Shown piece by piece: positions 1 to 64,000 of a stretch of 64,000 bases of DNA; position 1 is the stretch's first letter, and each line of letters starts with the position of its first letter. Both the position numbers and the translations under genes were made by a program. The stretch is from the NCBI GenBank assembly GCA_036504735.1, contig DASXUQ010000005.1:775377-839376 (forward strand), in the 5' to 3' direction. The notes beneath the pieces are model-generated. The model had not been told where the DNA came from, did not search any database, and worked only from the letters and a program-made list of their open reading frames with translations. The DNA is from a bacterium (GTDB taxonomy: Bacteria; Electryoneota; RPQS01).

Positions 1-1231
1 TGTCCGTCGGCGGCATGGCGCGCAGAATTCCACTGCTCGCTGTGAAGGGAATGAGCCTACCGGGAATGCCCAAGCTGTGGTTATCCCGCAGCGTCACCGA
101 TACAAGAAATGAATCGGCCACGGCTCCGCGCGTGTGCAGCGTGTCGGGGTTCAGCGACAGAGTCAGTGATCCCGGTTCTGCACCCTGCATGATCAGGTGA
201 ACGGTCGCGCTGTCGGTGTGCCCGCCGCATTCCGCGCGGATCACATTGTAACCGGGGCCTGCATCACTGTGGGTTGTAAACCGGAAATGCACGATGCCCG
301 TGATATCGGTCGTGTCACGCAAAGCCGCATTTTCGAATTGGATGCTCCCCACCTGCTCGGACAAGGAGAACAGAACGCGCTTACCCGCCAAAGATACGCC
401 GCTTTCGCCCCGCACCAGCACAGTCCCCAGCACAGACGCGGAATCCCCCCAGGCAAAGTGCAGCGTGTCACTCGCCAGAGTCATCCGCACACTGCCCACG
501 TCCGTGACGGTGAGCGTGTCGGCCACCACCCACGCCGTGTCACAGGTAAGACTCGCGGCATTGACAGTAATAGAGAATCGGCCCGCGCCGCCGGGCAGGA
601 ACCGGCTCACGGCCCGGCCATCCACGTCTGTCGGCGGAAAAGCGCGCAGCGTACCGCCCGAAACGATGGGATGCACCGTCACGTTCGAAATCGGGCGGTG
701 CGTTATGTCCGTCAGCGTGATCATTACCAGAGAAGAATCAGTGCGGGCATCTTCCACGTCGCCAAGATGCAGCGTGTCGGGTGTGGCCGTCACAGCCACA
801 AAACCAGAGCCGATGGGTTGCAGATAAATGCGCCGCTCGCCCGTCGCGCTGCCCGCGAGTGCGCGAACCGTATTGAAGGCGAGGCTTTCATTGATGCCGT
901 ACCACACGAACCGGAAATGCACCTGCCCATTCTCATCGGTCGTGTCGCGCAGCACGGTGTTCACATACTCGATCTGCCCGATAGTCGTGCCCTGCAGACT
1001 CAAACTGACCTTCATCCCCGGCACAATTCCCGATGTGTTGGTCACCTCCGCCACGCCCAGCGCCGTCACAACGTCATTGGGCAGAAAGCGCAGCGTATCG
1101 CGATCCATGGTCACCGTCACCCACACTCCCGGTGGATTTGTGATGATGTGGCCTTCATCTTTGCTCTTGCACCCCAGCAGGCAGATGCTCAGCACAACAA
1201 GTACGGCAGCGAACACGGAAATGATCTTCAT
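1..1231 (-). CDS. Ig-like repeat lipoprotein, C-terminus beyond left edge
   Basis: The reading frame is open from an ATG at 1231 (GGGAG 6 nt upstream) to the window edge, about 410 residues, with no stop. The N-terminus is a lipoprotein signal ending in LLGC, so Cys21 is the likely lipidated residue. The rest is a tandem array of beta-rich modules of about 100 residues in two alternating flavours. One flavour repeats RDTTDENGQVHFRF / RDTTDITGIVHFRF; the other repeats GGTLRAFPPTD / SGILRAMPPTD. The TDxxGxxxF pattern resembles bacterial Ig-like (Big_1/invasin-type) domains. I infer a surface-anchored adhesin or structural lipoprotein. Whether it also has a sorting domain cannot be seen because the C-terminus lies outside the window. 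Confidence 0.75.
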   Translation of the reverse strand, partial: MKIISVFAAVLVVLSICLLGCKSKDEGHIITNPPGVWVTVTMDRDTLRFLPNDVVTALGVAEVTNTSGIVPGMKVSLSLQGTTIGQIEYVNTVLRDTTDENGQVHFRFVWYGINESLAFNTVRALAGSATGERRIYLQPIGSGFVAVTATPDTLHLGDVEDARTDSSLVMITLTDITHRPISNVTVHPIVSGGTLRAFPPTDVDGRAVSRFLPGGAGRFSITVNAASLTCDTAWVVADTLTVTDVGSVRMTLASDTLHFAWGDSASVLGTVLVRGESGVSLAGKRVLFSLSEQVGSIQFENAALRDTTDITGIVHFRFTTHSDAGPGYNVIRAECGGHTDSATVHLIMQGAEPGSLTLSLNPDTLHTRGAVADSFLVSVTLRDNHSLGIPGRLIPFTASSGILRAMPPTD

Positions 1232-1338
1232 AGCCGGCTCCCTTCCCAAATTGCTGGTGTAACCCCGTGGTGTTTCGAAAAGAGCCGGCACAAGTTCGGC
1301 GCCTTTCACCGCAACAAAGTCAGCAGATGTGCGAACAA

Positions 1339-1758
1339 TCAGTCTTTCGGCAGCTCGAAATAGAAATGACGATCCGCCAGCTCCGGGTACTTTTCGGTAA
1401 GCGGTTTGCCGCTGGCGCCGATATTGTCATACGGGTGCTCACAGATGTGGAAGACCGGAAACCAGTCCGGCTTGCCCAGGATCTCCACAAAGGCCGCGCT
1501 CATGGTGTTGATCAACCGCGCTTTGACGCTGCGCTTCAGGCGCGGGCAGTAGAGCAGGAAATGCAGATACGGATGGTTCTCCCCGTCCCACAACTTCCCC
1601 GCCATCCCGGCATCGCCAATGCCATATTCACAAAAGCGGATGCGGAAGACATCGCGGCCAAATCCCGCCACTTCGACTCCAATATCGGTGAGGGTGGCCA
1701 TGAGATTCCGTTTGATCTCAAGCTCGGTCTGCGGAAGAGAAATTTCCAGACAAGGCAT
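1339..1758 (-). CDS. tautomerase-like small protein
   Basis: 139 residues starting MPCLEISLPQ. A proline directly after the initiator methionine, followed by a beta strand, is the hallmark of the tautomerase (4-oxalocrotonate tautomerase/MIF) superfamily, in which Pro2 becomes the N-terminal catalytic base. The length fits a fused two-unit or MIF-sized member. No other superfamily motif is strong enough to assign a substrate. The gene lies 15 nt downstream of the thioesterase gene on the same strand and probably shares its transcript. The fold assignment is an inference from the N-terminus; the function could differ. Confidence 0.55.
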   Translation of the reverse strand: MPCLEISLPQTELEIKRNLMATLTDIGVEVAGFGRDVFRIRFCEYGIGDAGMAGKLWDGENHPYLHFLLYCPRLKRSVKARLINTMSAAFVEILGKPDWFPVFHICEHPYDNIGASGKPLTEKYPELADRHFYFELPKD

Positions 1759-1773
1759 AGATGCGAGAGCCTT

Positions 1774-2166
1774 TCAGTGTTCAGTTTTCTTCTGAAATCT
1801 GGCAATGGGTTTGGGGCGGTTGTGCTCATCTACGGCCACAAAGACCACACTGGTCTTCACCACCAGCACATCCTTGTCGGTCACGCCTTCCAGATCGAAG
1901 CTGATCGAGGTGCGGCCTTCCTTGGTGTTGGACGCGAAGAAGTTGACGATGTGGCCTTCGAACACCGGATGCAGGAAGTGCAGTTCGCCGAACTTCAGTG
2001 TGACCATCAGTTCTTCATTGGTGCAGCCGTGAGCATAAATCGAAGCGGCTTCATCGAGCCACGCCATCATGTTGCCGCCAAACAGGGTACGGCGCAGCCC
2101 CACGTCGCGCGTCAGGCAGATTTTCGACGTGATATGGATGCGGGAAGGATCGTTGTTGTCAACCAT
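1774..2166 (-). CDS. acyl-CoA thioesterase, hotdog fold (YciA/BACH type)
   Basis: 130 residues with the hotdog-fold thioesterase pattern: a short N-terminal strand, GGNMMAWLDEAASIYA as the central helix with the catalytic-type acidic residue, then TLKFGELHFLHPVFEGHIV and a C-terminal strand VVFVAVDEHNRPKPI. This arrangement and length match YciA-type acyl-CoA thioesterases, which hydrolyse CoA thioesters in the cytoplasm. It is the first gene of a probable two-gene unit with the tautomerase-like gene. Substrate chain length cannot be read from the sequence. Confidence 0.85.
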   Translation of the reverse strand: MVDNNDPSRIHITSKICLTRDVGLRRTLFGGNMMAWLDEAASIYAHGCTNEELMVTLKFGELHFLHPVFEGHIVNFFASNTKEGRTSISFDLEGVTDKDVLVVKTSVVFVAVDEHNRPKPIARFQKKTEH

Positions 2167-2195
2167 CGGAAAATATGTTTCGTGGAAAGATGTTC

Positions 2196-2235
2196 GGCGA
2201 TTTCAGCGTTTCAGGTTTTCAGTGTTTCAACGTTT
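2196..2235. repeat. degenerate AAACGCTGAAA micro-repeat
   Basis: Read on the minus strand this stretch has AAACGTTGAAACACTGAAA followed by ACCTGAAACGCTGAAA, an array of RAAACNYTGAAA units. It lies just past the stop of the metalloprotease gene. The same unit occurs in both copies of the tandem duplication at 15355-15496, also directly downstream of a stop codon. Confidence 0.6.
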
Positions 2236-4402
2236 ATTTGATGAGCGCCATCTTGCTCATCGCCGTGTATTCGGGCGAGGTCAGCCGGTAAAAATACAAA
2301 CCGGAAGCCAGCCTGGAGCCGTCGAAGGTCACGTCGTGGCGTCCCGCAGCAAGAGTCCCGTGAACCAGTTCTTTCACCAGCCGCCCCTCAATGTCATACA
2401 CCTGCAAGCGAACGTCGGTCGCGCGCGGCAGATCAAATGAGATCGTCGTGGTGGGGTTGAACGGATTCGGGTAGTTCTGCGCGAGGTGATAGGCCACGGG
2501 CAGTTGCAGCGGGTGATCATCCGCTGCCGCGGGCGTAGCCGTGCCGCTGACGTACATCGTGTCGGGAGAGTACAGCCCGTTGTGATGGATCAGGATCATC
2601 GCCTGGGCCGCGCCTTCAGCCGTGGGCATATAGCGCGGATAAAAGAACACCGTCTGGCTGGGATTAATGGTCAAGGGAAGATTCAGGCGAAGACCGAACG
2701 GCGCCGGGACATCCACGGAGGTGATCGTCAGCGGCATATTTCCGATCACGCGGACGGGCACGCGCGTACTGTCCGCGCTGCCGACCGGGACCGATCCGAG
2801 ATTCACCGTGTTCGAGGTCACAAATTGCAACCACGCGCCAATCGCGACACCTGTCAAGGGACACTGTAGCGAGCCGCCCGGGCCGTCATGAGTAATGGTC
2901 AGCGTTCCTGTCTGCGTGCCCAATGACGCTGCGGTAAAGGTCACGGTAACGGCCGTGCTGTCATGCGGCGGAATGGAAAACGGCGCGGACGGTGATACCG
3001 TAAACTGCCCGACGACGTCAACGCCGGTAATCTGCCGCGTATTGGGCGAATTGTTGACGAGATAGGTCGTCACATTCCGCTCAACGTGCACGGTAGTGGT
3101 GTCAAATTCAATGGCACTCAGAGACAGATACGGATCATACAAGTTGTAAATCGTGAATTCCAACTGGTAGAGTTGCACCGCGTCGGAGCCTGATCCCACC
3201 ACCCTCGCCTTGTAGCTCGCGCCTGAAGCCGGAACCGGGTACCGGAAGATGCTCTCGGCTTCCCCGGCGGCATGGCTCGTGGATTGAACCAGCAACGTGT
3301 TTCCGCTGGCATCGTACAGCGCCAGATCAAGATTCAGACTGTTCAAGGTATTGATCGGCGTGCCCGCCGAACAGCTTCCATCCTGGTTCTGCTGACCGTT
3401 CAGATACGTGCGGCCGACGGGCTGCAGAACAAGGTTGAAGCCCTTTCCAGCCGGAACGGCAAAGGAGTAGTAATCGATGTCACTGGTGTGGTCGAGTCCG
3501 ACGGTTTGGACGGTGCTGTCCTGAGACAGACTGCCAAGGGGCGTGGCCGTGGCGGCCGTGTTGTTCGGCTCGTAGCGGTCGCCATAGTTACGCTGGCCGG
3601 CGCGGATATCATCGTGCTGCGGGCCATCAAAGGCCGACGTGTAGAACGGCTCCAGCAGTTTGGTCTGCTCGATAGGACAGACGTGCTCGAGACCAAGACC
3701 GTGGCCGTGCTCATGGGCCAGCACGTTGCGCAGGAAGATGTAGTCTCCGCCCGCCTCCGCCCAGTTCTCGGATGCATCCAAAACCATGTCGCCCATATCA
3801 GGGAAGAAGTCATAGGCCAGCACATTAGAGGCACCGTCCAGAGTCTTGGAACCGATCCGGACGTCCCCACGGGTACCGAGGATTCCTCGCGAGTTGCCAA
3901 ATGCCGCGCCGTCATCGGACACCTGTACATAGCGCACGCCGCTGACATTACTCCACTCAGCAAAGATCTGTGCAAACTTGGCCTGCCAGACCGCCGGGCT
4001 GCCGAACAGAGCGTTCATCCGCGAAAACAGCACACTGCCGGAAGATCCCCAGTTATCCGTTATGGTTGTTCCATCGGGGATAAAGCTGTAGGTCAGGGTA
4101 ATCGGATGACCATCCGAACCGGTGTTGCCGTTGGTCGCAGTCTGACTCCAGCGTCCACCGAGGAAGTAATCGAGAGCGCCATGGCCCCAGATCGCCCGCT
4201 GCACACTGGCAACCACACTGTCAGGAGTTCCGGGGGCAAAACAGACATCCATCGGAGACAGTTTCGAATCGGAGGCCGCCTCGGTTTGGACCGGAGCGGG
4301 CAGAATGAGGCTCAACGACGGTTGGGCGGGACGATAATATCCGCCAAAAAACACCGCGAGCAGGAGGCTGAGGCTTAAGGTGGGCAGCGCAAAGCGTCTC
4401 AT
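2234..4402 (-). CDS. secreted zinc metalloprotease with PPC, choice-of-anchor and type IX sorting domains
   Basis: 722 residues from ATG 4402 (GGAAG 8 nt upstream; an upstream extension gives no signal peptide). N-terminal signal sequence, then a metzincin-like protease domain with HEHGHGLGLEH at residues 230-240 (HExxHxxGxxH: His230, His234, His240 bind zinc, Glu231 is catalytic). A pre-peptidase (PPC) domain follows, starting YEPNNTAATATPL, then two Ig-like modules of choice-of-anchor D/ASPM type (around LGTQTGTLTITHDG and the following repeat). The C-terminus has NYPNPFNPTTTISFDLP and ends in a Por-type sorting domain. The protein is expected to cross the inner membrane via Sec and the outer membrane via a type IX system. 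It is transcribed divergently from the FN3 cargo gene at 4852. Its peptide specificity is unknown. Confidence 0.85.
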   Translation of the reverse strand: MRRFALPTLSLSLLLAVFFGGYYRPAQPSLSLILPAPVQTEAASDSKLSPMDVCFAPGTPDSVVASVQRAIWGHGALDYFLGGRWSQTATNGNTGSDGHPITLTYSFIPDGTTITDNWGSSGSVLFSRMNALFGSPAVWQAKFAQIFAEWSNVSGVRYVQVSDDGAAFGNSRGILGTRGDVRIGSKTLDGASNVLAYDFFPDMGDMVLDASENWAEAGGDYIFLRNVLAHEHGHGLGLEHVCPIEQTKLLEPFYTSAFDGPQHDDIRAGQRNYGDRYEPNNTAATATPLGSLSQDSTVQTVGLDHTSDIDYYSFAVPAGKGFNLVLQPVGRTYLNGQQNQDGSCSAGTPINTLNSLNLDLALYDASGNTLLVQSTSHAAGEAESIFRYPVPASGASYKARVVGSGSDAVQLYQLEFTIYNLYDPYLSLSAIEFDTTTVHVERNVTTYLVNNSPNTRQITGVDVVGQFTVSPSAPFSIPPHDSTAVTVTFTAASLGTQTGTLTITHDGPGGSLQCPLTGVAIGAWLQFVTSNTVNLGSVPVGSADSTRVPVRVIGNMPLTITSVDVPAPFGLRLNLPLTINPSQTVFFYPRYMPTAEGAAQAMILIHHNGLYSPDTMYVSGTATPAAADDHPLQLPVAYHLAQNYPNPFNPTTTISFDLPRATDVRLQVYDIEGRLVKELVHGTLAAGRHDVTFDGSRLASGLYFYRLTSPEYTAMSKMALIK

Positions 4403-4851
4403 GGATGAATCTTCCGTTAGTTGTACACGATCAACTGTTTGCACGACGCGAGGCAGACCTCGCAGGGCTTCCTAAGTTACGGCAGAATTTTGACGTGTGC
4501 AAGTCCCGCGGAGGGAAATTGATAGGTCTCCAGCGGCGAGTCACAAGACATAACAGTTGCCGATTGGAAAGAATATGAATATTATAATTTTTTCGGAGCA
4601 ATTCAGTGTTTCGATGATATGTAGGTCTCTGATTCTGCTCCATGCGGTCCATCTGTTTTTAAAAATCGTAAATCAGAGTTGATTTTTAAGCTTGCATAGT
4701 TGATATTATATTGTTTTTTAGGTAGGGTAGAACATAATCCAACCTGACGCAGTCGTATAGTGGTGGATCTGCGGTATATCCCTGATAATTCATCGTTTAT
4801 AACATATTAAGGCCGTTCCATGTGGGCGGCAGAAAACCATCGGGAGCTGCT
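4403..4851. other. AT-rich divergent intergenic region
   Basis: 449 bp between two divergent secreted-protein genes. It is markedly more AT-rich than its surroundings, especially 4560-4740, as expected for divergent promoters. A small inverted repeat (AAAAATC / GATTTTT, around 4661-4687) is the only structure I see. I could not pick convincing -35/-10 pairs and found no coding potential. Confidence 0.5.
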
Positions 4852-6270
4852 ATGAAGATTTCCAAGACATTGTTGTTCGCCCTCTTCTCGTTGGCGTTGG
4901 CAGGAATGGCATTCGGCCAAGGATCGATTTCCATCGCCTATTCCAACGACAATGGCAATCCACCTTTAGGGTATCCGTGCGCCATCCCCCGCACTGCCTT
5001 TGCTCAGGGAACGATCATCGCCATTTACTGGGACGCCAACGGAAATGGCCCCGATGATACAGATGTGCAGCCCGTTGTGTCTCCCGACACTGCCGCCAAC
5101 TTCAATACCCAAGTGATCAACGGCGAAGATATGGGTATTGGTGGGGATGGCTACTTCCTGTTCGATGGCTATTTTCAGGTCACTATCCTGCCGGAAGTCC
5201 CCCGCTATTACCTGCAAATCTCCCGGCCCGATCCCAACGGCGTCTGTTGGCAATCCGATGTGTTCACTCTGGTCCAGGGTCCGCAGGAATGGTTGATGAC
5301 GCCTGCCGAATGGCATTGCGTCGGCACTCCGTGCCACGTTACAGGTACGGTTCCGGCCGCTCCGACCAATGTGACTGCCACCGTAGATACGCGTTGCTTG
5401 TCGGTCCAGTTGTCATGGCAACACCCCTTGACCAATGAGTCCGGATTCAACATTTATGCAGATGGTATCCACGTCTACACGGCCAATCCGGATTCCTTGG
5501 CAGCGACTCTTGCGGTAATAACCGAAGGCCCCCGTTCCTACTATGTAACGGCTATCAACAATGTGGGCGAATCCGACACGTCGAATCACGCTGTAGGCAG
5601 CACCTATCTGGTTCGGTTGAACGATGACACTCTGACCAACGTCCACGGCGACAGTCTGCATGGCCGAACGGTTACCGTTTGGTTCAATCAGCCGCCCGAC
5701 ACGACCCCCGGCCCCTGCGACTTTTCAGCCGATATCTGGCTGCTGCGTGACATTTCCCCCAGCCACATCGGTACATGGGCTCGCTTCGGCACTGCCCCAA
5801 TCGCTCACGATTCGTCGACAGATTCCATGAGTGTCATTTTGCCCAATGACACGACCATCAACTTCTGCCGCCTGCTTCTGGTGGATAGTTCCTATGGCGC
5901 TGCGGTCACTTACACCGACACAACAGATTCCGTGTTCCATCTTGGAAATCCGTTCGCGACGGGCTTGCCGGGCTTCCACAGCGTGGCACCCAGCTCTTTC
6001 GATCTCGCGCAAAACTACCCGAACCCCTTCAACCCCACCACTCAGATCGAGTTCTCGGTTCCGGTTCAGGCCGAAATCCGCATCAAGGTGTACAACATTA
6101 TGGGCCAGGCTGTCCGTACCCTCGTGCAAGGAACGTATCCTGCCGGCATCCATAAGATCACGTGGGACGGCAAATCCGATGCAGGCATCTCCGTCGGCTC
6201 CGGCGTCTACATCTATCGGATGGAAGGTCAGAAGTTTACGCAAGTGAAGAAGATGCTTCTGATGAAGTGA
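4852..6270 (+). CDS. secreted FN3 protein with novel N-terminal domain and type IX sorting domain
   Basis: 472 residues from ATG 4852 (GGGAG 6 nt upstream; an upstream GTG at 4822 is less likely because it precedes the signal peptide). Signal peptide ends near AFGQ. Residues about 25-161 form an unrecognised domain with GTIIAIYWD, YYLQISRP and WHCVGTPC (154-161). A counterpart is found at the N-terminus of the 1930-residue protein at 55826-61618, with the same motif at the same residue numbers. One FN3-like module follows (around PAAPTNVTATVDTRC), then a linker domain, NYPNPFNPTTQIEF and a Por-type sorting tail ending KKMLLMK. This FN3 keeps only the first of the two cysteines seen in the large paralogue. 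It is probably a surface or secreted structural protein. Confidence 0.8.
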   Translation: MKISKTLLFALFSLALAGMAFGQGSISIAYSNDNGNPPLGYPCAIPRTAFAQGTIIAIYWDANGNGPDDTDVQPVVSPDTAANFNTQVINGEDMGIGGDGYFLFDGYFQVTILPEVPRYYLQISRPDPNGVCWQSDVFTLVQGPQEWLMTPAEWHCVGTPCHVTGTVPAAPTNVTATVDTRCLSVQLSWQHPLTNESGFNIYADGIHVYTANPDSLAATLAVITEGPRSYYVTAINNVGESDTSNHAVGSTYLVRLNDDTLTNVHGDSLHGRTVTVWFNQPPDTTPGPCDFSADIWLLRDISPSHIGTWARFGTAPIAHDSSTDSMSVILPNDTTINFCRLLLVDSSYGAAVTYTDTTDSVFHLGNPFATGLPGFHSVAPSSFDLAQNYPNPFNPTTQIEFSVPVQAEIRIKVYNIMGQAVRTLVQGTYPAGIHKITWDGKSDAGISVGSGVYIYRMEGQKFTQVKKMLLMK

Positions 6271-6330
6271 CCCTTCAGGGTCATCCTGACGCCGGCTGCG
6301 GCGGAAGGATCTCAAACGGTACGAATAAGA

Positions 6331-6360
6331 AAGGGCGATCCTCGCGGATCGCCCTTTTCA
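6331..6360. terminator. intrinsic terminator between convergent genes
   Basis: Perfect 11-bp stem AAGGGCGATCC / GGATCGCCCTT with a TCGC loop, followed by TTTCAT on the plus strand and preceded by A-rich sequence, so it may act on both convergent transcripts. Confidence 0.85.
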
Positions 6361-6382
6361 TAGTCAGCCGTTCAGTCTTGAG

Positions 6383-6934
6383 TTACTTCGCGTCGTAGGC
6401 CTGCTTGACGATGCCGGCGATCTCCAAAGCATTGCTCGCGGTCTGCAGCGGGATCTGCTTTTCTTCGGCAATCTTCGTAAAAAAGCCGTCATCATTGCCG
6501 CCCTTAACCACGATAATCTTCGCCGCATTCTCGGCGCCAATCTGGTTGAAGGGATCGGACAGCGCGCCGCGGCGGTTCATGCCGCCAAGGTGCACAGCCA
6601 ACACCGGCACATTGGCCTTGTGCGCCGCGTCCAGCAGGGCGTTGACCCGCGCGGATTCGTCTTCAGCGCTGATCTTCGCCGCGCCCAGTCCCTTGCTGCT
6701 GCCGCCGATCACCACAATCAGCGAGCCTTTGCCTGCGACGTCCGCGGCCTTGGCATCGGGCACATAGGAAAAGTTCAGCGAATCGCGCGTAAGCAGGGTC
6801 TTCATCATCAGTACGTCGGCACTCTGGCCGCAGGATGTCAGGAGGATCGGTTGGGCGAAGCCGCCATCCGCCGCAAAAAGCGGCAGCGCCGCCGCCAGAA
6901 GAAGGACGGCTGTTACCATCACACGTTGTCTCAT
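6383..6934 (-). CDS. secreted DUF6305-like protein
   Basis: 183 residues with a clear Sec signal peptide (LLLAAALPLFAADG). The mature part reads as an alpha/beta Rossmann-like domain: PILLTSCGQSADVLMMKTLL, LIVVIGGSSKGLGAA, VPVLAVHLGGMNRRG, AKIIVVKGGNDDGF. From memory this resembles the DUF6305 family, a periplasmic family of unknown role; I could not confirm this. It is the last gene of the nine-gene run and lies 28 nt after the aspartoacylase-like gene. The mix of solvent-exposed glycine loops and a periplasmic location suggests ligand binding, but no substrate can be inferred directly. Confidence 0.6.
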   Translation of the reverse strand: MRQRVMVTAVLLLAAALPLFAADGGFAQPILLTSCGQSADVLMMKTLLTRDSLNFSYVPDAKAADVAGKGSLIVVIGGSSKGLGAAKISAEDESARVNALLDAAHKANVPVLAVHLGGMNRRGALSDPFNQIGAENAAKIIVVKGGNDDGFFTKIAEEKQIPLQTASNALEIAGIVKQAYDAK

Positions 6935-6962
6935 CGTCGTTGTCCTTTATCGTGAGATTCAG

Positions 6963-8123
6963 TTACCGGGATCGCGGCGCCAGAAATGCGCCAAGTCCCC
7001 GAGTCTGCACTTCGTCATAGGTGGGAATGTCGGAAACCTCCATCGCCTTGTCCGGCTTCACAAAGGCCAGGCCGTCCATTAATGCGCGCACTCCGGCTAA
7101 ATGCCGTCCCACGCGCACGCCGACAGGAATTCCCGTCGAATCGTACGGCACGCGCAGCAGATTGGCGCGGGCGGCGGACAAATAGCAATCGTCCTTGCCG
7201 CTTAATATTTTCTCCGCGGACGTCCGGCTGCGCAGGCGGCCCTGCATAATGTTTGCCGACTCCATCAGCACCGCCAGTGCAGGCGTGGCATCGCCCAGTT
7301 CGCGGTGAGTCAGTCCGTGAAAATTCTGCGGGGACGGTTCCAAATTGAAACTCAGACCTTCGCCCTGCAGCGTGAGATTAGCTGTAGCGGCAAGGTCCAT
7401 CGCCTTCTCGTGGGCGACAATCGCGTTGATCACCGGATACTCGGGCGAAGCTTCATGCAGGTCAATCACCAGATCGGCCTTCTCGGCATTGACCAGAGAA
7501 GTAATGGCAAATGCCGCGCGCTCGGTAAAATTGCCGTCGGACCTGCCGGGGAAAGCGCGGTTCAGATTGCGCGTTTCATTGCCCGAGAGTTCCTGCCCGG
7601 ACGGATGATGCAGGTAGACTTCCGGATCAGGCCATTGATCAAGCGGATTCGTAAAACGGCAACCCATGCGGAAACGGCGCGGTCCGCCAGCCGTCGCAAT
7701 CTCGAAGCTTGCAGGATGCCCTTCGCCGGGCTCGGTCTGAGTAAAGGCCGAATGATTCGCGCGAGGCAGAACAATCAGCCGTCCGCGAGTCACGGTAGCA
7801 TTTTCCAGCAGCACATCCGCCGCCAGCACTCCGGCAACTTCATTGGGATGGGTCCCCCCCAGCACCACGGTGGTCCCGCCGGATTCCTTGCCCTCGAAAA
7901 TATACACGTCTCCGTCGGCCCGCGTGCCTTTGATGCCCGCAAAATAGTCCGACAGATGCTTGTGCGCGGTCATCCCCTTAGACGGATACAGCGGTTCATC
8001 GCGCCACGCCTTCAAAAAATCCCGCGAGGCCATCGCACACACGCTCAACACCACCAGCAGCAGCACAATTCCCGTGTAGGGGCGCACAGCCGTGCGCCCG
8101 TCTTTTGTTTCCGCGTTCGTCAT
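6963..8123 (-). CDS. membrane-anchored aspartoacylase/succinylglutamate desuccinylase-like (M14-type) hydrolase
   Basis: 386 residues from ATG 8123, which overlaps the stop of the 55-aa upstream gene (ATGA). An earlier in-frame start would run antisense-like through that gene and is rejected. One N-terminal membrane segment (TGIVLLLVVLSVCAMA) precedes a zinc hydrolase domain. Its motifs are GGTHPNE (His92 and Glu95), NLNRAFPGRSDG, and DLVIDLHEAS (His223), matching the HxxE...H zinc site and NLNR(x)FPG motif of the AstE/AspA branch of M14. These enzymes cleave N-acyl amino acids or related amide bonds. The membrane anchor suggests a periplasm-facing enzyme, unlike classical cytoplasmic AstE. 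In context with GGT and the PgsW-like gene, a gamma-glutamyl amide substrate is plausible but unproven. Confidence 0.75.
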   Translation of the reverse strand: MTNAETKDGRTAVRPYTGIVLLLVVLSVCAMASRDFLKAWRDEPLYPSKGMTAHKHLSDYFAGIKGTRADGDVYIFEGKESGGTTVVLGGTHPNEVAGVLAADVLLENATVTRGRLIVLPRANHSAFTQTEPGEGHPASFEIATAGGPRRFRMGCRFTNPLDQWPDPEVYLHHPSGQELSGNETRNLNRAFPGRSDGNFTERAAFAITSLVNAEKADLVIDLHEASPEYPVINAIVAHEKAMDLAATANLTLQGEGLSFNLEPSPQNFHGLTHRELGDATPALAVLMESANIMQGRLRSRTSAEKILSGKDDCYLSAARANLLRVPYDSTGIPVGVRVGRHLAGVRALMDGLAFVKPDKAMEVSDIPTYDEVQTRGLGAFLAPRSR

Positions 8124-8287
8124 TTGATCAGCAGCACCCGCAGCACAAAGGGAATCAGGGCCAGGGCTGCCGTGACTTGCACGCGCCAGTCCTTGCCCCG
8201 CAGCAGTTCGCGTACGAGCAGTACACCGGTCGCAAGCGCGATCAGCCAGTAGCACCAGAAGAGAACTATCGAGAGAATATGATACAT
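8120..8287 (-). CDS. 55-aa two-helix membrane protein
   Basis: ATG at 8287, stop TGA at 8120-8122, which overlaps the next gene's ATG in an ATGA junction. The product starts MYHILSIVLFWCYWLIALAT, a hydrophobic helix, then a charged loop RELLRGKDWR and a second hydrophobic segment ending FVLRVLLIK. It sits 9 nt after the membrane protein gene at 8297-9166. Size, two helices and translational coupling suggest a small transporter or enzyme subunit, possibly a partner of the TRAP-like permease at 9628. I do not recognise a family. Confidence 0.7.
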   Translation of the reverse strand: MYHILSIVLFWCYWLIALATGVLLVRELLRGKDWRVQVTAALALIPFVLRVLLIK

Positions 8288-8296
8288 GTCGTTCGG

Positions 8297-9166
8297 TTAT
8301 TCGGCGGGGGCCTCGACCGGCTCCGCCACAATCGCGGATTCTTTGACCAACAGCTTCGTGTTGCGGATATACCAGCGGAACATCCACGTCATGAACCACG
8401 GCATCCACGTACCCCAGAGGATGAAGAGGCCGATGACATTCGCATGGTGGATCTTGTCGAAATCGAATCCGGTCGCGGGAGAAAACCAGCTCAGCAGCAT
8501 CGTCCCCATGTCTGATAGTGTGAGGCCCGAAACCAGAAGAATGAGCAGCAACGGCAAAACGAAGAACAGAAATCCCAGACCAAGTAGTTCAAGGGGCTTT
8601 CCGACCCATTGCAGTTCCGCGTCGTCGCTCTCCATATGCCGGTAGACCCAGCGCTGAATGGCCACCTGCACCCACGGCCAGCCAACCACTGTGAATACGG
8701 AAGCAGCGGACAGCACCTGCAAACCAATGTACGTTCGCGGGCTGCCCGTGAACCGAAACCCGATGGAGCCGCGCAGCCGCAGCCCTTTGGTAAACCAGCG
8801 AATCACCACCCATGATACCCACGCGCCCAGCAGCAGCGACACGATCCCCAGCAAAGGTCGAAACACAGGGTCGTGCACCTGGCCCCGCATGAGATCGAGA
8901 ATCCCCAGCGGCGGAAACCAGTACCAGATTTCCTTCGGACTGCCGTCGAAGGTAAAGACAGAACCATCATCCGGATTGACCTTGCGCGCCAGCCAGCGGC
9001 GAAAACTGCGCTCCCACCATGCCATCGGGATGGAAAACGCAAGGAACGACACCAGCCAGACAATACCCCACCCCAGCATGTCGAATCCGTCCCCCGAGAA
9101 GCGCAGCTTCACATCGCGCAGCGGTTCCCCGCGCAAGCCAATGCTCGAGCTTCTGTCCCCATCCAT
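8297..9166 (-). CDS. multi-pass membrane protein, DUF898-like duplicated module
   Basis: 289 residues, ATG 9166 with AAGGAG upstream. About five to six hydrophobic segments are visible. The protein contains an internal duplication. LRFSGDGFDMLGWGIVWL and GFRFTGSPRTYIGLQVLS each start a unit that ends in a charged W-rich stretch (WWERSFRRWLARKV; QVAIQRWVYRHM). The RFSG start followed by a membrane helix resembles DUF898 (YjgN) family proteins, whose function is unknown. It is co-directional and closely spaced with its neighbours, so it is probably part of the same operon. Confidence 0.6.
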   Translation of the reverse strand: MDGDRSSSIGLRGEPLRDVKLRFSGDGFDMLGWGIVWLVSFLAFSIPMAWWERSFRRWLARKVNPDDGSVFTFDGSPKEIWYWFPPLGILDLMRGQVHDPVFRPLLGIVSLLLGAWVSWVVIRWFTKGLRLRGSIGFRFTGSPRTYIGLQVLSAASVFTVVGWPWVQVAIQRWVYRHMESDDAELQWVGKPLELLGLGFLFFVLPLLLILLVSGLTLSDMGTMLLSWFSPATGFDFDKIHHANVIGLFILWGTWMPWFMTWMFRWYIRNTKLLVKESAIVAEPVEAPAE

Positions 9167-9219
9167 GTTCAGCTCCTTCAGAATAGTGGGAGGAATGTGC
9201 CGAGATTCTTCAAGCGCAG

Positions 9220-9618
9220 TCAGCGCTTGCTCTGTTTCTGTTCCGCCCGCAGCTCGTTATCTTTCATCCGGGCTTTGACGATCTTGCGGACGAGCGACGC
9301 AGGAAGCGGATTATCGACCGAGAAATGGATGGTCGTCCCGGAAATTGTGTAACGCTCGAGATCGCTGCGTAACGTCTTCAAAAGGGCTTTGCTCACGGCA
9401 TACAGGCTGCAATGGTTTTCCCACGCCGCAAAAAAGAGCAAAGGTCCGTGATACTTGAACGCCGGCATCCGGTAGCTGATCACCTCTTCAGCCTGGGGTG
9501 CGGCCGCTTTGATGGTCTTCCGAAGCTTCTCCAGCATACCCCGCACATCGTCGGGCAACGCCGCAAGATAGGAGTCTACATCCTTGGCTACAGCGCTCTG
9601 CGCCGGTGTCTTCTTCAT
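9220..9618 (-). CDS. DUF1801 (YdhG-like) domain protein
   Basis: 132 residues. The sequence follows the DUF1801 pattern: an N-terminal helix DVDSYLAALPDDVRGMLEKLRKTI, then EEVISYRMPAFKYHGPLLFFAAWENHCSLY and ISGTTIHFSVDNPLPASLVRKIVKARM. Members of this small soluble family (YdhG/YjbR-like fold) have been linked to iron handling in some bacteria, but generally have no assigned reaction. It lies 9 nt after the TRAP-like permease stop with its own Shine-Dalgarno AAGGCGG. It may be a passenger rather than a functional part of the gamma-glutamyl cluster. Confidence 0.8.
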   Translation of the reverse strand: MKKTPAQSAVAKDVDSYLAALPDDVRGMLEKLRKTIKAAAPQAEEVISYRMPAFKYHGPLLFFAAWENHCSLYAVSKALLKTLRSDLERYTISGTTIHFSVDNPLPASLVRKIVKARMKDNELRAEQKQSKR

Positions 9619-9627
9619 ACTGCCGCC

Positions 9628-10929
9628 TTAGCTCAGTCCGAGCAACTTCCCAATCGGGTTCGCCAGCAGGATCATTCCCATTCCCCACAGAATCGAAAGG
9701 ACAATGGGAATCAAGCAGAACTTCAGAATGCGGTTTGGGGTCTCCTCCACCACGGGCGCAGACAGGACCACTGCAAGCCGCGTGGGAGGAAGAAAATCGC
9801 CGACAGATGCGAGGAGCGACAGTGCCGCGGCGACAATAATCGCATTCTGCTGAAGCAATGCCAGCAGAAAAGGCACGCCCAGCACGCTCGACGAACCATA
9901 GGCAGACACTCCGCCGAAGAACGGCACGAACAGCGCCATGCTTACATACTGCCAGACGCGCGGCAGTTCCAGCGTGTGCACTACAATGAAGCCGCGAGCG
10001 CCGGTGAGCGTCAGAATCTGAATGAACATGCCGATACCCGCCAGCAGACCGACAATCGGCAGCGCCTGCCGAATTGCCCACGTGAGAGCGCCATCGACTT
10101 TCACGCGGTCTCCGGTGAACAGCCCCAGCACTCCGGAAAGCACAAACATCAGCGGTACGCCGATGTACGGCACATATTTGGGAAAGGATTTCGCGCCGAA
10201 GAGCAGCGCCAGCAGGAGCAACAGCGGCAGGAAGAGCTTGAAGCCGTGGTCCGGATAGCGCGATGGCGGAAGGTTATCCAGCACATCGGCATTCGCCAGA
10301 CCCTTGACGTGTTTTCCGGCAATCACAAATGCGCAGACCAGCGCCAGAGGCACAGCCGCAATGAGCAGCGGCCAGCCGAAACCGACATAAGGCATATCCA
10401 CGCCCGAGCCAATGATCATCGCCGCAATGTTCACCGGCGGGGCAACCATTCCAAAGAAGGCCGCGGTGGCGATAAACGCTCCTGCCCGCGCGCGCGGCAT
10501 TCCCGCGCCGATGAGCACCGGAGCAATCATCGCGCCGGTAGTGAGCACGCACGGTGCGGTCAGCCCGGTCAACATGCCGGGAAACATCACAAACACCGTC
10601 AGCAGCACCAGCAGCAGGCGCGGCCATTTGCCCAAAGAGCGAACCGTGACCGTATTTAGCGTTGCCAGCGCGCCGGATTGTTCGAATACCGCCATGAAGA
10701 ACAGCGACGTTACCACCAGCAATATCGGGTCGAGATAGAGCATGGTCCCCTCAACCAGATGGCGGATGGCTAATCCTTCTCCAGCCACCAGCGCACCGGT
10801 AACCGCCGCAAGGGCCAACGACAGCCCGGTCGGTAAACGCAAAGCGAACACTCCCAGACAGAGCGCCGCGATCATGACAAGCAGAGTCCAGCCTTCAGTC
10901 ACCGGCAACTCCGGGATTGGGGCGGACAC
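9628..10929 (-). CDS. TRAP-type/dicarboxylate large permease-like transporter
   Basis: 433 residues starting at GTG 10929, with about 11-12 hydrophobic segments throughout. Two related halves carry the discontinuous-helix motifs typical of TRAP DctM and related ion-transporter superfamily permeases: FPGMLTGLTAPCVLTTGAMIAP...AAFFGMVAPPVNIAAMI in the first half, and GGVSAYGSSSVLGVPF...VGDFLPPTRLAVVL in the second. These permeases import organic acids with sodium. No DctP or DctQ partner gene is adjacent; the 55-aa and 289-aa membrane proteins downstream are the only candidates. Context with GGT suggests a glutamate-like or short gamma-glutamyl substrate (inference). Confidence 0.75.
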   Translation of the reverse strand: MSAPIPELPVTEGWTLLVMIAALCLGVFALRLPTGLSLALAAVTGALVAGEGLAIRHLVEGTMLYLDPILLVVTSLFFMAVFEQSGALATLNTVTVRSLGKWPRLLLVLLTVFVMFPGMLTGLTAPCVLTTGAMIAPVLIGAGMPRARAGAFIATAAFFGMVAPPVNIAAMIIGSGVDMPYVGFGWPLLIAAVPLALVCAFVIAGKHVKGLANADVLDNLPPSRYPDHGFKLFLPLLLLLALLFGAKSFPKYVPYIGVPLMFVLSGVLGLFTGDRVKVDGALTWAIRQALPIVGLLAGIGMFIQILTLTGARGFIVVHTLELPRVWQYVSMALFVPFFGGVSAYGSSSVLGVPFLLALLQQNAIIVAAALSLLASVGDFLPPTRLAVVLSAPVVEETPNRILKFCLIPIVLSILWGMGMILLANPIGKLLGLS

Positions 10930-10971
10930 ATTGAAGTGGGCTCAGAAAGAAGGTGCACGTGAAAAAGACGC

Positions 10972-11970
10972 TCAGTTTTTTTCGGCGGGCTTAGGCACAA
11001 AATAGAGGGCGGACACGCCAATGGGTGGCGGTTCAGGCGGATCGAAAGGGATTCCGGCGGACACAGCAATGTCTTCAATGTGCAGCAGGTTCAACACAGG
11101 CACACCGTCCTCGAGGAAATCGAAGATGATGCCTTCCACTTCATCCGGATCCTCGTCCCGGCCCAGAGAATCGAGAAACGGCTCAATCCACCCACCGGGC
11201 AGATCACGTCCCTCTTTGCCGCCCAGCATCGCTTGATTGCCGCCGATGTTAATCAGCAAACCGTAAGAGCGCGGATTGCCGAGTTGTTCGCGGCGCAGTA
11301 CCGCCTGTTTGCGCGCCGAGGGAGATTTCAAAATCGTGTAGCCCAGCCGCTCCGCTTTGGTACGCAGCATCCAGCGGCTCTCTTTGGAAATTCCACCGCC
11401 GACATCTCCCGATCCCCCCAGCGTCACAAAATTGCTGTGACTTTTCAACAGATGCTGACGGACCAGATAATCTTCTATGTCCACCCAGGTGAAGTCTTCC
11501 TGATTCGCGCCGTAACTCGACGCGCCCAGCGAGCAGACGCGCAGCGAGGCTACGTTGAGCGTCTCCAGCGCCATCAAGACGGCAAGGTTCATACCCGGAA
11601 ACGATCCGGTCATGGTCACCAGCACCGTGTCGCCGGTGCCGATGCCATGATCCACCAGTTCGCGCACGATGTACGCCGCAAAATCCGGATTGGTGGCTGT
11701 ACGCTTGGCTTTCAGGTTGCCGATGGTCGTAGTGATTCTCGAGTACTCCACACCCACCAGCCCCGTACGATGGGGATCCAATTCGGCATCATAGAGTCCC
11801 AGCGCCAGCTTGTGGGTATACAAAGCTTCTTCAGCGGCGCGGGTTCGCTGCGCCGCCTTGATCATCAAAGGATAGGCTGCATGGTGACGCTGCTCGGCAA
11901 AGCAGACCACGGTCCAGAGGACCGCAAGACCGGCGAGCAGGAATCTGCAGCGTAAGGTAGAACGGGACAT
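10972..11970 (-). CDS. pgsW: poly-gamma-glutamate system protein (PgsW-like)
   Basis: 332 residues from ATG 11970; a TTG at 11982 overlapping the GGT stop is an alternative start. A signal-anchor (RFLLAGLAVLWTVVCFA) is followed by the family's motif series: GVEYSRITTTIGNLKAKRT, NPDFAAYIV, MTGSFPGMNLAVLMALETL, SLGASSYGANQEDFTWVDIE and TLGGSGDVGGGIS. These match what I recall of the poly-gamma-glutamate system protein family, normally encoded next to the PgsB/CapB ligase and the PgsC/CapC membrane subunit. Neither ligase nor PgsC is present here. Instead the gene follows GGT directly and precedes a permease. The biochemical role of this family is not established. Confidence 0.8.
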   Translation of the reverse strand: MSRSTLRCRFLLAGLAVLWTVVCFAEQRHHAAYPLMIKAAQRTRAAEEALYTHKLALGLYDAELDPHRTGLVGVEYSRITTTIGNLKAKRTATNPDFAAYIVRELVDHGIGTGDTVLVTMTGSFPGMNLAVLMALETLNVASLRVCSLGASSYGANQEDFTWVDIEDYLVRQHLLKSHSNFVTLGGSGDVGGGISKESRWMLRTKAERLGYTILKSPSARKQAVLRREQLGNPRSYGLLINIGGNQAMLGGKEGRDLPGGWIEPFLDSLGRDEDPDEVEGIIFDFLEDGVPVLNLLHIEDIAVSAGIPFDPPEPPPIGVSALYFVPKPAEKN

Positions 11971-11978
11971 GGTGCCTA

Positions 11979-13748
11979 TCAATATCCGGCGGGAGCGCCG
12001 TCACGGCGGGGGTCCGCCGCACCGGTGAGCATGCCGGACGTGGTATCAATGCGAATGGCGTGTACTCCGCCAAAGTAGGAGTTGGCCGTACCGTTGGGGT
12101 AGACCTTCCACCCTTTCGCGGCCAATGTTTTCAAGGTAGTCTGCGGAATGCGATTTTCCACCACCAGCGTCTTGCCCGCGGGGAAAAAACGCGGCGCATC
12201 AAGCGCCTCATTCAGCGGCATCCCGAAATCGAGCAGGTCAATCAGCACCTGAGCCAAAGTCGGCGCGATGCGCGGCCCGCCGGGAGAGCCGATGACGAGG
12301 ATCGGCTTGCCATCTTTCCGTACAATCGTCGCCGCCATGTTGGAGGGAGGACGGTGGAACGGCGCAATCGCTTTCGGCCCGGATGGCTCCGTTCCGAAAT
12401 CTCCCATGTGATTGTTCAACAGCAAGCCAAGTTCCGGCACCATCAGACCTGCGCCGTAAAAATAGTTGATGGACTGCGTGAGGCTGACCATGTCGCCCGA
12501 ACTGTCGACCACTACCAGATGCGTAGTGTTGCCCATGCTGAACGCCCGCACCGAATCCATGGCAGTGATCTTATCCGGAACACTGTCACTCTTCATGCGA
12601 TGTCGCGCTTCAGCCGTCCAGGAATCGGAGAGCAGTTCCTTGGTGGGGGTCATGTTATAGTCCGGATCGCCGATCCACGAATCGCCGTCCTTCAGCGCCT
12701 GCCGCGAAGCTGTGGCCAGAGTTTGTATATAGTCCGCGCTGAGATGCCCCATGGATTTCAGATCCAGCGGCTCAACGAGCTTGAGAATCTCGAGCAACAT
12801 CGTGCCGCCACTCGACGGCGGAGGCAGCGTAATAATCTCATAGCCGTGGTACATGCCGCGCAGCGGCCAGCGTTCCCGCGCACGGTAATACATCAGGTCT
12901 TCGCTGTCGATAAAGCCGCCGTGAGCTTTCACGGTAGCCGCCACCTTGTCACCGATGGGCGGAAAGTAGAAATTGTCCAATCGCGTCTTGGACAGGAACC
13001 GTAGCGTTTCCGCCAGGCGCGGCTGCCTGAGTTTCTGTCCCGGTTGCAGTGGAAGATTGTCCGACAGGAAGACCTTGGCTAATCCCGCCGTGTCCGCCTG
13101 AATATCGGCCAAATGATCAAGGATCATCGCCGACTGCTTTTCGGACACGGCATACCCCGTATCCGCCAGCGCAATCGCCGGAGCCAGCAGTTCCTTCAGA
13201 GGCCGCGTGCCGAAGCTGTTGTGCATCATCTGCCAGCCGGCAGGTGCGCCGGGCACAAGCACGGACGTCGCGCCGCTGCGCTGCACCAACCGCAGCGTGT
13301 CCTTCGGATCGTTGTATTTAGCAATGTCGATACTGTGCGGCACACGCTCGCGATAGTCGATCACCGCGAAACTGTCATGCTTGGCATCATAGTACAAAAG
13401 AAATCCGCCGCCGCCGAGGCCCGACGCATGAGGTTCAACTACATTGAGCGCCGCCACGGTCGCCACCGCCGCATCCATTGCATTGCCGCCTGAAGCCAGC
13501 ACATCGCGCCCGACCTTTGCCGCCAACGGATGCGCACAGACCACCATCCCCTTGTTGGCCGAGAGTGGGACCGAATGCGCAAAGTTGGTGTCCACCGGAG
13601 CCGGAGCAGCCGATGGTGCAGAATGCTTCGGAGCCACAGCCGCCACAGGCTTCTTCGCCATCGGACCGGGCGCACAGCCCGTAGCGAGCAGAGCAATCAG
13701 CAATATCGGGCAAACAGCAGAGACGGCAAAAAGGCAGCGTGGCTTCAT
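11979..13748 (-). CDS. ggt: gamma-glutamyltranspeptidase, lipoprotein
   Basis: 589 residues. The signal ends LLATGC, so Cys25 is probably lipidated and the enzyme faces the periplasm or surface. Family landmarks: GGNAMDAAVATVAALNVVEPHASGLGGGGF in the large subunit, then the autoprocessing site at NTTH, where Thr408 becomes the N-terminal nucleophile of the small subunit. This is followed by VSLTQSINYFYGAGLMVPELGLLLNN and the oxyanion-side motif IGSPGGPRI. Gamma-glutamyltranspeptidases cleave gamma-glutamyl amides such as glutathione and, in some bacteria, gamma-polyglutamate. The gene is 33 nt after a lipoprotein gene and directly adjoins the PgsW-like gene. Confidence 0.95.
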   Translation of the reverse strand: MKPRCLFAVSAVCPILLIALLATGCAPGPMAKKPVAAVAPKHSAPSAAPAPVDTNFAHSVPLSANKGMVVCAHPLAAKVGRDVLASGGNAMDAAVATVAALNVVEPHASGLGGGGFLLYYDAKHDSFAVIDYRERVPHSIDIAKYNDPKDTLRLVQRSGATSVLVPGAPAGWQMMHNSFGTRPLKELLAPAIALADTGYAVSEKQSAMILDHLADIQADTAGLAKVFLSDNLPLQPGQKLRQPRLAETLRFLSKTRLDNFYFPPIGDKVAATVKAHGGFIDSEDLMYYRARERWPLRGMYHGYEIITLPPPSSGGTMLLEILKLVEPLDLKSMGHLSADYIQTLATASRQALKDGDSWIGDPDYNMTPTKELLSDSWTAEARHRMKSDSVPDKITAMDSVRAFSMGNTTHLVVVDSSGDMVSLTQSINYFYGAGLMVPELGLLLNNHMGDFGTEPSGPKAIAPFHRPPSNMAATIVRKDGKPILVIGSPGGPRIAPTLAQVLIDLLDFGMPLNEALDAPRFFPAGKTLVVENRIPQTTLKTLAAKGWKVYPNGTANSYFGGVHAIRIDTTSGMLTGAADPRRDGAPAGY

Positions 13749-13781
13749 GATTGGGTCGCTTGGGAAGGCAAGTGAGCGGAC

Positions 13782-14396
13782 CTACGGCTTGAGCCGCAGA
13801 TAGTGGATGGGATCGGCATAGAGCTGATCGTCTTTCTTATGATCGGACAGAAAGTCGCGCAGCTTGGAGGTAGAGGAGGTGATGACTATCGGCCCGTCAT
13901 CGGCGACATTTTCAACATCCAGCCCGCGGAGCTTGCCGGCCTCGGAAAGTCTGCGAAGCTCTGTATAATTAAGATACTGGATGGACAGAGTGTCTTGGTG
14001 GATGGTGTAGCGGATGATCGCATGCATGGGGACAAGCAACATCTGCTCGAGGATTGGACTCTTGGATTCTTGTACATCTGCCGGGCGGACATCCATGAAG
14101 GTCTGGTCATCAATGTTCGTCAGCAGCAAACTGAGGGAGCCCGAGCGTGCGGAATCACTCAGAACACTGGGTCCTTCAGTCACATCAAACTCCAGATTAT
14201 CAATATTTTCCCCAGAGATCCGCAAGGTATCGTGGCCATTTGCCCAGCCCCCCACCAGCTCTTTATCGAAAATCCTCTGGTTCAGCGCAGCCAGCGGATG
14301 GATGGACGCGACGTAACATCCTGTAAGTAGCAGGAGTAATAGGCTACCAAACGCGAACTTACCAATATACGCGAGAAACTGCTTGACCGTCACCAT
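13782..14396 (-). CDS. lipoprotein of unknown function
   Basis: 204 residues from ATG 14396, chosen because GGAGG lies 6 nt upstream and it places the signal peptide at the N-terminus. Lipobox LLTGC gives Cys27. The mature part starts VASIHPLAALNQRIFDKELVGGWANG, then shows mainly beta strands and hydrophilic turns (DTLRISGENIDNLEFDVTEG, SLSLLLTNIDDQTFMDVRP). The VGGW opening suggests a small lipocalin-like or treble beta domain, but I do not recognise a family. It is the first gene of the nine-gene minus-strand run and is 33 nt ahead of ggt. Confidence 0.75.
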   Translation of the reverse strand: MVTVKQFLAYIGKFAFGSLLLLLLTGCYVASIHPLAALNQRIFDKELVGGWANGHDTLRISGENIDNLEFDVTEGPSVLSDSARSGSLSLLLTNIDDQTFMDVRPADVQESKSPILEQMLLVPMHAIIRYTIHQDTLSIQYLNYTELRRLSEAGKLRGLDVENVADDGPIVITSSTSKLRDFLSDHKKDDQLYADPIHYLRLKP

Positions 14397-14529
14397 ATGG
14401 ACCTCCGGACAGATGCTGCGGGGGGCTGATTTCCAGCTTATAAAGATGGAGAATTTTCGCGTACTTTTCAACTGCTGGAATAGCTGGTTTAGTTTTCGTA
14501 GATTGGGGTGATAATGTTAAGGGTTTTCC

Positions 14530-15372
14530 ATGATCAGCTATCGTCTCTCTGTCGCTGTTTTGGCGGCTTTTGTGGGTCTTTCGTGCACCGTGCAGGCGGC
14601 TACTTTGCACCTCCCCGGTACTCCTTCGACTATGGAAGTGCGGTCGGTGTTTAATCAGAAGACGCTGTTTCTGAATCTTTCCGAGGTGGCGGGCAGGTTG
14701 GGGGTGACGGTGAAGCGGGACACGTCCGCGGGGGTGATTGTGTTGTGTTCGCCGCAGGCCTGTGTGCCGGTATTCGAGCAGGACGAGGCGGAGGTGCAAA
14801 AGAAGGACAGTGTGCTGTTTGTGCGAACGGACGAAGTTGCTGCCGCGCTGGGGTGCAGTTTCAATGTCAAGAAGAAGACCGATGTGACCCTGACTTGCAA
14901 CGGCGGTTTGCCGCAGGGGCCGGTGGGAGCACAGGTGGGAGATATGGCTCCGGGTTTCCGACTGCCAGTGGATACAGTGAGCACCATGAGCCTTGCCGAA
15001 CGGCTGCAACAGCGGCCCCTGCTGGTGGTGTTCTTCCGCAATGGAGACTGGGACCCTTTCAGCAAGCTGCTACTGAACCTGCTGCAGACCCATCTCGATT
15101 CGGTACGGGCGCTCGGTTATGATTTGGTGGCGATTCACGGGTATGAAGCCAAGACCGCGATGAAGTGGACAAAGGATCTGGGCCTCAGCTATCCCCTGCT
15201 CTCAGACCAGTACTCGGCAGTGTTCCGTGCCTATGATGTCTTTGACCGCGGGCACTTCCCGCTGCCATCGGTCTTTGCCATAGACCGCAGCGGGCACATC
15301 CGAATGCGCTACATGTTTGATTTGAGCGCAGCGCCGGACATGAGCGCCATCTTGCAAACGCTGAAACGCTGA
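14530..15372 (+). CDS. secreted redoxin-fold protein lacking redox cysteines, with N-terminal CuAO-N-like domain
   Basis: 280 residues. A signal peptide (SVAVLAAFVGLSCTVQAA) precedes an N-terminal domain of about 90 residues like the copper amine oxidase N-terminal/stalk domain (VFNQKTLFLNLSEVAGRLGVTV, FVRTDEVAAALGC). The second half is a peroxiredoxin/AhpC-TSA fold: VGDMAPGFRLP, RPLLVVFFRNGDWDPFSKLLL, LSYPLLSDQYSAVFRAYDVF, PSVFAIDRSGHIRMRY. In the active-site loop the usual W-C-P-x-C is W-D-P-F-S, so both cysteines are replaced. I therefore expect no peroxidase activity; a binding or scaffold role is more likely. The 3' end of the gene is part of a tandem 71-bp duplication. Confidence 0.75.
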   Translation: MISYRLSVAVLAAFVGLSCTVQAATLHLPGTPSTMEVRSVFNQKTLFLNLSEVAGRLGVTVKRDTSAGVIVLCSPQACVPVFEQDEAEVQKKDSVLFVRTDEVAAALGCSFNVKKKTDVTLTCNGGLPQGPVGAQVGDMAPGFRLPVDTVSTMSLAERLQQRPLLVVFFRNGDWDPFSKLLLNLLQTHLDSVRALGYDLVAIHGYEAKTAMKWTKDLGLSYPLLSDQYSAVFRAYDVFDRGHFPLPSVFAIDRSGHIRMRYMFDLSAAPDMSAILQTLKR

Positions 15373-15496
15373 AAAACTGAAACGCTGAAATGAAGAAGGC
15401 GATCCATGCGGGGTCGCCTTTCTGTCAAACGCTGAAACGCTGAAAAACTGAAACGCTGAAATGAAGAAGGCGATCCATGAGGGGTCGCCTTTCTGT
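15355..15496. repeat. tandem 71-bp duplication of gene end plus terminator
   Basis: Unit 1 is 15355-15425 and unit 2 is 15426-15496, identical apart from one base (C15409 versus A15480). Each unit contains the last codons of the redoxin-like gene, its stop, AAACGCTGAAA micro-repeats and a complete terminator hairpin. Confidence 0.9.
15396..15424 (+). terminator. intrinsic terminator, first copy
   Basis: Stem AAGGCGATCC / GGGTCGCCTT (one G-T pair) with loop ATGCG, then TTCTGT. It serves the redoxin-like gene. Confidence 0.75.
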
Positions 15497-15500
15497 TTTG
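15467..15500. terminator. intrinsic terminator, duplicated copy
   Basis: Same stem as at 15396 with loop ATGAG, then TTCTGTTTT. The longer T run makes it the stronger copy on the plus strand. The oxidoreductase gene on the opposite strand ends at 15519. Confidence 0.7.
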
Positions 15501-15518
15501 TGGGAGTCGATAGATGCG

Positions 15519-16457
15519 CTATTTCTTGATGACGACGGAGATTTTGCCGTGGGCCTGGCCGGAATCTTTGGCCTGGAAGGCTTCCTGAATGCGGTTCAGG
15601 GGATAGGTCTGGTCGATGTGCACGGTGACGACTCCGCCTTCGATCAGTTTGGTCAGGGCATCGAGGTGTTCGGTGTTGACTTTGGTCTGTTCGGAGATGG
15701 CGGTCACGCCGTACTGCTTCATCAGGTTCGGATCGGGCGGTATGAGCATGGAGACGATGACGCCGCCCTTTTTCAGCACCTTGAAGGAGCGTTTGTAGGT
15801 GTCGCCGCCGATGGTATCAAACACGGCATCGAAGTCTTTGAGCACGGCGTCGAAATCCTCTTGCTTGTAGTCGATCACCTGATCGGCGCCGAGAGATTTA
15901 ACATAGTCCACGCCGTCCCCGGTGGCGGTGGATGCGACAAAGGCACCGATGTTTCTGGCGATTTGGATGGCCACTGTGCCGATGCCGCCCGCGCCGCCGT
16001 GAATCAGAATCTTGTCGCCGCGCTTGAGTTTGAAATGCTCGGTAAAGGCTTGCAGAGCACTGGTGCCGGTGAGTGCAATGGCGGCGGCTTCGGGGAAGTC
16101 CAGATTGCGTGGCATGCGGGCGATGGACTCAGCGGGAGTGACTGCAAATTCCGCCAGAGCGCCACTGGCTCCGCCCAGCGCACCTGCCGAGCCATAGACG
16201 CGGTCTCCGACCTTCACGCGGCTGACGCCGTCGCCGAGTTCCTGCACGATCCCCGCGACATCCGACCCGAGGGTAACAGGCAGTTTCAGCCCTTTGGCCC
16301 ACGTCACGCTGCCTTCGCGCAGCTTGGAGTCAATCGGATTAATGCTGGACGCATGCACTTCAAGCAACACCTGTCCGGGCTTGACACGCGGTTCCGGAGT
16401 TTCCATCACCTCCACGACATCGGCGTGGCCATATTCGCTAATCTGAGCGGCTTTCAT
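15519..16457 (-). CDS. NADP-dependent zinc-less alcohol dehydrogenase/quinone oxidoreductase
   Basis: 312 residues of the medium-chain dehydrogenase/reductase superfamily. Visible are the GroES-like start (MKAAQISEYGHADVVEV), EVHASSINPIDSKLREG, the GSDVAGIVQELG motif, the nucleotide-binding loop HGGAGGIGTVAIQIAR and FDAVFDTIGG. The cysteine and histidine ligands of zinc-dependent members are absent, so it is of the quinone oxidoreductase type. It is probably a cytoplasmic NADPH-dependent enone or quinone reductase. It appears to be a single-gene unit with the adjacent terminator at 15467 acting from the other side. Confidence 0.9.
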   Translation of the reverse strand: MKAAQISEYGHADVVEVMETPEPRVKPGQVLLEVHASSINPIDSKLREGSVTWAKGLKLPVTLGSDVAGIVQELGDGVSRVKVGDRVYGSAGALGGASGALAEFAVTPAESIARMPRNLDFPEAAAIALTGTSALQAFTEHFKLKRGDKILIHGGAGGIGTVAIQIARNIGAFVASTATGDGVDYVKSLGADQVIDYKQEDFDAVLKDFDAVFDTIGGDTYKRSFKVLKKGGVIVSMLIPPDPNLMKQYGVTAISEQTKVNTEHLDALTKLIEGGVVTVHIDQTYPLNRIQEAFQAKDSGQAHGKISVVIKK

Positions 16458-17002
16458 AAATAAGACTCCTTGGGAATACTGGATAGCCTTGGTACGTTCC
16501 CACGCGAGAGGGGTTCCGGGTGAACAGATGGGGCAACCTAAGCGGCACCCGCCGCTGCGGCATTTACGCTGTGAAGGATAGTGCCAACGCGAATAGCGGA
16601 CTTTAGTGACAAATTAATCCGGGTGCGCAGGGGGCTGGGAAGATTGGGGTTGCGGCGGGAGGAGTTATCGGCTCGGCTTGAATAATTCTTCATAGGGAAA
16701 ATTTGATCGCTTCGCGCGAAGCGACTGGAGACTAAAGACTTGAGAGTGGTGCCGAAAAATGCAGTTTTGCAGGCGGGATGCAGAGTGTGGCACAGGGGGA
16801 GGAATCGCTCATTTGCCGCTTGCACCATGAAGGGGGAAGGCAAATAGGAAATTTGAAATAGGAAATAGGAAAGGTGGTGTTGTTTGTGCCTATTTTTCTG
16901 CTTTTTGCTTTCTGTTTTCTGCTCTTTTGGGAGCGGTTGACTTTGGATGGGGAAAATTCTACTTTGTCGGACATCATCATCCACCCGTAACGAGGCGAGC
17001 GC
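16458..17002. other. divergent intergenic region with AAATAGGAAAT-type simple repeats
   Basis: 545 bp between the oxidoreductase and SBBP genes. It contains a purine-rich stretch (16846-16872, repeated GAAATAGGAAA) followed by pyrimidine-rich sequence to about 16930, a skew that could form a weak long-range pairing. No gene, RNA or convincing promoter seen. A Shine-Dalgarno GAGG precedes the ATG at 17003. Confidence 0.5.
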
Positions 17003-19462
17003 ATGAAACGCACATGGATTGGGTTGTTGGGACTGGTGTTGTTGGTCGGAGGAGTCTGCTTTGGCGGATCACCCTTGCCGCAGACGGATTTCTTTGTCCA
17101 AAATGAAGGGCAGTGGGAAGGGGCCTTTGCCTTCAAGTATGAGGGGAGGGGGGCAGCGTATTTTTTGACGGAGTCGGGGATGACGATGGATTTGCATGAA
17201 GACCCCCTTCTAACTTCCCCCACGAAGTGGGGGAAGGACTTCAGCCGTAGCCGTGATGCAGAGGCAGACAAGGGGCTAAAGCCCCTTGCCCCGGCGGTGC
17301 GTGGCCACATCCTCCGCCTATCATATGTCAACGCCAACCCCACCCCCATCCTGACTGGCGAAGACAAACTCCCCAGTTACAGCAACTACTTCCTGTCCAA
17401 GGATAGCTGTAAATGGCGCAGCCGCGTGGGACACTACCGCAGCGTGACTGCCCAAGACGTCTGGCCGGGGATTGATGTCCAATACCGCATTGCACCTCAA
17501 GGCATCGAAACCGTCTATCACGTCCACCCCGGGGCTGATCCCACACAGATTCAGCTAAGCTACGAAGGCCAGGATGCCCCCTTAGCCGTAGATGCAAACG
17601 GCAGTTTGCTCTTGTCTACGTCGCTGGGCACCGTCAAGGAACAGACCCCCTTTGCCTATCAAAATATCAATCACACTCAGGTTGAAATTTCCTGCCGCTA
17701 TGAGTTGACCGCGGATGGCAGCTACCGCTTTGTGTTGGGGGCTTATGACGCGACCAAGGAAGTAGTGATTGATCCGGAGCTGGTGTATAGTACCTATTGG
17801 GGGACAGGGAATGAAATGCAGATCGGAGGAGCGGGGACATTGGTCACAGATTCGGCCAACAATCCCATTCTTTCCGGCGACACCTTTGCCGGTGATTTTC
17901 CCACAACGCCGGGATCGTATGAAAACCAGTTTGCTGGTCACTTTGGCTTCATCAGCAAGTTCGCCGCCGACGGAAGATCATTAATCTTCTCAACCTATTT
18001 CCCCGGTGCGATTCCCTCCTTGTGCATTGATTTTGACCAGTCGCTCGTAATTGTTGATCAGGTTGTAAGGGGTTGGCCGGTCACATCAAATGGGTTTGAC
18101 ACGACATCCAATGGTCGAAGCGATTTGGCACTTGCCGCTTTGTCTGCGGACGGCAGCACGCTCTTGTGGGGGTCATATTGGGGTGGAAGCGGTGATGACT
18201 ACAAGCAAGACTTCAGCCTTAGCACTGACGGCATTCTGTGGGTAAGTACTGTAACCGAATCGTCGGATTTTCCGTTGACGGTCAATGCACTTTATTCACA
18301 GGGGGAAGGTTCCGGTGGCTATGCAGTGGCGGCCTTCGACTTGCGACATATGAATGTGGTGTTCTCCTCGTTCTTTCATGCAGGTATCCGCGGCTCGGGC
18401 AATGTCTGGATTTCTGTGACTGCACTTGCAAACAGAGCGGCGTGGATTTGTGGTATTGCCGACACCATGGGAGTTTTGGCAGTGACCCCCGATGCACTAT
18501 GTCCAAGATTCGTTCCGCCGGTGGGAAATTTCTTTGCGCGTGTCCGCCTCGATGACCCGCCAACCCTTGAGTATGCGTCTTACTTTGGTGGTCAGGATTC
18601 TTTGAGTACTGGAACGCTCCATCGCGTGATCGCTTTGGATAGCGATCACGTTTTGCTGGAAGGCTCCGTGGACGGCAGCGCTGTTGGCTTCACTATGCCA
18701 CCGGGCGGCTTTCAGGCAACTCCGCGCGGCGAGCGGGATGCTTTTCTGGTCGAGGTCACTCTCCCAGACTCAATGCTGGCTGGCACGTTCATAGGCGGAG
18801 CTGGCTCGGAGACCGTTACATGCACCGTCGTGGAACAACGCACCGGATCAATTATCCTCTGGGGCTGCACGCTCAGTGATGATTTCCCGATAACACCGAA
18901 TGCCTTCCAGCGAAGTCACCATGGCATGCCAGCCGACTATTTTCTGTCCCGGATATCTCCTGACCTGTCAACATTACGTTACAGCACCTTTATAGGCGGT
19001 TCGGATCGTGACTGGGCTCCTTGCTTGGCGAACGTCCGAGACTTGGCCTACGTGTGGGCTGGCGGTTACACTTATTCATCAGATTTTCCAACAACACCCG
19101 ATGCAATCATGCCTCCCGCACCGGGCGTATGGCCGGTGCTTGTTCGTTTTGACCTGCGGGATTCGGCGGACGTGGTCAAACCATCCGTCATCGTTCCACC
19201 TGCATCCTTCAGCCTTTCCGCCTTCCCCAACCCCTTCAACCCCACCACGACGCTTTCCTTCACGCTGCCAGCACCGTCCGAGGTGACGCTGGAGGTGTTT
19301 GATGTGCTGGGGCGGTGTGTGTATCAGAAGGAAATGGGAAGGATGAACGCGGGGGAGCAGCGGTATCGGTTTGAGGGATCGGAGCTATCCTCGGGGGTTT
19401 ACTTCGCAAAGGTGCAGGCGGGGAATGCTTCGCAGGTGAGGAAGATGGTGCTCTTGAAGTAA
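17003..19462 (+). CDS. secreted SBBP beta-propeller protein with type IX sorting domain
   Basis: 819 residues. Signal peptide (GLLGLVLLVGGVCFGG), then the conserved N-terminal domain of SBBP proteins (FVQNEGQWEG, SYSNYFLSKD, WRSRVGHYRSVTAQDVWPGIDVQY, VVIDPELVYSTYWG). A series of propeller repeats follows with the pattern YSTYFGG...DFPTTPxA (for example FSTYFPG, WGSYWGGSGDD, YASYFGGQD, YSTFIGGSDRD). The C-terminus has FPNPFNPTTTLSFTLP and a Por-type tail ending KMVLLK. The insert at about residues 72-97 is encoded by palindromic DNA and looks foreign to the domain. It is probably a secreted binding protein. Confidence 0.85.
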   Translation: MKRTWIGLLGLVLLVGGVCFGGSPLPQTDFFVQNEGQWEGAFAFKYEGRGAAYFLTESGMTMDLHEDPLLTSPTKWGKDFSRSRDAEADKGLKPLAPAVRGHILRLSYVNANPTPILTGEDKLPSYSNYFLSKDSCKWRSRVGHYRSVTAQDVWPGIDVQYRIAPQGIETVYHVHPGADPTQIQLSYEGQDAPLAVDANGSLLLSTSLGTVKEQTPFAYQNINHTQVEISCRYELTADGSYRFVLGAYDATKEVVIDPELVYSTYWGTGNEMQIGGAGTLVTDSANNPILSGDTFAGDFPTTPGSYENQFAGHFGFISKFAADGRSLIFSTYFPGAIPSLCIDFDQSLVIVDQVVRGWPVTSNGFDTTSNGRSDLALAALSADGSTLLWGSYWGGSGDDYKQDFSLSTDGILWVSTVTESSDFPLTVNALYSQGEGSGGYAVAAFDLRHMNVVFSSFFHAGIRGSGNVWISVTALANRAAWICGIADTMGVLAVTPDALCPRFVPPVGNFFARVRLDDPPTLEYASYFGGQDSLSTGTLHRVIALDSDHVLLEGSVDGSAVGFTMPPGGFQATPRGERDAFLVEVTLPDSMLAGTFIGGAGSETVTCTVVEQRTGSIILWGCTLSDDFPITPNAFQRSHHGMPADYFLSRISPDLSTLRYSTFIGGSDRDWAPCLANVRDLAYVWAGGYTYSSDFPTTPDAIMPPAPGVWPVLVRFDLRDSADVVKPSVIVPPASFSLSAFPNPFNPTTTLSFTLPAPSEVTLEVFDVLGRCVYQKEMGRMNAGEQRYRFEGSELSSGVYFAKVQAGNASQVRKMVLLK
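17214..17288. repeat. two palindromes inserted in frame within a coding region
   Basis: Palindrome 1: CTTCCCCCAC - GAA - GTGGGGGAAG (17214-17236), perfect 10-bp arms. Palindrome 2: CAAGGGGC - TAAA - GCCCCTTG (17269-17288), perfect 8-bp arms. Both lie inside the SBBP gene and keep the frame. Confidence 0.85.
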
Positions 19463-19484
19463 GGATGAAGGATGAAGGGAAGAG

Positions 19485-19660
19485 GGCCGCTGGGGGTTGG
19501 GATTCCGTTCCGAAGCGGAACGGAATGACAAATTGTTGGAGGCGGGGTTTCGGTCGGGTTGGGGATGTGGTAATTGTCAGGCGGGCGGGTCTTGGGGGCC
19601 GGTGGGGGTTGGGATTCCGTTCCGGGGCGGAACGGAATGACAAATTGTTGGGGCGGGGTT
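19485..19660. repeat. pair of ATTCCGTTCCG palindromic repeat units
   Basis: Each unit reads GGGGGTTGGG, then ATTCCGTTCCG - 3 nt - CGGAACGGAAT, then GACAAATTGTTGG and GGCGGGG. Spacers are AAG and GGG. Stems at 19502-19526 and 19614-19638 are perfect 11-bp inverted repeats, 112 bp apart, so the flanks are repeated as well. Confidence 0.9.
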
Positions 19661-19682
19661 GTGTTTGTGGTTATTGTTGGGC

Positions 19683-19703
19683 GGGCGGATCTTAGATCCG
19701 CCC
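19683..19703. repeat. REP-like palindrome family A, copy 1
   Basis: GGGCGGATCT, one T, then AGATCCGCCC; followed by CTCC. Same element at 28463, 39192 and (inverted) 50866. Confidence 0.9.
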
Positions 19704-19848
19704 CTCCGACGATGCCTGTGGCATCATAAGGGTCGCCCGAGATCCTTCCTGCGCACCGTCTCGGCTGACCGGGGTTTAGCTGGTACGGCGGCGCTGACGG
19801 CCGGAGGCCGCCGCTAGGGTCGGTTCTTAAAAGGTTTGCGCGGTGAAG

Positions 19849-19916
19849 GCACAGCAAGCTGTGCAACTACTACACCCATACAAACCCGGACCGGGTAGTT
19901 GCGCAGCTTGCTGCGC
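19849..19916. repeat. imperfect 22-bp inverted repeat with 24-nt loop
   Basis: Left arm GCACAGCAAGCTGTGCAACT plus AC (19849-19870) pairs with the right arm GTAGTTGCGCAGCTTGCTGC plus GC (19895-19916) with two transition mismatches. Loop 19871-19894. Could be a palindromic repeat or a transcribed hairpin. Confidence 0.75.
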
Positions 19917-20009
19917 GCCTGTTCTCCAACATGACGACCTTCATAGAAACGGCATTAGGGTCCGTGTAGGGTACGCGGCTGCCCGGGCCTGATGCAAGGT
20001 GCGAGGATT

Positions 20010-20056
20010 TTGCATATTGATTTCGGGGGATCTATTTTGTATATTTGAACAAAATA
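20010..20056 (+). promoter_or_regulatory. putative promoter and operator of the TetR gene
   Basis: Perfect inverted repeat TATTTTGT - 8 nt - ACAAAATA (20033-20056), 22 nt upstream of the TetR start. A weak sigma-70-like pair TTGCAT (20010-20015) and TATTTT (20033-20038), 17 nt apart, overlaps it. The position fits autoregulation by the TetR protein; this is inference. Confidence 0.55.
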
Positions 20057-20078
20057 GCAAAATCAGGACGGAGGGGGT

Positions 20079-20654
20079 ATGCCGGGGAAACCGAGAGAGG
20101 AGAGAATTGCGGACGCGGTGAGCGCGGCGGAGGATCTGTTTTTGGAGCGCGGCTATGACACAGTCACACTGAAGGATATTGCCAAGCGGGCGGGATTCAG
20201 TCCGGCGGCGATGTATTACTATTTCCCCAGCAAGGAGGGCATTCTGGCGGCGGTGTGCGTGCGACTCTATGAGCCCATCGAGCTGTTTATGGCCGTGGCC
20301 GACGAAAAGGACGATCCGCTGGAGGCGTTGCACTCTTTCCTGACGGATTACTTCCTGTTCTGTGCAAAGCACCCGCAGGTGATCGGACTTTTTCTGCGCG
20401 ACCGGGTGTATGCGCTGCAAGATCGACCGCGGCAGGCGCGTCTGTTCGCGGGTCAGGCGAGACTCTTCAAATGGATCTACGGATTGCTCTCCGTGGCCGA
20501 AGATGAAGGATTGTTGGCAAGACACCATAAGGCGGCCAAGGCCATGACGCTGCTGTATGCCATTGAAGGGATGGTCCCCTTTATGAGCCTTTCCAAGCCG
20601 TGGCGAGTGAAAAAAGAGGTGGCGAGATTGGAGAAGGCACTGCTGCAGGCGTGA
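20079..20654 (+). CDS. TetR/AcrR family transcriptional regulator
   Basis: 191 residues. The N-terminal DNA-binding domain is canonical: RIADAVSAAEDLFLERGYDTVTLKDIAKRAGFSPAAMYYYFPSKEGILAAV, with the helix-turn-helix around residues 27-46. The C-terminal half is the variable ligand-binding and dimerisation domain; its ligand cannot be predicted. ATG at 20079 follows GGAGGGGGT. There is no adjacent co-directional target gene. The palindrome at 20033-20056 is a candidate operator for autorepression. A GCAGGCG-TGA-CGCCTGC hairpin overlaps its stop codon. Confidence 0.9.
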   Translation: MPGKPREERIADAVSAAEDLFLERGYDTVTLKDIAKRAGFSPAAMYYYFPSKEGILAAVCVRLYEPIELFMAVADEKDDPLEALHSFLTDYFLFCAKHPQVIGLFLRDRVYALQDRPRQARLFAGQARLFKWIYGLLSVAEDEGLLARHHKAAKAMTLLYAIEGMVPFMSLSKPWRVKKEVARLEKALLQA

Positions 20655-20694
20655 CGCCTGCACCCGTATCGCCTTCGGCGCGCCGGAAACGACG

Positions 20695-20724
20695 AAAGGG
20701 CGACCCGTTGGGTGCCCTTTCTTT
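20695..20724 (+). terminator. intrinsic terminator of the TetR gene
   Basis: AAAGGGC-G-ACCC - GTT - GGGT-GCCCTTT with one bulged G, followed by CTTTG. Confidence 0.7.
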
Positions 20725-20777
20725 GTGGATGCAATGTGGATGCGGGCGCACACGCAGGTGCGCCCCTACACCGACGA

Positions 20778-23700
20778 TCAACTGCAACCGCTGGTGCCGC
20801 CGCAGGTGACGCATTTTAAGCAGGTGCCGTTGCGGACCATGGTGAACTGGCCGCACTCGGGGCAGGGGTCGCCTTCGTAGCCCTTCATGCGGGCTTCGGT
20901 GATCAGGTCGCCGTGGTGGTGCTGGGCGTGGCTGTGACCGTTGCCATTGGAGACCGCGATCTTCATGTGCGAACTGCGCGGGTGCGTGATAACGTGCGGC
21001 TCTTCCTTGACCAGCTTCTTCGGCTTGGATTCGGGGACCGGGATTTCAAGCTGAGCGGGCTTCTCTTCGACGACGTCGTGTACTTCGGGCAGATGAGCGA
21101 CCTCCTCCTCCGCATCATCGCTGACGACCGAATCGCTGCGCATGTCTTCGGCGTGCTGGTCAAGGTGCGCCAGATCGGTGCGGCCCAGATAGGAGATCGC
21201 CAGTTCGCGGAAGATGTAGTCGATCACCGACGTCGCGACTTTGATCTGCTCGTTGCCCGTCACCATGCCGTTGGGCTCGAAGCGCGTGAAGACGAAGGCG
21301 TCCACGTATTCTTCGAGCGGCACACCATGCTGCAGGCCGAGGCTGACGGCGATGGCAAAGCAATTCATCAGGCTGCGGAAGGCGGCGCCTTCCTTGTGCA
21401 TATCGAGGAAGATTTCGCCGAGGGTGTTGTCCTCATATTCACCCGTGCGCAGATAGACCTTGTGCCCGCCGATGCGCGCCTTTTGGGTGTAACCCGAGCG
21501 GCGGTCCGGCAGTTTGCGGCGCTGCGCCTGATAGACGACACGTTCCACAATCTGCTTGACGATGTGCATCTCGGGCTCTTCTTCGGCGGCGGGATGAATG
21601 TCATCGGCGACTACGTTCAGCGGCTGGGAGAGCTTGGACTGATCGCGGTAGAGCGCGACGGCTTTGAGCATCAGCTTCCAGCCGCGCCAGTAGGCCTCCT
21701 TGATGTCGTCGATGGTGGCGCTGACGGGAAGGTTGATGGTCTTGGAAATTGCGCCGCTGATGAAGGGCTGCGCGGCGGCCATCATTTCGAGATGCGCCTG
21801 CGGAGAGATGAAACGCTTGCCGTAGGGTCCGCAGGTGTTGGCACAGTCGAAGATCGGCAGATGCTCAGGCTTCACATGGGGCGCGCCTTCGATGGTCATG
21901 CGTCCGCAGATGTGATCATTGGCTGCGCGGATCTGCTTGCGGGTGAAGCCCAGCGCGGTGAGGAGATCTCCCTTGGCGGCTTTGAGGGCCTCATCGGTGA
22001 TTTTGAGCTGTTTGCTGACGACGTCTTCGCCCACGGTCCAGGGAGTGACGGCAAAGGTGATGTCGAACGCGCCGAGGAGGGCTTCCTCGATCTTCTGCAG
22101 GGACTCGTCGGGCATGCCCTTCTGGTGGAGGGTCTCGCGATTGACATAGGGCGCGCCATCGAGGATTCCGGTGCCGCGGACATACTGGGTAATCTGGCGA
22201 ATCTGGTCTTCGCGGTAGCCAAGACCTTCGAGCGCGAGCGGCACGGAGCTGTTGATGATGCGGAAGTAGCCGCCACCGGCGAGTTTCTTATACTTGACCA
22301 GAGCGAAATCGGGCTCGATGCCGGTGGTGTCGCAATCCATCAGCAGGCCGATGGTCCCGGTGGGAGCAATGACAGTGGACTGCGCGTTGCGGTAACCGTT
22401 CTGTGTGCCGAGTTCCAGAGCCTCATCCCAGGATGCGCGCGCGGCTTTGACCAGATCCTGCGGGCAGCGGTCGGGAATCAGGCCCTGCGGAATGATGGTC
22501 AAGCCTTCATAGCGGTCGAGGGTGCCGTTATACGCGGCGCGGCGATGGTTGCGGATGACCCGCAGCATTTCGTCGCGGTTGCGGACATAGCCGGGGAAGG
22601 TTCCGAGGTGGCCGGCCATCTCCGCCGAGGTGCGGTAGACTTCGCCGGTCATGATGGCGCTGATGGCGGCGCACCAGGCGCGGGATTCCTTGCTGTCATA
22701 GGGCATACCCAGCACCATGCACATGGTGCCGAGGTTGGCGTAGCCTAAACCCAGTGTGCGGTATTCCCACGAACGCTGGGCGATTTCCTTGGAAGGGAAC
22801 TGCGCCATCTGTACGGAAATATCCAGCACGGTGGTCCAGACGCGCACGGCATGGCGGAAGGTCTCATGATCGAACTGCCGCGTCCGGGTGTCGGTGAACT
22901 TCATCAGGTTCAGGCTGGCCAGATTGCAGGCGGTATCGTCAAGGAACATGTACTCGGAGCAATTATGAACGGCCAAGCCGTTGGCGACAAAATGTTCCGT
23001 GGCAGGTTCGGTGAGATCAAAGACCGGTTCGTCGCCACGATAAGCCAGAGACTCGATCTGGTCCACGAGCGGCTCGGCATACGTATTGACGTCGCGATTC
23101 AGAACCGCAAGAGCTTCCGCCTTTTGTGTACCGGGCATAAACCCGATTTCGCGTTCGAATATCCGACGCGAGCTGCGGCTGATGCGCAGGCTATGCATCT
23201 GCACTACCGAATATTCTTTGCGGCCACCGGCGCCGTCCGGCATTAATGCCGTGAGCGCACCGGCACGGCGGTCTTCGTAGAGCTTGGACTTGATGCCGAA
23301 GCTCAACAGCATTAATTGCACATGCTGCAAGAGCGTCAGCGAACAAGAATCCAGAGCCACATATTGAGACTTCTCACCGTAGTTCGCGACGGTGCCATCT
23401 GCGGTGAACAGACCACGAAGCAAGGCGGCCTGATGAGCCTTGGGAAGGCGGAAGGCGGCTGCCTTCAGGGCTTTGTTGATGCTGCCCTCATCCAGAACCG
23501 CAACGTGCTTGAACATCGCGAGGATGCGTGGGCTTCCGACGTGGGCACGGAGAGTGGTTGCGGTCTCGACCGTACGTCCCGGCTTATTGTGTTCGCCGAA
23601 TTCCGGGCGCAGGTGGTTGATGGTCTCGGTGGCCCACTCTACCACGGCCTGCTCATCCTTGCTCATGGTCAGGAAAGCGACTTCGCGCCGCTCGCCCGCC

Positions 23701-25496
23701 GCAGCGTACTCGTTAAGCTTTGTGATGCAGCCGTCGCCGATGAGCAGCCCGGCCAGTTGGGCCGCGCTCTCCGATTCCATGCCTTCGCTGCCGAAGACAC
23801 CGGGGACGAGACGGACGATATCATCCTTGGTGAGTTCGCAGGCGGGGACATCGCCGCGGTTTTCGGTGAAGACCTGATGGTTGGCGGTCAACTTCAACCG
23901 GTAACCGGCCCGGGTTTTCAGTTCATAGACCGGCTGGGTGCCGGTGGGAAAAATCTTCTCCACCCAGTGCAGCTCGCCATCCGAACTCTTCACGCCGCGT
24001 GCCTCGCCAACTAACTCGCCAATTTGTTCGAGTCCGCGATGAGTGGGAATCCACGTGTCTGCCGTGACGCAGGGATTGGAGGCGTTGATCCGGCCATCAT
24101 TGGGGCAGGTGTTCCACTCATTGATGGTGGTGTCGAACTGGATTCCCGGATCGGCGCAGGCCCAGACATCTTCGGCAATCTGATTCCACAGGTCGCGGGC
24201 GTGCATGGTCTTGGTGACACGGCCATCGACGCGGGCGCGCAGCGACCAGTTGTCATCCTTTTCCACTGCCGTCATAAATGTGTTGGGAACGCGGATGGAG
24301 TTGTTGGAATTCTGCCCGGAGACGGTCTGGTAAGCTTTGTTGTTCCAGTCGGTGTCGTAGGTGTCGAAGCGCAGGCTGCTGATGCCCTGTTTGGCCAGTT
24401 GCAGTACGCGCTGAACGTAGGCTTCGGGAACGGCATCGTGACGGGCATGGGACATGGCCTGACGGAGCTCGTCATTGGCCTTGGGATCGAAGCGCTCGGG
24501 CTCGTCCAGAGTGGACAGGGATATGGCCTTGAGAATCGCGTTCAGGTTGCGCTCGCAGATCCGGGAACCGGCGACGAGGCTGGCGACCTTCTGCTCTTCC
24601 ATCACCTTCCAATTGATGAACTCCTCCACATCCGGATGGTCGATGTCAAGACAGACCATTTTGGCGGCGCGGCGCGTGGTGCCACCGGACTTGATGGCTC
24701 CTGCGGCGCGGTCGCCGATCTTGAGGAAGCTCATCAGGCCCGAACTGACGCCGCCGCCGGAGAGGTGTTCGTGCTCGCCACGGACCCTGGAGAAGTTGGT
24801 GCCGGTGCCGGAGCCATACTTGAACAGACGGGCCTCGCGCACCCAGAGGTCCATGATGCCTCCATCGGCCACGAGGTCATCGCTGACCGCCTGAATGAAA
24901 CAGGCATGGGGCTGCGGACGGACGTAGGCCGAAGAAGACTGGACGACCTCCTTGGTTTCCGGGTCTACATAATAGTGACCCTGTGCCGGGCCTTCGATTC
25001 CGTAGGCCCAGTGCAGTCCGGTATTGAACCACTGGGGGCTATTGGGAGCGGCCATTTGGGTCGCGAGCATAAAGCGGAGTTCATCGAAGAAGGCGCGGGC
25101 ATCCTGCTCGTCGTCAAAATAGCCGTGTTTCCAGCCCCAGTAGGTCCAGCAGCCGGCCAAGCGGCGGAAGACCTGGCGGGCATCGCGTTCGCCCCCGAGG
25201 CGGCTTTCTTCAGGCAGTTTATTCAGCACGTCCCAGTCGGGCTCATTGCGCTGGAGCCAGAGGGGAACTCCTTCTTCTTCAACGGGTTTGGTAGCGGCGG
25301 GAACGCCGGCTTTACGCAGGTATTTCTGGGCAAGGATATCCACCGCCATTTGCGACCAGAAGTCGGGGGCGTAGATATCGCGGGCCTCGAACAACATTTT
25401 ACCGTCTGGGCCAGAGAGCCGGGAAGTCCACGGCACAAACTTAATCCCCTCAAAAGCATCGGCGCTTTGGCGGGTATGGCGACGGTCGTATTTCAA
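20778..25496 (-). CDS. nrdJ: class II adenosylcobalamin-dependent ribonucleotide reductase with intein
   Basis: 1572-residue precursor; 1202 residues after removal of the 370-residue intein. It makes deoxyribonucleotides using adenosylcobalamin. Redox cysteines are Cys199 (PHACFIQ) and the Cys of [11 protein letters not shown]. The active-site sequence NP|CSEY is split by the intein, and the thiyl-radical cysteine is the first residue after it (Cys846, 11 residues before the second redox cysteine, as in characterised NrdJ). Later motifs include [23 protein letters not shown] and a C-terminal zinc-ribbon-like tail CPECG...CLKCVTCGG ending GCS. The start is TTG 25496 with a strong AGGAGG 5 nt upstream. 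It is a single-gene unit with its own promoter and a NrdR-like box. Confidence 0.95.
22962..24071 (-). other. intein with LAGLIDADG homing endonuclease inside nrdJ
   Basis: Residues 476-845 of the precursor, 370 aa. N-terminal splicing block begins [20 protein letters not shown]; block B is LTANHQVF. Two dodecapeptide endonuclease motifs are LAGLLIGDG (581-589) and [10 protein letters not shown] (692-701), both with the acidic residue intact, so the endonuclease may be active. The C-terminal block is [12 protein letters not shown] followed by Cys846. All splice residues (Cys1, His-Asn at the end, Cys+1) are present. The insertion point interrupts NP|CSEY of the reductase active site. Confidence 0.95.
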
Positions 25497-25728
25497 TGCT
25501 CCTCCTGAGCGGAAAAATCAATAATTTAGAGGTTACTAAGAAGGTGCACCGCTCCACAGTGGAGCATCCTGCCTCATTCATTTAAACGCACAAAGACGAC
25601 TTTGGACTCCGAGGTCCCAGATGTAGAGGGAACAAGAATGTAGTACTTTGGGTGTATGTCGGGGAGGTGCGGCGGGTCAGAGGTATGGGCCGAGAATCCA
25701 CAGGATGTACACTTTGTGGATAACTCAA

Positions 25729-25745
25729 CCACAAGATGTTGTGTG
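25729..25745. promoter_or_regulatory. NrdR-like box upstream of nrdJ
   Basis: CCACAAGATGTTGTGTG, an inverted repeat CACAA-GATG-TTGTG that fits the ACA-CWATATATWG-TGT type NrdR consensus at most positions. It sits just downstream of the predicted -10 element on the nrdJ strand, where a repressor would block transcription. Confidence 0.6.
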
Positions 25746-25759
25746 CGGGACACGGCGAT

Positions 25760-25789
25760 AATATAACAGAGCGGGGTTTATCTTGTCAA
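25760..25789 (-). promoter_or_regulatory. sigma-70-type promoter of nrdJ
   Basis: On the minus strand TTGACA (25789-25784), 18-nt spacer, TATATT (25765-25760). This is a consensus -35 and a near-consensus -10. The transcript would begin near 25753 and have a leader of about 255 nt. Confidence 0.7.
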
Positions 25790-26099
25790 GGGCACTCGTT
25801 AAGATTTTGTAATATTCTTGTCCCAGCTAAAAATATAAATATTAAATAATTAACTATTCAGATCCAGTTTTTGAATCATATATGATATATTCTGCGTAAT
25901 ATGAGCCTAAGTAGAGATACATTGGCGGCTTGCTCCGTGAGTTGTTTCGGAACGTCACAAACTTGCCTCTTGGCACCTCCATTGCTATAGGCTTTCTGAC
26001 CCGGACGAAGAGAGGGTTGAAGGCGGAAGGATGAAGGATGAAGGTGGCGACAGGCAGACACCATGGCCCCCACCTTTGGCCGATGGGAGGTTTTAGGGC

Positions 26100-26128
26100 T
26101 TGACAAGTTGGATTGAATCTATTATATT
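26100..26128 (+). promoter_or_regulatory. sigma-70-type promoter of the rpsR operon
   Basis: TTGACA (26100-26105), 17-nt spacer, TATATT (26123-26128). Start of transcription expected near 26135, giving a leader of about 64 nt before rpsR. Confidence 0.75.
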
Positions 26129-26146
26129 TTGAGGCTTTCGAGAGAT

Positions 26147-26174
26147 CCCTGCGGCAGGGCTGACGCCATGCCGC
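26147..26174 (+). promoter_or_regulatory. mutually exclusive hairpins in the rpsR leader
   Basis: Hairpin 1 is CCCTG-CGG-CAGGG (26147-26159). Hairpin 2 pairs GCGGCA (26151-26156) with TGCCGC (26169-26174). They share bases, so only one can form. This could be an autoregulatory site for the ribosomal protein, but no known motif is confirmed. Confidence 0.4.
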
Positions 26175-26198
26175 TTTATATCCACAGTGGAGATCATT

Positions 26199-26441
26199 AT
26201 GGCTTTGCGACTTCGTCCCGGCGCGCAGCGGAAACCTTCCTATCTGGAAGAGCACCGCATTGACTTTATCGATTACAAAGACACCAAGGTGCTGCAGCGG
26301 TTCCTCTCGCCGCAGGGCAAGATTCTGCCCCGTCGCCTGACGCGCCTCACTAACATTCAGCAGCATGCGCTCACCCGGGCGGTCAAGCGGGCACGGCACC
26401 TGGCCATGCTCCCCTTCACCTCGGACGCCGAAGCCTACTAA
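26199..26441 (+). CDS. rpsR: 30S ribosomal protein S18
   Basis: 80 residues from ATG 26199 with GGAG upstream. Diagnostic core: [53 protein letters not shown]. It has no cysteines, so it is the zinc-independent form. First gene of a three-gene ribosomal operon rpsR-rpmB-rpmG with its own consensus promoter. The usual neighbour rpsF is not adjacent. Confidence 0.95.
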
Positions 26442-26468
26442 ATTTTCGAAACGAGACTGGAGCAATAG

Positions 26469-26687
26469 ATGTCGCGAGTATGTCCCGTCACTGGCCGCGG
26501 CCGGCACAAGGCCAACACGGTCAGCCACGCCAACAACCGTCACCGCAAATGGCAGATGCCGAATTTGCGCATGAAGAAGATTTACGATGAGCAGACCGGA
26601 ACCTGGGTCGTTGTCCGTGTCAGCGCCCGTGGTTTGAAAACCATCACCAAGAAGGGCCTGATGCAGGCTCTGTACGGCCTCGACTAA
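26469..26687 (+). CDS. rpmB: 50S ribosomal protein L28
   Basis: 72 residues. Begins MSRVCPVTGRGRHKANTVSHANNRH, the typical L28 start, and ends with VSARGLKTITKKGLMQAL. Only one cysteine, so the paired zinc-binding cysteines of the C+ form are missing. Located 27 nt after rpsR and 12 nt before rpmG, so co-transcribed. Confidence 0.95.
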   Translation: MSRVCPVTGRGRHKANTVSHANNRHRKWQMPNLRMKKIYDEQTGTWVVVRVSARGLKTITKKGLMQALYGLD

Positions 26688-26699
26688 GGAGCATTACCC

Positions 26700-26885
26700 A
26701 TGGCATCGAAGAAGAAAGAAGGACGGGTGATTATCCACCTCGAGTGCACCGAAGCCAAGGCTGCCGGTGCGTCTCCGTCCCGCTATACCACGATGAAGAA
26801 CCGCCACAACGACCCCGAGCGGATGGAACTGATGAAGTACAACCGCTTCATGCGGAAGTACACGCTGCACCGCGAAGTGCGATAG
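26700..26885 (+). CDS. rpmG: 50S ribosomal protein L33
   Basis: 61 residues. L33 landmarks: [31 protein letters not shown] and the C-terminal strand of the family. It lacks the two CxxC pairs of the zinc form. Last gene of the operon, followed by a strong terminator at 26910. The 5-residue extension MASKK ahead of the conserved start is normal. Confidence 0.93.
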
Positions 26886-26909
26886 TACGGTTTTGTGGAA
26901 TTGGATATG

Positions 26910-26939
26910 AAGGGCGAACCGCAAGGTTCGCCCTTTTTG
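26910..26939 (+). terminator. intrinsic terminator of the rpsR-rpmB-rpmG operon
   Basis: Perfect 11-bp stem AAGGGCGAACC / GGTTCGCCCTT with GCAA tetraloop, then TTTG-TTTTG. Confidence 0.9.
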
Positions 26940-27019
26940 TTTTGTACATTGATTGGCGACGACCGAAGAAAGGACGCGTTTGAACGGCGTACCCATGCGC
27001 ATGCCGGTTCAGAAGAACG

Positions 27020-27565
27020 TCAGCGTTTACGATTGGGCGCGGAGCGGTCAACCCGGTCAGATGGATTGCTCGACCCCACACCTGTGGATGAATTTTGTAA
27101 AAAGACCCGGTAACGGTTGCCTTGCAGATCATACTCGATGGCGGTACCGTCCGGCAGCCAGTAGACCACGGTCAGGTCCAGGGTGTCGACGCCGGTCAGT
27201 TCGGTGGGGAGATCGGGCCGTCCGGGAGTCCAGAAGCCCCTGGCGTCCTGCTCCAGGCCATCGGAGGTGCTCAAATGTTCTCTAAATTGCCTGACGGCGG
27301 GCTCTTGCGACGCTTTGCCCGGCGTTGCGGGCTTGGACGCGGCAGTGGTTCCGGACCGAGGAAGCAGCGTATCCCGCACGGACATTTCCTGCCGAGGAGA
27401 GTCTGGGGGGGCAGGCGGTGTCAGGACGCGCGGTGGCGGATCGCTCTGCGGTGCAAGGCGGTGAAGGCTTATGAACACTAAACCGCCCAGCGAGAGGATC
27501 ACCAGAATCCACAGGAGCCCTAAGCTTCGTCTGCGCCGTGCCGGAAGAGGAGTAGGATGCGTCAT
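27020..27565 (-). CDS. single-pass membrane protein of unknown function
   Basis: 181 residues from ATG 27565; an upstream GTG at 27595 is possible and neither has a strong Shine-Dalgarno. The N-terminus is arginine-rich (PARRRRS) followed by one hydrophobic helix LGLLWILVILSLGGLVFISL, giving an N-in topology. A proline-rich linker (PPPRVLTPPAPPDSPR) leads to a small C-terminal domain with DLTVVYWLPDGTAIEYDLQGNRYRVFL. No family recognised. It lies alone between the ribosomal operon and the GNAT gene. Confidence 0.55.
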   Translation of the reverse strand: MTHPTPLPARRRRSLGLLWILVILSLGGLVFISLHRLAPQSDPPPRVLTPPAPPDSPRQEMSVRDTLLPRSGTTAASKPATPGKASQEPAVRQFREHLSTSDGLEQDARGFWTPGRPDLPTELTGVDTLDLTVVYWLPDGTAIEYDLQGNRYRVFLQNSSTGVGSSNPSDRVDRSAPNRKR

Positions 27566-27707
27566 ACCCGCGATTCTCTGCAAAAAGCGCCGCACCTGCG
27601 AGCAAACCGGCCTATAGGCTGGGCGGATGCGCTGTTCCCGCTAATTCCTCCCTTGAACGTCTGCTTATGAAATGCTATATTCAGATAGGTGAAACAAAGG
27701 GGCAAAA

Positions 27708-28307
27708 ATGGCAGTCCAAAAGGTGGCTATATCCAAGCTGAGCTTTAAGCCTGTCTCGGCTGAAGTTTGGCCGGATCTGGAAGCTCTGTTCGGTGAGCGC
27801 GGAGCCTGCGGTGGTTGCTGGTGCATGTACTGGCGTATCAGCCGCAAAGAGTTCAACGCCCAAAAGGGCGACGGCAACAAAAAGGCTTTCAAGAAGATTG
27901 TCAAGGACGGCGCTGTTCCGGGGATTATTGCCTATGCCGACGGCAAACCTGTCGGCTGGTGCGCGGTGAGGCCCCGGGAGGACTATCCCGTGCTGGACGG
28001 ATCGCGGATTCTCAAGCCCGTGGACGAGCAGCCGGTGTGGAGTATTGTCTGCCAATTCGTGCTTGCGCCCTACCGCCGCCAAGGGGTCAGCGCGAAGTTA
28101 TTGGAAGCGGTGGTGAAGCATGTGAAGAAGCAGGGGGGCAAGATTGTGGAGGGCTATCCCCACGATCCGAAAACCGACCAGCCGGCGGCCTTTGTGTGGA
28201 CAGGACTCGCTCCGGCGTTTCTTGAGGCCGGATTTGAAGAGGTCGCCCGCCGCTCGGCGACCCGTCCCATCATGCGGTATGTCATACAAGCAGAGCGCCG
28301 CAAGTGA
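27708..28307 (+). CDS. GNAT family N-acetyltransferase
   Basis: 199 residues. It starts with the CGGCWCMYWR signature found in one subgroup of GNAT proteins, then KPVGWCAVRPREDYPVL and the acetyl-CoA binding motif A, VCQFVLAPYRRQGVSAKLLEAVVKH (R/Q-x-x-G-x pattern). A conserved YPHDP and a C-terminal GFEEVAR strand complete the fold. The acceptor substrate cannot be assigned. The Shine-Dalgarno AAAGGGG is 5 nt upstream. Its last codons and stop are part of a tandem 40-bp duplication. Confidence 0.9.
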   Translation: MAVQKVAISKLSFKPVSAEVWPDLEALFGERGACGGCWCMYWRISRKEFNAQKGDGNKKAFKKIVKDGAVPGIIAYADGKPVGWCAVRPREDYPVLDGSRILKPVDEQPVWSIVCQFVLAPYRRQGVSAKLLEAVVKHVKKQGGKIVEGYPHDPKTDQPAAFVWTGLAPAFLEAGFEEVARRSATRPIMRYVIQAERRK

Positions 28308-28370
28308 ATTGGTTTGTGGCGCGCGGGGTGCAGAGCGGCGCAAGTGAATTGGTTTGTGGCGCGCGGGGTA
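28291..28370. repeat. tandem 40-bp duplication across the GNAT stop codon
   Basis: Units 28291-28330 and 28331-28370 (CAGAGCGSCGCAAGTGAATT followed by GGTTTGTGGCGCGCGGGGT) differ at one internal base and at the last base. The first unit contains the GNAT stop codon; the second runs into a complete family B palindrome. Confidence 0.9.
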
Positions 28371-28385
28371 AGGACACCCCGCGCG
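28360..28385. repeat. REP-like palindrome family B, copy 1
   Basis: CGCGCGGGGT - AAGGAC - ACCCCGCGCG, perfect 10-bp arms. A left half-site (28320-28329) is also present through the tandem duplication. Confidence 0.9.
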
Positions 28386-28462
28386 GCGAGGTGGAGAGCG
28401 AGCAGATTGCGGGTGCGATGAATCGTACCCCTGCGGATCCGCCCCTCCTTAAGATCGCGAGC

Positions 28463-28483
28463 GGGCGGATCTTAGATCCGCAC
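28463..28483. repeat. REP-like palindrome family A, copy 2
   Basis: GGGCGGATCT, T, AGATCCGCAC; one mismatch at the outer end of the right arm. A partial CGGATCCGCCCCTCC copy precedes it at about 28433. Confidence 0.85.
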
Positions 28484-28592
28484 CTCCTCCAGCGGCAGAG
28501 CCGCCTCTGGTTTCGCGCTCTTCCTATAGAACATGATCGCCTTCAGAACCATGAAGGCTCAAGGTATACACGACTCACTCAAGAGGAAACCC

Positions 28593-31500
28593 ATGGACTC
28601 ATGGACTCGGCCCGCACTTTGGGCAGCACTCATCGTAACTCTTATCCTGGCGGGAGCAGCGTTGGCTGCCGACCAGCCGCCGCAAGGTTACTACCGCTGG
28701 CCCACGGTTTTCGGCGACAAGGTGGTGTTTTCGTCGGAAGGCGATTTGTGGGAAACGCCGCTCTCGGGCGGCATCGCGCGGCGTCTGACCATTGCGCCGG
28801 GAACGGAATCCTTTGCGATGTTCTCGCCGGACGGGAAATGGATCGCCTTCTCGGGCAACTATGACGGCAATTTTGACGTCTACGTGATTCCCGCCGAAGG
28901 CGGCGAGCCGAAGCGGCTCACCTATGATCCGATGGGAGCCTACGTCACCGGCTGGACGCCGGACGGCAAGGTGGTTTTCCGTTCGATGGCGTACAGCGGG
29001 CAGTATATCTGGAAGGCATTCACCATCGCGCCGACCGGCGGCTATCCCGAACCTGTGGCGGTGGATGAAGCGGCGCATTTGACCTATGAGCCCAACGGCG
29101 ACCGGATTGCCTACACACGCGTCTCCCTTGGAACCCGCACGTGGAAGCGCTATCGCGGTGGCTGGGCGGAGCAGATCTGGGTAGGCAGCACCAAGAGCCA
29201 CGACTACAAGCAGGTGACCACGTGGAACGGCAACAATGCGATTCCGATGTGGTACAATGGCCGGATCTATTTCCTGCGGGACCGCGACTGGGACACGACT
29301 GAATCCATGAAGACGGTGCAGCCCAACAGCAGCGCGTCACGGGTGAATCTCTACTCGATGAAGCCGGACGGATCGGATATTCAACAGATGACCGCCCACA
29401 GTGATTGGGACGTGCGCTGGCCGAGCATCGTCAAGGGCAAGATCGCCTACAGCGTGGGCGCGGATATCTGGATTTTTGACGCGGATAAGAACCAGGAATC
29501 GAAGGTGGATATCCAACTGCCGTCGGACCGGACGCAGACGCGCAGCAAGTTTATCCAGCCGGATGAATATACCAACGAGTTCAATCTTTCCCCCGACGGC
29601 AAGCGGATACTGCTGGGCGCACGCGGCGACCTGTTTACGGTGCCCACCGAGCGGCGCGGCATCATCAAGCAGATCACGTTGAGCCCCGGTGCGCGGGAAA
29701 AAGGCGCGGAATTCATGCCGGACGGCGAGCACATCATCGCGTGGTCGGACCTGAAGGGCGAAGAAGGCCTCTACCTCTACCCTGCCAAGAAGCCCGGCGA
29801 GCCGAAGAAGATCGCGGACGGGAAAGGCGGCTGGAATTTCACACCCGAAGTCTCGCCCGACGGCAAGTGGGCCGTCTACGGCGACAACAACCGCAATCTG
29901 CAACTGGTGAACATCGAAAGCGGCGCGACCTCACAGATCGACACCTCCGGCTGGGAAATTCGTGACTACACGTGGTCGCCGGACTCGCGCTACATCGCGT
30001 ACAGCGTATCGCTGCCCAGCGAATACAGCGGCGTGCGGATTTACGACACGAAGGAACACGAGGTCCACAACATCACGGACCAGTTGTATTCCAGCTACTC
30101 GCCGACGTGGGATCCCAAGGGCAAGTGGCTGTATATGATCTCCTCGCGCTACATGAATCCTTACGGCAGCGCGAATGATTTCAGCTTCGTTGTGCTGGAA
30201 GCGGACCGCATTTACGGACTGGCACTTGATCCCAAGACCAAGAGCCCCTACGCCTACACCGAAGACGGCACCGCCATCGGCGATGAGAAGTCCGACGAGG
30301 ACAGCACCAAGGCCGACAAGAAGGACGGCGACAAGAAAGAGAAATCCTCGAAGAAGAAGGACAAGGACGAGGATAAGGATAAAGATAAGAAGGAAAAGGT
30401 CACCGTCAAGATCGTGTGGGATGGCTTGAATGACCGCCTGGTCGAGTTCCCGATTGCGCCGGGCAACTACTACGGCCTGGCCGCCATCGAAAGCAAGCTG
30501 TATTATGTTTCACAGCCCACGATGGGACGGCGCAGCGGCGGCGTACATGACGAAGACGAGATGCAGTCCACGCTGAAGCTGTTCGACATCAAGAAGAAGA
30601 AGGAAAGCGATGTAGTGGACGGCGTGCGCGGCTATGCGCTGTCGCATGATTTGAAGAAGATCGCCGTGCGCAAGAAGTCGGGCTATGTGATTATGGACGC
30701 GGGCGACACCGACGAGCCGAAGGTCAACAAGGATGACAAGGATGCCGGAATGCACCTTGAAGACTGGGTGTATGACGTGGATCCGCGCGCGGAATGGAAG
30801 CAGATTTTCGCCGAAGCGTGGCGTCTGCAGCGGGATTTCTTCTACGATCCCAACATGCACAACGTCAACTGGAAGTATCAGAAGGAGCACTACGCCACGC
30901 TGCTCGACCGGGTGCAGACCCGCGCCGAGTTGAACGATCTGATCGCGCAGATGATTTCCGAACTGGATGCGGGCCACGCCTACATCGGCGGCGGCGACCA
31001 GCAGAATTCCAAGTCAGTGGGCGTGGGTCTGCTGGGCGTGAATGTGAGCAAGGACAACAGCGGTTTCTACCGCATTGACCGTATCCTGCACGGTGATCCG
31101 TGGGATGACGACCGTTCGAGCCCGCTGGCCCGCGCCGGCGTGAATGTCAAGGAGGGCGAGTACATCGTCGCCATTGACAATATGCCGACCAACAAAGTGG
31201 ACAATTACCTGCAACTGCTCAACAACCGCGCCGAGAAGCCGGTGATTGTGTCGGTAAACAGCAAGCCGTCGCTGGACGGTGCGCGGCAGGTGGTGGTGAA
31301 GACACTCTCCTCCGAAGGCGAACTGCGCTATTGGGACTGGGTCTATGGCCGCATGGACTATGTGCGCAAGCACGGCGGCGAGGATATTGCGTACGTGCAT
31401 CTGTCAGACATGGGCACGCCGGGGCTCGAGCAGTGGATGAAGGAATATTATCCGCAGGCGCAGAAGAAGGCACTGATCATGGACGTGCGGTATAACGGCG

Positions 31501-32012
31501 GCGGCAACATCGCAGAGTGGATCCTCGGGCAGCTCCAGCGCAGCGTGTGGACGTGGGGCATGGCGCGCAACGGCCAGCGGTACCACCGTCCGGGCAGTGC
31601 GTTCTACGGTCCCATGATCGCGCTCTGCAATGAAGAAACCGGCAGCGACGGCGAGACCTTCTCCGAAGGCTGGAAGCGGCTGAAAATGGGCCCGCTGGTG
31701 GGCAAGCGCACGTGGGGTGGCTGGGTCGGCATCCGTGGCGACAAGCCGTTTATCGACCGCGGCTTCTTCACACAGCCCGAGTTTACCGGCTGGGGCGTGG
31801 ACAGCACGATGAAGGCGAGTTGGCTGATCGAAGGCCCCGGGGTTACTCCGGACGTGGAAGTGGTCAACCATCCGGCGAAGATGCTGGAAGGCGTGGACGA
31901 GCAGCTCGACTACGCGATCCAGTATCTGAAGGACCAGATGAAGAACAGGCCGATGCCTGTTCCGGATCATCCCGTCTATCCGAATCACGCTCCGCAGTAC
32001 GGCGTGAAGTGA
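28593..32012 (+). CDS. tricorn-like protease (S41 family)
   Basis: 1139 residues from ATG 28593 (AGAGGAAA upstream); signal peptide WAALIVTLILAGAALAAD indicates export. The order is: a PD40-type beta-propeller with repeats such as FSPDGKWIAFSG, LSPDGKRILLGA and VSPDGKWAVYGD; a second propeller-like region; a highly charged insert of about 40 residues rich in Lys, Asp and Glu (nt 30282-30405); the core region; a PDZ domain; and the S41 protease domain with YNGGGNIAEWIL and the nucleophile serine in GSDGETFSEG. It resembles tricorn peptidases, which degrade oligopeptides. The charged insert is not typical of the archaeal enzyme. Confidence 0.93.
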   Translation: MDSWTRPALWAALIVTLILAGAALAADQPPQGYYRWPTVFGDKVVFSSEGDLWETPLSGGIARRLTIAPGTESFAMFSPDGKWIAFSGNYDGNFDVYVIPAEGGEPKRLTYDPMGAYVTGWTPDGKVVFRSMAYSGQYIWKAFTIAPTGGYPEPVAVDEAAHLTYEPNGDRIAYTRVSLGTRTWKRYRGGWAEQIWVGSTKSHDYKQVTTWNGNNAIPMWYNGRIYFLRDRDWDTTESMKTVQPNSSASRVNLYSMKPDGSDIQQMTAHSDWDVRWPSIVKGKIAYSVGADIWIFDADKNQESKVDIQLPSDRTQTRSKFIQPDEYTNEFNLSPDGKRILLGARGDLFTVPTERRGIIKQITLSPGAREKGAEFMPDGEHIIAWSDLKGEEGLYLYPAKKPGEPKKIADGKGGWNFTPEVSPDGKWAVYGDNNRNLQLVNIESGATSQIDTSGWEIRDYTWSPDSRYIAYSVSLPSEYSGVRIYDTKEHEVHNITDQLYSSYSPTWDPKGKWLYMISSRYMNPYGSANDFSFVVLEADRIYGLALDPKTKSPYAYTEDGTAIGDEKSDEDSTKADKKDGDKKEKSSKKKDKDEDKDKDKKEKVTVKIVWDGLNDRLVEFPIAPGNYYGLAAIESKLYYVSQPTMGRRSGGVHDEDEMQSTLKLFDIKKKKESDVVDGVRGYALSHDLKKIAVRKKSGYVIMDAGDTDEPKVNKDDKDAGMHLEDWVYDVDPRAEWKQIFAEAWRLQRDFFYDPNMHNVNWKYQKEHYATLLDRVQTRAELNDLIAQMISELDAGHAYIGGGDQQNSKSVGVGLLGVNVSKDNSGFYRIDRILHGDPWDDDRSSPLARAGVNVKEGEYIVAIDNMPTNKVDNYLQLLNNRAEKPVIVSVNSKPSLDGARQVVVKTLSSEGELRYWDWVYGRMDYVRKHGGEDIAYVHLSDMGTPGLEQWMKEYYPQAQKKALIMDVRYNGGGNIAEWILGQLQRSVWTWGMARNGQRYHRPGSAFYGPMIALCNEETGSDGETFSEGWKRLKMGPLVGKRTWGGWVGIRGDKPFIDRGFFTQPEFTGWGVDSTMKASWLIEGPGVTPDVEVVNHPAKMLEGVDEQLDYAIQYLKDQMKNRPMPVPDHPVYPNHAPQYGVK

Positions 32013-32024
32013 CCGCGAGTGAAG

Positions 32025-32050
32025 CGCGCGGGGTAAGGACACCCCGCGCG
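32025..32050. repeat. REP-like palindrome family B, copy 2
   Basis: CGCGCGGGGT - AAGGAC - ACCCCGCGCG, 12 nt after the tricorn stop codon. Confidence 0.9.
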
Positions 32051-32064
32051 GCGAACGAAATTCG

Positions 32065-32095
32065 AGCGGGCGGCCTTTGGGCCGCCCGCTTTCTG
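32065..32095 (+). terminator. intrinsic terminator of the tricorn gene
   Basis: 11-bp stem AGCGGGCGGCC / GGCCGCCCGCT, loop TTTG, followed by TTCTGT. Confidence 0.8.
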
Positions 32096-32113
32096 TATAC
32101 TGTTACCCTGATG

Positions 32114-32575
32114 TCAATGCAGCGCAATCGTGAGGGTGTTATTTGCCTTGGTTAATGTGTAATGGGGAAGGGACGCGCGGGCGGGGCCGCGGGCGACGGT
32201 GCCATTCAGGTTGTACAGTGAGCCATGACAGGGGCAGGAGATTTCGGGAGACGTGGCGTCCACGGTGCAGCTTTGATGGGTGCAGGTGCTGTCGAGGGCA
32301 AAGTAGCTGTCGCCCGTCATGTGCGTCACGATCAACGGATGTCCGAGCGGCGTGCCGAAGAAGGCCACGGCCTGATTGTCCTGCTGGAGGGCGGGCACAT
32401 CCGACAGGTTAACCACCACACGTCCCTGGCCATCCACGCTGAAAGGCGGGCCGCTCTGCGGGTTGGACGGATTACTGTTGCCGGATTTCGAGCACCCGAT
32501 TCCCAGCCAGCTTGCCGCTCCCACCGCGCCGAGGGCACAGCAGGTTCTGATGAACTGCCGTCGAGTCTGATCCAT
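32114..32575 (-). CDS. Tat-exported Rieske [2Fe-2S] protein
   Basis: 153 residues. The N-terminus has a twin-arginine signal (RRQFIR followed by CCALGAVGAASWLGIGC), with a possible lipid-attachment cysteine. The Rieske domain has both cluster-binding boxes, CTHQSC and CPCHGS, about 15 residues apart. Rieske proteins carry electrons in bc-type complexes or act in small oxidoreductases. No cytochrome b or oxygenase gene is adjacent, so its partner is unknown. It converges on the tricorn gene and is preceded by the ftsH gene, with a terminator between. Confidence 0.9.
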   Translation of the reverse strand: MDQTRRQFIRTCCALGAVGAASWLGIGCSKSGNSNPSNPQSGPPFSVDGQGRVVVNLSDVPALQQDNQAVAFFGTPLGHPLIVTHMTGDSYFALDSTCTHQSCTVDATSPEISCPCHGSLYNLNGTVARGPARASLPHYTLTKANNTLTIALH

Positions 32576-32664
32576 TCCTTCCGCTCCGCGTCACACTTGC
32601 CCAGACGTTTTTCTTGAACACTCCCAGCAGATAGATTTGGTTCCGGTGCGAGACTGCAAATGCA

Positions 32665-32695
32665 AAACGGCGGCCATTGTGGCCGCCGTTTCACA
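32665..32695. terminator. intrinsic terminator downstream of ftsH
   Basis: 11-bp stem AAACGGCGGCC / GGCCGCCGTTT with loop ATTGT. On the minus strand it ends in a T-containing tail (TTTTGCATTTG), so it probably stops the ftsH transcript. Confidence 0.75.
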
Positions 32696-32719
32696 TTTCA
32701 GGTCTCGGGTCTTCCCGCA

Positions 32720-34747
32720 CTATCCTTTGCGATCCACGTTCTTGCCCATGCCGGGGGTGTCTTCCTTGATATCGGGCGGGACATTGCCGTTGGCGTCGGG
32801 CTGGCTTTCGGAAGCCGGCGTCGGCGAGATCGTGATGCCGGGGTGTTCATCGCCGTCCATCCGCGAGAAGTCCGTGGTCGCTTCGGCTCCAAGGAAGTCG
32901 CGCAAGGCTTCGCCTTCGAGCACTTCCACTTCGAGCAGCTTGGTGGACATCTCCTTCAGCAGATCGAAGTTTTCGCGGAGAATATCCTTGGCCTTCTCAT
33001 AGCACTCATCGACGATGCGGCGGATCTCGAGGTCAATCTCCTCGGCGGTGTGTTCACCGTAGATGTCTTCCTGCTGCATGGGGAAGGGCATTTCCCGACT
33101 GGGGGCATTGCGGCGGCGGTAGACCAGCAGTCCAAGCTTTTCGGACATGCCGTAGTCCATCACCATGGCCCGCGCCATGCTGGTGACCTGCATCAGGTCG
33201 CTATACGCGCCGGAGGTGATCTCATGGAAGACCAGTTCTTCAGCGGCGCGTCCACCCAAGGCAGACGTGATGCGGTCGAGAATTTCTTCCTTGGTGATCA
33301 GGTACTGGTCTTCTGTAGGCAGATAGAGAGTGTGCCCAAGAGTTGCGGTGCCGCGCGGAATGATGGACACACGATGGATGGGGTCCATGTGCTTAAGCTT
33401 GGCGCCGACCAGCGCATGGCCGCACTCATGGTAAGCAATCTTCTCCTTGACCTTGGGCTTGAGCACACGGGACCGGCGTTCGATGCCAGTCATCTCCCGG
33501 TCCACCGCCTCTTCAAGCTCGATCATGCCGATCTCTTTTTTGCCGCGCCGCGCCGAAAGCAGCGCGCCTTCGTTGACGGCATTGGCCAGATCGGCGCCGA
33601 CAAAGCCCGGCGTACGGGCGGCGATCACGCGCAGATTGACGTCCTTGCCGACCTTCCTGCCGCGCACGTGGACCTTCAGAATAGCTTCGCGTCCGTTGAT
33701 GTCGGGCGGATCGACCACGACCTGACGGTCGAAGCGGCCCGGCCGCATGAGGGCCATATCGAGGATCTCCGGGCGGTTGGTCGCCGCCATGATGATCACA
33801 CCCTTGTTGCTCTCGAAGCCGTCCATCTCGACGAGCAGCGCATTCAGAGTCTGCTCGCGCTCATCGTGGCCGCCCCAGGGATTGGAGCCGCGAGCCTTGC
33901 CGAGCGCGTCCAGCTCATCAATAAAGACGATGCAGGGAGCCTTGGCCTGCGCCTGCTGGAACAGATCCCGCACACGGGCCGCGCCCACACCGACAAACAT
34001 TTCCACAAAGTCCGAACCAGAAATCGTAAAGAACGGGACCTTGGCTTCGCCTGCCACCGCCTTGGCCAGCAGGGTCTTGCCTGTTCCCGGAGGGCCGACG
34101 AGCAGCACACCTTTGGGAATATTGGCTCCGAGCGTGCGGAATTTGGCGGGCGTCTTGAGGAACTCAACCACTTCCTTGAGTTCTTCCACCGCCTCATCGA
34201 TTCCGGCGACGTCCTTGAAGGTGATCTTGGTGGCGCTCTCCATGTAGACTTTCGCGCGGGACTTGCCGAAGGACATCACGCCGCCGGCTCCGCCGCCACC
34301 CATCCGCCGCAGCAGGAAGCTCCAGATGATGAAGATGATGGCCATAGGCAGGATCCATGTGAAGAGGATGCTCTGCCAGATATTCCCGGACTTGTCGCCC
34401 TTGTATTGAATATGCCGCGCATCGAGGGAATCCACCAGATGCGGATCTTCCACGCGAACGGATTCGAATCCGCGCCACACGGAGGCTCCCGCCGAGTCGA
34501 CCCGCAATTCGCCTTCCACTTTGTCCGGCGTCAACACCAGGTCACGGACCCGCGAGCTGTCGGCGACGAATTGTTTGAAACGCGAATAGGGGATGCTCTG
34601 GACCCGCGCACCGCTTAGAAACGTCTGGGCTGCAAACAGCGCCAGCAGGACGGCGATCAGGTACCAGATGGAAAAATTGAAACGTCGCCCGCCGGGAGGC
34701 TGCGCGGGTTTCCGCTTGGGGTTATTTGTATCAGAGTTCTGTGCCAC
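32720..34747 (-). CDS. ftsH: ATP-dependent zinc metalloprotease FtsH
   Basis: 675 residues starting at GTG 34747, 2 nt after the cobO-type gene's stop. Two membrane helices (residues about 26-44 and 126-145) flank a periplasmic region. Walker A is GPPGTGKT (218-225), Walker B is [11 protein letters not shown], the SRH arginine region is [10 protein letters not shown], and the zinc site is HECGH (440-444). FtsH degrades misfolded membrane proteins and short-lived regulators. The C-terminal tail is acidic and disordered. The close junction suggests translational coupling with the adenosyltransferase gene. Confidence 0.97.
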
Positions 34748-34749
34748 GC

Positions 34750-35328
34750 TCAGTAATCCACTCCACGCTGGGCTAAGATGCCTTTACGATAAGCATGTTT
34801 TATTTCGCGCATCTCCGTCACGGTATCCGCGCGTTCTATCACTTCGGGAGGGGCGCCGCGCCCCGTAAGAATCAGCGACGTTGAGCGGGGGCGCGCATCC
34901 AGCACACTTAGAATATCGTCGGTGCTGATCAGCCCCAGTCCTGCCGCTACAAAAATCTCATCTAACAGGACCAGCCGGTACTGTCCCGAAGCCAGTTTCT
35001 CCTTGGCAAAGGCTAAGGCTTCGCGGGCGGCCTGCTCGTGTTCTTCACGGGGAAGTTTATCATCGACGATGCCGACGAAACCTTTACCCATACGATGAAA
35101 CTCGACTTCGGGTTCCAGTCGTTTGATGGATTTGAGTTCGCCATAGGTCCAACTGCCCTTGACGAACTGCACAATGAGGCAGTGATGGCCGTAGCCGACG
35201 GCCCGCAGCACGGTTCCAAGGGCGGCGGTCGTCTTGCCCTTGCCGTCACCGGTATTCACCAGCACCAGGCCCATCGGCTCATTGGCCTCGACCATGATGC
35301 TGGCGACCTGATCTTCGTTATCCTGCAT
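34750..35328 (-). CDS. cobO: cob(I)yrinic acid a,c-diamide adenosyltransferase, CobO/BtuR type
   Basis: 192 residues. P-loop NTGDGKGKTTAALGTVLRAVGYG followed by the family's VQFVKGSWTYGELKSI and LVLLDEIFVAAGLGLISTDDIL. This enzyme attaches the adenosyl group to cobalamin precursors, giving adenosylcobalamin. That is the cofactor required by the class II reductase encoded at 20778-25496. No other cobalamin genes are in the window. It lies 3 nt after the stop of the beta-barrel gene and 2 nt before ftsH. Confidence 0.92.
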   Translation of the reverse strand: MQDNEDQVASIMVEANEPMGLVLVNTGDGKGKTTAALGTVLRAVGYGHHCLIVQFVKGSWTYGELKSIKRLEPEVEFHRMGKGFVGIVDDKLPREEHEQAAREALAFAKEKLASGQYRLVLLDEIFVAAGLGLISTDDILSVLDARPRSTSLILTGRGAPPEVIERADTVTEMREIKHAYRKGILAQRGVDY

Positions 35329-35331
35329 AAG

Positions 35332-35976
35332 CTAAAATAAAATTCCCATGTGCAAGTTCAAATTGTCCGGCGGATAGGCCATTTGCCAGCGGTCTGCCGG
35401 GTCGGGGCTGAAGGTGAACTGCGGCTCAAAGAAGACTACCGTTTTCTTGCCCCACCCTGCCTGATATCCGACCAGCACCGTTGTGCCGAACCATGCTGCC
35501 TTCATGGTCTTGGCCGGGCGGGCGTCATCTGTGCGCTCTCCCGACTGTCCCCAGCGGATAGAGGGACCGAGACCCACATAGAACGATTTCCGGTTGGGAC
35601 CGAAGTAGTAATTGAGATTAAAACCCAAGTCAATTTCCCGGAAGTAGGAACGCGTGGTGTGCCGGGAAACAAGAATACTGTCCTGCAGGTACTGCGTGGT
35701 GGTAATGGGGCCGCTGAACATGGCCATATAGGTGATATAGGGCACGAACGCGGCGTTGGATCCCACCATTTTGACCTTGCGCAGTCCGATCACGGGGCCA
35801 GCGGTGCCGGCATGAGCATAGCCCTCGCCCGTATTGCTTCCCCAGAAGGTGCGGGTTACACCCCACGTCACACCCGTATAGGACGTGATCCCTTCGTCTT
35901 CTGCATCCTGAGCAAAACCGAATACCGGAATAAACAGCAACAAAACAGTCCAGACGAACTTGATATCACGCTTCAT
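35332..35976 (-). CDS. outer-membrane beta-barrel protein
   Basis: 214 residues from ATG 35976, selected for its strong AAGGAGG and signal peptide (FVWTVLLLFIPVFGFAQ). The mature part alternates hydrophobic and polar residues in amphipathic strands (YTGVTWGVTRTFWG, AFVPYITYMAMF, DLGFNLNYYFGPNRKSFYVGLGPSIRWG, TTVLVGYQAGW) and ends LHMGILF with a terminal phenylalanine, typical of outer-membrane barrels. No specific family recognised. It lies 72 nt after proS and just before cobO, an unusual operon mix. Confidence 0.8.
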   Translation of the reverse strand: MKRDIKFVWTVLLLFIPVFGFAQDAEDEGITSYTGVTWGVTRTFWGSNTGEGYAHAGTAGPVIGLRKVKMVGSNAAFVPYITYMAMFSGPITTTQYLQDSILVSRHTTRSYFREIDLGFNLNYYFGPNRKSFYVGLGPSIRWGQSGERTDDARPAKTMKAAWFGTTVLVGYQAGWGKKTVVFFEPQFTFSPDPADRWQMAYPPDNLNLHMGILF

Positions 35977-36048
35977 GACGCCTCCTTGAGGGGCAAAGCT
36001 TGACACAGAAGTCGACGCCGGACCGAGGCACACGGCGCTGGAGGTGGA

Positions 36049-37521
36049 TCAGTATGCTTTGGCGAACACGACGCGGCGGGTGGATTCCTTGCCCGTGAGC
36101 ATGCAACGGCCCTTTTCTTCGGGGCCATTAAGAGGAATTACCCGCAACGTGGCCTTGGTCTCCTCTTGAACACGTTTTTCATCATCTGTGTTCCCTGCCC
36201 AGTGCACCAGTGCGAAACCTTCATCCGCAGCGATGAATTTTTTGAATTCATCGTATGAATTGATTTCCTTTGTCCGCTCGGTCAGCCGGGTCTTGGCGCG
36301 TTCAAAAAGGTCACTCTGGATTGAGCTGAGCAGTCCGGGGATTTCGGCGGCAGCCTTATCCAGCGGCAAGGTAATCTTTTCGCGGGTGTGACGCTTGGTG
36401 GCAATGAGCTGGCCGTTGGCGACATCCCGCGGGCCGATTTCGAGACGCAACGGGTACCCTGCCAGTTCGCTTTCGGCAAACTTGAAACCGGGCGTCAGGT
36501 TGTCACGGTCATCGACGCGCATGCGGATGCCGCGGTCGCTCAGTTCTTTTACCACGGGCTCGAGGGCACCGAGCACGGCGGCGCGCTCTTCGGGTTTGCG
36601 GAAGATAGGCACGGTGTAGACAGGAGTCTGCGCCAGCTTGGGCGGCACGACCATACCGTCATCATCGGCATGGGACATGATCAGCGCGCCGACCAGCCGT
36701 GTGGAGACGCCCCACGAGGTCGCCCACACGTGATCGAGAGTGTTCTTGTCCGTCTGGAAGGTGACATCGAAGGCCTTGGCGAAGTTCTGCCCAAGGAAAT
36801 GGGATGTGCCCGCCTGCAACGCTTTGCCATCCTGCATCATGCCTTCGATGCAGTAGGTGTTCACCGCGCCGGGAAATTTCTGGCCTTCACTCTTCAGACC
36901 GTACAGCACGGGCATAGCCATGTACTCTTCGGCGAAGGTGCGGTAGACGTTCAGCATGCGGATGGTCTCTTCGACGGCTTCCTCCGACGTGGCGTGAGCC
37001 GTATGGCCTTCCTGCCAGAGAAATTCGGCGGTGCGCAGGAACAGGCGCGTACGCATTTCCCAGCGGTACACATTGGCCCACTGATTGATGAGCAGCGGGA
37101 GATCACGGTAGCTCTGGATCCAGTTTTTGTAGGTGGACCAGATGATGGTCTCCGACGTCGGACGAATGATCAGATTTTCTTCGAGCTTGCCTTTGGGCCG
37201 CAGCTTGCCGTCGCCGCCATCGGTGCGCTCGAGGCCGGAGTGCGTGACCACGGCGCATTCGAGGGCAAACCCCTCCACATGCGAGGCTTCCTTCTCCAAG
37301 AAGCTCTGGGGGATCAGCATCGGGAAATAGGCGTTGACGTGGCCGGTATCTTTGAACATGCCATCGAGCACGCGCTGGATGGATTCCCAAATCGAATAGC
37401 CATTGGGCCGGATAACCATGCAGCCCTTGACCGGAGAATAGTCGGCGAGTTTCGCTTCGCGCACTACATCCACATACCATTCGTTGTAGTCTTTGGCGCG
37501 AGGAGTGATGTTTTTAGCCAT
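36049..37521 (-). CDS. proS: prolyl-tRNA synthetase, archaeal/eukaryotic-type
   Basis: 490 residues, class II synthetase. Motif 2 and 3 regions are visible ([55 protein letters not shown]), as are IIRPTSETI and the anticodon-binding domain ([13 protein letters not shown]). The length, the absence of the bacterial INS editing insert and the C-terminal extension (ending VFAKAY) place it in the archaeal-type (ProS type 3) group. This group is found in many bacteria, including Thermus and Bacteroidota. It charges tRNA-Pro. It lies 30 nt after the small secreted-protein gene. Confidence 0.95.
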
Positions 37522-37551
37522 GCAGAAGAGAGATGTTATGTTGGAATCGAG

Positions 37552-37980
37552 TTATTTCGTTTTGTTCGCAATCAAAATCCCGCCGACGATAGCCGATTCC
37601 ACAATGGCGCCGGCGATGTAGTAGGTTTTGTGCGCGTTTTTCCAGCCGGCGCGGTAGCCGCCTTTGTAGCCGCTGTTGAATTCTTCTTCGGCGACAATCG
37701 GCGGTTTGGCAGGGCGGCGCGGTTCGACGGTCCACGGCAGCCAGAGCAGCGGCACGTTGCCGAACCCGGCAAAGAACCAGCCGATCTTGCCCGCGTTTTG
37801 ATTGCCGACCTTGGCACCTTCATCCCAGCCCTGTTCATACAGGCCCATCATGCGCGGCTGGGCGTTCTTCATGTCGACCGGTTTCTGCGGCTCCAGTTGG
37901 GCCAGCAGCGGACGCACCGGTTCGGAGGCGAACACGGAAGCGCAGAGGAGAAGCAGGATCATCAGAGTAAGAAGCTTCAT
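37552..37980 (-). CDS. small secreted or membrane protein of unknown function
   Basis: 142 residues. Signal peptide LLTLMILLLLCASVFAS, then a hydrophilic region and two glycine-rich hydrophobic helices (GKIGWFFAGFGNVPLLWLPW; YYIAGAIVESAIVGGILIAN). Repeated glycine-containing GYxxG(W/Y) stretches (YKGGYRAGWKNA) are notable. No known family recognised. It lies upstream of proS on the same strand with a 30-nt gap, so it may be the first gene of the proS operon. Confidence 0.7.
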   Translation of the reverse strand: MKLLTLMILLLLCASVFASEPVRPLLAQLEPQKPVDMKNAQPRMMGLYEQGWDEGAKVGNQNAGKIGWFFAGFGNVPLLWLPWTVEPRRPAKPPIVAEEEFNSGYKGGYRAGWKNAHKTYYIAGAIVESAIVGGILIANKTK

Positions 37981-38115
37981 GAGAACCTCACAGAACAGAT
38001 TTCAGGATGGAGAGATCGTGCAAGCAGACCCCTATCCCCGGCCCTTTCCCCATGACATGGAGAAAGGGAGGAAGACAAGAAGTGTGCTTCGGCTATAGTT
38101 TGGGCAGTGTCGTGA

Positions 38116-39102
38116 TCAGCGGTCAATCATGGCCATCATGCGCTCGTTGTAGCGCGGGCCGGAGATGGCGTCGGGAGGAAGCGCGGCATCAAGGGTTTGA
38201 ACCTCGGACGCGCTAAGCTTCACATCGTCGGCGGCAATATCTTCTTCCAAAAACTCACGCCGCTTGGTGCCGGGGATGGGAACCACATCATGGCCCTTAG
38301 CCAGCAGCCAGGCGAGGGCGATCTGTGCGGGTGTGGCCTTTTTCTGCCGGGCGATTTCGCCGACGACGGATGCGGCGCGCATGTTGTTGTCGAAGTTTTC
38401 GCCCTGAAAACGCGGATCATTGCGGCGGAAATCGGTTTCGGGATACTCTTCGGAGCGTTTGGCAGTGCCGCTCAGAAAGCCGCGGCCAAGAGGCGAGAAG
38501 GGTACAATGCCGATGCCCAGTTCGCGCAACACAGGAATGATCTGCGGCTCCAGATTGCGCTCCCAGAGGGAATACTCACTTTGCAGCGCGGAGATGGGAT
38601 GCACGGCATGAGCGCGGCGGATATTCTGTTCGCCCGCTTCGGACAGGCCGAGAAATCGCACTTTGCCCGCGCGCACAAACTCCGCCATAACGCCGACGAC
38701 ATCTTCGATGGGCACGGCGGGATCGATGCGGTGCTGGTAGAGCAGATCAATATGATCGGTGCCGAGCCGCTTCAGGCAGCCTTCCACGGCCTCGCGGATG
38801 TGCGCGGGTTGGCTGTTGACTCCGGCGATTTTGCCGTCCACGATATGGAAACCGAACTTGGTGGCGATGATGGCCTGATGACGCTTGCCTTGCAGCGCGC
38901 GAGCGAGCAGTTCTTCATTTTTGCCGACGCCATAGACTTCGGCAGTATCGAAGAAGTTCAGCCCGAGTTCGAGGGCGCGATGAACTGTGGCGATGGATTC
39001 CGGATCATTCGGCTCTCCATACGCCTGACTCATCCCCATGCACCCGAGGCCAATGGCTGAGACTTCGAGGCCTTGTGTTCCAAGTTTGCGTTTTGAAAGC
39101 AT
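38116..39102 (-). CDS. aldo/keto reductase
   Basis: 328 residues, TIM barrel. [26 protein letters not shown] is the typical start of the YakC/AKR13-like group. Catalytic residues are visible: Asp and Tyr in [10 protein letters not shown], Lys in IATKFGF, His in LLYQHRID. The C-terminal [13 protein letters not shown] matches the NADPH-binding segment. It is a cytoplasmic carbonyl reductase of unassigned substrate. It stands alone, with family A and B palindromic repeats upstream. Confidence 0.95.
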
Positions 39103-39147
39103 GAGTATTCTCCGAGGAGACGTTTCATGTGCCGGATTACTTTACCT

Positions 39148-39173
39148 CGCGCGGGGTAAGGACACCCCGCGCG
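39148..39173. repeat. REP-like palindrome family B, copy 3
   Basis: CGCGCGGGGT - AAGGAC - ACCCCGCGCG, followed 18 nt later by a family A copy, the same order as at 28360-28483. Confidence 0.9.
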
Positions 39174-39191
39174 GCGAGGCCTTGGCCAAGC

Positions 39192-39212
39192 GGGCGGATC
39201 TTAGATCCGCCC
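39192..39212. repeat. REP-like palindrome family A, copy 3
   Basis: GGGCGGATCT, T, AGATCCGCCC, followed by CTCCGAC, exactly as at 19683. Confidence 0.9.
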
Positions 39213-39293
39213 CTCCGACAGTTGCCCCTGCTGCGTTACTGACCGGACGCGGGGCAGAACAGGCTGCACTGGGATGCGGGGTTCCATCTTTGC

Positions 39294-40721
39294 TTACACT
39301 CTTCCCAAGTAGTGGATCGCGTGGCCGTGGGCGGCTTCGGCGGCTTCCATCACGGCTTCGGTGAGGGTGGGGTGCGCGTGGACGGTGTTGATGATGTCGT
39401 AGGCGGTGGCGTGCAGGACCTTGGCCAGGCACAACTCCGCAATCATTTCGGTGGCTTCACTGCCGACGATGTGCGCACCCAGCAGGCGGTCGGTCTTCTC
39501 ATCGAAAATGAGCTTCACAAAACCGTCCGTGTGCCCCACCGCATTGGCCTTGCCGGCGGCGGTGAAGGGAAACTTGCCGACGCGAATGGCAATATTTTTG
39601 TCGCGGCAGGCCTGCTCGGACATGCCCACGCTGGCGACCTGCGGCTGACAGTAGGTGCAGGAAGGGATGGTGCCGTAATCCAGCGGCTCGGGATCCTGCC
39701 CGGCGATCTTCTCCACACAGATGATGCCTTCATGCGAAGCCACGTGCGCAAGCTGCGGCGGGCCGATCACATCGCCGATGGCAAAATAGCCCGGCGCACT
39801 GGTGCGGTAGAACTCATCCACCTTGATGAAGCTGCGGTCCGTGGCGGCGTTAACCTTTTCAAAACCCCAGCCTTCAATGTTGCCTGCAAAGCCGATAGCC
39901 ACGAGGCAGACGTCACCGGAAAATTCCTGCGAACCTTCTCCCACCTTGGCCTTGACGATCACCTTATCGCCGACGACATTCACCGCTTCCACCGGAGTGG
40001 AGGTGCGGATGTCAATGCCCATCTTCTTGAGTGAACGCTGCAAGACGTTGCTGCTCTCGGCGTCTTCGATGGGCAGAATGCGCGGCAGCATTTCGATGAC
40101 CGTGACCTTGGTTCCCAGTGCGGCGTAGAAATAGGCGAACTCGATGCCGATGGCACCGGCACCGATGATGACCATTTCCTTGGGCTGCTCGGGCAGAATC
40201 ATGGCTTCATGATAGGTGATGACCTTCTTGCCATCGGTTTGCAGACCGGGAATGTTGCGGTTGACGCTGCCTGTGGCGATAATCACATTCTGTCCGCGCA
40301 CGGTGGCGATAATATTCTGCCGCGTTTCCTTGTCCAGCACTTCGATTTCGCGATCCCGCACCACGCGGAAATGCCCATCCAGCCGCGTAATACCGAGCTT
40401 CTTGACCAGATATTCGACGCCGGAAGAATTCTTGGAGGAGACGTCGCGCGAGCGCTTGATCACCTGCGCCCAATCCAGACCTTTGATATCCAACTGAACA
40501 CCCAGTTCGGGCGCCAGATGCTGCGCATCCTGATAGAATGACGCCGTCATCAGCAACGCCTTAGACGGGATGCAGCCCCAGTTGACGCACACGCCGCCCA
40601 AAGGCTGCTCATCAATCACACATGTTTTTATGCCAAGCTGTGCGGCGCGGATGGCCGCGACGTAGCCGCCGGGGCCGCCGCCCAAGACCACGAGATCAAA
40701 GTCCGTGACGGAATTCGCCAT
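39294..40721 (-). CDS. lpdA: dihydrolipoyl dehydrogenase
   Basis: 475 residues. FAD site GGGPGGYVAAIRAAQLG at the N-terminus, redox disulfide GGVCVNWGCIPSKALL, NAD-binding GAGAIGIEFAYFYAALG, and the C-terminal dimer-interface motif HAHPTLTEAVMEAA containing the catalytic His. It reoxidises dihydrolipoamide in 2-oxoacid dehydrogenase or glycine cleavage complexes. No E1/E2 or glycine cleavage genes are nearby, so its complex cannot be told from context. Confidence 0.96.
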   Translation of the reverse strand: MANSVTDFDLVVLGGGPGGYVAAIRAAQLGIKTCVIDEQPLGGVCVNWGCIPSKALLMTASFYQDAQHLAPELGVQLDIKGLDWAQVIKRSRDVSSKNSSGVEYLVKKLGITRLDGHFRVVRDREIEVLDKETRQNIIATVRGQNVIIATGSVNRNIPGLQTDGKKVITYHEAMILPEQPKEMVIIGAGAIGIEFAYFYAALGTKVTVIEMLPRILPIEDAESSNVLQRSLKKMGIDIRTSTPVEAVNVVGDKVIVKAKVGEGSQEFSGDVCLVAIGFAGNIEGWGFEKVNAATDRSFIKVDEFYRTSAPGYFAIGDVIGPPQLAHVASHEGIICVEKIAGQDPEPLDYGTIPSCTYCQPQVASVGMSEQACRDKNIAIRVGKFPFTAAGKANAVGHTDGFVKLIFDEKTDRLLGAHIVGSEATEMIAELCLAKVLHATAYDIINTVHAHPTLTEAVMEAAEAAHGHAIHYLGRV

Positions 40722-40789
40722 TGCTATTTACCTGTTAATCTTGAAGTTGTTAGGAAAGGTCAATATGACCTCAAGAATCAATATACCAA

Positions 40790-40812
40790 AGGCTTGCGAA
40801 AGTCGCAAGCCT
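40790..40812. terminator. intrinsic terminator downstream of trxB
   Basis: AGGCTTGCG - AAAGT - CGCAAGCCT, perfect 9-bp stem. On the minus strand it is followed by TTTGGT, a modest T tail. Confidence 0.65.
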
Positions 40813-40851
40813 CAGGGTAGACATGGATTACTGAGCAAAATCGGGTTTTGG

Positions 40852-41835
40852 TCAGACTTCGACAGCCTTTTGGCGCTTGCTATGGCGCGCGTGCGCCTGC
40901 TCTTCGAGCCAGCGTTCGGCATCAATCGCCGCCTTGCAGCCGGTGCCTGCCGCCGTGATGGCCTGACGGTAGCGGTTGTCAAAGGCATCGCCCGCTACGA
41001 ACACGCCGGGAATATCGGTGAGCGACGTATCCGCGTCATGCAGCAGATATCCGGTCTCATCGGTTTTGAGACTATCGCGCACGATCTGGGTATTGGGCGC
41101 GTGGCCGATGGCAATGAATACGCCTTCGCAGGGAACAGTGGTCAGTTCGCCTGTCCTGGTGTTTTCGAGTTGCACGCCCGTTACCTTATTGCCCGCGCCG
41201 TCATCGAGGATCTCCTTGATGACCGAGTTCCACAGCACTTCCACCTTGGGATTGGTGAGCACGCGTTCCTGCATGATCTTGGACCCGCGGAACTCTTCTC
41301 GGCGGTGAATCAGAATCACTTTGGACGCGTGGTGCGTCAGGTAGCCCGCTTCTTCCAGCGCGGTATCGCCGCCGCCGACGACGCAGACGACCTTATCGCG
41401 GAAAAAGAAACCGTCGCACGTCGCGCAGGCGGAGACGCCTTTGCCGCGCAGGCGGGTCTCTGATTCCAATCCGAGCCACTTGGCGGATGCGCCCGAGGCT
41501 ACAATCACCGCTTCGGCGAGCAGAAAATCGTCACCGGAAAGATTGATGCGGAACGGCCGCTCGGAGACATCCAGCGAAGATACTTCGTCCTCGACAAAGG
41601 TCGTGCCGAAGCGCATGGCCTGGCGGCGGAAAAGGTCCATCAGTTCCGGCCCGGTAATGCCTTCGGGAAAGCCCGGATAGTTTTCCACCTCGGTGGTAAT
41701 CATGAGCTGGCCGCCCGGTTCGAGACCGTCCACGACGACGGGTTTCAGATTTGCGCGCCCGGCATAAATCGCCGCCGTCAGACCCGCCGGCCCCGAGCCG
41801 ATGATCACCAATGAATGTACTTCTCGTTCGCTCAC
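40852..41835 (-). CDS. trxB: thioredoxin-disulfide reductase
   Basis: 327 residues starting at GTG 41835. FAD-binding GSGPAGLTAAIYAGRA, the redox pair CATC in SACATCDGFFF, the NADPH-binding GGGDTALEEAGYL, and the C-terminal GVFVAGDAFDNRYRQAITAAGTGCKAA. It keeps thioredoxin reduced. It lies downstream of the aro operon but is separated from it by a 142-nt gap with an AT-rich inverted repeat. Confidence 0.96.
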   Translation of the reverse strand: MSEREVHSLVIIGSGPAGLTAAIYAGRANLKPVVVDGLEPGGQLMITTEVENYPGFPEGITGPELMDLFRRQAMRFGTTFVEDEVSSLDVSERPFRINLSGDDFLLAEAVIVASGASAKWLGLESETRLRGKGVSACATCDGFFFRDKVVCVVGGGDTALEEAGYLTHHASKVILIHRREEFRGSKIMQERVLTNPKVEVLWNSVIKEILDDGAGNKVTGVQLENTRTGELTTVPCEGVFIAIGHAPNTQIVRDSLKTDETGYLLHDADTSLTDIPGVFVAGDAFDNRYRQAITAAGTGCKAAIDAERWLEEQAHARHSKRQKAVEV

Positions 41836-41887
41836 GTCAAATTCCCGTCAGTTGATGTTTATTCGTTGCTTCAAATCAGAAATCAGA

Positions 41888-41963
41888 AACCAAAAATTAG
41901 AAACTAAAAATGAAAAGATGGTATCAGTCTGCGGTTGCTTTTTGGTTTTTCATTTTTGGTTTG
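41888..41963. repeat. AT-rich imperfect inverted repeat between aro operon and trxB
   Basis: Left arm about 41888-41915 (AAACCAAAAATTAGAAACTA then AAAATGAAAAG) is imperfectly complementary to 41938-41963 (CTTTTTGGTTTTTCATTTTT then GGTTT). Possible terminator for the aro operon. Confidence 0.5.
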
Positions 41964-41977
41964 TCATTTTTCTTCAG

Positions 41978-43594
41978 CTATTGCACTCTCGTTCCCAGCG
42001 TCGAGCCGATATCCCGGTTGAGTTCTATCAGCCGCTCAATGGCTTGGAAATAGCTCTTCAGCCCCTGCCCCATCATTTGCGCGGCGCACACCGGAGCCAG
42101 AAGCGATGTTTTGCGAAAATCCTCGCGGCGCGAAATATCGGACAGATGCACTTCAATGGCAGGCAGCGTGACGGCGGCGAGCGCATCGCGAATGGCGACC
42201 GACGTGTGGGTGTATCCGCCCGCGTTGATGACAATCCCGTCGGCCCAGTGGCGCGCTTCGTGGATCAGATCCACAATCTCCCCTTCGAGATTGCTTTGCC
42301 GCACCAGCAAATGCACATTTTTTTCGGCGGCATATTCCTGCAAGCGGCTCGCCGCCTGCTGGTAGCCCATGGTGCCGTAGATTTCCGGCTCGCGCGTGCC
42401 CAGCAGATTGAGATTCGGCCCATTGATCACCAGCACCCGCAGCTTGCGTGCCGGAGATTCCTCCGCCGCCCCTTGGGTGATCTCGGCACAGAGCCAGCGC
42501 GCGGTCTCTTCGACATAGGCAGGCAGCACATCGGAGACGATAGCAGGCCGGCCGATGCCGCGCATCAGGATCCAGTGGAGTTTGCTCGCCGAGACTTTTT
42601 TGTCGCGCTGAATGGCGGTCAGCAGCGCTTCCGGCTTGATGTCCGCTTTAGGAAACGGCGCGCGTTCCAATTGCAGTTCCATAGCCGCCGCTGCCGCAGG
42701 TTCCAGCAGATTCATCGCCTCTGACAGGCGCACCATCGCGCGCAGTCCGAGGAACACGGCCTCGCCATGTTTAAACACAGCATAGCGGCCAACCGTTTCC
42801 AGAGCGTGTCCGAAGGTGTGGCCCAGATTCAGAATACGGCGCAGATCGGATTCCTTCTCGTCCTTCATGACGATTCCGATCTTGAACTCTATCGCCTGCG
42901 CAATGGCCTGATGCACGTCGGGGCGCGGCCAGAGCTGCATATTCGGACCGTACCTTTGCACACTATCCCACAACTCCCCCCCGCCCAGCAATGCGGCCTT
43001 CACCACTTCGGCGGATCCGGAAATCCAATCGCGGTCATCGAGAGTCGAGAGCAGATCGAAAGGAATCAGCACGGCCAGTGGCTGGTGGAACGCGCCGATC
43101 AGATTCTTGCCCAAAGGGTGGTCCACGCCGGTCTTGCCGCCGATAGCCGCGTCCACCATTCCCAAAAGCGAGGTCGGCACCGCCACCCAGTTGATGCCAC
43201 GCTGATAGATGGCCGCCACAAATCCCGCGACGTCGCTTACCACTCCCCCGCCCAGCGCAAGAATCAGATCGTCCCGCGCGAATTTCTGGGACGCAAGCTG
43301 GCTGATGATCGCCGAGATGGTGTTTAAGTCCTTGGACTGCTCGCCGGGGGCAAAGCTGATCAGCGCCGCTTCGAAACCTTTCTGTTCCAGCGCAATCGTG
43401 ATAGCGCGGCCATAGTGCAGCGCCACGCGCTCGTCGGTGATCACCAGCACGCGCGGCGACGGCTTGCCGGTAATCTGCGCCAGTTGCGCGGCGGCCCAGT
43501 TCAATCCGGCCTGCGCCATACGCACCGGCACCGACTGCATTCCCAGCGCGAGGTTTAACTCTTTTTCTATGATGACGGTTTCAGTATTTGACAA
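41978..43594 (-). CDS. aroB-aroQ: fused 3-dehydroquinate synthase / type II 3-dehydroquinate dehydratase
   Basis: 538 residues from TTG 43594 (the first beta strand VIIEKELNLALG requires this start; it overlaps aroK by 28 nt). Residues about 1-370 are AroB: LALGGGVVSDVAGFVAAIYQRGINWVAVPTSLLGMVDAAIGGKTGVD and the zinc histidines in GHTFGHALE. Residues about 384-538 are a type II dehydroquinase: VINGPNLNLLGTREPEIYG (catalytic Tyr), NAGGYTHTSVAIRDAL and EVHLSDISRRE (catalytic His). One polypeptide thus carries out steps 2 and 3 of the shikimate pathway. A short Ala/Glu-rich linker (QGAAEESPARK) joins them. It is the last gene of the aro operon. Confidence 0.95.
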   Translation of the reverse strand: MSNTETVIIEKELNLALGMQSVPVRMAQAGLNWAAAQLAQITGKPSPRVLVITDERVALHYGRAITIALEQKGFEAALISFAPGEQSKDLNTISAIISQLASQKFARDDLILALGGGVVSDVAGFVAAIYQRGINWVAVPTSLLGMVDAAIGGKTGVDHPLGKNLIGAFHQPLAVLIPFDLLSTLDDRDWISGSAEVVKAALLGGGELWDSVQRYGPNMQLWPRPDVHQAIAQAIEFKIGIVMKDEKESDLRRILNLGHTFGHALETVGRYAVFKHGEAVFLGLRAMVRLSEAMNLLEPAAAAAMELQLERAPFPKADIKPEALLTAIQRDKKVSASKLHWILMRGIGRPAIVSDVLPAYVEETARWLCAEITQGAAEESPARKLRVLVINGPNLNLLGTREPEIYGTMGYQQAASRLQEYAAEKNVHLLVRQSNLEGEIVDLIHEARHWADGIVINAGGYTHTSVAIRDALAAVTLPAIEVHLSDISRREDFRKTSLLAPVCAAQMMGQGLKSYFQAIERLIELNRDIGSTLGTRVQ

Positions 43595-44091
43595 ATCCGG
43601 TCCACCGTGCTTTCCACGGACGTTTGATCGTCAATATCGATTACGATCTGCGCGGTCAAGTAGTGCCGTTCGCGCCGCGCCAGCATTTCCCGAAGCCTGG
43701 CTTTCAGGTCTTCCGCCGTATCCGCTCCCGCCAGCAAGGGCCGGTCATTCAGTACGTGCAACCGCTCTACCAGCAGGTCCACACTGGCGCGCAGGTAGAC
43801 CAGGGCGCCGTGGGCGTGGACCAGTTCGAAACTGGCCTGCCGTTCCAATGCGCCCGCGCCCAGCGCGACCACTCCCTCGGGAGTCTTGGCGACGCGACGC
43901 AAGGCGAGAGCTTCCTGCTCGCGGAAAGCCGATTCACCTTCTTCGGCAAAGATTTGCGGAATTTTGCGGCCCGTGGTGCGCGCCACTTTCGCGTCGAGAT
44001 CAATGAACGCGATGCCCAGTTTCGCTGCCAGCTTTTCGCCGACCACCGTCTTGCCGGATCCGGTCATTCCCGTCAGAAAGATCAGACCCAT
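43567..44091 (-). CDS. aroK: shikimate kinase
   Basis: 174 residues. P-loop GMTGSGKTVVGEKLA, FIDLDAKVARTTGRKIPQIFAEEGESAFREQE (substrate-binding Asp and Arg region), then VVALGAGALE in place of the more usual GGG, and the lid RPLLAG. Phosphorylates shikimate at the 3-OH (step 5). The start overlaps the aroC end by 10 nt, and its end overlaps the aroB-aroQ start by 28 nt, so the three are translationally coupled. Confidence 0.92.
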   Translation of the reverse strand: MGLIFLTGMTGSGKTVVGEKLAAKLGIAFIDLDAKVARTTGRKIPQIFAEEGESAFREQEALALRRVAKTPEGVVALGAGALERQASFELVHAHGALVYLRASVDLLVERLHVLNDRPLLAGADTAEDLKARLREMLARRERHYLTAQIVIDIDDQTSVESTVDRICQILKPSS

Positions 44092-45248
44092 GGGCGGGGT
44101 GGCCTTGCGGCGTTATGTGCGTGGATTTCACTCATGGAATCGCCACCGGTTTTCTCCAGATAAGGATTCATCAACGCCAGCATGCACACCGCCTCCCCCA
44201 CCACGGCGGCCGCCGGTACGGCGCAGACGTCGCTTCGTTCGCGCAACGCCACCGCCTCCTGTCCCGTTGCCAGATCCACCGTCTCGAGCGGCTGGGCGAG
44301 GGTCGACAGCGGTTTCATGGCCACGCGGATGATCAGCGGTTCGCCCGTGCTCATTCCGCCCTCGACGCCGCCGGATCGATTGGTTCGCCGCACCACGCTG
44401 CCGTCCGAACCGGCAAACATCCGGTCATGCACGTCACTGCCGAAGTGCGCGGCCACGTCTTCCGCCATGCCAAAGCCGACGCTCTTCATAGCGGGAATGC
44501 TCAGCATTGCCTGCGCCAGAAGCGCCGTCAACCGCCGATCACCATGAACACCGCTGCCCACACCGACCGGCAGCCCCGACGCGATGACTTCAAAAATTCC
44601 GCCCACCGAATCGCCGCGCGATTTCGCTTCGTCGATGATTTCCATCATGCGGCGCTCGGCCGCTTTGTCCAGGCACCGCACAGGGCTCGCATCGGCAAGG
44701 CGGTTAATTTCCTCAGGCGTCAGGCGGCTCGCGTCCGACTCGGCCTTCACCGGGCCGATCTGCACGACATGGCTGCCCACCGTAATGCCGACTTCCGCAA
44801 AGAACTTGCGGCAGATTGCACCCAGGGCCACACGCACGGCAGTTTCCCGCGCCGAGGAGCGCTCAATGACATTGCGGATATCCCGCTGCCCGTATTTGAC
44901 CGCGCCCGCATAGTCGGCGTGACCGGGTCGCGGCGTGGTCAGCGGCGTCGACTGCTCTTCGCTCTCCGTGGCCTCGACTCGCATCACGTCCCGCCAGTTT
45001 TCCCAATCCCGATTCTCAATTTGCACGGCAAGGGGTGAACCCAGCGTCACACCATAGCGCACTCCGGAAAGAATCTGTGCGTGGTCCTGTTCGATACTCA
45101 TGCGGCCGCCGCGGCCATAGCCTTGCTGGCGGCGATGCAAATCGGCAGCGATCTCCTCCTCGGAAATCCCGACGCCTGCCGGCATCCCCTCCAGAATGCC
45201 GATCAGACATTTGCCGTGGCTTTCACCCGCCGTGAGATAACGGATCAT
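44082..45248 (-). CDS. aroC: chorismate synthase
   Basis: 388 residues. MIRYLTAGESHGKCLIGILEGMPAGV is the classic start; HRRQQGYGRGGRMSIEQD, PRPGHADYAGAVKYG, RSSARETAVRVALGA and SGGVEGGMSTGEPL are FMN- and substrate-binding motifs. It converts EPSP to chorismate (step 7). Its start overlaps the aroE end by 26 nt. Confidence 0.96.
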   Translation of the reverse strand: MIRYLTAGESHGKCLIGILEGMPAGVGISEEEIAADLHRRQQGYGRGGRMSIEQDHAQILSGVRYGVTLGSPLAVQIENRDWENWRDVMRVEATESEEQSTPLTTPRPGHADYAGAVKYGQRDIRNVIERSSARETAVRVALGAICRKFFAEVGITVGSHVVQIGPVKAESDASRLTPEEINRLADASPVRCLDKAAERRMMEIIDEAKSRGDSVGGIFEVIASGLPVGVGSGVHGDRRLTALLAQAMLSIPAMKSVGFGMAEDVAAHFGSDVHDRMFAGSDGSVVRRTNRSGGVEGGMSTGEPLIIRVAMKPLSTLAQPLETVDLATGQEAVALRERSDVCAVPAAAVVGEAVCMLALMNPYLEKTGGDSMSEIHAHNAARPPRPWV

Positions 45249-46080
45249 ACGATTCCAGCCGGGGTAGAAATTCTGTGAGCGCGCGCTTCAGCGGAAACTC
45301 GCGTCCGGTCCAAATTTGAAAACTCGCTGCCGCCTGTGCCAAGAGCATCACCAGTCCATTTTCCGTACGCGCACCGCGCTCATCCGCCGCTTGCAGCAGC
45401 AGAGTCTTGCGCGGCTCATAAATCAGATCCATCACCAGCGATGCCGGATTGAAGTGAAGCGGCGGCGCCAGCGGAGATCCGGGGCAGGAGCGACTTCCCG
45501 ACGGGGTGGCATTGACAATCAGGTCGAATCCTTCAAGGGATTCGCGCGCATTCTCCAGCGAGGCAAAGGACAAATCGGCGGACTCGACATATTCCGAAAG
45601 CCGCCGCCTCGCCCGCGCCGCATCGCGCGACGCCACCGTGATTGCCATCCGGTGATAGCCCTTGGACAATGCCACTACCACGGCACGCGCCGCGCCGCCG
45701 CTGCCAATCACCAGCACATTATGGAAATGTTCTTCCGCCCCTTTGCGCCGCGCCACCGCATAACCGAATCCTGCCAGATCGGTGTTGTCTCCCCACACGT
45801 CTCCGTCTTTTCGATAGAGGGTGTTCACCGCGCCCGCATCGCGTGCCGCGACGGTGACCTGTTGACAGAACCGCAGCGCCGCCGCTTTGTAAGGGATCGT
45901 CACATTCAATCCATCCCAGGCATTGCTCTCGATCAGCGGTGCCAAATGCTCTTCGGGCACATCGTGAATCACGTAAGTGCCGGAGATATCCGTTGTCCGA
46001 AATCCCCATTCAAAGATGGCGGGTGAAAGGCTGTACGAGATGTCTCTGCCGAGCAGGCCAAGGCGAAGAGATGTGCTCAT
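45223..46080 (-). CDS. aroE: shikimate dehydrogenase
   Basis: 285 residues from ATG 46080, which overlaps the aroA stop (ATGA). Substrate motif YSLSPAIFEWGFR, the catalytic Lys in LNVTIPYKAAAL, WGDNTDLAGFGYA, the NADP-binding loop VIGSGGAARAVVVALSKGY with SR in TVASRDAA, and NATPSG. It reduces 3-dehydroshikimate (step 4). It is in frame with a longer upstream start which lacks support. Confidence 0.95.
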   Translation of the reverse strand: MSTSLRLGLLGRDISYSLSPAIFEWGFRTTDISGTYVIHDVPEEHLAPLIESNAWDGLNVTIPYKAAALRFCQQVTVAARDAGAVNTLYRKDGDVWGDNTDLAGFGYAVARRKGAEEHFHNVLVIGSGGAARAVVVALSKGYHRMAITVASRDAARARRRLSEYVESADLSFASLENARESLEGFDLIVNATPSGSRSCPGSPLAPPLHFNPASLVMDLIYEPRKTLLLQAADERGARTENGLVMLLAQAAASFQIWTGREFPLKRALTEFLPRLESYDPLSHGG

Positions 46081-47366
46081 GATTCGATACTCACCGAACC
46101 GGGCGCGAGCTGCTGCAGGTGATTCCAGAATTCGGGATAAGAGACCCGCACACACTCGGCGTTATGGATAACCGACTTACCGCGAGCCCTCAGCGCCGCC
46201 ACGGCAAAGGCCATCGCCATGCGGTGGTCGCCTTCGGTGGTGATCTCTGCGCCGCGCAATCTTGCAGGGCCATTCACTATGAAGCCGTCATCCCACACGC
46301 GCACTTCAACCCCCATCCGCTGCAGATTCTCCGTGATCAAATGCAGCCGGTCCGACTCCTTCACCTTTAGTTCGCCGACGTCGCGGAACTCGCTGCTGCC
46401 TTCACTCCGTGCCGCCAGCACGGCCAGAACCGGTATTTCGTCGATCATGCTGGCCGATAGCGCACCGCTCACGGCAAAGCCTTTGGTCTGTGATCCCAGC
46501 GCCGCCAGATCGGCAAGCTCTTCGCCGCGAATTTTGTGGTGATGGCTGAAGGAAAGCTTCGCCCCTGCCCCACCCAGCAACTCGATATACCCCATACGAT
46601 GCGGATTGGCCAGCACCGATTTGCACTGCACATGAGATCCGGAAATCAGCACCGCAGCCACTGCCCAGAAGGCCGCCGCGCTGGGATCCGCCCCAATTTT
46701 CCCGGAGAGCATTTCCGAATGCACAGTCACCTTGCGTGGGTCCAGGGTAATCCAACCGTCTTCATCGGGAGCAATACTCAAGAGCCGCTCGGTGTGGTCG
46801 CGTGTCGCCAATGGCTCACGATAGCGCGTGATCCCTTCCGCCTTCAGTCCTGCCAGCAGCACCGCCGATTTCACCTGCGCACTGGCCACCGGAGAATCGT
46901 AGCGGATGCCATGCAGGTCCGCGCCTTCAATTCGCGCGGGGAGGCCGCCATTCGTCAGTTCAATCCGCGCACCCATTGCCCGCAGCGGCGCCGCGACCCT
47001 TTCCATCGGTCGGCGGGAGAGCGACGCATCACCCCGCAGCACCCACGTGCCCTTTTGTCCGGACAGGATTCCACAGAGTAAACGCGCCGTGGTTCCCGAG
47101 TTGCCGCAATCCAGATCCGCAGAGCAGGCCGTTAGTCCGCCTTCGATGACCACCTCACCGCCGTCACGGCTTACCGTCTTCCCCAGACGATGCAGGCAGG
47201 CCAGCGTGGCCGAACCATCATCTCCTGTGCCAAAACGGGAGAGTCGCACCTCATGGGGAACAAAGAGTGAGAGCAACGCGCGGCGATGGGAGACGGATTT
47301 GTCTCCGGGAAGGTGAATCTCGCCGCGAAGCGGAGCCGTTACCGGAGTGATGATTGCGCGCGCCAT
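46077..47366 (-). CDS. aroA: 3-phosphoshikimate 1-carboxyvinyltransferase (EPSP synthase)
   Basis: 429 residues. LPGDKSVSHRRALL (PEP- and shikimate-3-phosphate-binding Lys and Ser), DCGNSGTTARLLCGILSGQ, RPMERVAAPLRAMGA, GDPSAAAFW-like SADPSAAAFWAVAAVL, and the C-terminal DHRMAMAFAVAALRA. Step 6 of the pathway. It follows the DAHP synthase gene with a 12-nt gap. Confidence 0.96.
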   Translation of the reverse strand: MARAIITPVTAPLRGEIHLPGDKSVSHRRALLSLFVPHEVRLSRFGTGDDGSATLACLHRLGKTVSRDGGEVVIEGGLTACSADLDCGNSGTTARLLCGILSGQKGTWVLRGDASLSRRPMERVAAPLRAMGARIELTNGGLPARIEGADLHGIRYDSPVASAQVKSAVLLAGLKAEGITRYREPLATRDHTERLLSIAPDEDGWITLDPRKVTVHSEMLSGKIGADPSAAAFWAVAAVLISGSHVQCKSVLANPHRMGYIELLGGAGAKLSFSHHHKIRGEELADLAALGSQTKGFAVSGALSASMIDEIPVLAVLAARSEGSSEFRDVGELKVKESDRLHLITENLQRMGVEVRVWDDGFIVNGPARLRGAEITTEGDHRMAMAFAVAALRARGKSVIHNAECVRVSYPEFWNHLQQLAPGSVSIES

Positions 47367-47378
47367 GGTGCACCTGAC

Positions 47379-48404
47379 TCAGTGCTTGCGCGGAAAGCCG
47401 CGGCCCATCAGCGGAGCAAGTTGCGCCACCTGCTTCACCAGTTCTTCAAGCTCCGAGGGGTGCAGCGACTGATAGCCGTCGGAAAGCGCCTGAGCAGGCT
47501 CGGTGTGCACTTCCACCATCACGCCGTCCGCGCCCGCCGCAATGGACGCCCTTGCCAGCGGCAGCACAATATCCCGTCTCCCCGCCGCGTGCGACGGATC
47601 GGTAATAATCGGCAGATGGGAAAGCTGTTTGATCACGGGAACAATGCTGATGTCCAGCGTGTTGCGCGAAAAGTCCGAGAACCCGCGCACGCCGCGCTCG
47701 CACAAGATCACATTGGGATTGCCCGCCGACAGAATATATTCCGCCGCGCCCAAAAACTCTTCAAGAGTCGCCGCCAGGCCGCGCTTCAGCAGCACGGGCT
47801 TGCCGATCCGCGCCACGCGCTTCAGCAGCACATAATTCTGCATGTTGCGTGCGCCCACCTGAATCACATCCACATACTTTTCGGCAAGGCCCGCGCTCTC
47901 ATCATCCACCGCTTCGCTGACCACCGGCAGTCCGGTGTAAGCGCGTACTTCGCCCAGCAATTTCAAGCCTTCTTCCCCGAGTCCCTGAAAGGAATACGGC
48001 GACGTGCGCGGCTTGTAGGCTCCGCCCCGCAGCAACTGCACACCGGCATGTTTTGCGCGCTCAGCGGCGGCAAACAGTTGCTCCTTGGATTCGACAGCGC
48101 ACGGTCCGGCAATCACGACCACGTCGTGGCCGCCGATTACGGCGTCTCCCACGTGGATTACCGTGTTTTCGGCTTTGGCATCGCGTGACGTCAGTTTGAG
48201 CGGGTGCGTGACCCGGAAGGTCTGCATTACGCCGGGCAGAGAGTCTACCAACGCTGGATCCAGCGGGCTGACATTTCCGGTGATTCCAATGGCCACGCGG
48301 GACTTCCCCGGCACGACCTGCGCCTGAAAGCCCGCCTGTTCAATTTGTTTCACCACGTGGGCAATCTGTTCTTCAGACGCGTCGCGTGCCATAATCACCA
48401 GCAT
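47379..48404 (-). CDS. aroF: 3-deoxy-7-phosphoheptulonate synthase with N-terminal ferredoxin-like domain
   Basis: 341 residues from ATG 48404 (AGGGAGAG upstream; an earlier in-frame start lacks conserved sequence). Residues about 1-70 (MLVIMARDASEEQIAHVV) are the ferredoxin-like regulatory domain seen in Thermotoga-type DAHP synthases. The barrel follows with VIAGPCAVES, LLRGGAYKPRTSPYSFQG, QVGARNMQNY, PVLLKRG and PIITDPSHAAGRRD (metal ligands). It condenses PEP and erythrose-4-phosphate, the first step. In this class the N-terminal domain mediates tyrosine feedback; here that is inferred. Confidence 0.95.
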   Translation of the reverse strand: MLVIMARDASEEQIAHVVKQIEQAGFQAQVVPGKSRVAIGITGNVSPLDPALVDSLPGVMQTFRVTHPLKLTSRDAKAENTVIHVGDAVIGGHDVVVIAGPCAVESKEQLFAAAERAKHAGVQLLRGGAYKPRTSPYSFQGLGEEGLKLLGEVRAYTGLPVVSEAVDDESAGLAEKYVDVIQVGARNMQNYVLLKRVARIGKPVLLKRGLAATLEEFLGAAEYILSAGNPNVILCERGVRGFSDFSRNTLDISIVPVIKQLSHLPIITDPSHAAGRRDIVLPLARASIAAGADGVMVEVHTEPAQALSDGYQSLHPSELEELVKQVAQLAPLMGRGFPRKH

Positions 48405-48781
48405 ATGATTCGCTCTCCCTAAGCCGCCACTTCCCGCCCACCGCCATTTGTTACCGGCACGGCAGGACTCCACAACTATATGGATAATACGCAAACAAAA
48501 CGTAATTATCCAGTATGAAGAACATCACACTTTGAAAGGAGAGAATCCCGCTCCGGCACCCGATCTTTGTGATGCATCGGTCGCCGCCGTCCGTCAAAGG
48601 GACAGATATTTCTCTAATTAACAAACTGTTGGCGCGTCGATTCTCAGTTCAATGTGCATTTAACTCTTTTCTATGACAGTTCGTTCCAGACGGTGAAGCA
48701 TCTGCGGAACTTTTAATGGACTGTCGAGTCTACAATGCACAGGCTCGATTGCTCTGACTTAAACTCAGGTTCTTACACAAA
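48405..48781. other. divergent intergenic region with aro operon promoter
   Basis: 377 bp between the aro operon and the thioredoxin/NHL gene. It holds the inverted repeat at 48481-48512. The rest (48520-48780) shows no obvious gene, hairpin or leader peptide rich in aromatic codons. Confidence 0.55.
48481..48512 (-). promoter_or_regulatory. inverted repeat overlapping the putative aro operon promoter
   Basis: TGGATAATACG - 9 nt - CGTAATTATCCA; the arms match except for one extra base. On the minus strand it contains TGGATA (-35-like) and TATTAT (-10), 17 nt apart, about 80-110 nt ahead of the DAHP synthase start. A repressor bound here would cover both promoter elements. Confidence 0.55.
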
Positions 48782-50842
48782 ATGCTACATTCCAAGGCCT
48801 TCCGTGCGTCTGCCCTCCTCGTGGTTGCTGTGGCGCTGGTCTGGGCAGGCCTTCGTCTTCAGGGGTCGCGCGGCGGATCCATCTTCCCCTTCGCCGCCGC
48901 CGCCAACCGTCCTTCCGGCCATAGAGAAAGTGATGCCATGCTGAAATTCAATCTCCCCAAGCAACGAGTCCGCGCCCCCGAATTCCCCAAGGATTTCGCC
49001 TGGGTGAACACGGACAAGCCGCTGTACATCAACCAGGACTTGAAGGGCCGCGTCGTGGTGCTCGATTTCTGGACGTATTGCTGCATCAACTGCATGCATA
49101 TCCTCCCGGACCTCGAATACATCGAACAGAAATACGCCGGGCAGCCGGTGGTCATCGTAGGGGTACACAGCGCGAAGTTCGACAACGAGCAGGACCGCGA
49201 CAATATCCGGCAGGCCGTGGAACGCTACAACATCGCCCATCCGGTGATCGTGGACGAGCGGCACCGCATCTGGTCGGAATATGGCGTGAATTCGTGGCCG
49301 ACGCTGATGGTGATTGACCCCGAAGGCAAAGTGGTAGGATCCCTCTCGGGAGAAGGTAATCGCGTCATCCTTGATGAGATCGTCTCCGCGCTGCTGGAAG
49401 AAGGCAAGCAGAACGGCACACTTGCCGCAGGGCCGCCGGTGTTTCATCGGGAAGGCCGCGTGCCGTCCGCCTCGGGACTGGCTTTTCCCGGCAAGGTGCT
49501 CGCCGAGCCCTCCGGCAAATTCGTATTCATTTCGGATTCCAACCATGACCGCGTGATCATTGCCGATCCCGAGGGCAACGTAGTGGCGATTGCGGGTTCG
49601 GGCGAGAAGGGCAACGCCGATGGCGCGTTCGATAAGGCACAGTTTGCCAATCCGCAGGGATTGGCGTACGACGCGGCGAACAATTTGCTTTATGTGGCCG
49701 ACACCGACAACCATCTCATTCGCAAGCTGGACCTGAATGCCAAGTCCGTGCAGACTATCGCGGGGACCGGCAAGCAGGTCTATGACCGCACCGGCGGCGC
49801 GAACGGAACCGCACAGGGTCTGAACAGCCCGTGGGATCTGGCGCTGGTGGACTGGAACTTGTATATTGCCATGGCGGGCAATCACCAGATCTGGTCTATG
49901 GATCTGCGGTCGGGCAAAGTCAGCGCGTGGGTGGGGTCGGGCGCGGAAAACATTGATGACGGCACAGGCCTCAGTGTCAATCTTGCCCAGCCCTCGGGGC
50001 TGACCCGCAAGGGAGATTGGCTCTACTTTGCCGACAGCGAAGTCAGCGCGCTGCGCCGCGCCAATTTGAAAACGCGCACGGTGGAAACGCTCATCGGCAG
50101 CGGGCTGTTCGATTTCGGAGACCGCACGGGCTCGCTGCGGAGCGCCAAATTGCAGCACCCGCTGGGCGTCGCGGTTTCCGGTGATGACATTCTGGTTGCC
50201 GATACTTACAATCACAAGGTCAAGCGCGTCAATGAAGCCAAGGGCGAGATCAGCGCAGTAGCAGGGACGGGCAAATCCTCCGCTCCCGCGTCAGACAAGA
50301 CCGATCTTTCCCTCTATGAACCGGGCGGGCTTTCCGCGCGCGGCGACACACTCTACATTGCCGACACCAACCATGACCGCATCATCGAATACAATCTGGC
50401 CGGCGGCACATGGCATGAGTTTGCGTTGAAGGGTCTGCGCATGGAAGCCACCAAGCAGATGGACCTGACGGGAATTCCACTACAGGAAGTTGCCGTGAAA
50501 CCGGGGATGGATCTGGTGCTGCGACTGAATCCGGAGTTTCCGCGTGGCGTTCACCTTAATAAAGAAGCGCCCATCAATTACGCGTTTGTCTCCAGTTCCA
50601 ACGGCGGTAAGGGGATTGAGGGCTTGGCGAAGTCGCCGATGATCCCGGTGGAAGTGCGCATTCCCGCGTCGGCTTTTCAACCCGGCGGAGAATATCAGAC
50701 CACGCTGAACCTTGCGTACTGTACCGATGAGAGCAGCAGCATCTGTGTTCCGGTAACGCTGGGCTGGCGTCTAAAATTCGTCGCCAATCCCGCCGCCAGT
50801 AATGATGTGCCGCTAACCGCGCGGGTCAAACCGCTGATGTAA
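48782..50842 (+). CDS. thioredoxin-like/NHL-repeat protein (NHLRC2-like)
   Basis: 686 residues. N-terminal signal-anchor (ALLVVAVALVWAGLRLQG), then a thioredoxin fold with FWTYCCINCMHILPDLEYIEQKY, the CCINC active site characteristic of the NHLRC2 family rather than WCGPC. A six-bladed NHL beta-propeller follows (LAYDAANNLLYVADTDNHLIRKLDL, NSPWDLALVDWNLYIAMAGNHQIW, HPLGVAVSGDDILVADTYNHKVKRV) and a C-terminal domain. It is periplasmic or membrane-anchored. The substrate is unknown. An internal ATG at 48941 would remove the anchor. Confidence 0.88.
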   Translation: MLHSKAFRASALLVVAVALVWAGLRLQGSRGGSIFPFAAAANRPSGHRESDAMLKFNLPKQRVRAPEFPKDFAWVNTDKPLYINQDLKGRVVVLDFWTYCCINCMHILPDLEYIEQKYAGQPVVIVGVHSAKFDNEQDRDNIRQAVERYNIAHPVIVDERHRIWSEYGVNSWPTLMVIDPEGKVVGSLSGEGNRVILDEIVSALLEEGKQNGTLAAGPPVFHREGRVPSASGLAFPGKVLAEPSGKFVFISDSNHDRVIIADPEGNVVAIAGSGEKGNADGAFDKAQFANPQGLAYDAANNLLYVADTDNHLIRKLDLNAKSVQTIAGTGKQVYDRTGGANGTAQGLNSPWDLALVDWNLYIAMAGNHQIWSMDLRSGKVSAWVGSGAENIDDGTGLSVNLAQPSGLTRKGDWLYFADSEVSALRRANLKTRTVETLIGSGLFDFGDRTGSLRSAKLQHPLGVAVSGDDILVADTYNHKVKRVNEAKGEISAVAGTGKSSAPASDKTDLSLYEPGGLSARGDTLYIADTNHDRIIEYNLAGGTWHEFALKGLRMEATKQMDLTGIPLQEVAVKPGMDLVLRLNPEFPRGVHLNKEAPINYAFVSSSNGGKGIEGLAKSPMIPVEVRIPASAFQPGGEYQTTLNLAYCTDESSSICVPVTLGWRLKFVANPAASNDVPLTARVKPLM

Positions 50843-50865
50843 GCCGCGATCACAAAAAAAGAAAC

Positions 50866-50886
50866 GGGCGGATCTAAGATCCGCCC
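50866..50886. repeat. REP-like palindrome family A, copy 4 (inverted)
   Basis: GGGCGGATCT, A, AGATCCGCCC; the centre base is complementary to that of the other copies, so it is in the opposite orientation. Directly downstream of the thioredoxin/NHL gene. Confidence 0.9.
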
Positions 50887-50893
50887 CTGCGTA

Positions 50894-50921
50894 ACAGGGA
50901 CATGGCATGCCATGTCCCTGT
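50894..50921. repeat. perfect 28-bp palindrome
   Basis: ACAGGGACATGGCA followed by its exact reverse complement with no spacer. No T run follows, so it is not a standard terminator. Confidence 0.9.
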
Positions 50922-51050
50922 GTCATTATCCGAGGCGCGCTGCTATGCTTGAAGCGGGAGGGTTGCGCGGGGGCGGTGTGGGAGCGGGTAGGATCTGCCG
51001 CTTACCCCTCCCCTACACTGCGGGGGATGATCAAGGTCAGACTTGGTCTT

Positions 51051-51752
51051 TCACGCGCCCGCGGCTTTCGCTTCCTCGATGATGCGCACGCTTGAACTGG
51101 CTCCGATGCGTGTGGCTCCGGCGTGGATCATCCGCAGAGCATCGGCATAGGTGCGGATTCCTCCGGCTGCCTTTACACCCAAACCCGCAGGCTTGGCAAT
51201 GCTGGAAAGGAGCTGCACGTCTTCCACCGTCGCGCCGCCCGGGCCGAAGCCCGTGGAGGTCTTGATGAAATTCGCCTTGGCCTGCACGCAGAGTTCACTC
51301 GCCTGCCTCTTTTCCTCGTCCGTCAGCAGGCAGCATTCGAGAATCACTTTCAGGATGGCGTGATTGTCCCGGCAGGCGCGCGCCACTTCCGCAATATCCT
51401 CGCCTACCCATTCGGTGTGGCCTGCCTTGAGGCCGCCGACCCAAATCACCATGTCGATTTCCTTTGCTCCCATGCGCATCGCCTCGCGGGCTTCGTGGAC
51501 CTTCTGCGCTGTGGTGTTAGACCCCAAGGGGAATCCCACGACTGAGCAGGTCTTTACAGTCGTGCCTTCAAGGACCCGGCTGACCATCGGCACATAGACC
51601 GGATTGACACAGACCGACGCGCACTTGAGGCTTATCGCTTCGTGGCAGAGCTTCTCGATATCTTTCATCGAGCATTCAGGTTTGAGGGCCGTATGGTCAA
51701 TCATCGCGGCAAGTTCGGTGTGATTGGGAACTTCAAGTACGGCGTGAGGCAT
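51051..51752 (-). CDS. deoC: deoxyribose-phosphate aldolase
   Basis: 233 residues. IDHTALKPECSMKDIEKLCHEA at the N-terminus, SVVGFPLGSNTTAQKVHEA, the Schiff-base and activating lysine regions FIKTSTGFGPGGATVEDVQLL and VKAAGGIRT, and GATRIGASSS for the phosphate-binding loop. It cleaves 2-deoxyribose-5-phosphate into glyceraldehyde-3-phosphate and acetaldehyde. It follows tal on the same strand, with a terminator between. Confidence 0.96.
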   Translation of the reverse strand: MPHAVLEVPNHTELAAMIDHTALKPECSMKDIEKLCHEAISLKCASVCVNPVYVPMVSRVLEGTTVKTCSVVGFPLGSNTTAQKVHEAREAMRMGAKEIDMVIWVGGLKAGHTEWVGEDIAEVARACRDNHAILKVILECCLLTDEEKRQASELCVQAKANFIKTSTGFGPGGATVEDVQLLSSIAKPAGLGVKAAGGIRTYADALRMIHAGATRIGASSSVRIIEEAKAAGA

Positions 51753-51815
51753 AGCGGAGACTCCGAAAGACTGCAGGGGAGGCGGACCGGACGATCCGCC
51801 GCTGAAACAAAAGGA

Positions 51816-51843
51816 AAGGGGCGAACTTGCGTTCGCCCTTTCT
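51816..51843. terminator. intrinsic terminator between tal and deoC
   Basis: GGGCGAAC - TTGC - GTTCGCCC (51820-51839), extended by A-T and G-T pairs. On the minus strand followed by TTTCCTTTTG, so it ends the tal transcript. Confidence 0.8.
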
Positions 51844-51861
51844 TCTCACAAAACAGTAAAG

Positions 51862-52962
51862 CTACTTAACGGCTTCGGCGTGAACCTTCTTCTCGATGGC
51901 GGCCATCAACTGGTTGAAGGATTCCGTAAATTTTACCACTCCGTCCTCGATCAGATCTTCGGTGATCTTCACCACGTCCACTCCGGCATCGTGAACCTTT
52001 TTCAGCGTCTCTTCGGCCGTCTTCAAATTCTCGAGCAGACGCGGCTCGGGCTTGCCATGATCCATCCAGGCTTCGATGGTGTCGAGGGGCAGCGTATTCA
52101 CCGTATCCTTAGCCATCAGCTCAGTGACATACAGCACGTCGGGATAGTCAGGATTCTTGGTGGAGGTCGAGGCCCACAGTGGCCGCTGGACGTGCGCGCC
52201 CGCCTTTTCCAGAGCCTTCCAGCGCGGCGACTGGAGCATCTCGAGGAAATACTTGTACGCCAGACAGGCATTGGCAATGGCGGCCTTGCCCATCAGGTCC
52301 TTGCGGCCCTTGGCTTCAAGCAGTTTGTCGCCGGCTGTGTCCACGCGGCTGACAAAGAAACTGGCGACCGACGCGATGTGGGAGACATCCTGCCCCTTGC
52401 GCACGCGCTCTTCGAGGCCGTCCAGCCACGCTTTCACGGTGTTATGATACTGCCGCTGCGAGAACAACAGGGTGATATTGATATTCAGACCTTCCGCCAG
52501 CATGGCGGCGATGGCCGGAATTCCTGCGTCCGTGCCGGGAATCTTGACCATCAGATTGGGGCGGTTCACACTCTTCCACAGGCGGCGGGCTTCGGTAATG
52601 GTGCCGTCGGTGTCGTTGGCCAGACCCGGCGAGACTTCGATGCTTACAAAGCCGTCTGTACCCTTCGTGATGTCGTAGACGGGGCGCAGAGCGTCGCAGG
52701 CCCGGGTGACGTCCGTTACCGCGATATGCTCGAAGATTTGCGGCGCGGTCCAATGCTGAGTGTGGCCTTCGTGGATATCCGGATCGTAGTCGCCGCTCTT
52801 GCTGATGGACTTCTCGAAGATCGTCGGATTCGACGTCTCGCCGCGCAAACCGTTGTCGATCAACTGCTGCAGCTTGCCCGAGTTCATCAGGTCACGGCTG
52901 ATGAAGTCCAGCCAGATGGATTGTCCCAGATCAAGAGTCTTTTGTATCGTTGGATGGCTCAT
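51862..52962 (-). CDS. tal: transaldolase
   Basis: 366 residues from ATG 52962; an upstream extension has no family similarity. GQSIWLDFISRDLMNSGKLQQLID, GLRGETSNPTIFEKSIS, VSPGLANDTDGTITEARRLWKSVNRPNLMVKIPGTDAG (catalytic Lys), ININITLLFS and RPLWASTSTKNPDY define the mycobacterial/actinobacterial-type transaldolase. It moves dihydroxyacetone units between sugar phosphates and yields erythrose-4-phosphate, a precursor for the nearby aro operon. Confidence 0.95.
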   Translation of the reverse strand: MSHPTIQKTLDLGQSIWLDFISRDLMNSGKLQQLIDNGLRGETSNPTIFEKSISKSGDYDPDIHEGHTQHWTAPQIFEHIAVTDVTRACDALRPVYDITKGTDGFVSIEVSPGLANDTDGTITEARRLWKSVNRPNLMVKIPGTDAGIPAIAAMLAEGLNINITLLFSQRQYHNTVKAWLDGLEERVRKGQDVSHIASVASFFVSRVDTAGDKLLEAKGRKDLMGKAAIANACLAYKYFLEMLQSPRWKALEKAGAHVQRPLWASTSTKNPDYPDVLYVTELMAKDTVNTLPLDTIEAWMDHGKPEPRLLENLKTAEETLKKVHDAGVDVVKITEDLIEDGVVKFTESFNQLMAAIEKKVHAEAVK

Positions 52963-53101
52963 GGTAGTCCTGTGAAAATGTGTGGTTCGTAAAATACAAT
53001 ATTCCGGCATTCGTTCTTTTTTCTTCCGCCCTGTCCGGCCAACGTTGGCATCTGGCATTCTTCTTAGAATGCAGATATTTGATTATGCCACTCCCCGAGA
53101 G

Positions 53102-53131
53102 ATCCTGCATCCCGAAGACGGGTTGCAGGAT
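53102..53131. repeat. imperfect palindrome upstream of tal
   Basis: ATCCTGCA-T-CCCG - AAGA - CGGG-T-TGCAGGAT followed by GACAAG; a REP-like hairpin with one T-T mismatch. The GGATGACAA end recalls the GGAATGACAA end of the repeats at 19502 and 19614. Confidence 0.75.
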
Positions 53132-53187
53132 GACAAGCTTAGGGGGACAGAACAGGATAAGAAAGAACGGAATGACAAGCGCAGGGA

Positions 53188-53637
53188 TTACGCTCCGGCG
53201 GCTTCCATCGCGAGCACCTTTTTGAGACGGCGTTCATGGCGTTCCAAGTGGGAAAAGCGCGCCTTCAGGAATGCGATCACGATTTCCTTGGCAAGCTCGC
53301 CGCCGATAACCCGCGCACCGAGGCAGAGCACGTTGACGTCATCGTCTTCCACACCCTGCCGCGCCGAGAAGGTATCCGCCGACAGTCCCGCACGCACGCC
53401 TTTCATCTTATTCGCTGCCACGCATGCGCCGACGCCGCTGCCGCAGATGATAATGCCACGCTCCGCGTTTCCGGAAATCACTTCCAGCCCCACCGCGCGC
53501 GCATAATCGGGATAGTCCACGGGATCAAGCGACATCGTGCCGACGTCAATTATCTCGTAGCCGGCTTTCAACAGCCACGGAACCAGTTCGCTCTTCAGGG
53601 TAAATCCCGCGTGGTCACAGCCGATGGCAATCTTCAT
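53188..53637 (-). CDS. rpiB: ribose-5-phosphate isomerase B
   Basis: 149 residues. [59 protein letters not shown] (catalytic Cys and anion-binding loop) and [19 protein letters not shown] are the RpiB motifs. It interconverts ribose-5-phosphate and ribulose-5-phosphate. Its ATG overlaps the tkt stop (ATGA), so the two are translationally coupled. Confidence 0.96.
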
Positions 53638-55664
53638 GCGTTCTCCTCCACCGCCGGGCGCACTTTATCCAGAACCATTCGCGAGCGCTGCACCACATTC
53701 GGCACGTTAAACCCTAACTTCTCCATGACGATTTCACCCGGCGCGGAGGCACCGAAGCGGTCCAGCCCAATCACGTCGCCGTCGAGGCCAGTGTATTTCC
53801 ACCAGCCGCAGGTCGCGCCCGTTTCGATAGCTACACGCGCTTTGATAAACGGCGGCAACACCGAATCGCGGTACTCTTGCGGCTGCGCATCAAACAGCTT
53901 CAGGCACGGCATGGATACCACGCGCGTCGCAATCCCATTCGCTTCGAGCTGCTCGCGGGCTTTAAGCGCCAATCCGACTTCGCTGCCGGTGGCCATCAGA
54001 ATCAGTTGCGGGGTTCTGCCGGACGCTTCCGCCAGCACATAGCCGCCGCGTTCCACCTTCAGCGGACCATACAGTGCGGGATCCAAGGTATCGACATTCT
54101 GCCGCGTGAGCGCCAGCGCTGTCGGTCCGTCCTCCCGCTCAATCGCCAGCTTCCAGCACTGCGCCGTCTCATTGGGATCCGCCGGACGCATCACCCACAA
54201 ATTCGGCGTCGCCCGCATCATCCACAACTGTTCCACCGGCTGGTGCGTCGGTCCGTCTTCTCCGAGGCCAATGCTGTCATGAGTGAACACATAGATCACC
54301 GGCAGCTTGGTCAGCGCCGCCAGCCGGATCGACGGCTTCATGTAATCTACGAAATTCAAAAATGTGCTGCCAAACGCGAGATACGGCGCGGTCAGCGCGA
54401 TGCCGTTCAGAATCGCGGTCATGGCATGCTCGCGCACACCGAACCGCAGATTGCGGCCTTTGTAATTTCCTTTTTCGAAATCACCACCGCCTTCGATATA
54501 CGTCAAATTCGACTCATGCAGATCGGCGGAGCCGCCGAACATGGCCGGTAAAATCGGGGCGAGTTGATGAATAACCTTCTCCGATGCTTTCCGCGTCGCA
54601 ATCGGCTTGTCTTTTGAACTCCACGACGGCAGATGAGTTTCCCAGTCGGCGGGCAGTTTCCGCGCCCAGAAATTGTCCCACTGTTCACGGAACCCGGCGG
54701 AGCCGCTGCGGGCCGCGTCAACTTTGGCCGTCCAATCGTTTTGCAGTTTCGCGCCGCGATCCACCGCCGAGCGGAAGTTCTTCAGCGCTTCATCCGGGAT
54801 GTAGAACTTCTTGTCCTCGGGCCAGCCCAGTGCACGCTTGGTCAACATTACTTCCTCATCACCCAGCGGCGAGCCGTGCGCCTTCTGACTGTTGGCCTTG
54901 TTGGGCGAGCCGAAACCGATGATCGTCTTGCAGCAAATCAGCGACGGCTTGGACGTCTGGGCTACCGCCGCCTTGATCGCCGTTTCCACGGCGTCGGGAT
55001 CCATGCCGTCGATGCTTTGCACGTGCCAACCGTAAGCTTCGTAGCGCTTGCTCACGTCTTCGCTGAAAGACATGGCTGTCGGTCCGTCGAGGCTGATGTT
55101 GTTGTCATCGTAAAGGAGCACAATCGAGCCAAGCCCCAAGTGTCCGGCCAGCGACGCCGCTTCCGATTGCACGCCTTCCATCATGTCGCCATCAGAGCAG
55201 ATGCCGTAGATATGGAAGTCGATGACCTCGCGGCCTTGAGCATTGAACGTTGCCGCCAAATGTTCGCGCGCGATGGCCATGCCGACCATATTGCCTACAC
55301 CCTGCCCCAGCGGGCCGGTGGTCGCTTCCACACCCGCCGTGCCGTGATTGGCTTCGGGATGGCCGGGAGTCCGTGAGCCCCACTGCCGGAAGTTTTGCAG
55401 ATCGTCCATCGTGAGATCATAGCCGGTCAGATGCAGCAACGAGTATAACAGCGCGCAGCCATGTCCCGCCGACAGCACAAAGCGGTCGCGGTTGATCCAC
55501 TGGGGATCGTGCGGATTGTGACGAAGAAATTTCGTCCAGATAACATAACCCATCGCCGCCGCGCCGAGAGGCAGGCCCGGATGACCGGACTTAGCCTTTT
55601 GTACGGTATCGATGGAAAGGGTTCGAATGGTATTGATCGAGAGTTGGTCGAGAGCAGAACTCAT
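53634..55664 (-). CDS. tkt: transketolase
   Basis: 676 residues from ATG 55664, where the family alignment begins. [19 protein letters not shown], the thiamine diphosphate motif GDGDMMEGV-like [86 protein letters not shown] and [15 protein letters not shown]. It transfers two-carbon units in the non-oxidative pentose phosphate pathway. No strong Shine-Dalgarno. First gene of a tkt-rpiB unit. Confidence 0.96.
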
Positions 55665-55750
55665 GAAGATCACTCGGTTTTCACAGTAGGTGGGAATGAC
55701 GTAGTTTGAACGGACGACAAAGGGGGAGGGTTCCGTGCGGCACAAAAACG

Positions 55751-55786
55751 CACAGAACGACGGGACGCATTGCCCGTCGTTCTGTG
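55751..55786. terminator. intrinsic terminator of the 18xFN3 gene
   Basis: CACAGAACGACGGG / CCCGTCGTTCTGTG, perfect 14-bp stem with 8-nt loop. On the minus strand followed by TGCGTTTTTG. Confidence 0.85.
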
Positions 55787-55825
55787 GTTGTCTCAGATAT
55801 TCACTTCAGACAGACCGCTTGCGCC

Positions 55826-58800
55826 TTACTTCATCAACAGCATCTTGCGCATCATCACGCGGTCGCCGGTTTCCATGCGGACCAGATACATGCCCGAAGG
55901 ACAGCTTCGGCAATCCCAGTTGATCGAATGCACGCCCGGCTGCATCGCACCGTCAATCAGGCTGGCGACTTGCCGACCCAGCACATCATACACCGCCACC
56001 TTCACCTCCGCCGTGCGAGGCACGCCGAAGCGGATCACCGTAGACGGGTTGAAGGGGTTCGGGTAGTTCTGGCTGAGGAAGAAATCGGTCGGAATCGCGC
56101 CCGGATCCAGTTGATCCACGCCGTCCGTGCAGTCGAGGATGAAGGTGTTGGAATACACCGTGTCGACGCGCGCGCCGCGGTGGCTGACCAGCATCAGATG
56201 ACTGTTGGGATAGTTGGCGGAGTTGGTATCCGGCATCGTTACGTTGGCAAAGCTGTCGACCGGCGACACCGTGGCAATCGAACGGTACGCACCGCCGTTC
56301 AGTGACAGGAAGAATTCGGCAGTCGGAATGGCCGAGCAGTGCTGCAGGACAATGTGCACAGACGCGCCGCAACGCAGCGTCGTCGCCACATCGTTCATCC
56401 GCACCAGTTGCAGAACATGTCCGGTCACCGGAGTCGACTGCGCACTCTGACCGCACCACGGGTTGAACCCGGCTACGGTGTAAGAATGGTTGGCCGAATT
56501 CGGCAGGTTGCGGTCCGCATAACGCAGGGCCGTTGTGCTGTCGATCAGGACGCCGTCACGGAACACACGGTACCGCGACGTTTCGCCCGGCGATGCATTC
56601 CAGGTCAGCACCACCGAATCGCACACCGCGGCTGCGGCCTGCAAAGCGGCCGGGACGCCTGCGCTGGCATGGCTGGTGCCGTTGGTGGCCGGAGTGGCCG
56701 AGCCGTCGCCGCATTCCGTGCTGTGCCCCAGCACCGTGTACACATAGGTACCCGGCACGGTCACATCGAGATACGTGAAGGTGGCTGCCGTCACGTTGGC
56801 AATGTTCGTCGCGCCACGGAACACGCGGAAGGTGTCCACGTCGCCGGCCGCCGCGCCCCAACGCAGGAAGACCGAGTTGCAGGAATCCCGGGCCGTAAGG
56901 AAGGCCGGAATCTGCGGACCCTGCATCCGCGAGCCGTTGGCCGGGGCGGAAATCGGGCTGAGACCGCAGCCATTGCGCGCGCTCACCGTATAGGCATGCG
57001 GAGCGCCAATCGCCACGTTCGCATCGAGGTATTGCAATACGTCAGCGGCCACACTGTCAATCGCGGTGCCATCGCGGTAGATCCAGAAGCGGGTCTCGCC
57101 TACGATGTTGCTCCACGAGACCATAATAGCGTCGCAGCGGTTTGTCGACGCCGCCACGTTCTGAACTTGCGCCAGAACGTCCGTGCGCACGCCGGTCTGC
57201 GGAGTGTTGAAGCTGCCACGGCCGCAGGCATTGCGTGCCAGAATGCGATACGTGTAGGTGATGCCTGCCGTGACGGTATTGTCCACAAACGTGGTCACGT
57301 CGGCGCCCAGCGAGTCTTCCACCACGGGAGTCGGGTTGGTACGCTGAAGGATGTAGCCTTCATTGTCGGCAACGTTCGTCCAGGTCACCGTGATGTTCGT
57401 GCACATGGTGTCACTGGCCGCAAAGTTCGTCACCGTTCCGGGGATACCGCGGTGAATGCCGGTGGCGGCTGCGGACAGCACGCCTTCGCCGCATTCATTG
57501 AAGGCGCCGATCTGATAGGTGAACGATCCGACGCCGGAGGTGTTGTCGGTAAAGGTCAGGGTGTCGCGGCCAATGGTGCCGATCAACACCGTTTCCCGGT
57601 AGATATGATATCCGGTTTCTTCGGCCATATTGCTCCACGTCAGCACGATGTCCGAGCAACTGGTCGTCGACGCTTCGACGCCCGTTACCTGCGCCGGCAC
57701 CGGCTTGAAGCGAATCGAAACCGGTTCGGAAACCGGGCCCGTGCCGCAGGCATTGATGCCCTGCACCGTGTACGCATAGGTTCCGGGCTGGGCCGAAACC
57801 GGCAGCGTCGTCACGGAACCGCCGACCGAATCCACACGAACCGCATTGCGCAGAATCAGATAGCCGGTCACGTCGCCGACAGCCGTCCACGTCAGCGTGG
57901 CTTCGCCGCAGGCGCTGTCCGGAGCCGTCACGGAGGACGTTTCCGTGGGCGGTCCCTGGCGTTCGCCGCTGACCGTACCCGACGCGGTGCCCGTGCCGCA
58001 CTGATTGACCGCCTGAATGGCGTACTCATGCAGGCCGACCGTGGCGGTCGAATCCACATAGGTCACGACGTTCTGCGCCACCGTCGCCAGCGGAGCGGCG
58101 TCACGGAACAGCTCGTAGGTTACTTCGTTCGAAAGGTCCGTCCATGTTACCGTGATATGGCACTGGTCGTTCGTGGCGGCCAGACCGGCCACTTCAGCGG
58201 GGATGCTCTGTACGCGTCCGTCTACGTTTGCCGAGACGGGACCCGCACCGCAGAAGTTCACCGGTTCAATGGCATAGACATAGATGCCCGGCGTCAGTGT
58301 GGCGTCGTGGAACGTGCCTACGCCCTGATTGACCGAATCCAGCAGCGTGCCGCCGCGGAAAATGCGGTAGCGTTCCGCCGTACCCAGATCCGTCCATGTC
58401 AGATAGATGCTCGTGCAGCTATCCTGCGTCGCCGCCAGCGTGGTTACCTGTGACGGGATGGCATTGTACGTGCCGGTTACGGCCGCACTGCGCGTGCCTT
58501 CGCCGCAGGTGTTGATACCCACAACGGCGTAGTGATGGTTGCCCACCGTGGCGTTGGAATCATAGAAGCTGACAACGCCGGCGGCCAGCACGGCCACCTG
58601 CACGCTGTCACGGTACACATGATATCCGGTTTCATCGGGAAGGTCATTCCACGTCACGTGGACGCGGTTACACTCGTCGGTGGTCGCCGCCACACTGGCA
58701 GGAGCCACCGGCATCGGAGTGCGCGTGCCGGTCACGTTGGCCGGGAACGACGGGTTGGTGCAAAAGAGCGAATACGGGCGCACCGAGTAGGCCGAGTTGC

Positions 58801-61618
58801 CTTCCGGCGCCGCCGTATCGAGGAAGCTGGTCGCGCTCGAGGCGGTGGTATCGATGTTCACTCCGCCGCGACGCACAATGTAGCCGTCAATGGCGCCCGT
58901 GCCGTGAGTCCATGACACCAGCACACCGTCGCAACGGTTGATCGTCGCCGCAATATTGGTGGCCGGAGTCGGCTGGGTCTGCATGATGCCGTTGGCCGTA
59001 TCCGAGCGCGCGCTTTCGCCGCATTCCGCGGAATACTGAGTCACGGCGTAGGACCAGTTGCCCGGGCCTCCCGGATGAATATCGCGCGTGGTGACCGTGC
59101 CATCGACGATGTCAATCAGAATAGAGTTCTGGAAAATCCGGTAATACTGTACGGGGCCGCTGACCGGCTGCCAGGTCAGACGCACGATGTCGCAACGGTT
59201 TGTCGTTGCCGTGAGCCCTTGCACGACCGCGGGGGCCGGACGTACGCCCTGCACCGCCGTGGGCACTTCGCCGATACCGCAGCTATTGTAGGAAACAACT
59301 ACGTACGAATAGGTAGTGCCGGGAGTCGCGTCCGCATCCGAGAAGGTCGTCGCCGCTCCTGCCGCAACACCGATGCGCGAGCCATCGCGCCGCACCTGAA
59401 GGCTGTCCGCGCCGCTCGCGGCGGTCCAGGTCAGCACAACGGCCGCACACTGATTCGACGTGGCCGCCAAACCGGTGATTGCCGGAGGCGCGGGATTACG
59501 ACGTCCCTGCGCCGCAACCGAGACCGGACCGATGCCGCACACGTTTGTGCCGGCCACCGTGTAATTATGATTCACGGCGTCGTGAATGTCGACATCCGAG
59601 AAGCTCGTCGCCAGCGGACCCGTGGCGCCGATGCGCACGGCATCCCGGTAGACGATGAAGCTGTCCACGCCGGCCTGCGTCTGCCAGGCGATATTAACGC
59701 CGGTGCAGAGGCCCTGCGACGCGGTGACGCCTGCGACCTGAGCGGGAAGCTCACGGCGCATTCCGGCATCCCCGGTAGACGGATCAGCCGAACCGCACGC
59801 GTTGGCCGCAACCACCGTATAGGTGTACACGACACCCGGAACCGACGTCACATCGGTAAATGTCAGAGCATTCGCTCCAACGTGGCCGACTTGAACGCCG
59901 TCACGCAGTACGCGGAAACTGTCCTCGCCGGCGACGTTATTCCACGTCACATCGACGCCCGCACACACGTTATCCGAGGCCACCACACCGGTTACCTGAC
60001 CGGGCAAGCCACGACGGCTGCCGGCATTGGCAAGACTCGGCGCGCTGCTGCCGCAGCCGTTGAACGCCAGCACACTGTAGGTGTAGTTGACGCCGCCCGC
60101 AGCGGTCATATCTTCAAAATGCAGAGTATCCTGCGGCACCGGACCCAGCGTGTCCGTGGTGGCGCCGAAGGTGCGCATCACCTTGAATCCCTGATTCGAC
60201 GCCACATTCGACCAGGTCAAACGCACACGGTCGCAAAGAGTACTGTCCGTCGCCGCGAAGTTCAGCGGCGTGCCCGGAGTCTGGAACCGCACGCCCAAAT
60301 CATACACCGAAGCCGCCGCCGGTCCGCAGGTATTCGCTGCGATGACCCAGTAGCGGTACGATGTCCCGATCGTTCCGGTAATGTCCCGGTAGCGAACGGT
60401 ATTGGCGGGCAATCCTGCCGGGACGAGGTTTGAAGGCGACGTGCCGTCGGCGTTCGAACGCCACACCTGATATGCCGTCTCACCGGTCACATCGGTCCAG
60501 GTAATAATCGTCGAGTCGCAAACACCGTCGGTTGCGCTGACATTCTGCACCTGCGCCGGACGCTGCAAAGCCTGACCCGTCACGGGGGCAGAAGGCAGTC
60601 CGTAGCCGCAGACCGAATTCCAGCCCACAACGGTATACTGGCCGGCTGCGCCCGATAACGTCGTATGACTGAACGTCAGAATTCCCGGCGTCACCACCTG
60701 ACGGAAGCCGACGCTGTCCGCGTCACGCCGGACGACAAAGCGCTGCGTGCCCGCGATACTGGCGAAGCTCCACGTGACCGTCACGGTCGAACATGCATTC
60801 TGCACCGTAAGGCTGGTGGCGACCTGCGGAGCCGTAGACGCCATACCCGGGTCCGTCGGCTGAGCGGAGAAGGCTATCGACGTGCCACAATTTCTGCGGG
60901 CCTTAATCGAGAACGTATAGGGGACGCCGCTGGCAGCGGACGAGTCCGTATACGAGCGAACGGCAGGTCCAACCTGAGCGATTTCCTGAGTGTTGCCGCC
61001 TTCGTCGCGGTACAGGAAGAAAGCATCCAACTGGTCCACGTTATCCGGATAGTTCCACGTCATGTTCACGCCAAAACACGTGGAATTGTCCGTCGCCGAA
61101 AAGGCGGTGGGAGGAGGCGGGGGCAGACAGCCCGCGCAGGGCTGTTCGATGCACTGCCACGGTCCGACTTCATAGTCCGAAGCACCGCTCACAGGGCTGA
61201 ACACATTCGAGACGTAATGTCGACCGGGGAGACAGATTCGCAGATAGAACCGGTTCGGTGTGGGCAAAATGCCGTACGAACAGAACTGCGGATTCCGGTC
61301 GTCCATGTAGAACTGGCCGGGCAAGAGACCGTTGTATTCGGCATCAAAGAAGAATTGGTTCAGGTTCACCAACCCCGGAGGGCAGTTGTCGCCTGTGCAG
61401 GCATTTGCCAGCGAATCCTCGGGGCCAATACCTGCCGGATCCTTGTCCTGCCAGATTTCGATAATTGTGCCGTCCGCAATGGGATGTCCGGCACCATCAC
61501 ACAGGCTGTCCAGTTGCTGATCGGATTCCAACAGCGCCACGCAGAAAGACTGCGCCAGCACCGTGGATGCTCCGGCTAACAAAGCCAGCAAAACCAAAAC
61601 TGTTACAAAAACTCTCAT
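55826..61618 (-). CDS. giant secreted protein: novel N-terminal domain, 18 FN3 repeats, type IX sorting domain
   Basis: 1930 residues from ATG 61618 (GAGGAGAG upstream). The signal peptide ends TVLAQ. Residues about 24-161 form the uncharacterised N-terminal domain also seen at 4852, with GTIIEIW, FYLRICLP and WQCIEQPC (154-161). Eighteen FN3-like repeats of about 87 residues follow (nt 61123-56412). Their typical unit is PAQVTGVxAS...C...VTW...YRDG...YTYTV.AxNxCG.G, and each has one cysteine before the first Trp strand and one near its end, suggesting one disulfide per repeat. The C-terminus has NYPNPFNPSTVIRF and a Por-type tail ending MMRKMLLMK. It is probably a rod-like surface protein. 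No enzymatic domain was seen. Confidence 0.85.
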   Translation of the reverse strand: MRVFVTVLVLLALLAGASTVLAQSFCVALLESDQQLDSLCDGAGHPIADGTIIEIWQDKDPAGIGPEDSLANACTGDNCPPGLVNLNQFFFDAEYNGLLPGQFYMDDRNPQFCSYGILPTPNRFYLRICLPGRHYVSNVFSPVSGASDYEVGPWQCIEQPCAGCLPPPPPTAFSATDNSTCFGVNMTWNYPDNVDQLDAFFLYRDEGGNTQEIAQVGPAVRSYTDSSAASGVPYTFSIKARRNCGTSIAFSAQPTDPGMASTAPQVATSLTVQNACSTVTVTWSFASIAGTQRFVVRRDADSVGFRQVVTPGILTFSHTTLSGAAGQYTVVGWNSVCGYGLPSAPVTGQALQRPAQVQNVSATDGVCDSTIITWTDVTGETAYQVWRSNADGTSPSNLVPAGLPANTVRYRDITGTIGTSYRYWVIAANTCGPAAASVYDLGVRFQTPGTPLNFAATDSTLCDRVRLTWSNVASNQGFKVMRTFGATTDTLGPVPQDTLHFEDMTAAGGVNYTYSVLAFNGCGSSAPSLANAGSRRGLPGQVTGVVASDNVCAGVDVTWNNVAGEDSFRVLRDGVQVGHVGANALTFTDVTSVPGVVYTYTVVAANACGSADPSTGDAGMRRELPAQVAGVTASQGLCTGVNIAWQTQAGVDSFIVYRDAVRIGATGPLATSFSDVDIHDAVNHNYTVAGTNVCGIGPVSVAAQGRRNPAPPAITGLAATSNQCAAVVLTWTAASGADSLQVRRDGSRIGVAAGAATTFSDADATPGTTYSYVVVSYNSCGIGEVPTAVQGVRPAPAVVQGLTATTNRCDIVRLTWQPVSGPVQYYRIFQNSILIDIVDGTVTTRDIHPGGPGNWSYAVTQYSAECGESARSDTANGIMQTQPTPATNIAATINRCDGVLVSWTHGTGAIDGYIVRRGGVNIDTTASSATSFLDTAAPEGNSAYSVRPYSLFCTNPSFPANVTGTRTPMPVAPASVAATTDECNRVHVTWNDLPDETGYHVYRDSVQVAVLAAGVVSFYDSNATVGNHHYAVVGINTCGEGTRSAAVTGTYNAIPSQVTTLAATQDSCTSIYLTWTDLGTAERYRIFRGGTLLDSVNQGVGTFHDATLTPGIYVYAIEPVNFCGAGPVSANVDGRVQSIPAEVAGLAATNDQCHITVTWTDLSNEVTYELFRDAAPLATVAQNVVTYVDSTATVGLHEYAIQAVNQCGTGTASGTVSGERQGPPTETSSVTAPDSACGEATLTWTAVGDVTGYLILRNAVRVDSVGGSVTTLPVSAQPGTYAYTVQGINACGTGPVSEPVSIRFKPVPAQVTGVEASTTSCSDIVLTWSNMAEETGYHIYRETVLIGTIGRDTLTFTDNTSGVGSFTYQIGAFNECGEGVLSAAATGIHRGIPGTVTNFAASDTMCTNITVTWTNVADNEGYILQRTNPTPVVEDSLGADVTTFVDNTVTAGITYTYRILARNACGRGSFNTPQTGVRTDVLAQVQNVAASTNRCDAIMVSWSNIVGETRFWIYRDGTAIDSVAADVLQYLDANVAIGAPHAYTVSARNGCGLSPISAPANGSRMQGPQIPAFLTARDSCNSVFLRWGAAAGDVDTFRVFRGATNIANVTAATFTYLDVTVPGTYVYTVLGHSTECGDGSATPATNGTSHASAGVPAALQAAAAVCDSVVLTWNASPGETSRYRVFRDGVLIDSTTALRYADRNLPNSANHSYTVAGFNPWCGQSAQSTPVTGHVLQLVRMNDVATTLRCGASVHIVLQHCSAIPTAEFFLSLNGGAYRSIATVSPVDSFANVTMPDTNSANYPNSHLMLVSHRGARVDTVYSNTFILDCTDGVDQLDPGAIPTDFFLSQNYPNPFNPSTVIRFGVPRTAEVKVAVYDVLGRQVASLIDGAMQPGVHSINWDCRSCPSGMYLVRMETGDRVMMRKMLLMK

Positions 61619-62015
61619 GGCGGCTCTCCTCACAAAACCGTATGGAAAAAAAGTCAAGATAGACTCTATGGCTATTGGGCAGTGTGCCTGCCTGACCGAT
61701 CCAAGTGTCTGCATTCCACCCGAGGAATCGACTCGGGATCTGTAAACCGCACAAACTCCGGTAATAGTGCGAAAACACACAAATTACATAGAGTTATGAA
61801 AAACATCTGCTGTAGGGTCTTCTGCTCACTTTAAGATAATCGTTTTTCTTAGGTGAGTCAACAGGAAAGAACATACGATAACAGTCATCCCTCGCCTGCT
61901 TGGGGCCACTTTACAAAGCGTTGTCAACGGTGAGATCAACCACGTGCCTTCCGTGTTGATCCTTTCGTCCTGATTGCGTACCTTAAGCACAGCCTAAGAG
62001 AGGGTTGTTTCGACT
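61619..62015. other. divergent intergenic region
   Basis: 397 bp between the 1930-residue protein gene and the propeller gene. Moderately AT-rich from 61740 to 61880. I see no gene, repeat or convincing promoter pair beyond a GAGAGGG Shine-Dalgarno-like motif 11 nt before the ATG at 62016. Confidence 0.5.
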
Positions 62016-62909
62016 ATGAATACACTGATTTTTCTATTCTTACTGGCGCTACCGGCCATTTCTTTTGCCGCTGCCACGCCTCAGTTACTTGTTTCAGCCG
62101 GCAAAACCGGGTGGACAAACCCCGTCATCTCCCGCGACGGCTCGAAACTGGCGTTCAGCAACGCCTCGCATAGTGAGATCCGAGTGCTCGTAATCGGCGA
62201 AGACTCCAGCCGGCAGGTGGTACTGAATGCCGGTGTCGGCAGACGTTTCGTCTTCGAGCCGGGGGATCAGGAGCGGGTCACCTATCGCCGCCGCATTGCC
62301 GCGCTTCCGGAACAGCCCGAGCGATTGCTGTCAGTCTCGCTCTACATGCTGGACCCGGTCTCCCGCACACAGAATGTCCGGGGCGATCTGTTTGGCCCGT
62401 ATCTGATCGGCAACCAGATCTATTACCGGGATTCCCTTACAGCACCCTTGATCTCTCTGGCTGGCAAAGCCCGTAAGGACGGTCCCTACTGGAACACCAC
62501 CACAGGCCAGCTTATGGTAAAGGATCCCAACGGTAAAGCCGTTTACACCTCGGATCCGACAGAACGCTTTGGGGCGATGGAAATCTCACCCGATGGCAAT
62601 TGGGTGGCGGCTGCCCAGACGGAGCCTTCTCGAGCCCTGCTGGTAATTCGCGTTTCGGATGGCAAAGTCATCAAGGAAAATAATGCCGCCGACCCCGGCT
62701 GGGCAGGCAATTCGATGAGTCTGGTGTGCGTGCGGCAAGAAGGCTCAAATCCTCCGGAACTGTACCGGCTTCGCCTCCCCAAAGGGACCGGCGACGTGCT
62801 CTTCAGTTCCCCCAAATTCTCCCCGGAAACTCCAGTTCTCAATGTAGATGGAAGCCGGGCGGTGTTTGTCAGCCAAGGCTCGATTTACTCGGTAGACGCC
62901 TTGCCGTGA
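62016..62909 (+). CDS. exported WD40-like (PD40/TolB-type) beta-propeller protein
   Basis: 297 residues. Signal peptide LIFLFLLALPAISFAA. Propeller blades carry the PD40 pattern: NPVISRDGSKLAFSNASHSEIRVLVI, AMEISPDGNWVAAAQTEPSRALLVIRV and PVLNVDGSRAVFVSQGSIYSVDAL. About four to five blades are visible, fewer than in TolB, and there is no N-terminal TolB domain. It is probably periplasmic; its partner is unknown. Confidence 0.75.
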   Translation: MNTLIFLFLLALPAISFAAATPQLLVSAGKTGWTNPVISRDGSKLAFSNASHSEIRVLVIGEDSSRQVVLNAGVGRRFVFEPGDQERVTYRRRIAALPEQPERLLSVSLYMLDPVSRTQNVRGDLFGPYLIGNQIYYRDSLTAPLISLAGKARKDGPYWNTTTGQLMVKDPNGKAVYTSDPTERFGAMEISPDGNWVAAAQTEPSRALLVIRVSDGKVIKENNAADPGWAGNSMSLVCVRQEGSNPPELYRLRLPKGTGDVLFSSPKFSPETPVLNVDGSRAVFVSQGSIYSVDALP

Positions 62910-63032
62910 CCGCTATAAAATCGCCATCTGATGTGCGGCCAAGGTTTGCCTCTGCATGAGATATAGCAAAAAGCGTGCGCTGATTCAGCAGGAGCAACCT
63001 TTCAGTTGCCGTGTCATCTCACAAAGCGTCCT

Positions 63033-63073
63033 AAACGCAAGATCCTCGTCACATTGACGAGGATCTTGCGTTT
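63033..63073. terminator. bidirectional terminator between propeller gene and hisC
   Basis: Perfect 19-bp inverted repeat: AAACGCAAGATCCTCGTCA - CAT - and its complement, with A-rich 5' and T-rich 3' ends, located between convergent genes. Confidence 0.9.
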
Positions 63074-63093
63074 CAAAACAGGTGAGAATCGGT

Positions 63094-64000
63094 TCAGGCG
63101 TGCTGTACGGGCAGGGCGGCCTTCAAAGCATTCACCAGCACCGCATTCTGGTCCGGCGTGCCAACGGTAATGCGCAAGCCATTGGGGATGCCAAAGGCCT
63201 TCAGCGGGCGAATAATTACCCCGCGGCGCAACAGATCAGTATAAAGCTGCATCGCTTCCGCCTCGCTTCCCAGCGCCACCAGGAAAAAGTTCGCTGCCGT
63301 GGGAGTGACATTCAGCCCCAGGTCTTTCAGCGCCGCGCTCAAGAACTCCTTGCCCTTGCGGTTGACATCCAGTGTCTTGGCCAGAAAATCGTGATCCTCC
63401 AGCGCACCCAGTCCCGCGGCTTCGGCAGCGACGGACGGCTCAAACGGCAGTTTCACCTTGCGGACATTGTCGCACAGTTCTTCATGGGCGAATCCGTAGC
63501 CGATGCGCATCCCCGCCAGACCATAGGCCTTGGAAAATGTCCGCAGCGTAATTACGTTATCCAAACGGTATTTCATCGAGTCCGGGTAGTCCGGGATGTC
63601 CTGGGCGTATTCGAAATACGCTTCATCGAGGATCACCAGACAATGTTCCGGAACCCGCGTCATAAAGGCGTCGAATTCGCTGCTTGAGAAGATTGTGCCG
63701 GTGGGATTGTTCGGGTTGGCCAGATAAATGATCTTGGTTTTTGGGGTAATCGCGGCGGCAATAGCATCCAAATCATAGTGGTAGTCCTTCAGCGGCACCG
63801 TCACCAGCTTTACGCCGCGCGAGCGCGCCAGCACATAGAAGCCGATAAAGGTACCTTCCGCCGTCAGCACCTCCTCGTCATCGCACAGAAAGGTGCGGAT
63901 GACGTTGGCCATAATCGCCTCGGAGCCTGAGCCCACCACTACATTGCCGATCTTCACCCGGAAACGGTTCGCCAATTCCTGCCGTAGCTTCTGGCCGCCG
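63094..64000 (-). CDS. hisC: histidinol-phosphate aminotransferase, N-terminus beyond right edge
   Basis: At least 302 residues; the frame stays open to the window edge (GGQKLRQELANRFRV...). Fold-type I PLP enzyme: VVVGSGSEAIMANVIRTFL, YLANPNNPTGTIF, ILDEAYFEY, the PLP lysine in TLRTFSKAYGLAGMRIGYG, and the C-terminal NGLRITVGTPDQNAVLVNAL. These are HisC motifs. It makes histidinol phosphate in histidine synthesis; some members also act on aromatic amino acids, which fits the shikimate neighbourhood. Convergent with the propeller gene. Confidence 0.93.
   Translation of the reverse strand, partial: GGQKLRQELANRFRVKIGNVVVGSGSEAIMANVIRTFLCDDEEVLTAEGTFIGFYVLARSRGVKLVTVPLKDYHYDLDAIAAAITPKTKIIYLANPNNPTGTIFSSSEFDAFMTRVPEHCLVILDEAYFEYAQDIPDYPDSMKYRLDNVITLRTFSKAYGLAGMRIGYGFAHEELCDNVRKVKLPFEPSVAAEAAGLGALEDHDFLAKTLDVNRKGKEFLSAALKDLGLNVTPTAANFFLVALGSEAEAMQLYTDLLRRGVIIRPLKAFGIPNGLRITVGTPDQNAVLVNALKAALPVQHA

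Follow-up and report, generated by a model that had tools for sequence, protein, structure and literature searches.

Poly-gamma-glutamate (gamma-PGA) systems of the PgsB-PgsC-PgsW type are recognised by the profiles TIGR04012, TIGR04011 and TIGR04332, respectively. In the Bacillus pgs/cap loci, a synthetase is paired with extracytoplasmic gamma-PGA hydrolases (PgdS, gamma-glutamyltransferase (GGT) or CapD), although the ggt gene of B. subtilis is not linked to pgs (PMC4497714). GGTs that have no lid loop are open to polymeric substrates such as PGA, and absence of the loop has been tied to PGA hydrolysis (PMC8062742). Gamma-glutamyl chains are also attacked by PghP, a phage gamma-PGA hydrolase that is a zinc peptidase of the carboxypeptidase-A type (PMC4497714). 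The present locus also invites comparison with the TRAP transporters (DctPQM) and with the AstE/AspA/DoeB zinc hydrolases (PF24827). A literature search on PgsW, TIGR04332 and DUF6305 found no relevant paper. To our knowledge PgsW, DUF6305, and the permease and 55-residue protein described below have no described function, and we know of no counterpart of the latter three in the Bacillus pgs/cap loci.

Organisation of the locus

The window, which is the whole stretch of 64,000 nucleotides that was analysed, comes from a bacterium of the Electryoneota. Its positions 6383 to 14396 are filled by nine co-directional open reading frames on the minus strand, which are, in the order from the lipoprotein to DUF6305:

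13782..14396, minus: lipoprotein, 204 aa; no Pfam/NCBIfam match; local, outside the conserved core
11979..13748, minus: core gene 1, lipid-anchored gamma-glutamyltransferase (GGT), 589 aa; TIGR00066
10972..11982, minus: core gene 2, PgsW2, 336 aa; TIGR04332
9628..10929, minus: core gene 3, DctM-like polytopic permease, 433 aa; PF06808
9220..9618, minus: DUF1801 protein, 132 aa; PF08818, 54 bits; local insertion, not core
8297..9166, minus: DUF898-like membrane protein, 289 aa; PF05987; local insertion, not core
8120..8287, minus: core gene 4, 55-aa protein with two hydrophobic segments; assigned by its position in related loci
6963..8123, minus: core gene 5, membrane-anchored AstE/AspA-type zinc hydrolase, 386 aa; PF24827
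6383..6934, minus: core gene 6, secreted DUF6305 protein, 183 aa; PF19823

The intergenic gaps, in the same order, are 33, -4, 42, 9, 53, 9, -4 and 28 nt, so that the tight spacing of nine minus-strand genes described in the first-pass annotation is borne out (-4 to 53 nt). Profile searches also returned the families that it had named, with scores over the cut-offs for GGT, PgsW, DctM, AstE_AspA_cat and DUF6305; its itemised list stands apart from the DUF1801 protein, one of the nine, which it had left out. The DUF898 assignment is a weak one (30.8 bits for PF05987 against a cut-off of 28), and the same searches placed neither the lipoprotein nor the 55-residue protein in a Pfam or NCBIfam family. 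The AstE-like gene starts at 8123, within an ATGA overlap with the 55-residue gene, which corrects the earlier call, and PgsW2 starts at a TTG or at an ATG at 11970. The flanks of the cluster (window positions 2234-4444, 4822-6270 and 17003-19462) encode large secreted proteins with matches to C-terminal sorting domains (Por_Secre_tail/FlgD_ig), one of which is a matrixin-type protease.

The synthetase and the PgsW paralogues

Profile searches found neither PgsB nor PgsC among the nine cluster genes, and in this the locus is unlike the PgsB-PgsC-PgsW system with which it shares a TIGR04332 member. The absence of both proteins, as first reported, holds at the locus but not in the genome. A second TIGR04332 copy (C5:205221-206360) lies in a pgsB-pgsC-pgsW operon (L031 9222-12074, minus strand) of the same contig, at a distance of about 574 kb from the cluster, where PgsB scores 394 bits against TIGR04012 (curated cut-off 223) and PgsC 126 bits against TIGR04011 (curated cut-off 96). 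A system without a synthetase was ruled out because pgsBCW occurs in the same genome.

The PgsW protein of the window (278 bits against TIGR04332, cut-off 100) is a second, separate paralogue of the pgsBC-adjacent PgsW, and is termed PgsW2 here. The two form separate clades in a tree (support 100/99), and the window PgsW2 clade stays distinct from pgsBC-adjacent PgsW in a wider tree (98% SH-aLRT), although that tree leaves the deep branching among PgsW2-like groups uncertain and places the Acetofilamentum locus L162 on a long branch. PgsW2 has an N-terminal signal or anchor and has lost the C-terminal membrane helix. A further C-terminal hydrophobic segment is found in 23 of the 26 pgsBC-adjacent PgsW proteins from Gram-negative-type loci without the accessory genes, against none of the 19 PgsW2 proteins of Electryoneota. 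The AlphaFold2 (AF2) model of PgsW2 has a pLDDT of 94, and a fold search with it against the PDB gave no match under 1e-3.

A conserved core of six genes

TIGR04332 is present in all 39 Electryoneota genomes sampled. Within the family of the window, the order GGT-PgsW2-permease-55aa-AstE-DUF6305 recurs wherever contigs are long enough (G027, G028, G029, G030, G033 and G034), and partial copies cut by contig ends are seen in G031, G035 and G036. The conserved neighbourhood proposed at first pass was sought in other genomes and found, as a six-gene core in this family and as parts of the module in other phyla. A conserved unit of nine genes was ruled out, as the genes for the lipoprotein, DUF1801 and DUF898 are confined to the window, with no relatives at any other related locus in Electryoneota or the other phyla.

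The AstE-like protein was found in families f1, f3 and f6 but not in f2, f4, f5, f7 or f8, and in all 18 of the 39 Electryoneota genomes do not have it; most genomes here are metagenome assemblies, in which the absence of a gene is weak evidence. PgsW2 occurs in the same three families, with both proteins in 19 genomes, only one in 3 and neither in 17 (Fisher p of about 6e-8, a value that is only indicative as the genomes are related). The arrangement varies, since an AstE-DUF6305 pair is kept apart from PgsW2 in family f3, and family f6 has a divergent GGT-PgsW2 pair with permease-55aa-AstE or 55aa-AstE elsewhere. In four f3 loci (L035, L045, L049 and L085) PgsW2 adjoins a conserved DUF4139-like protein of about 455 residues rather than gamma-glutamyl genes, and in three of these an MBL-fold hydrolase is also beside it; these neighbours, together with a recombinase, gave no functional lead.

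The hydrolytic enzymes

The GGT scores 436 bits against TIGR00066 (curated cut-off 358) and carries a lipobox, LLATGC, at its N-terminus. Its nucleophile, Thr408, is intact within the motif GNTTH, which is invariant in 12 Electryoneota copies of the locus. The lid-loop insertion of the E. coli enzyme is missing, as in Bacillus-like GGTs, the corresponding region being 13-14 residues long in the window protein, in nine relatives of its family and in one f6 genome. From its sequence, the enzyme is thus predicted to belong with the lid-less GGTs that hydrolyse PGA, a likeness to the Bacillus pgs/cap loci, from which the window differs in that the cutting partner is an AstE-type zinc enzyme.

This AstE-like protein matches AstE_AspA_cat (PF24827) with 47.8 bits against a cut-off of 25, and its nearest PDB entries are 2qj8, 3cdx and 6twm, its zinc-site motifs aligning with the first two. 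As in other AstE/AspA/DoeB hydrolases, the zinc ligands H92, E95 and H223, the NxNR motif and E288 are kept, and H92, E95, N186, R189, H223 and E288, among them the HxxE...H zinc ligands and the catalytic Glu, are 100% conserved in an alignment of 63 relatives. Unlike those enzymes the window protein is membrane-anchored and has an extra C-terminal region, and with 37.7 bits against a cut-off of 402.7 for the DoeB equivalog it is not a member of a named equivalog. It shares a carboxypeptidase-A-type zinc peptidase character with PghP, which is a small soluble phage enzyme; no sequence match was found between PghP and the cluster proteins. Since the AstE-like protein and the GGT carry N-terminal membrane or lipid anchors, both should act outside the cytoplasm.

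The AstE-like protein also has a weak profile match to a secreted H. pylori protein (4wcm/4wck), which we take to be the gamma-D-Glu-mDAP carboxypeptidase Csd4. This match is in keeping with a role in recycling peptidoglycan side chains, with the AstE-like enzyme cleaving gamma-D-Glu-diaminopimelate bonds and the permease recovering pieces of the stem peptide. Such a role is most improbable, as the presence of AstE follows PgsB and PgsW and not the cell wall, and the vast majority of the genomes sampled lack the protein.

The AstE family has further members in Bacillota. A second, shorter AstE-like protein of about 270-310 residues, with no clear role, is found in several pgs loci (L095 3909-4760 and similar). 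One genome (G180; L174, L175 and L176) has nine DUF6305 and nine AstE-like matches together with tandem GGT genes, and other genomes with many copies are G102 (L172, L212) and G241 (L181, L210), which suggests expansion for different substrates.

The permease and the 55-residue protein

The permease has about 14 hydrophobic segments and matches the Pfam family DctM (PF06808) with 37 bits against a cut-off of 23.8, whereas its 41 bits against TRAP_fused are far under the cut-off of 321. Its motifs are invariant across 10 copies. Although the match to DctM is shared with TRAP transporters, no DctP or DctQ was detected among the cluster proteins or the flanking genes scanned, and a full TRAP transporter was ruled out on this basis. 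The neighbouring place is taken in the window by the 55-residue, two-helix protein, whose gene sits between the permease and AstE in most related loci. One other locus (L103 14475-20661) contains two adjoining permease-55aa-AstE sets, and the very different scores of their permeases (7.6e-22 and 2.0e-128) indicate that the carrier of the module comes in two or more subtypes.

Occurrence in other phyla

When genome contigs were scanned with PgsW2, 80 loci came out, and 29 of them combine permease-55aa-AstE and/or DUF6305 with pgsB/pgsC on one stretch. These are mostly from Bacillota, with a Desulfobacteraceae, a Spirochaetaceae and a Mailhella MAG, and further Bacillota genomes also have the module beside pgsBC(W). 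The first-pass annotation had envisaged a unit that lacks a synthetase, and had itself named pgsB/pgsC next to a conserved version of the cluster as evidence against it. Just such loci are seen in Bacillota, Desulfobacteraceae, Spirochaetaceae and Mailhella, and the idea was accordingly abandoned. In the Acetofilamentum locus the arrangement is like that of the window, GGT-PgsW-permease-55aa-AstE, with pgsBCW on another contig of the genome. Loci with pgsBCW and no module nearby come from Idiomarina, Bacteroidota, Planctomycetota, Myxococcota, WOR-3 and other Electryoneota.

Among 199 Bacillota genomes, PgsW is over the cut-off in 10, and the AstE family occurs in the same 10 and no others (Fisher p of about 5e-17, although the genome samples are phylogenetically structured and Fisher values overstate independence). 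PgsB is over the cut-off in 14, namely these 10 and four without PgsW, and those four have no AstE. DUF6305 is more widespread, in 29 genomes that include all 10 with PgsW. The AstE protein was detected in two of 198 Spirochaetota genomes, one with PgsB and one (G438, on a contig of 3.9 kb) without detected PgsB, and the query genome, itself with PgsB, was the sole carrier in the Desulfobacterota sample; the custom profiles were built from loci of this study, such that weak matches may escape. PgsB was detected in the module-bearing genomes tested except for three drafts (G036, G050 and G438), and the module is almost always found in bacteria that also carry gamma-PGA synthesis genes. That AstE is in exactly the 10 PgsW genomes of 199 strengthens the link to gamma-glutamyl chemistry.

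DUF6305 and its neighbourhoods

The DUF6305 protein scores 158.5 bits against PF19823 (cut-off 25) and its AF2 model (pLDDT 91) is an alpha/beta domain. A fold search against the PDB gave nothing convincing (best E 6.5e-4, TM under 0.5), and the resemblance to dihydropteroate synthase was not taken as homology as the sequence similarity covers only about 50 residues. The fold searches were uninformative for both DUF6305 and PgsW2, and we assign neither to a class of enzymes. Among the loci examined from Bacillota genomes that lack PgsW, nine of ten (L168, L170, L173, L177, L182, L183, L184, L185 and L187) have DUF6305 beside a histidine kinase, and these kinases have an N-terminal domain in common. 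A response regulator then follows in the five loci viewed (L168, L173, L177, L184 and L185), and Opp-type peptide ABC transporter genes are near DUF6305 in L168, L173, L184 and L185. A kinase with the same N-terminal domain is encoded in the PgsBCW operons. Judged from gene neighbourhood and sequence, DUF6305, histidine kinase and response regulator may form a conserved signalling unit, and the kinase and peptide-ABC surroundings point to a sensing or binding role for DUF6305.

The adjacency of DUF6305 to peptide ABC transporters in genomes without PgsW would also suit a general scavenging of gamma-glutamyl peptides (glutathione, dietary or environmental compounds) that is functionally unrelated to the polymer made by the cell, as would the GGT and DctM-like permease of the module and the three drafts in which PgsB was not detected. 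Scavenging is nevertheless improbable, given the perfect AstE-PgsW co-occurrence in the 199 Bacillota genomes, the position of the module beside pgsBC and a GGT without the lid loop, unlike those of the glutathione type.

Proposed function

The reading that fits best, and to which we give somewhat more credence than doubt, is that the locus is a split-off accessory module of the PgsB-PgsC-PgsW gamma-PGA system, through which the cell turns over its own polymer and recovers the products. In this view the PgsBC(W1) complex, the genes for which lie at another place in the genome, would synthesise gamma-PGA. Beyond the inner membrane the AstE-like zinc hydrolase, which is membrane-anchored, would cut the chains, with the lid-less lipoprotein GGT expected to remove N-terminal glutamates. 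The DctM-like permease and its 55-residue partner would take back glutamate or short gamma-glutamyl peptides, DUF6305 may bind or sense polymer fragments outside the membrane and PgsW2, without a C-terminal anchor, might play an assisting part. The analysis shows the conservation, the co-occurrence, the order of the genes, the residues of the active sites and the paralogy; we infer the substrate, the transport direction, the choice between recycling and maturation, and what PgsW2, DUF6305 and the 55-residue protein do.

A shared gamma-glutamyl function for the cluster, as proposed at first pass, is retained in so far as a conserved unit is tied to polymer chemistry, but for a core of six genes and not for nine. 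The preference for catabolism and import over synthesis agrees with enzymes that look degradative, with an intact zinc site, a GGT nucleophile and no lid loop, and it is plausible that their target is the cell's own polymer. The module does not appear to be needed for synthesis, since pgsBCW is found without it nearby in many loci and AstE is missing from 18 of the 39 Electryoneota genomes. Against turnover, the permease falls short of a complete TRAP system, three drafts have the module with no detected PgsB, and in families f3 and f6 the AstE module has a locus of its own, away from PgsW2. Moreover, the presence of the module in every PgsW-bearing Bacillota genome sampled fits an obligatory role in synthesis or maturation as well.

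The next best explanation, which we consider doubtful, is one of maturation and export, whereby the GGT would act as a CapD-like transpeptidase to attach or release chains, AstE would trim their ends and the permease would move a counter-substrate or a precursor for assembly. It draws on the same presence in Bacillota, on the operon-like contiguity with pgsBC(W) and on the precedent of CapD, a GGT-family member within a cap operon (PMC4497714). The many pgsBCW loci with no module nearby and the Electryoneota genomes without AstE speak against it, as does the distance of the module from pgsBC in the window's family. Carriers of the DctM type are, in addition, mostly importers.

Turnover and re-uptake of the polymer may be taken further. 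Tentatively, the six genes could constitute a dedicated gamma-PGA recycling machine paired with PgsBCW, in which DUF6305 and the kinase would sense gamma-glutamyl or related peptides and PgsW, as a new fold, would work in both synthesis and retrieval.

Significance

The co-occurrence described here defines a PgsW-type gamma-PGA system with its own hydrolase and permease module, the carriers of which include gut Oscillospiraceae with cultured members and several environmental phyla. Fusibacter ferrireducens and a Flavonifractor sp. are examples of cultured bacteria in which the operon is contiguous. The vague label of poly-gamma-glutamate system protein can now be replaced by testable predictions on polymer turnover and uptake, and DUF6305 gains a context in two-component signalling and peptide uptake. 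If the six genes do form a recycling machine, gamma-PGA would be a recoverable extracellular store.
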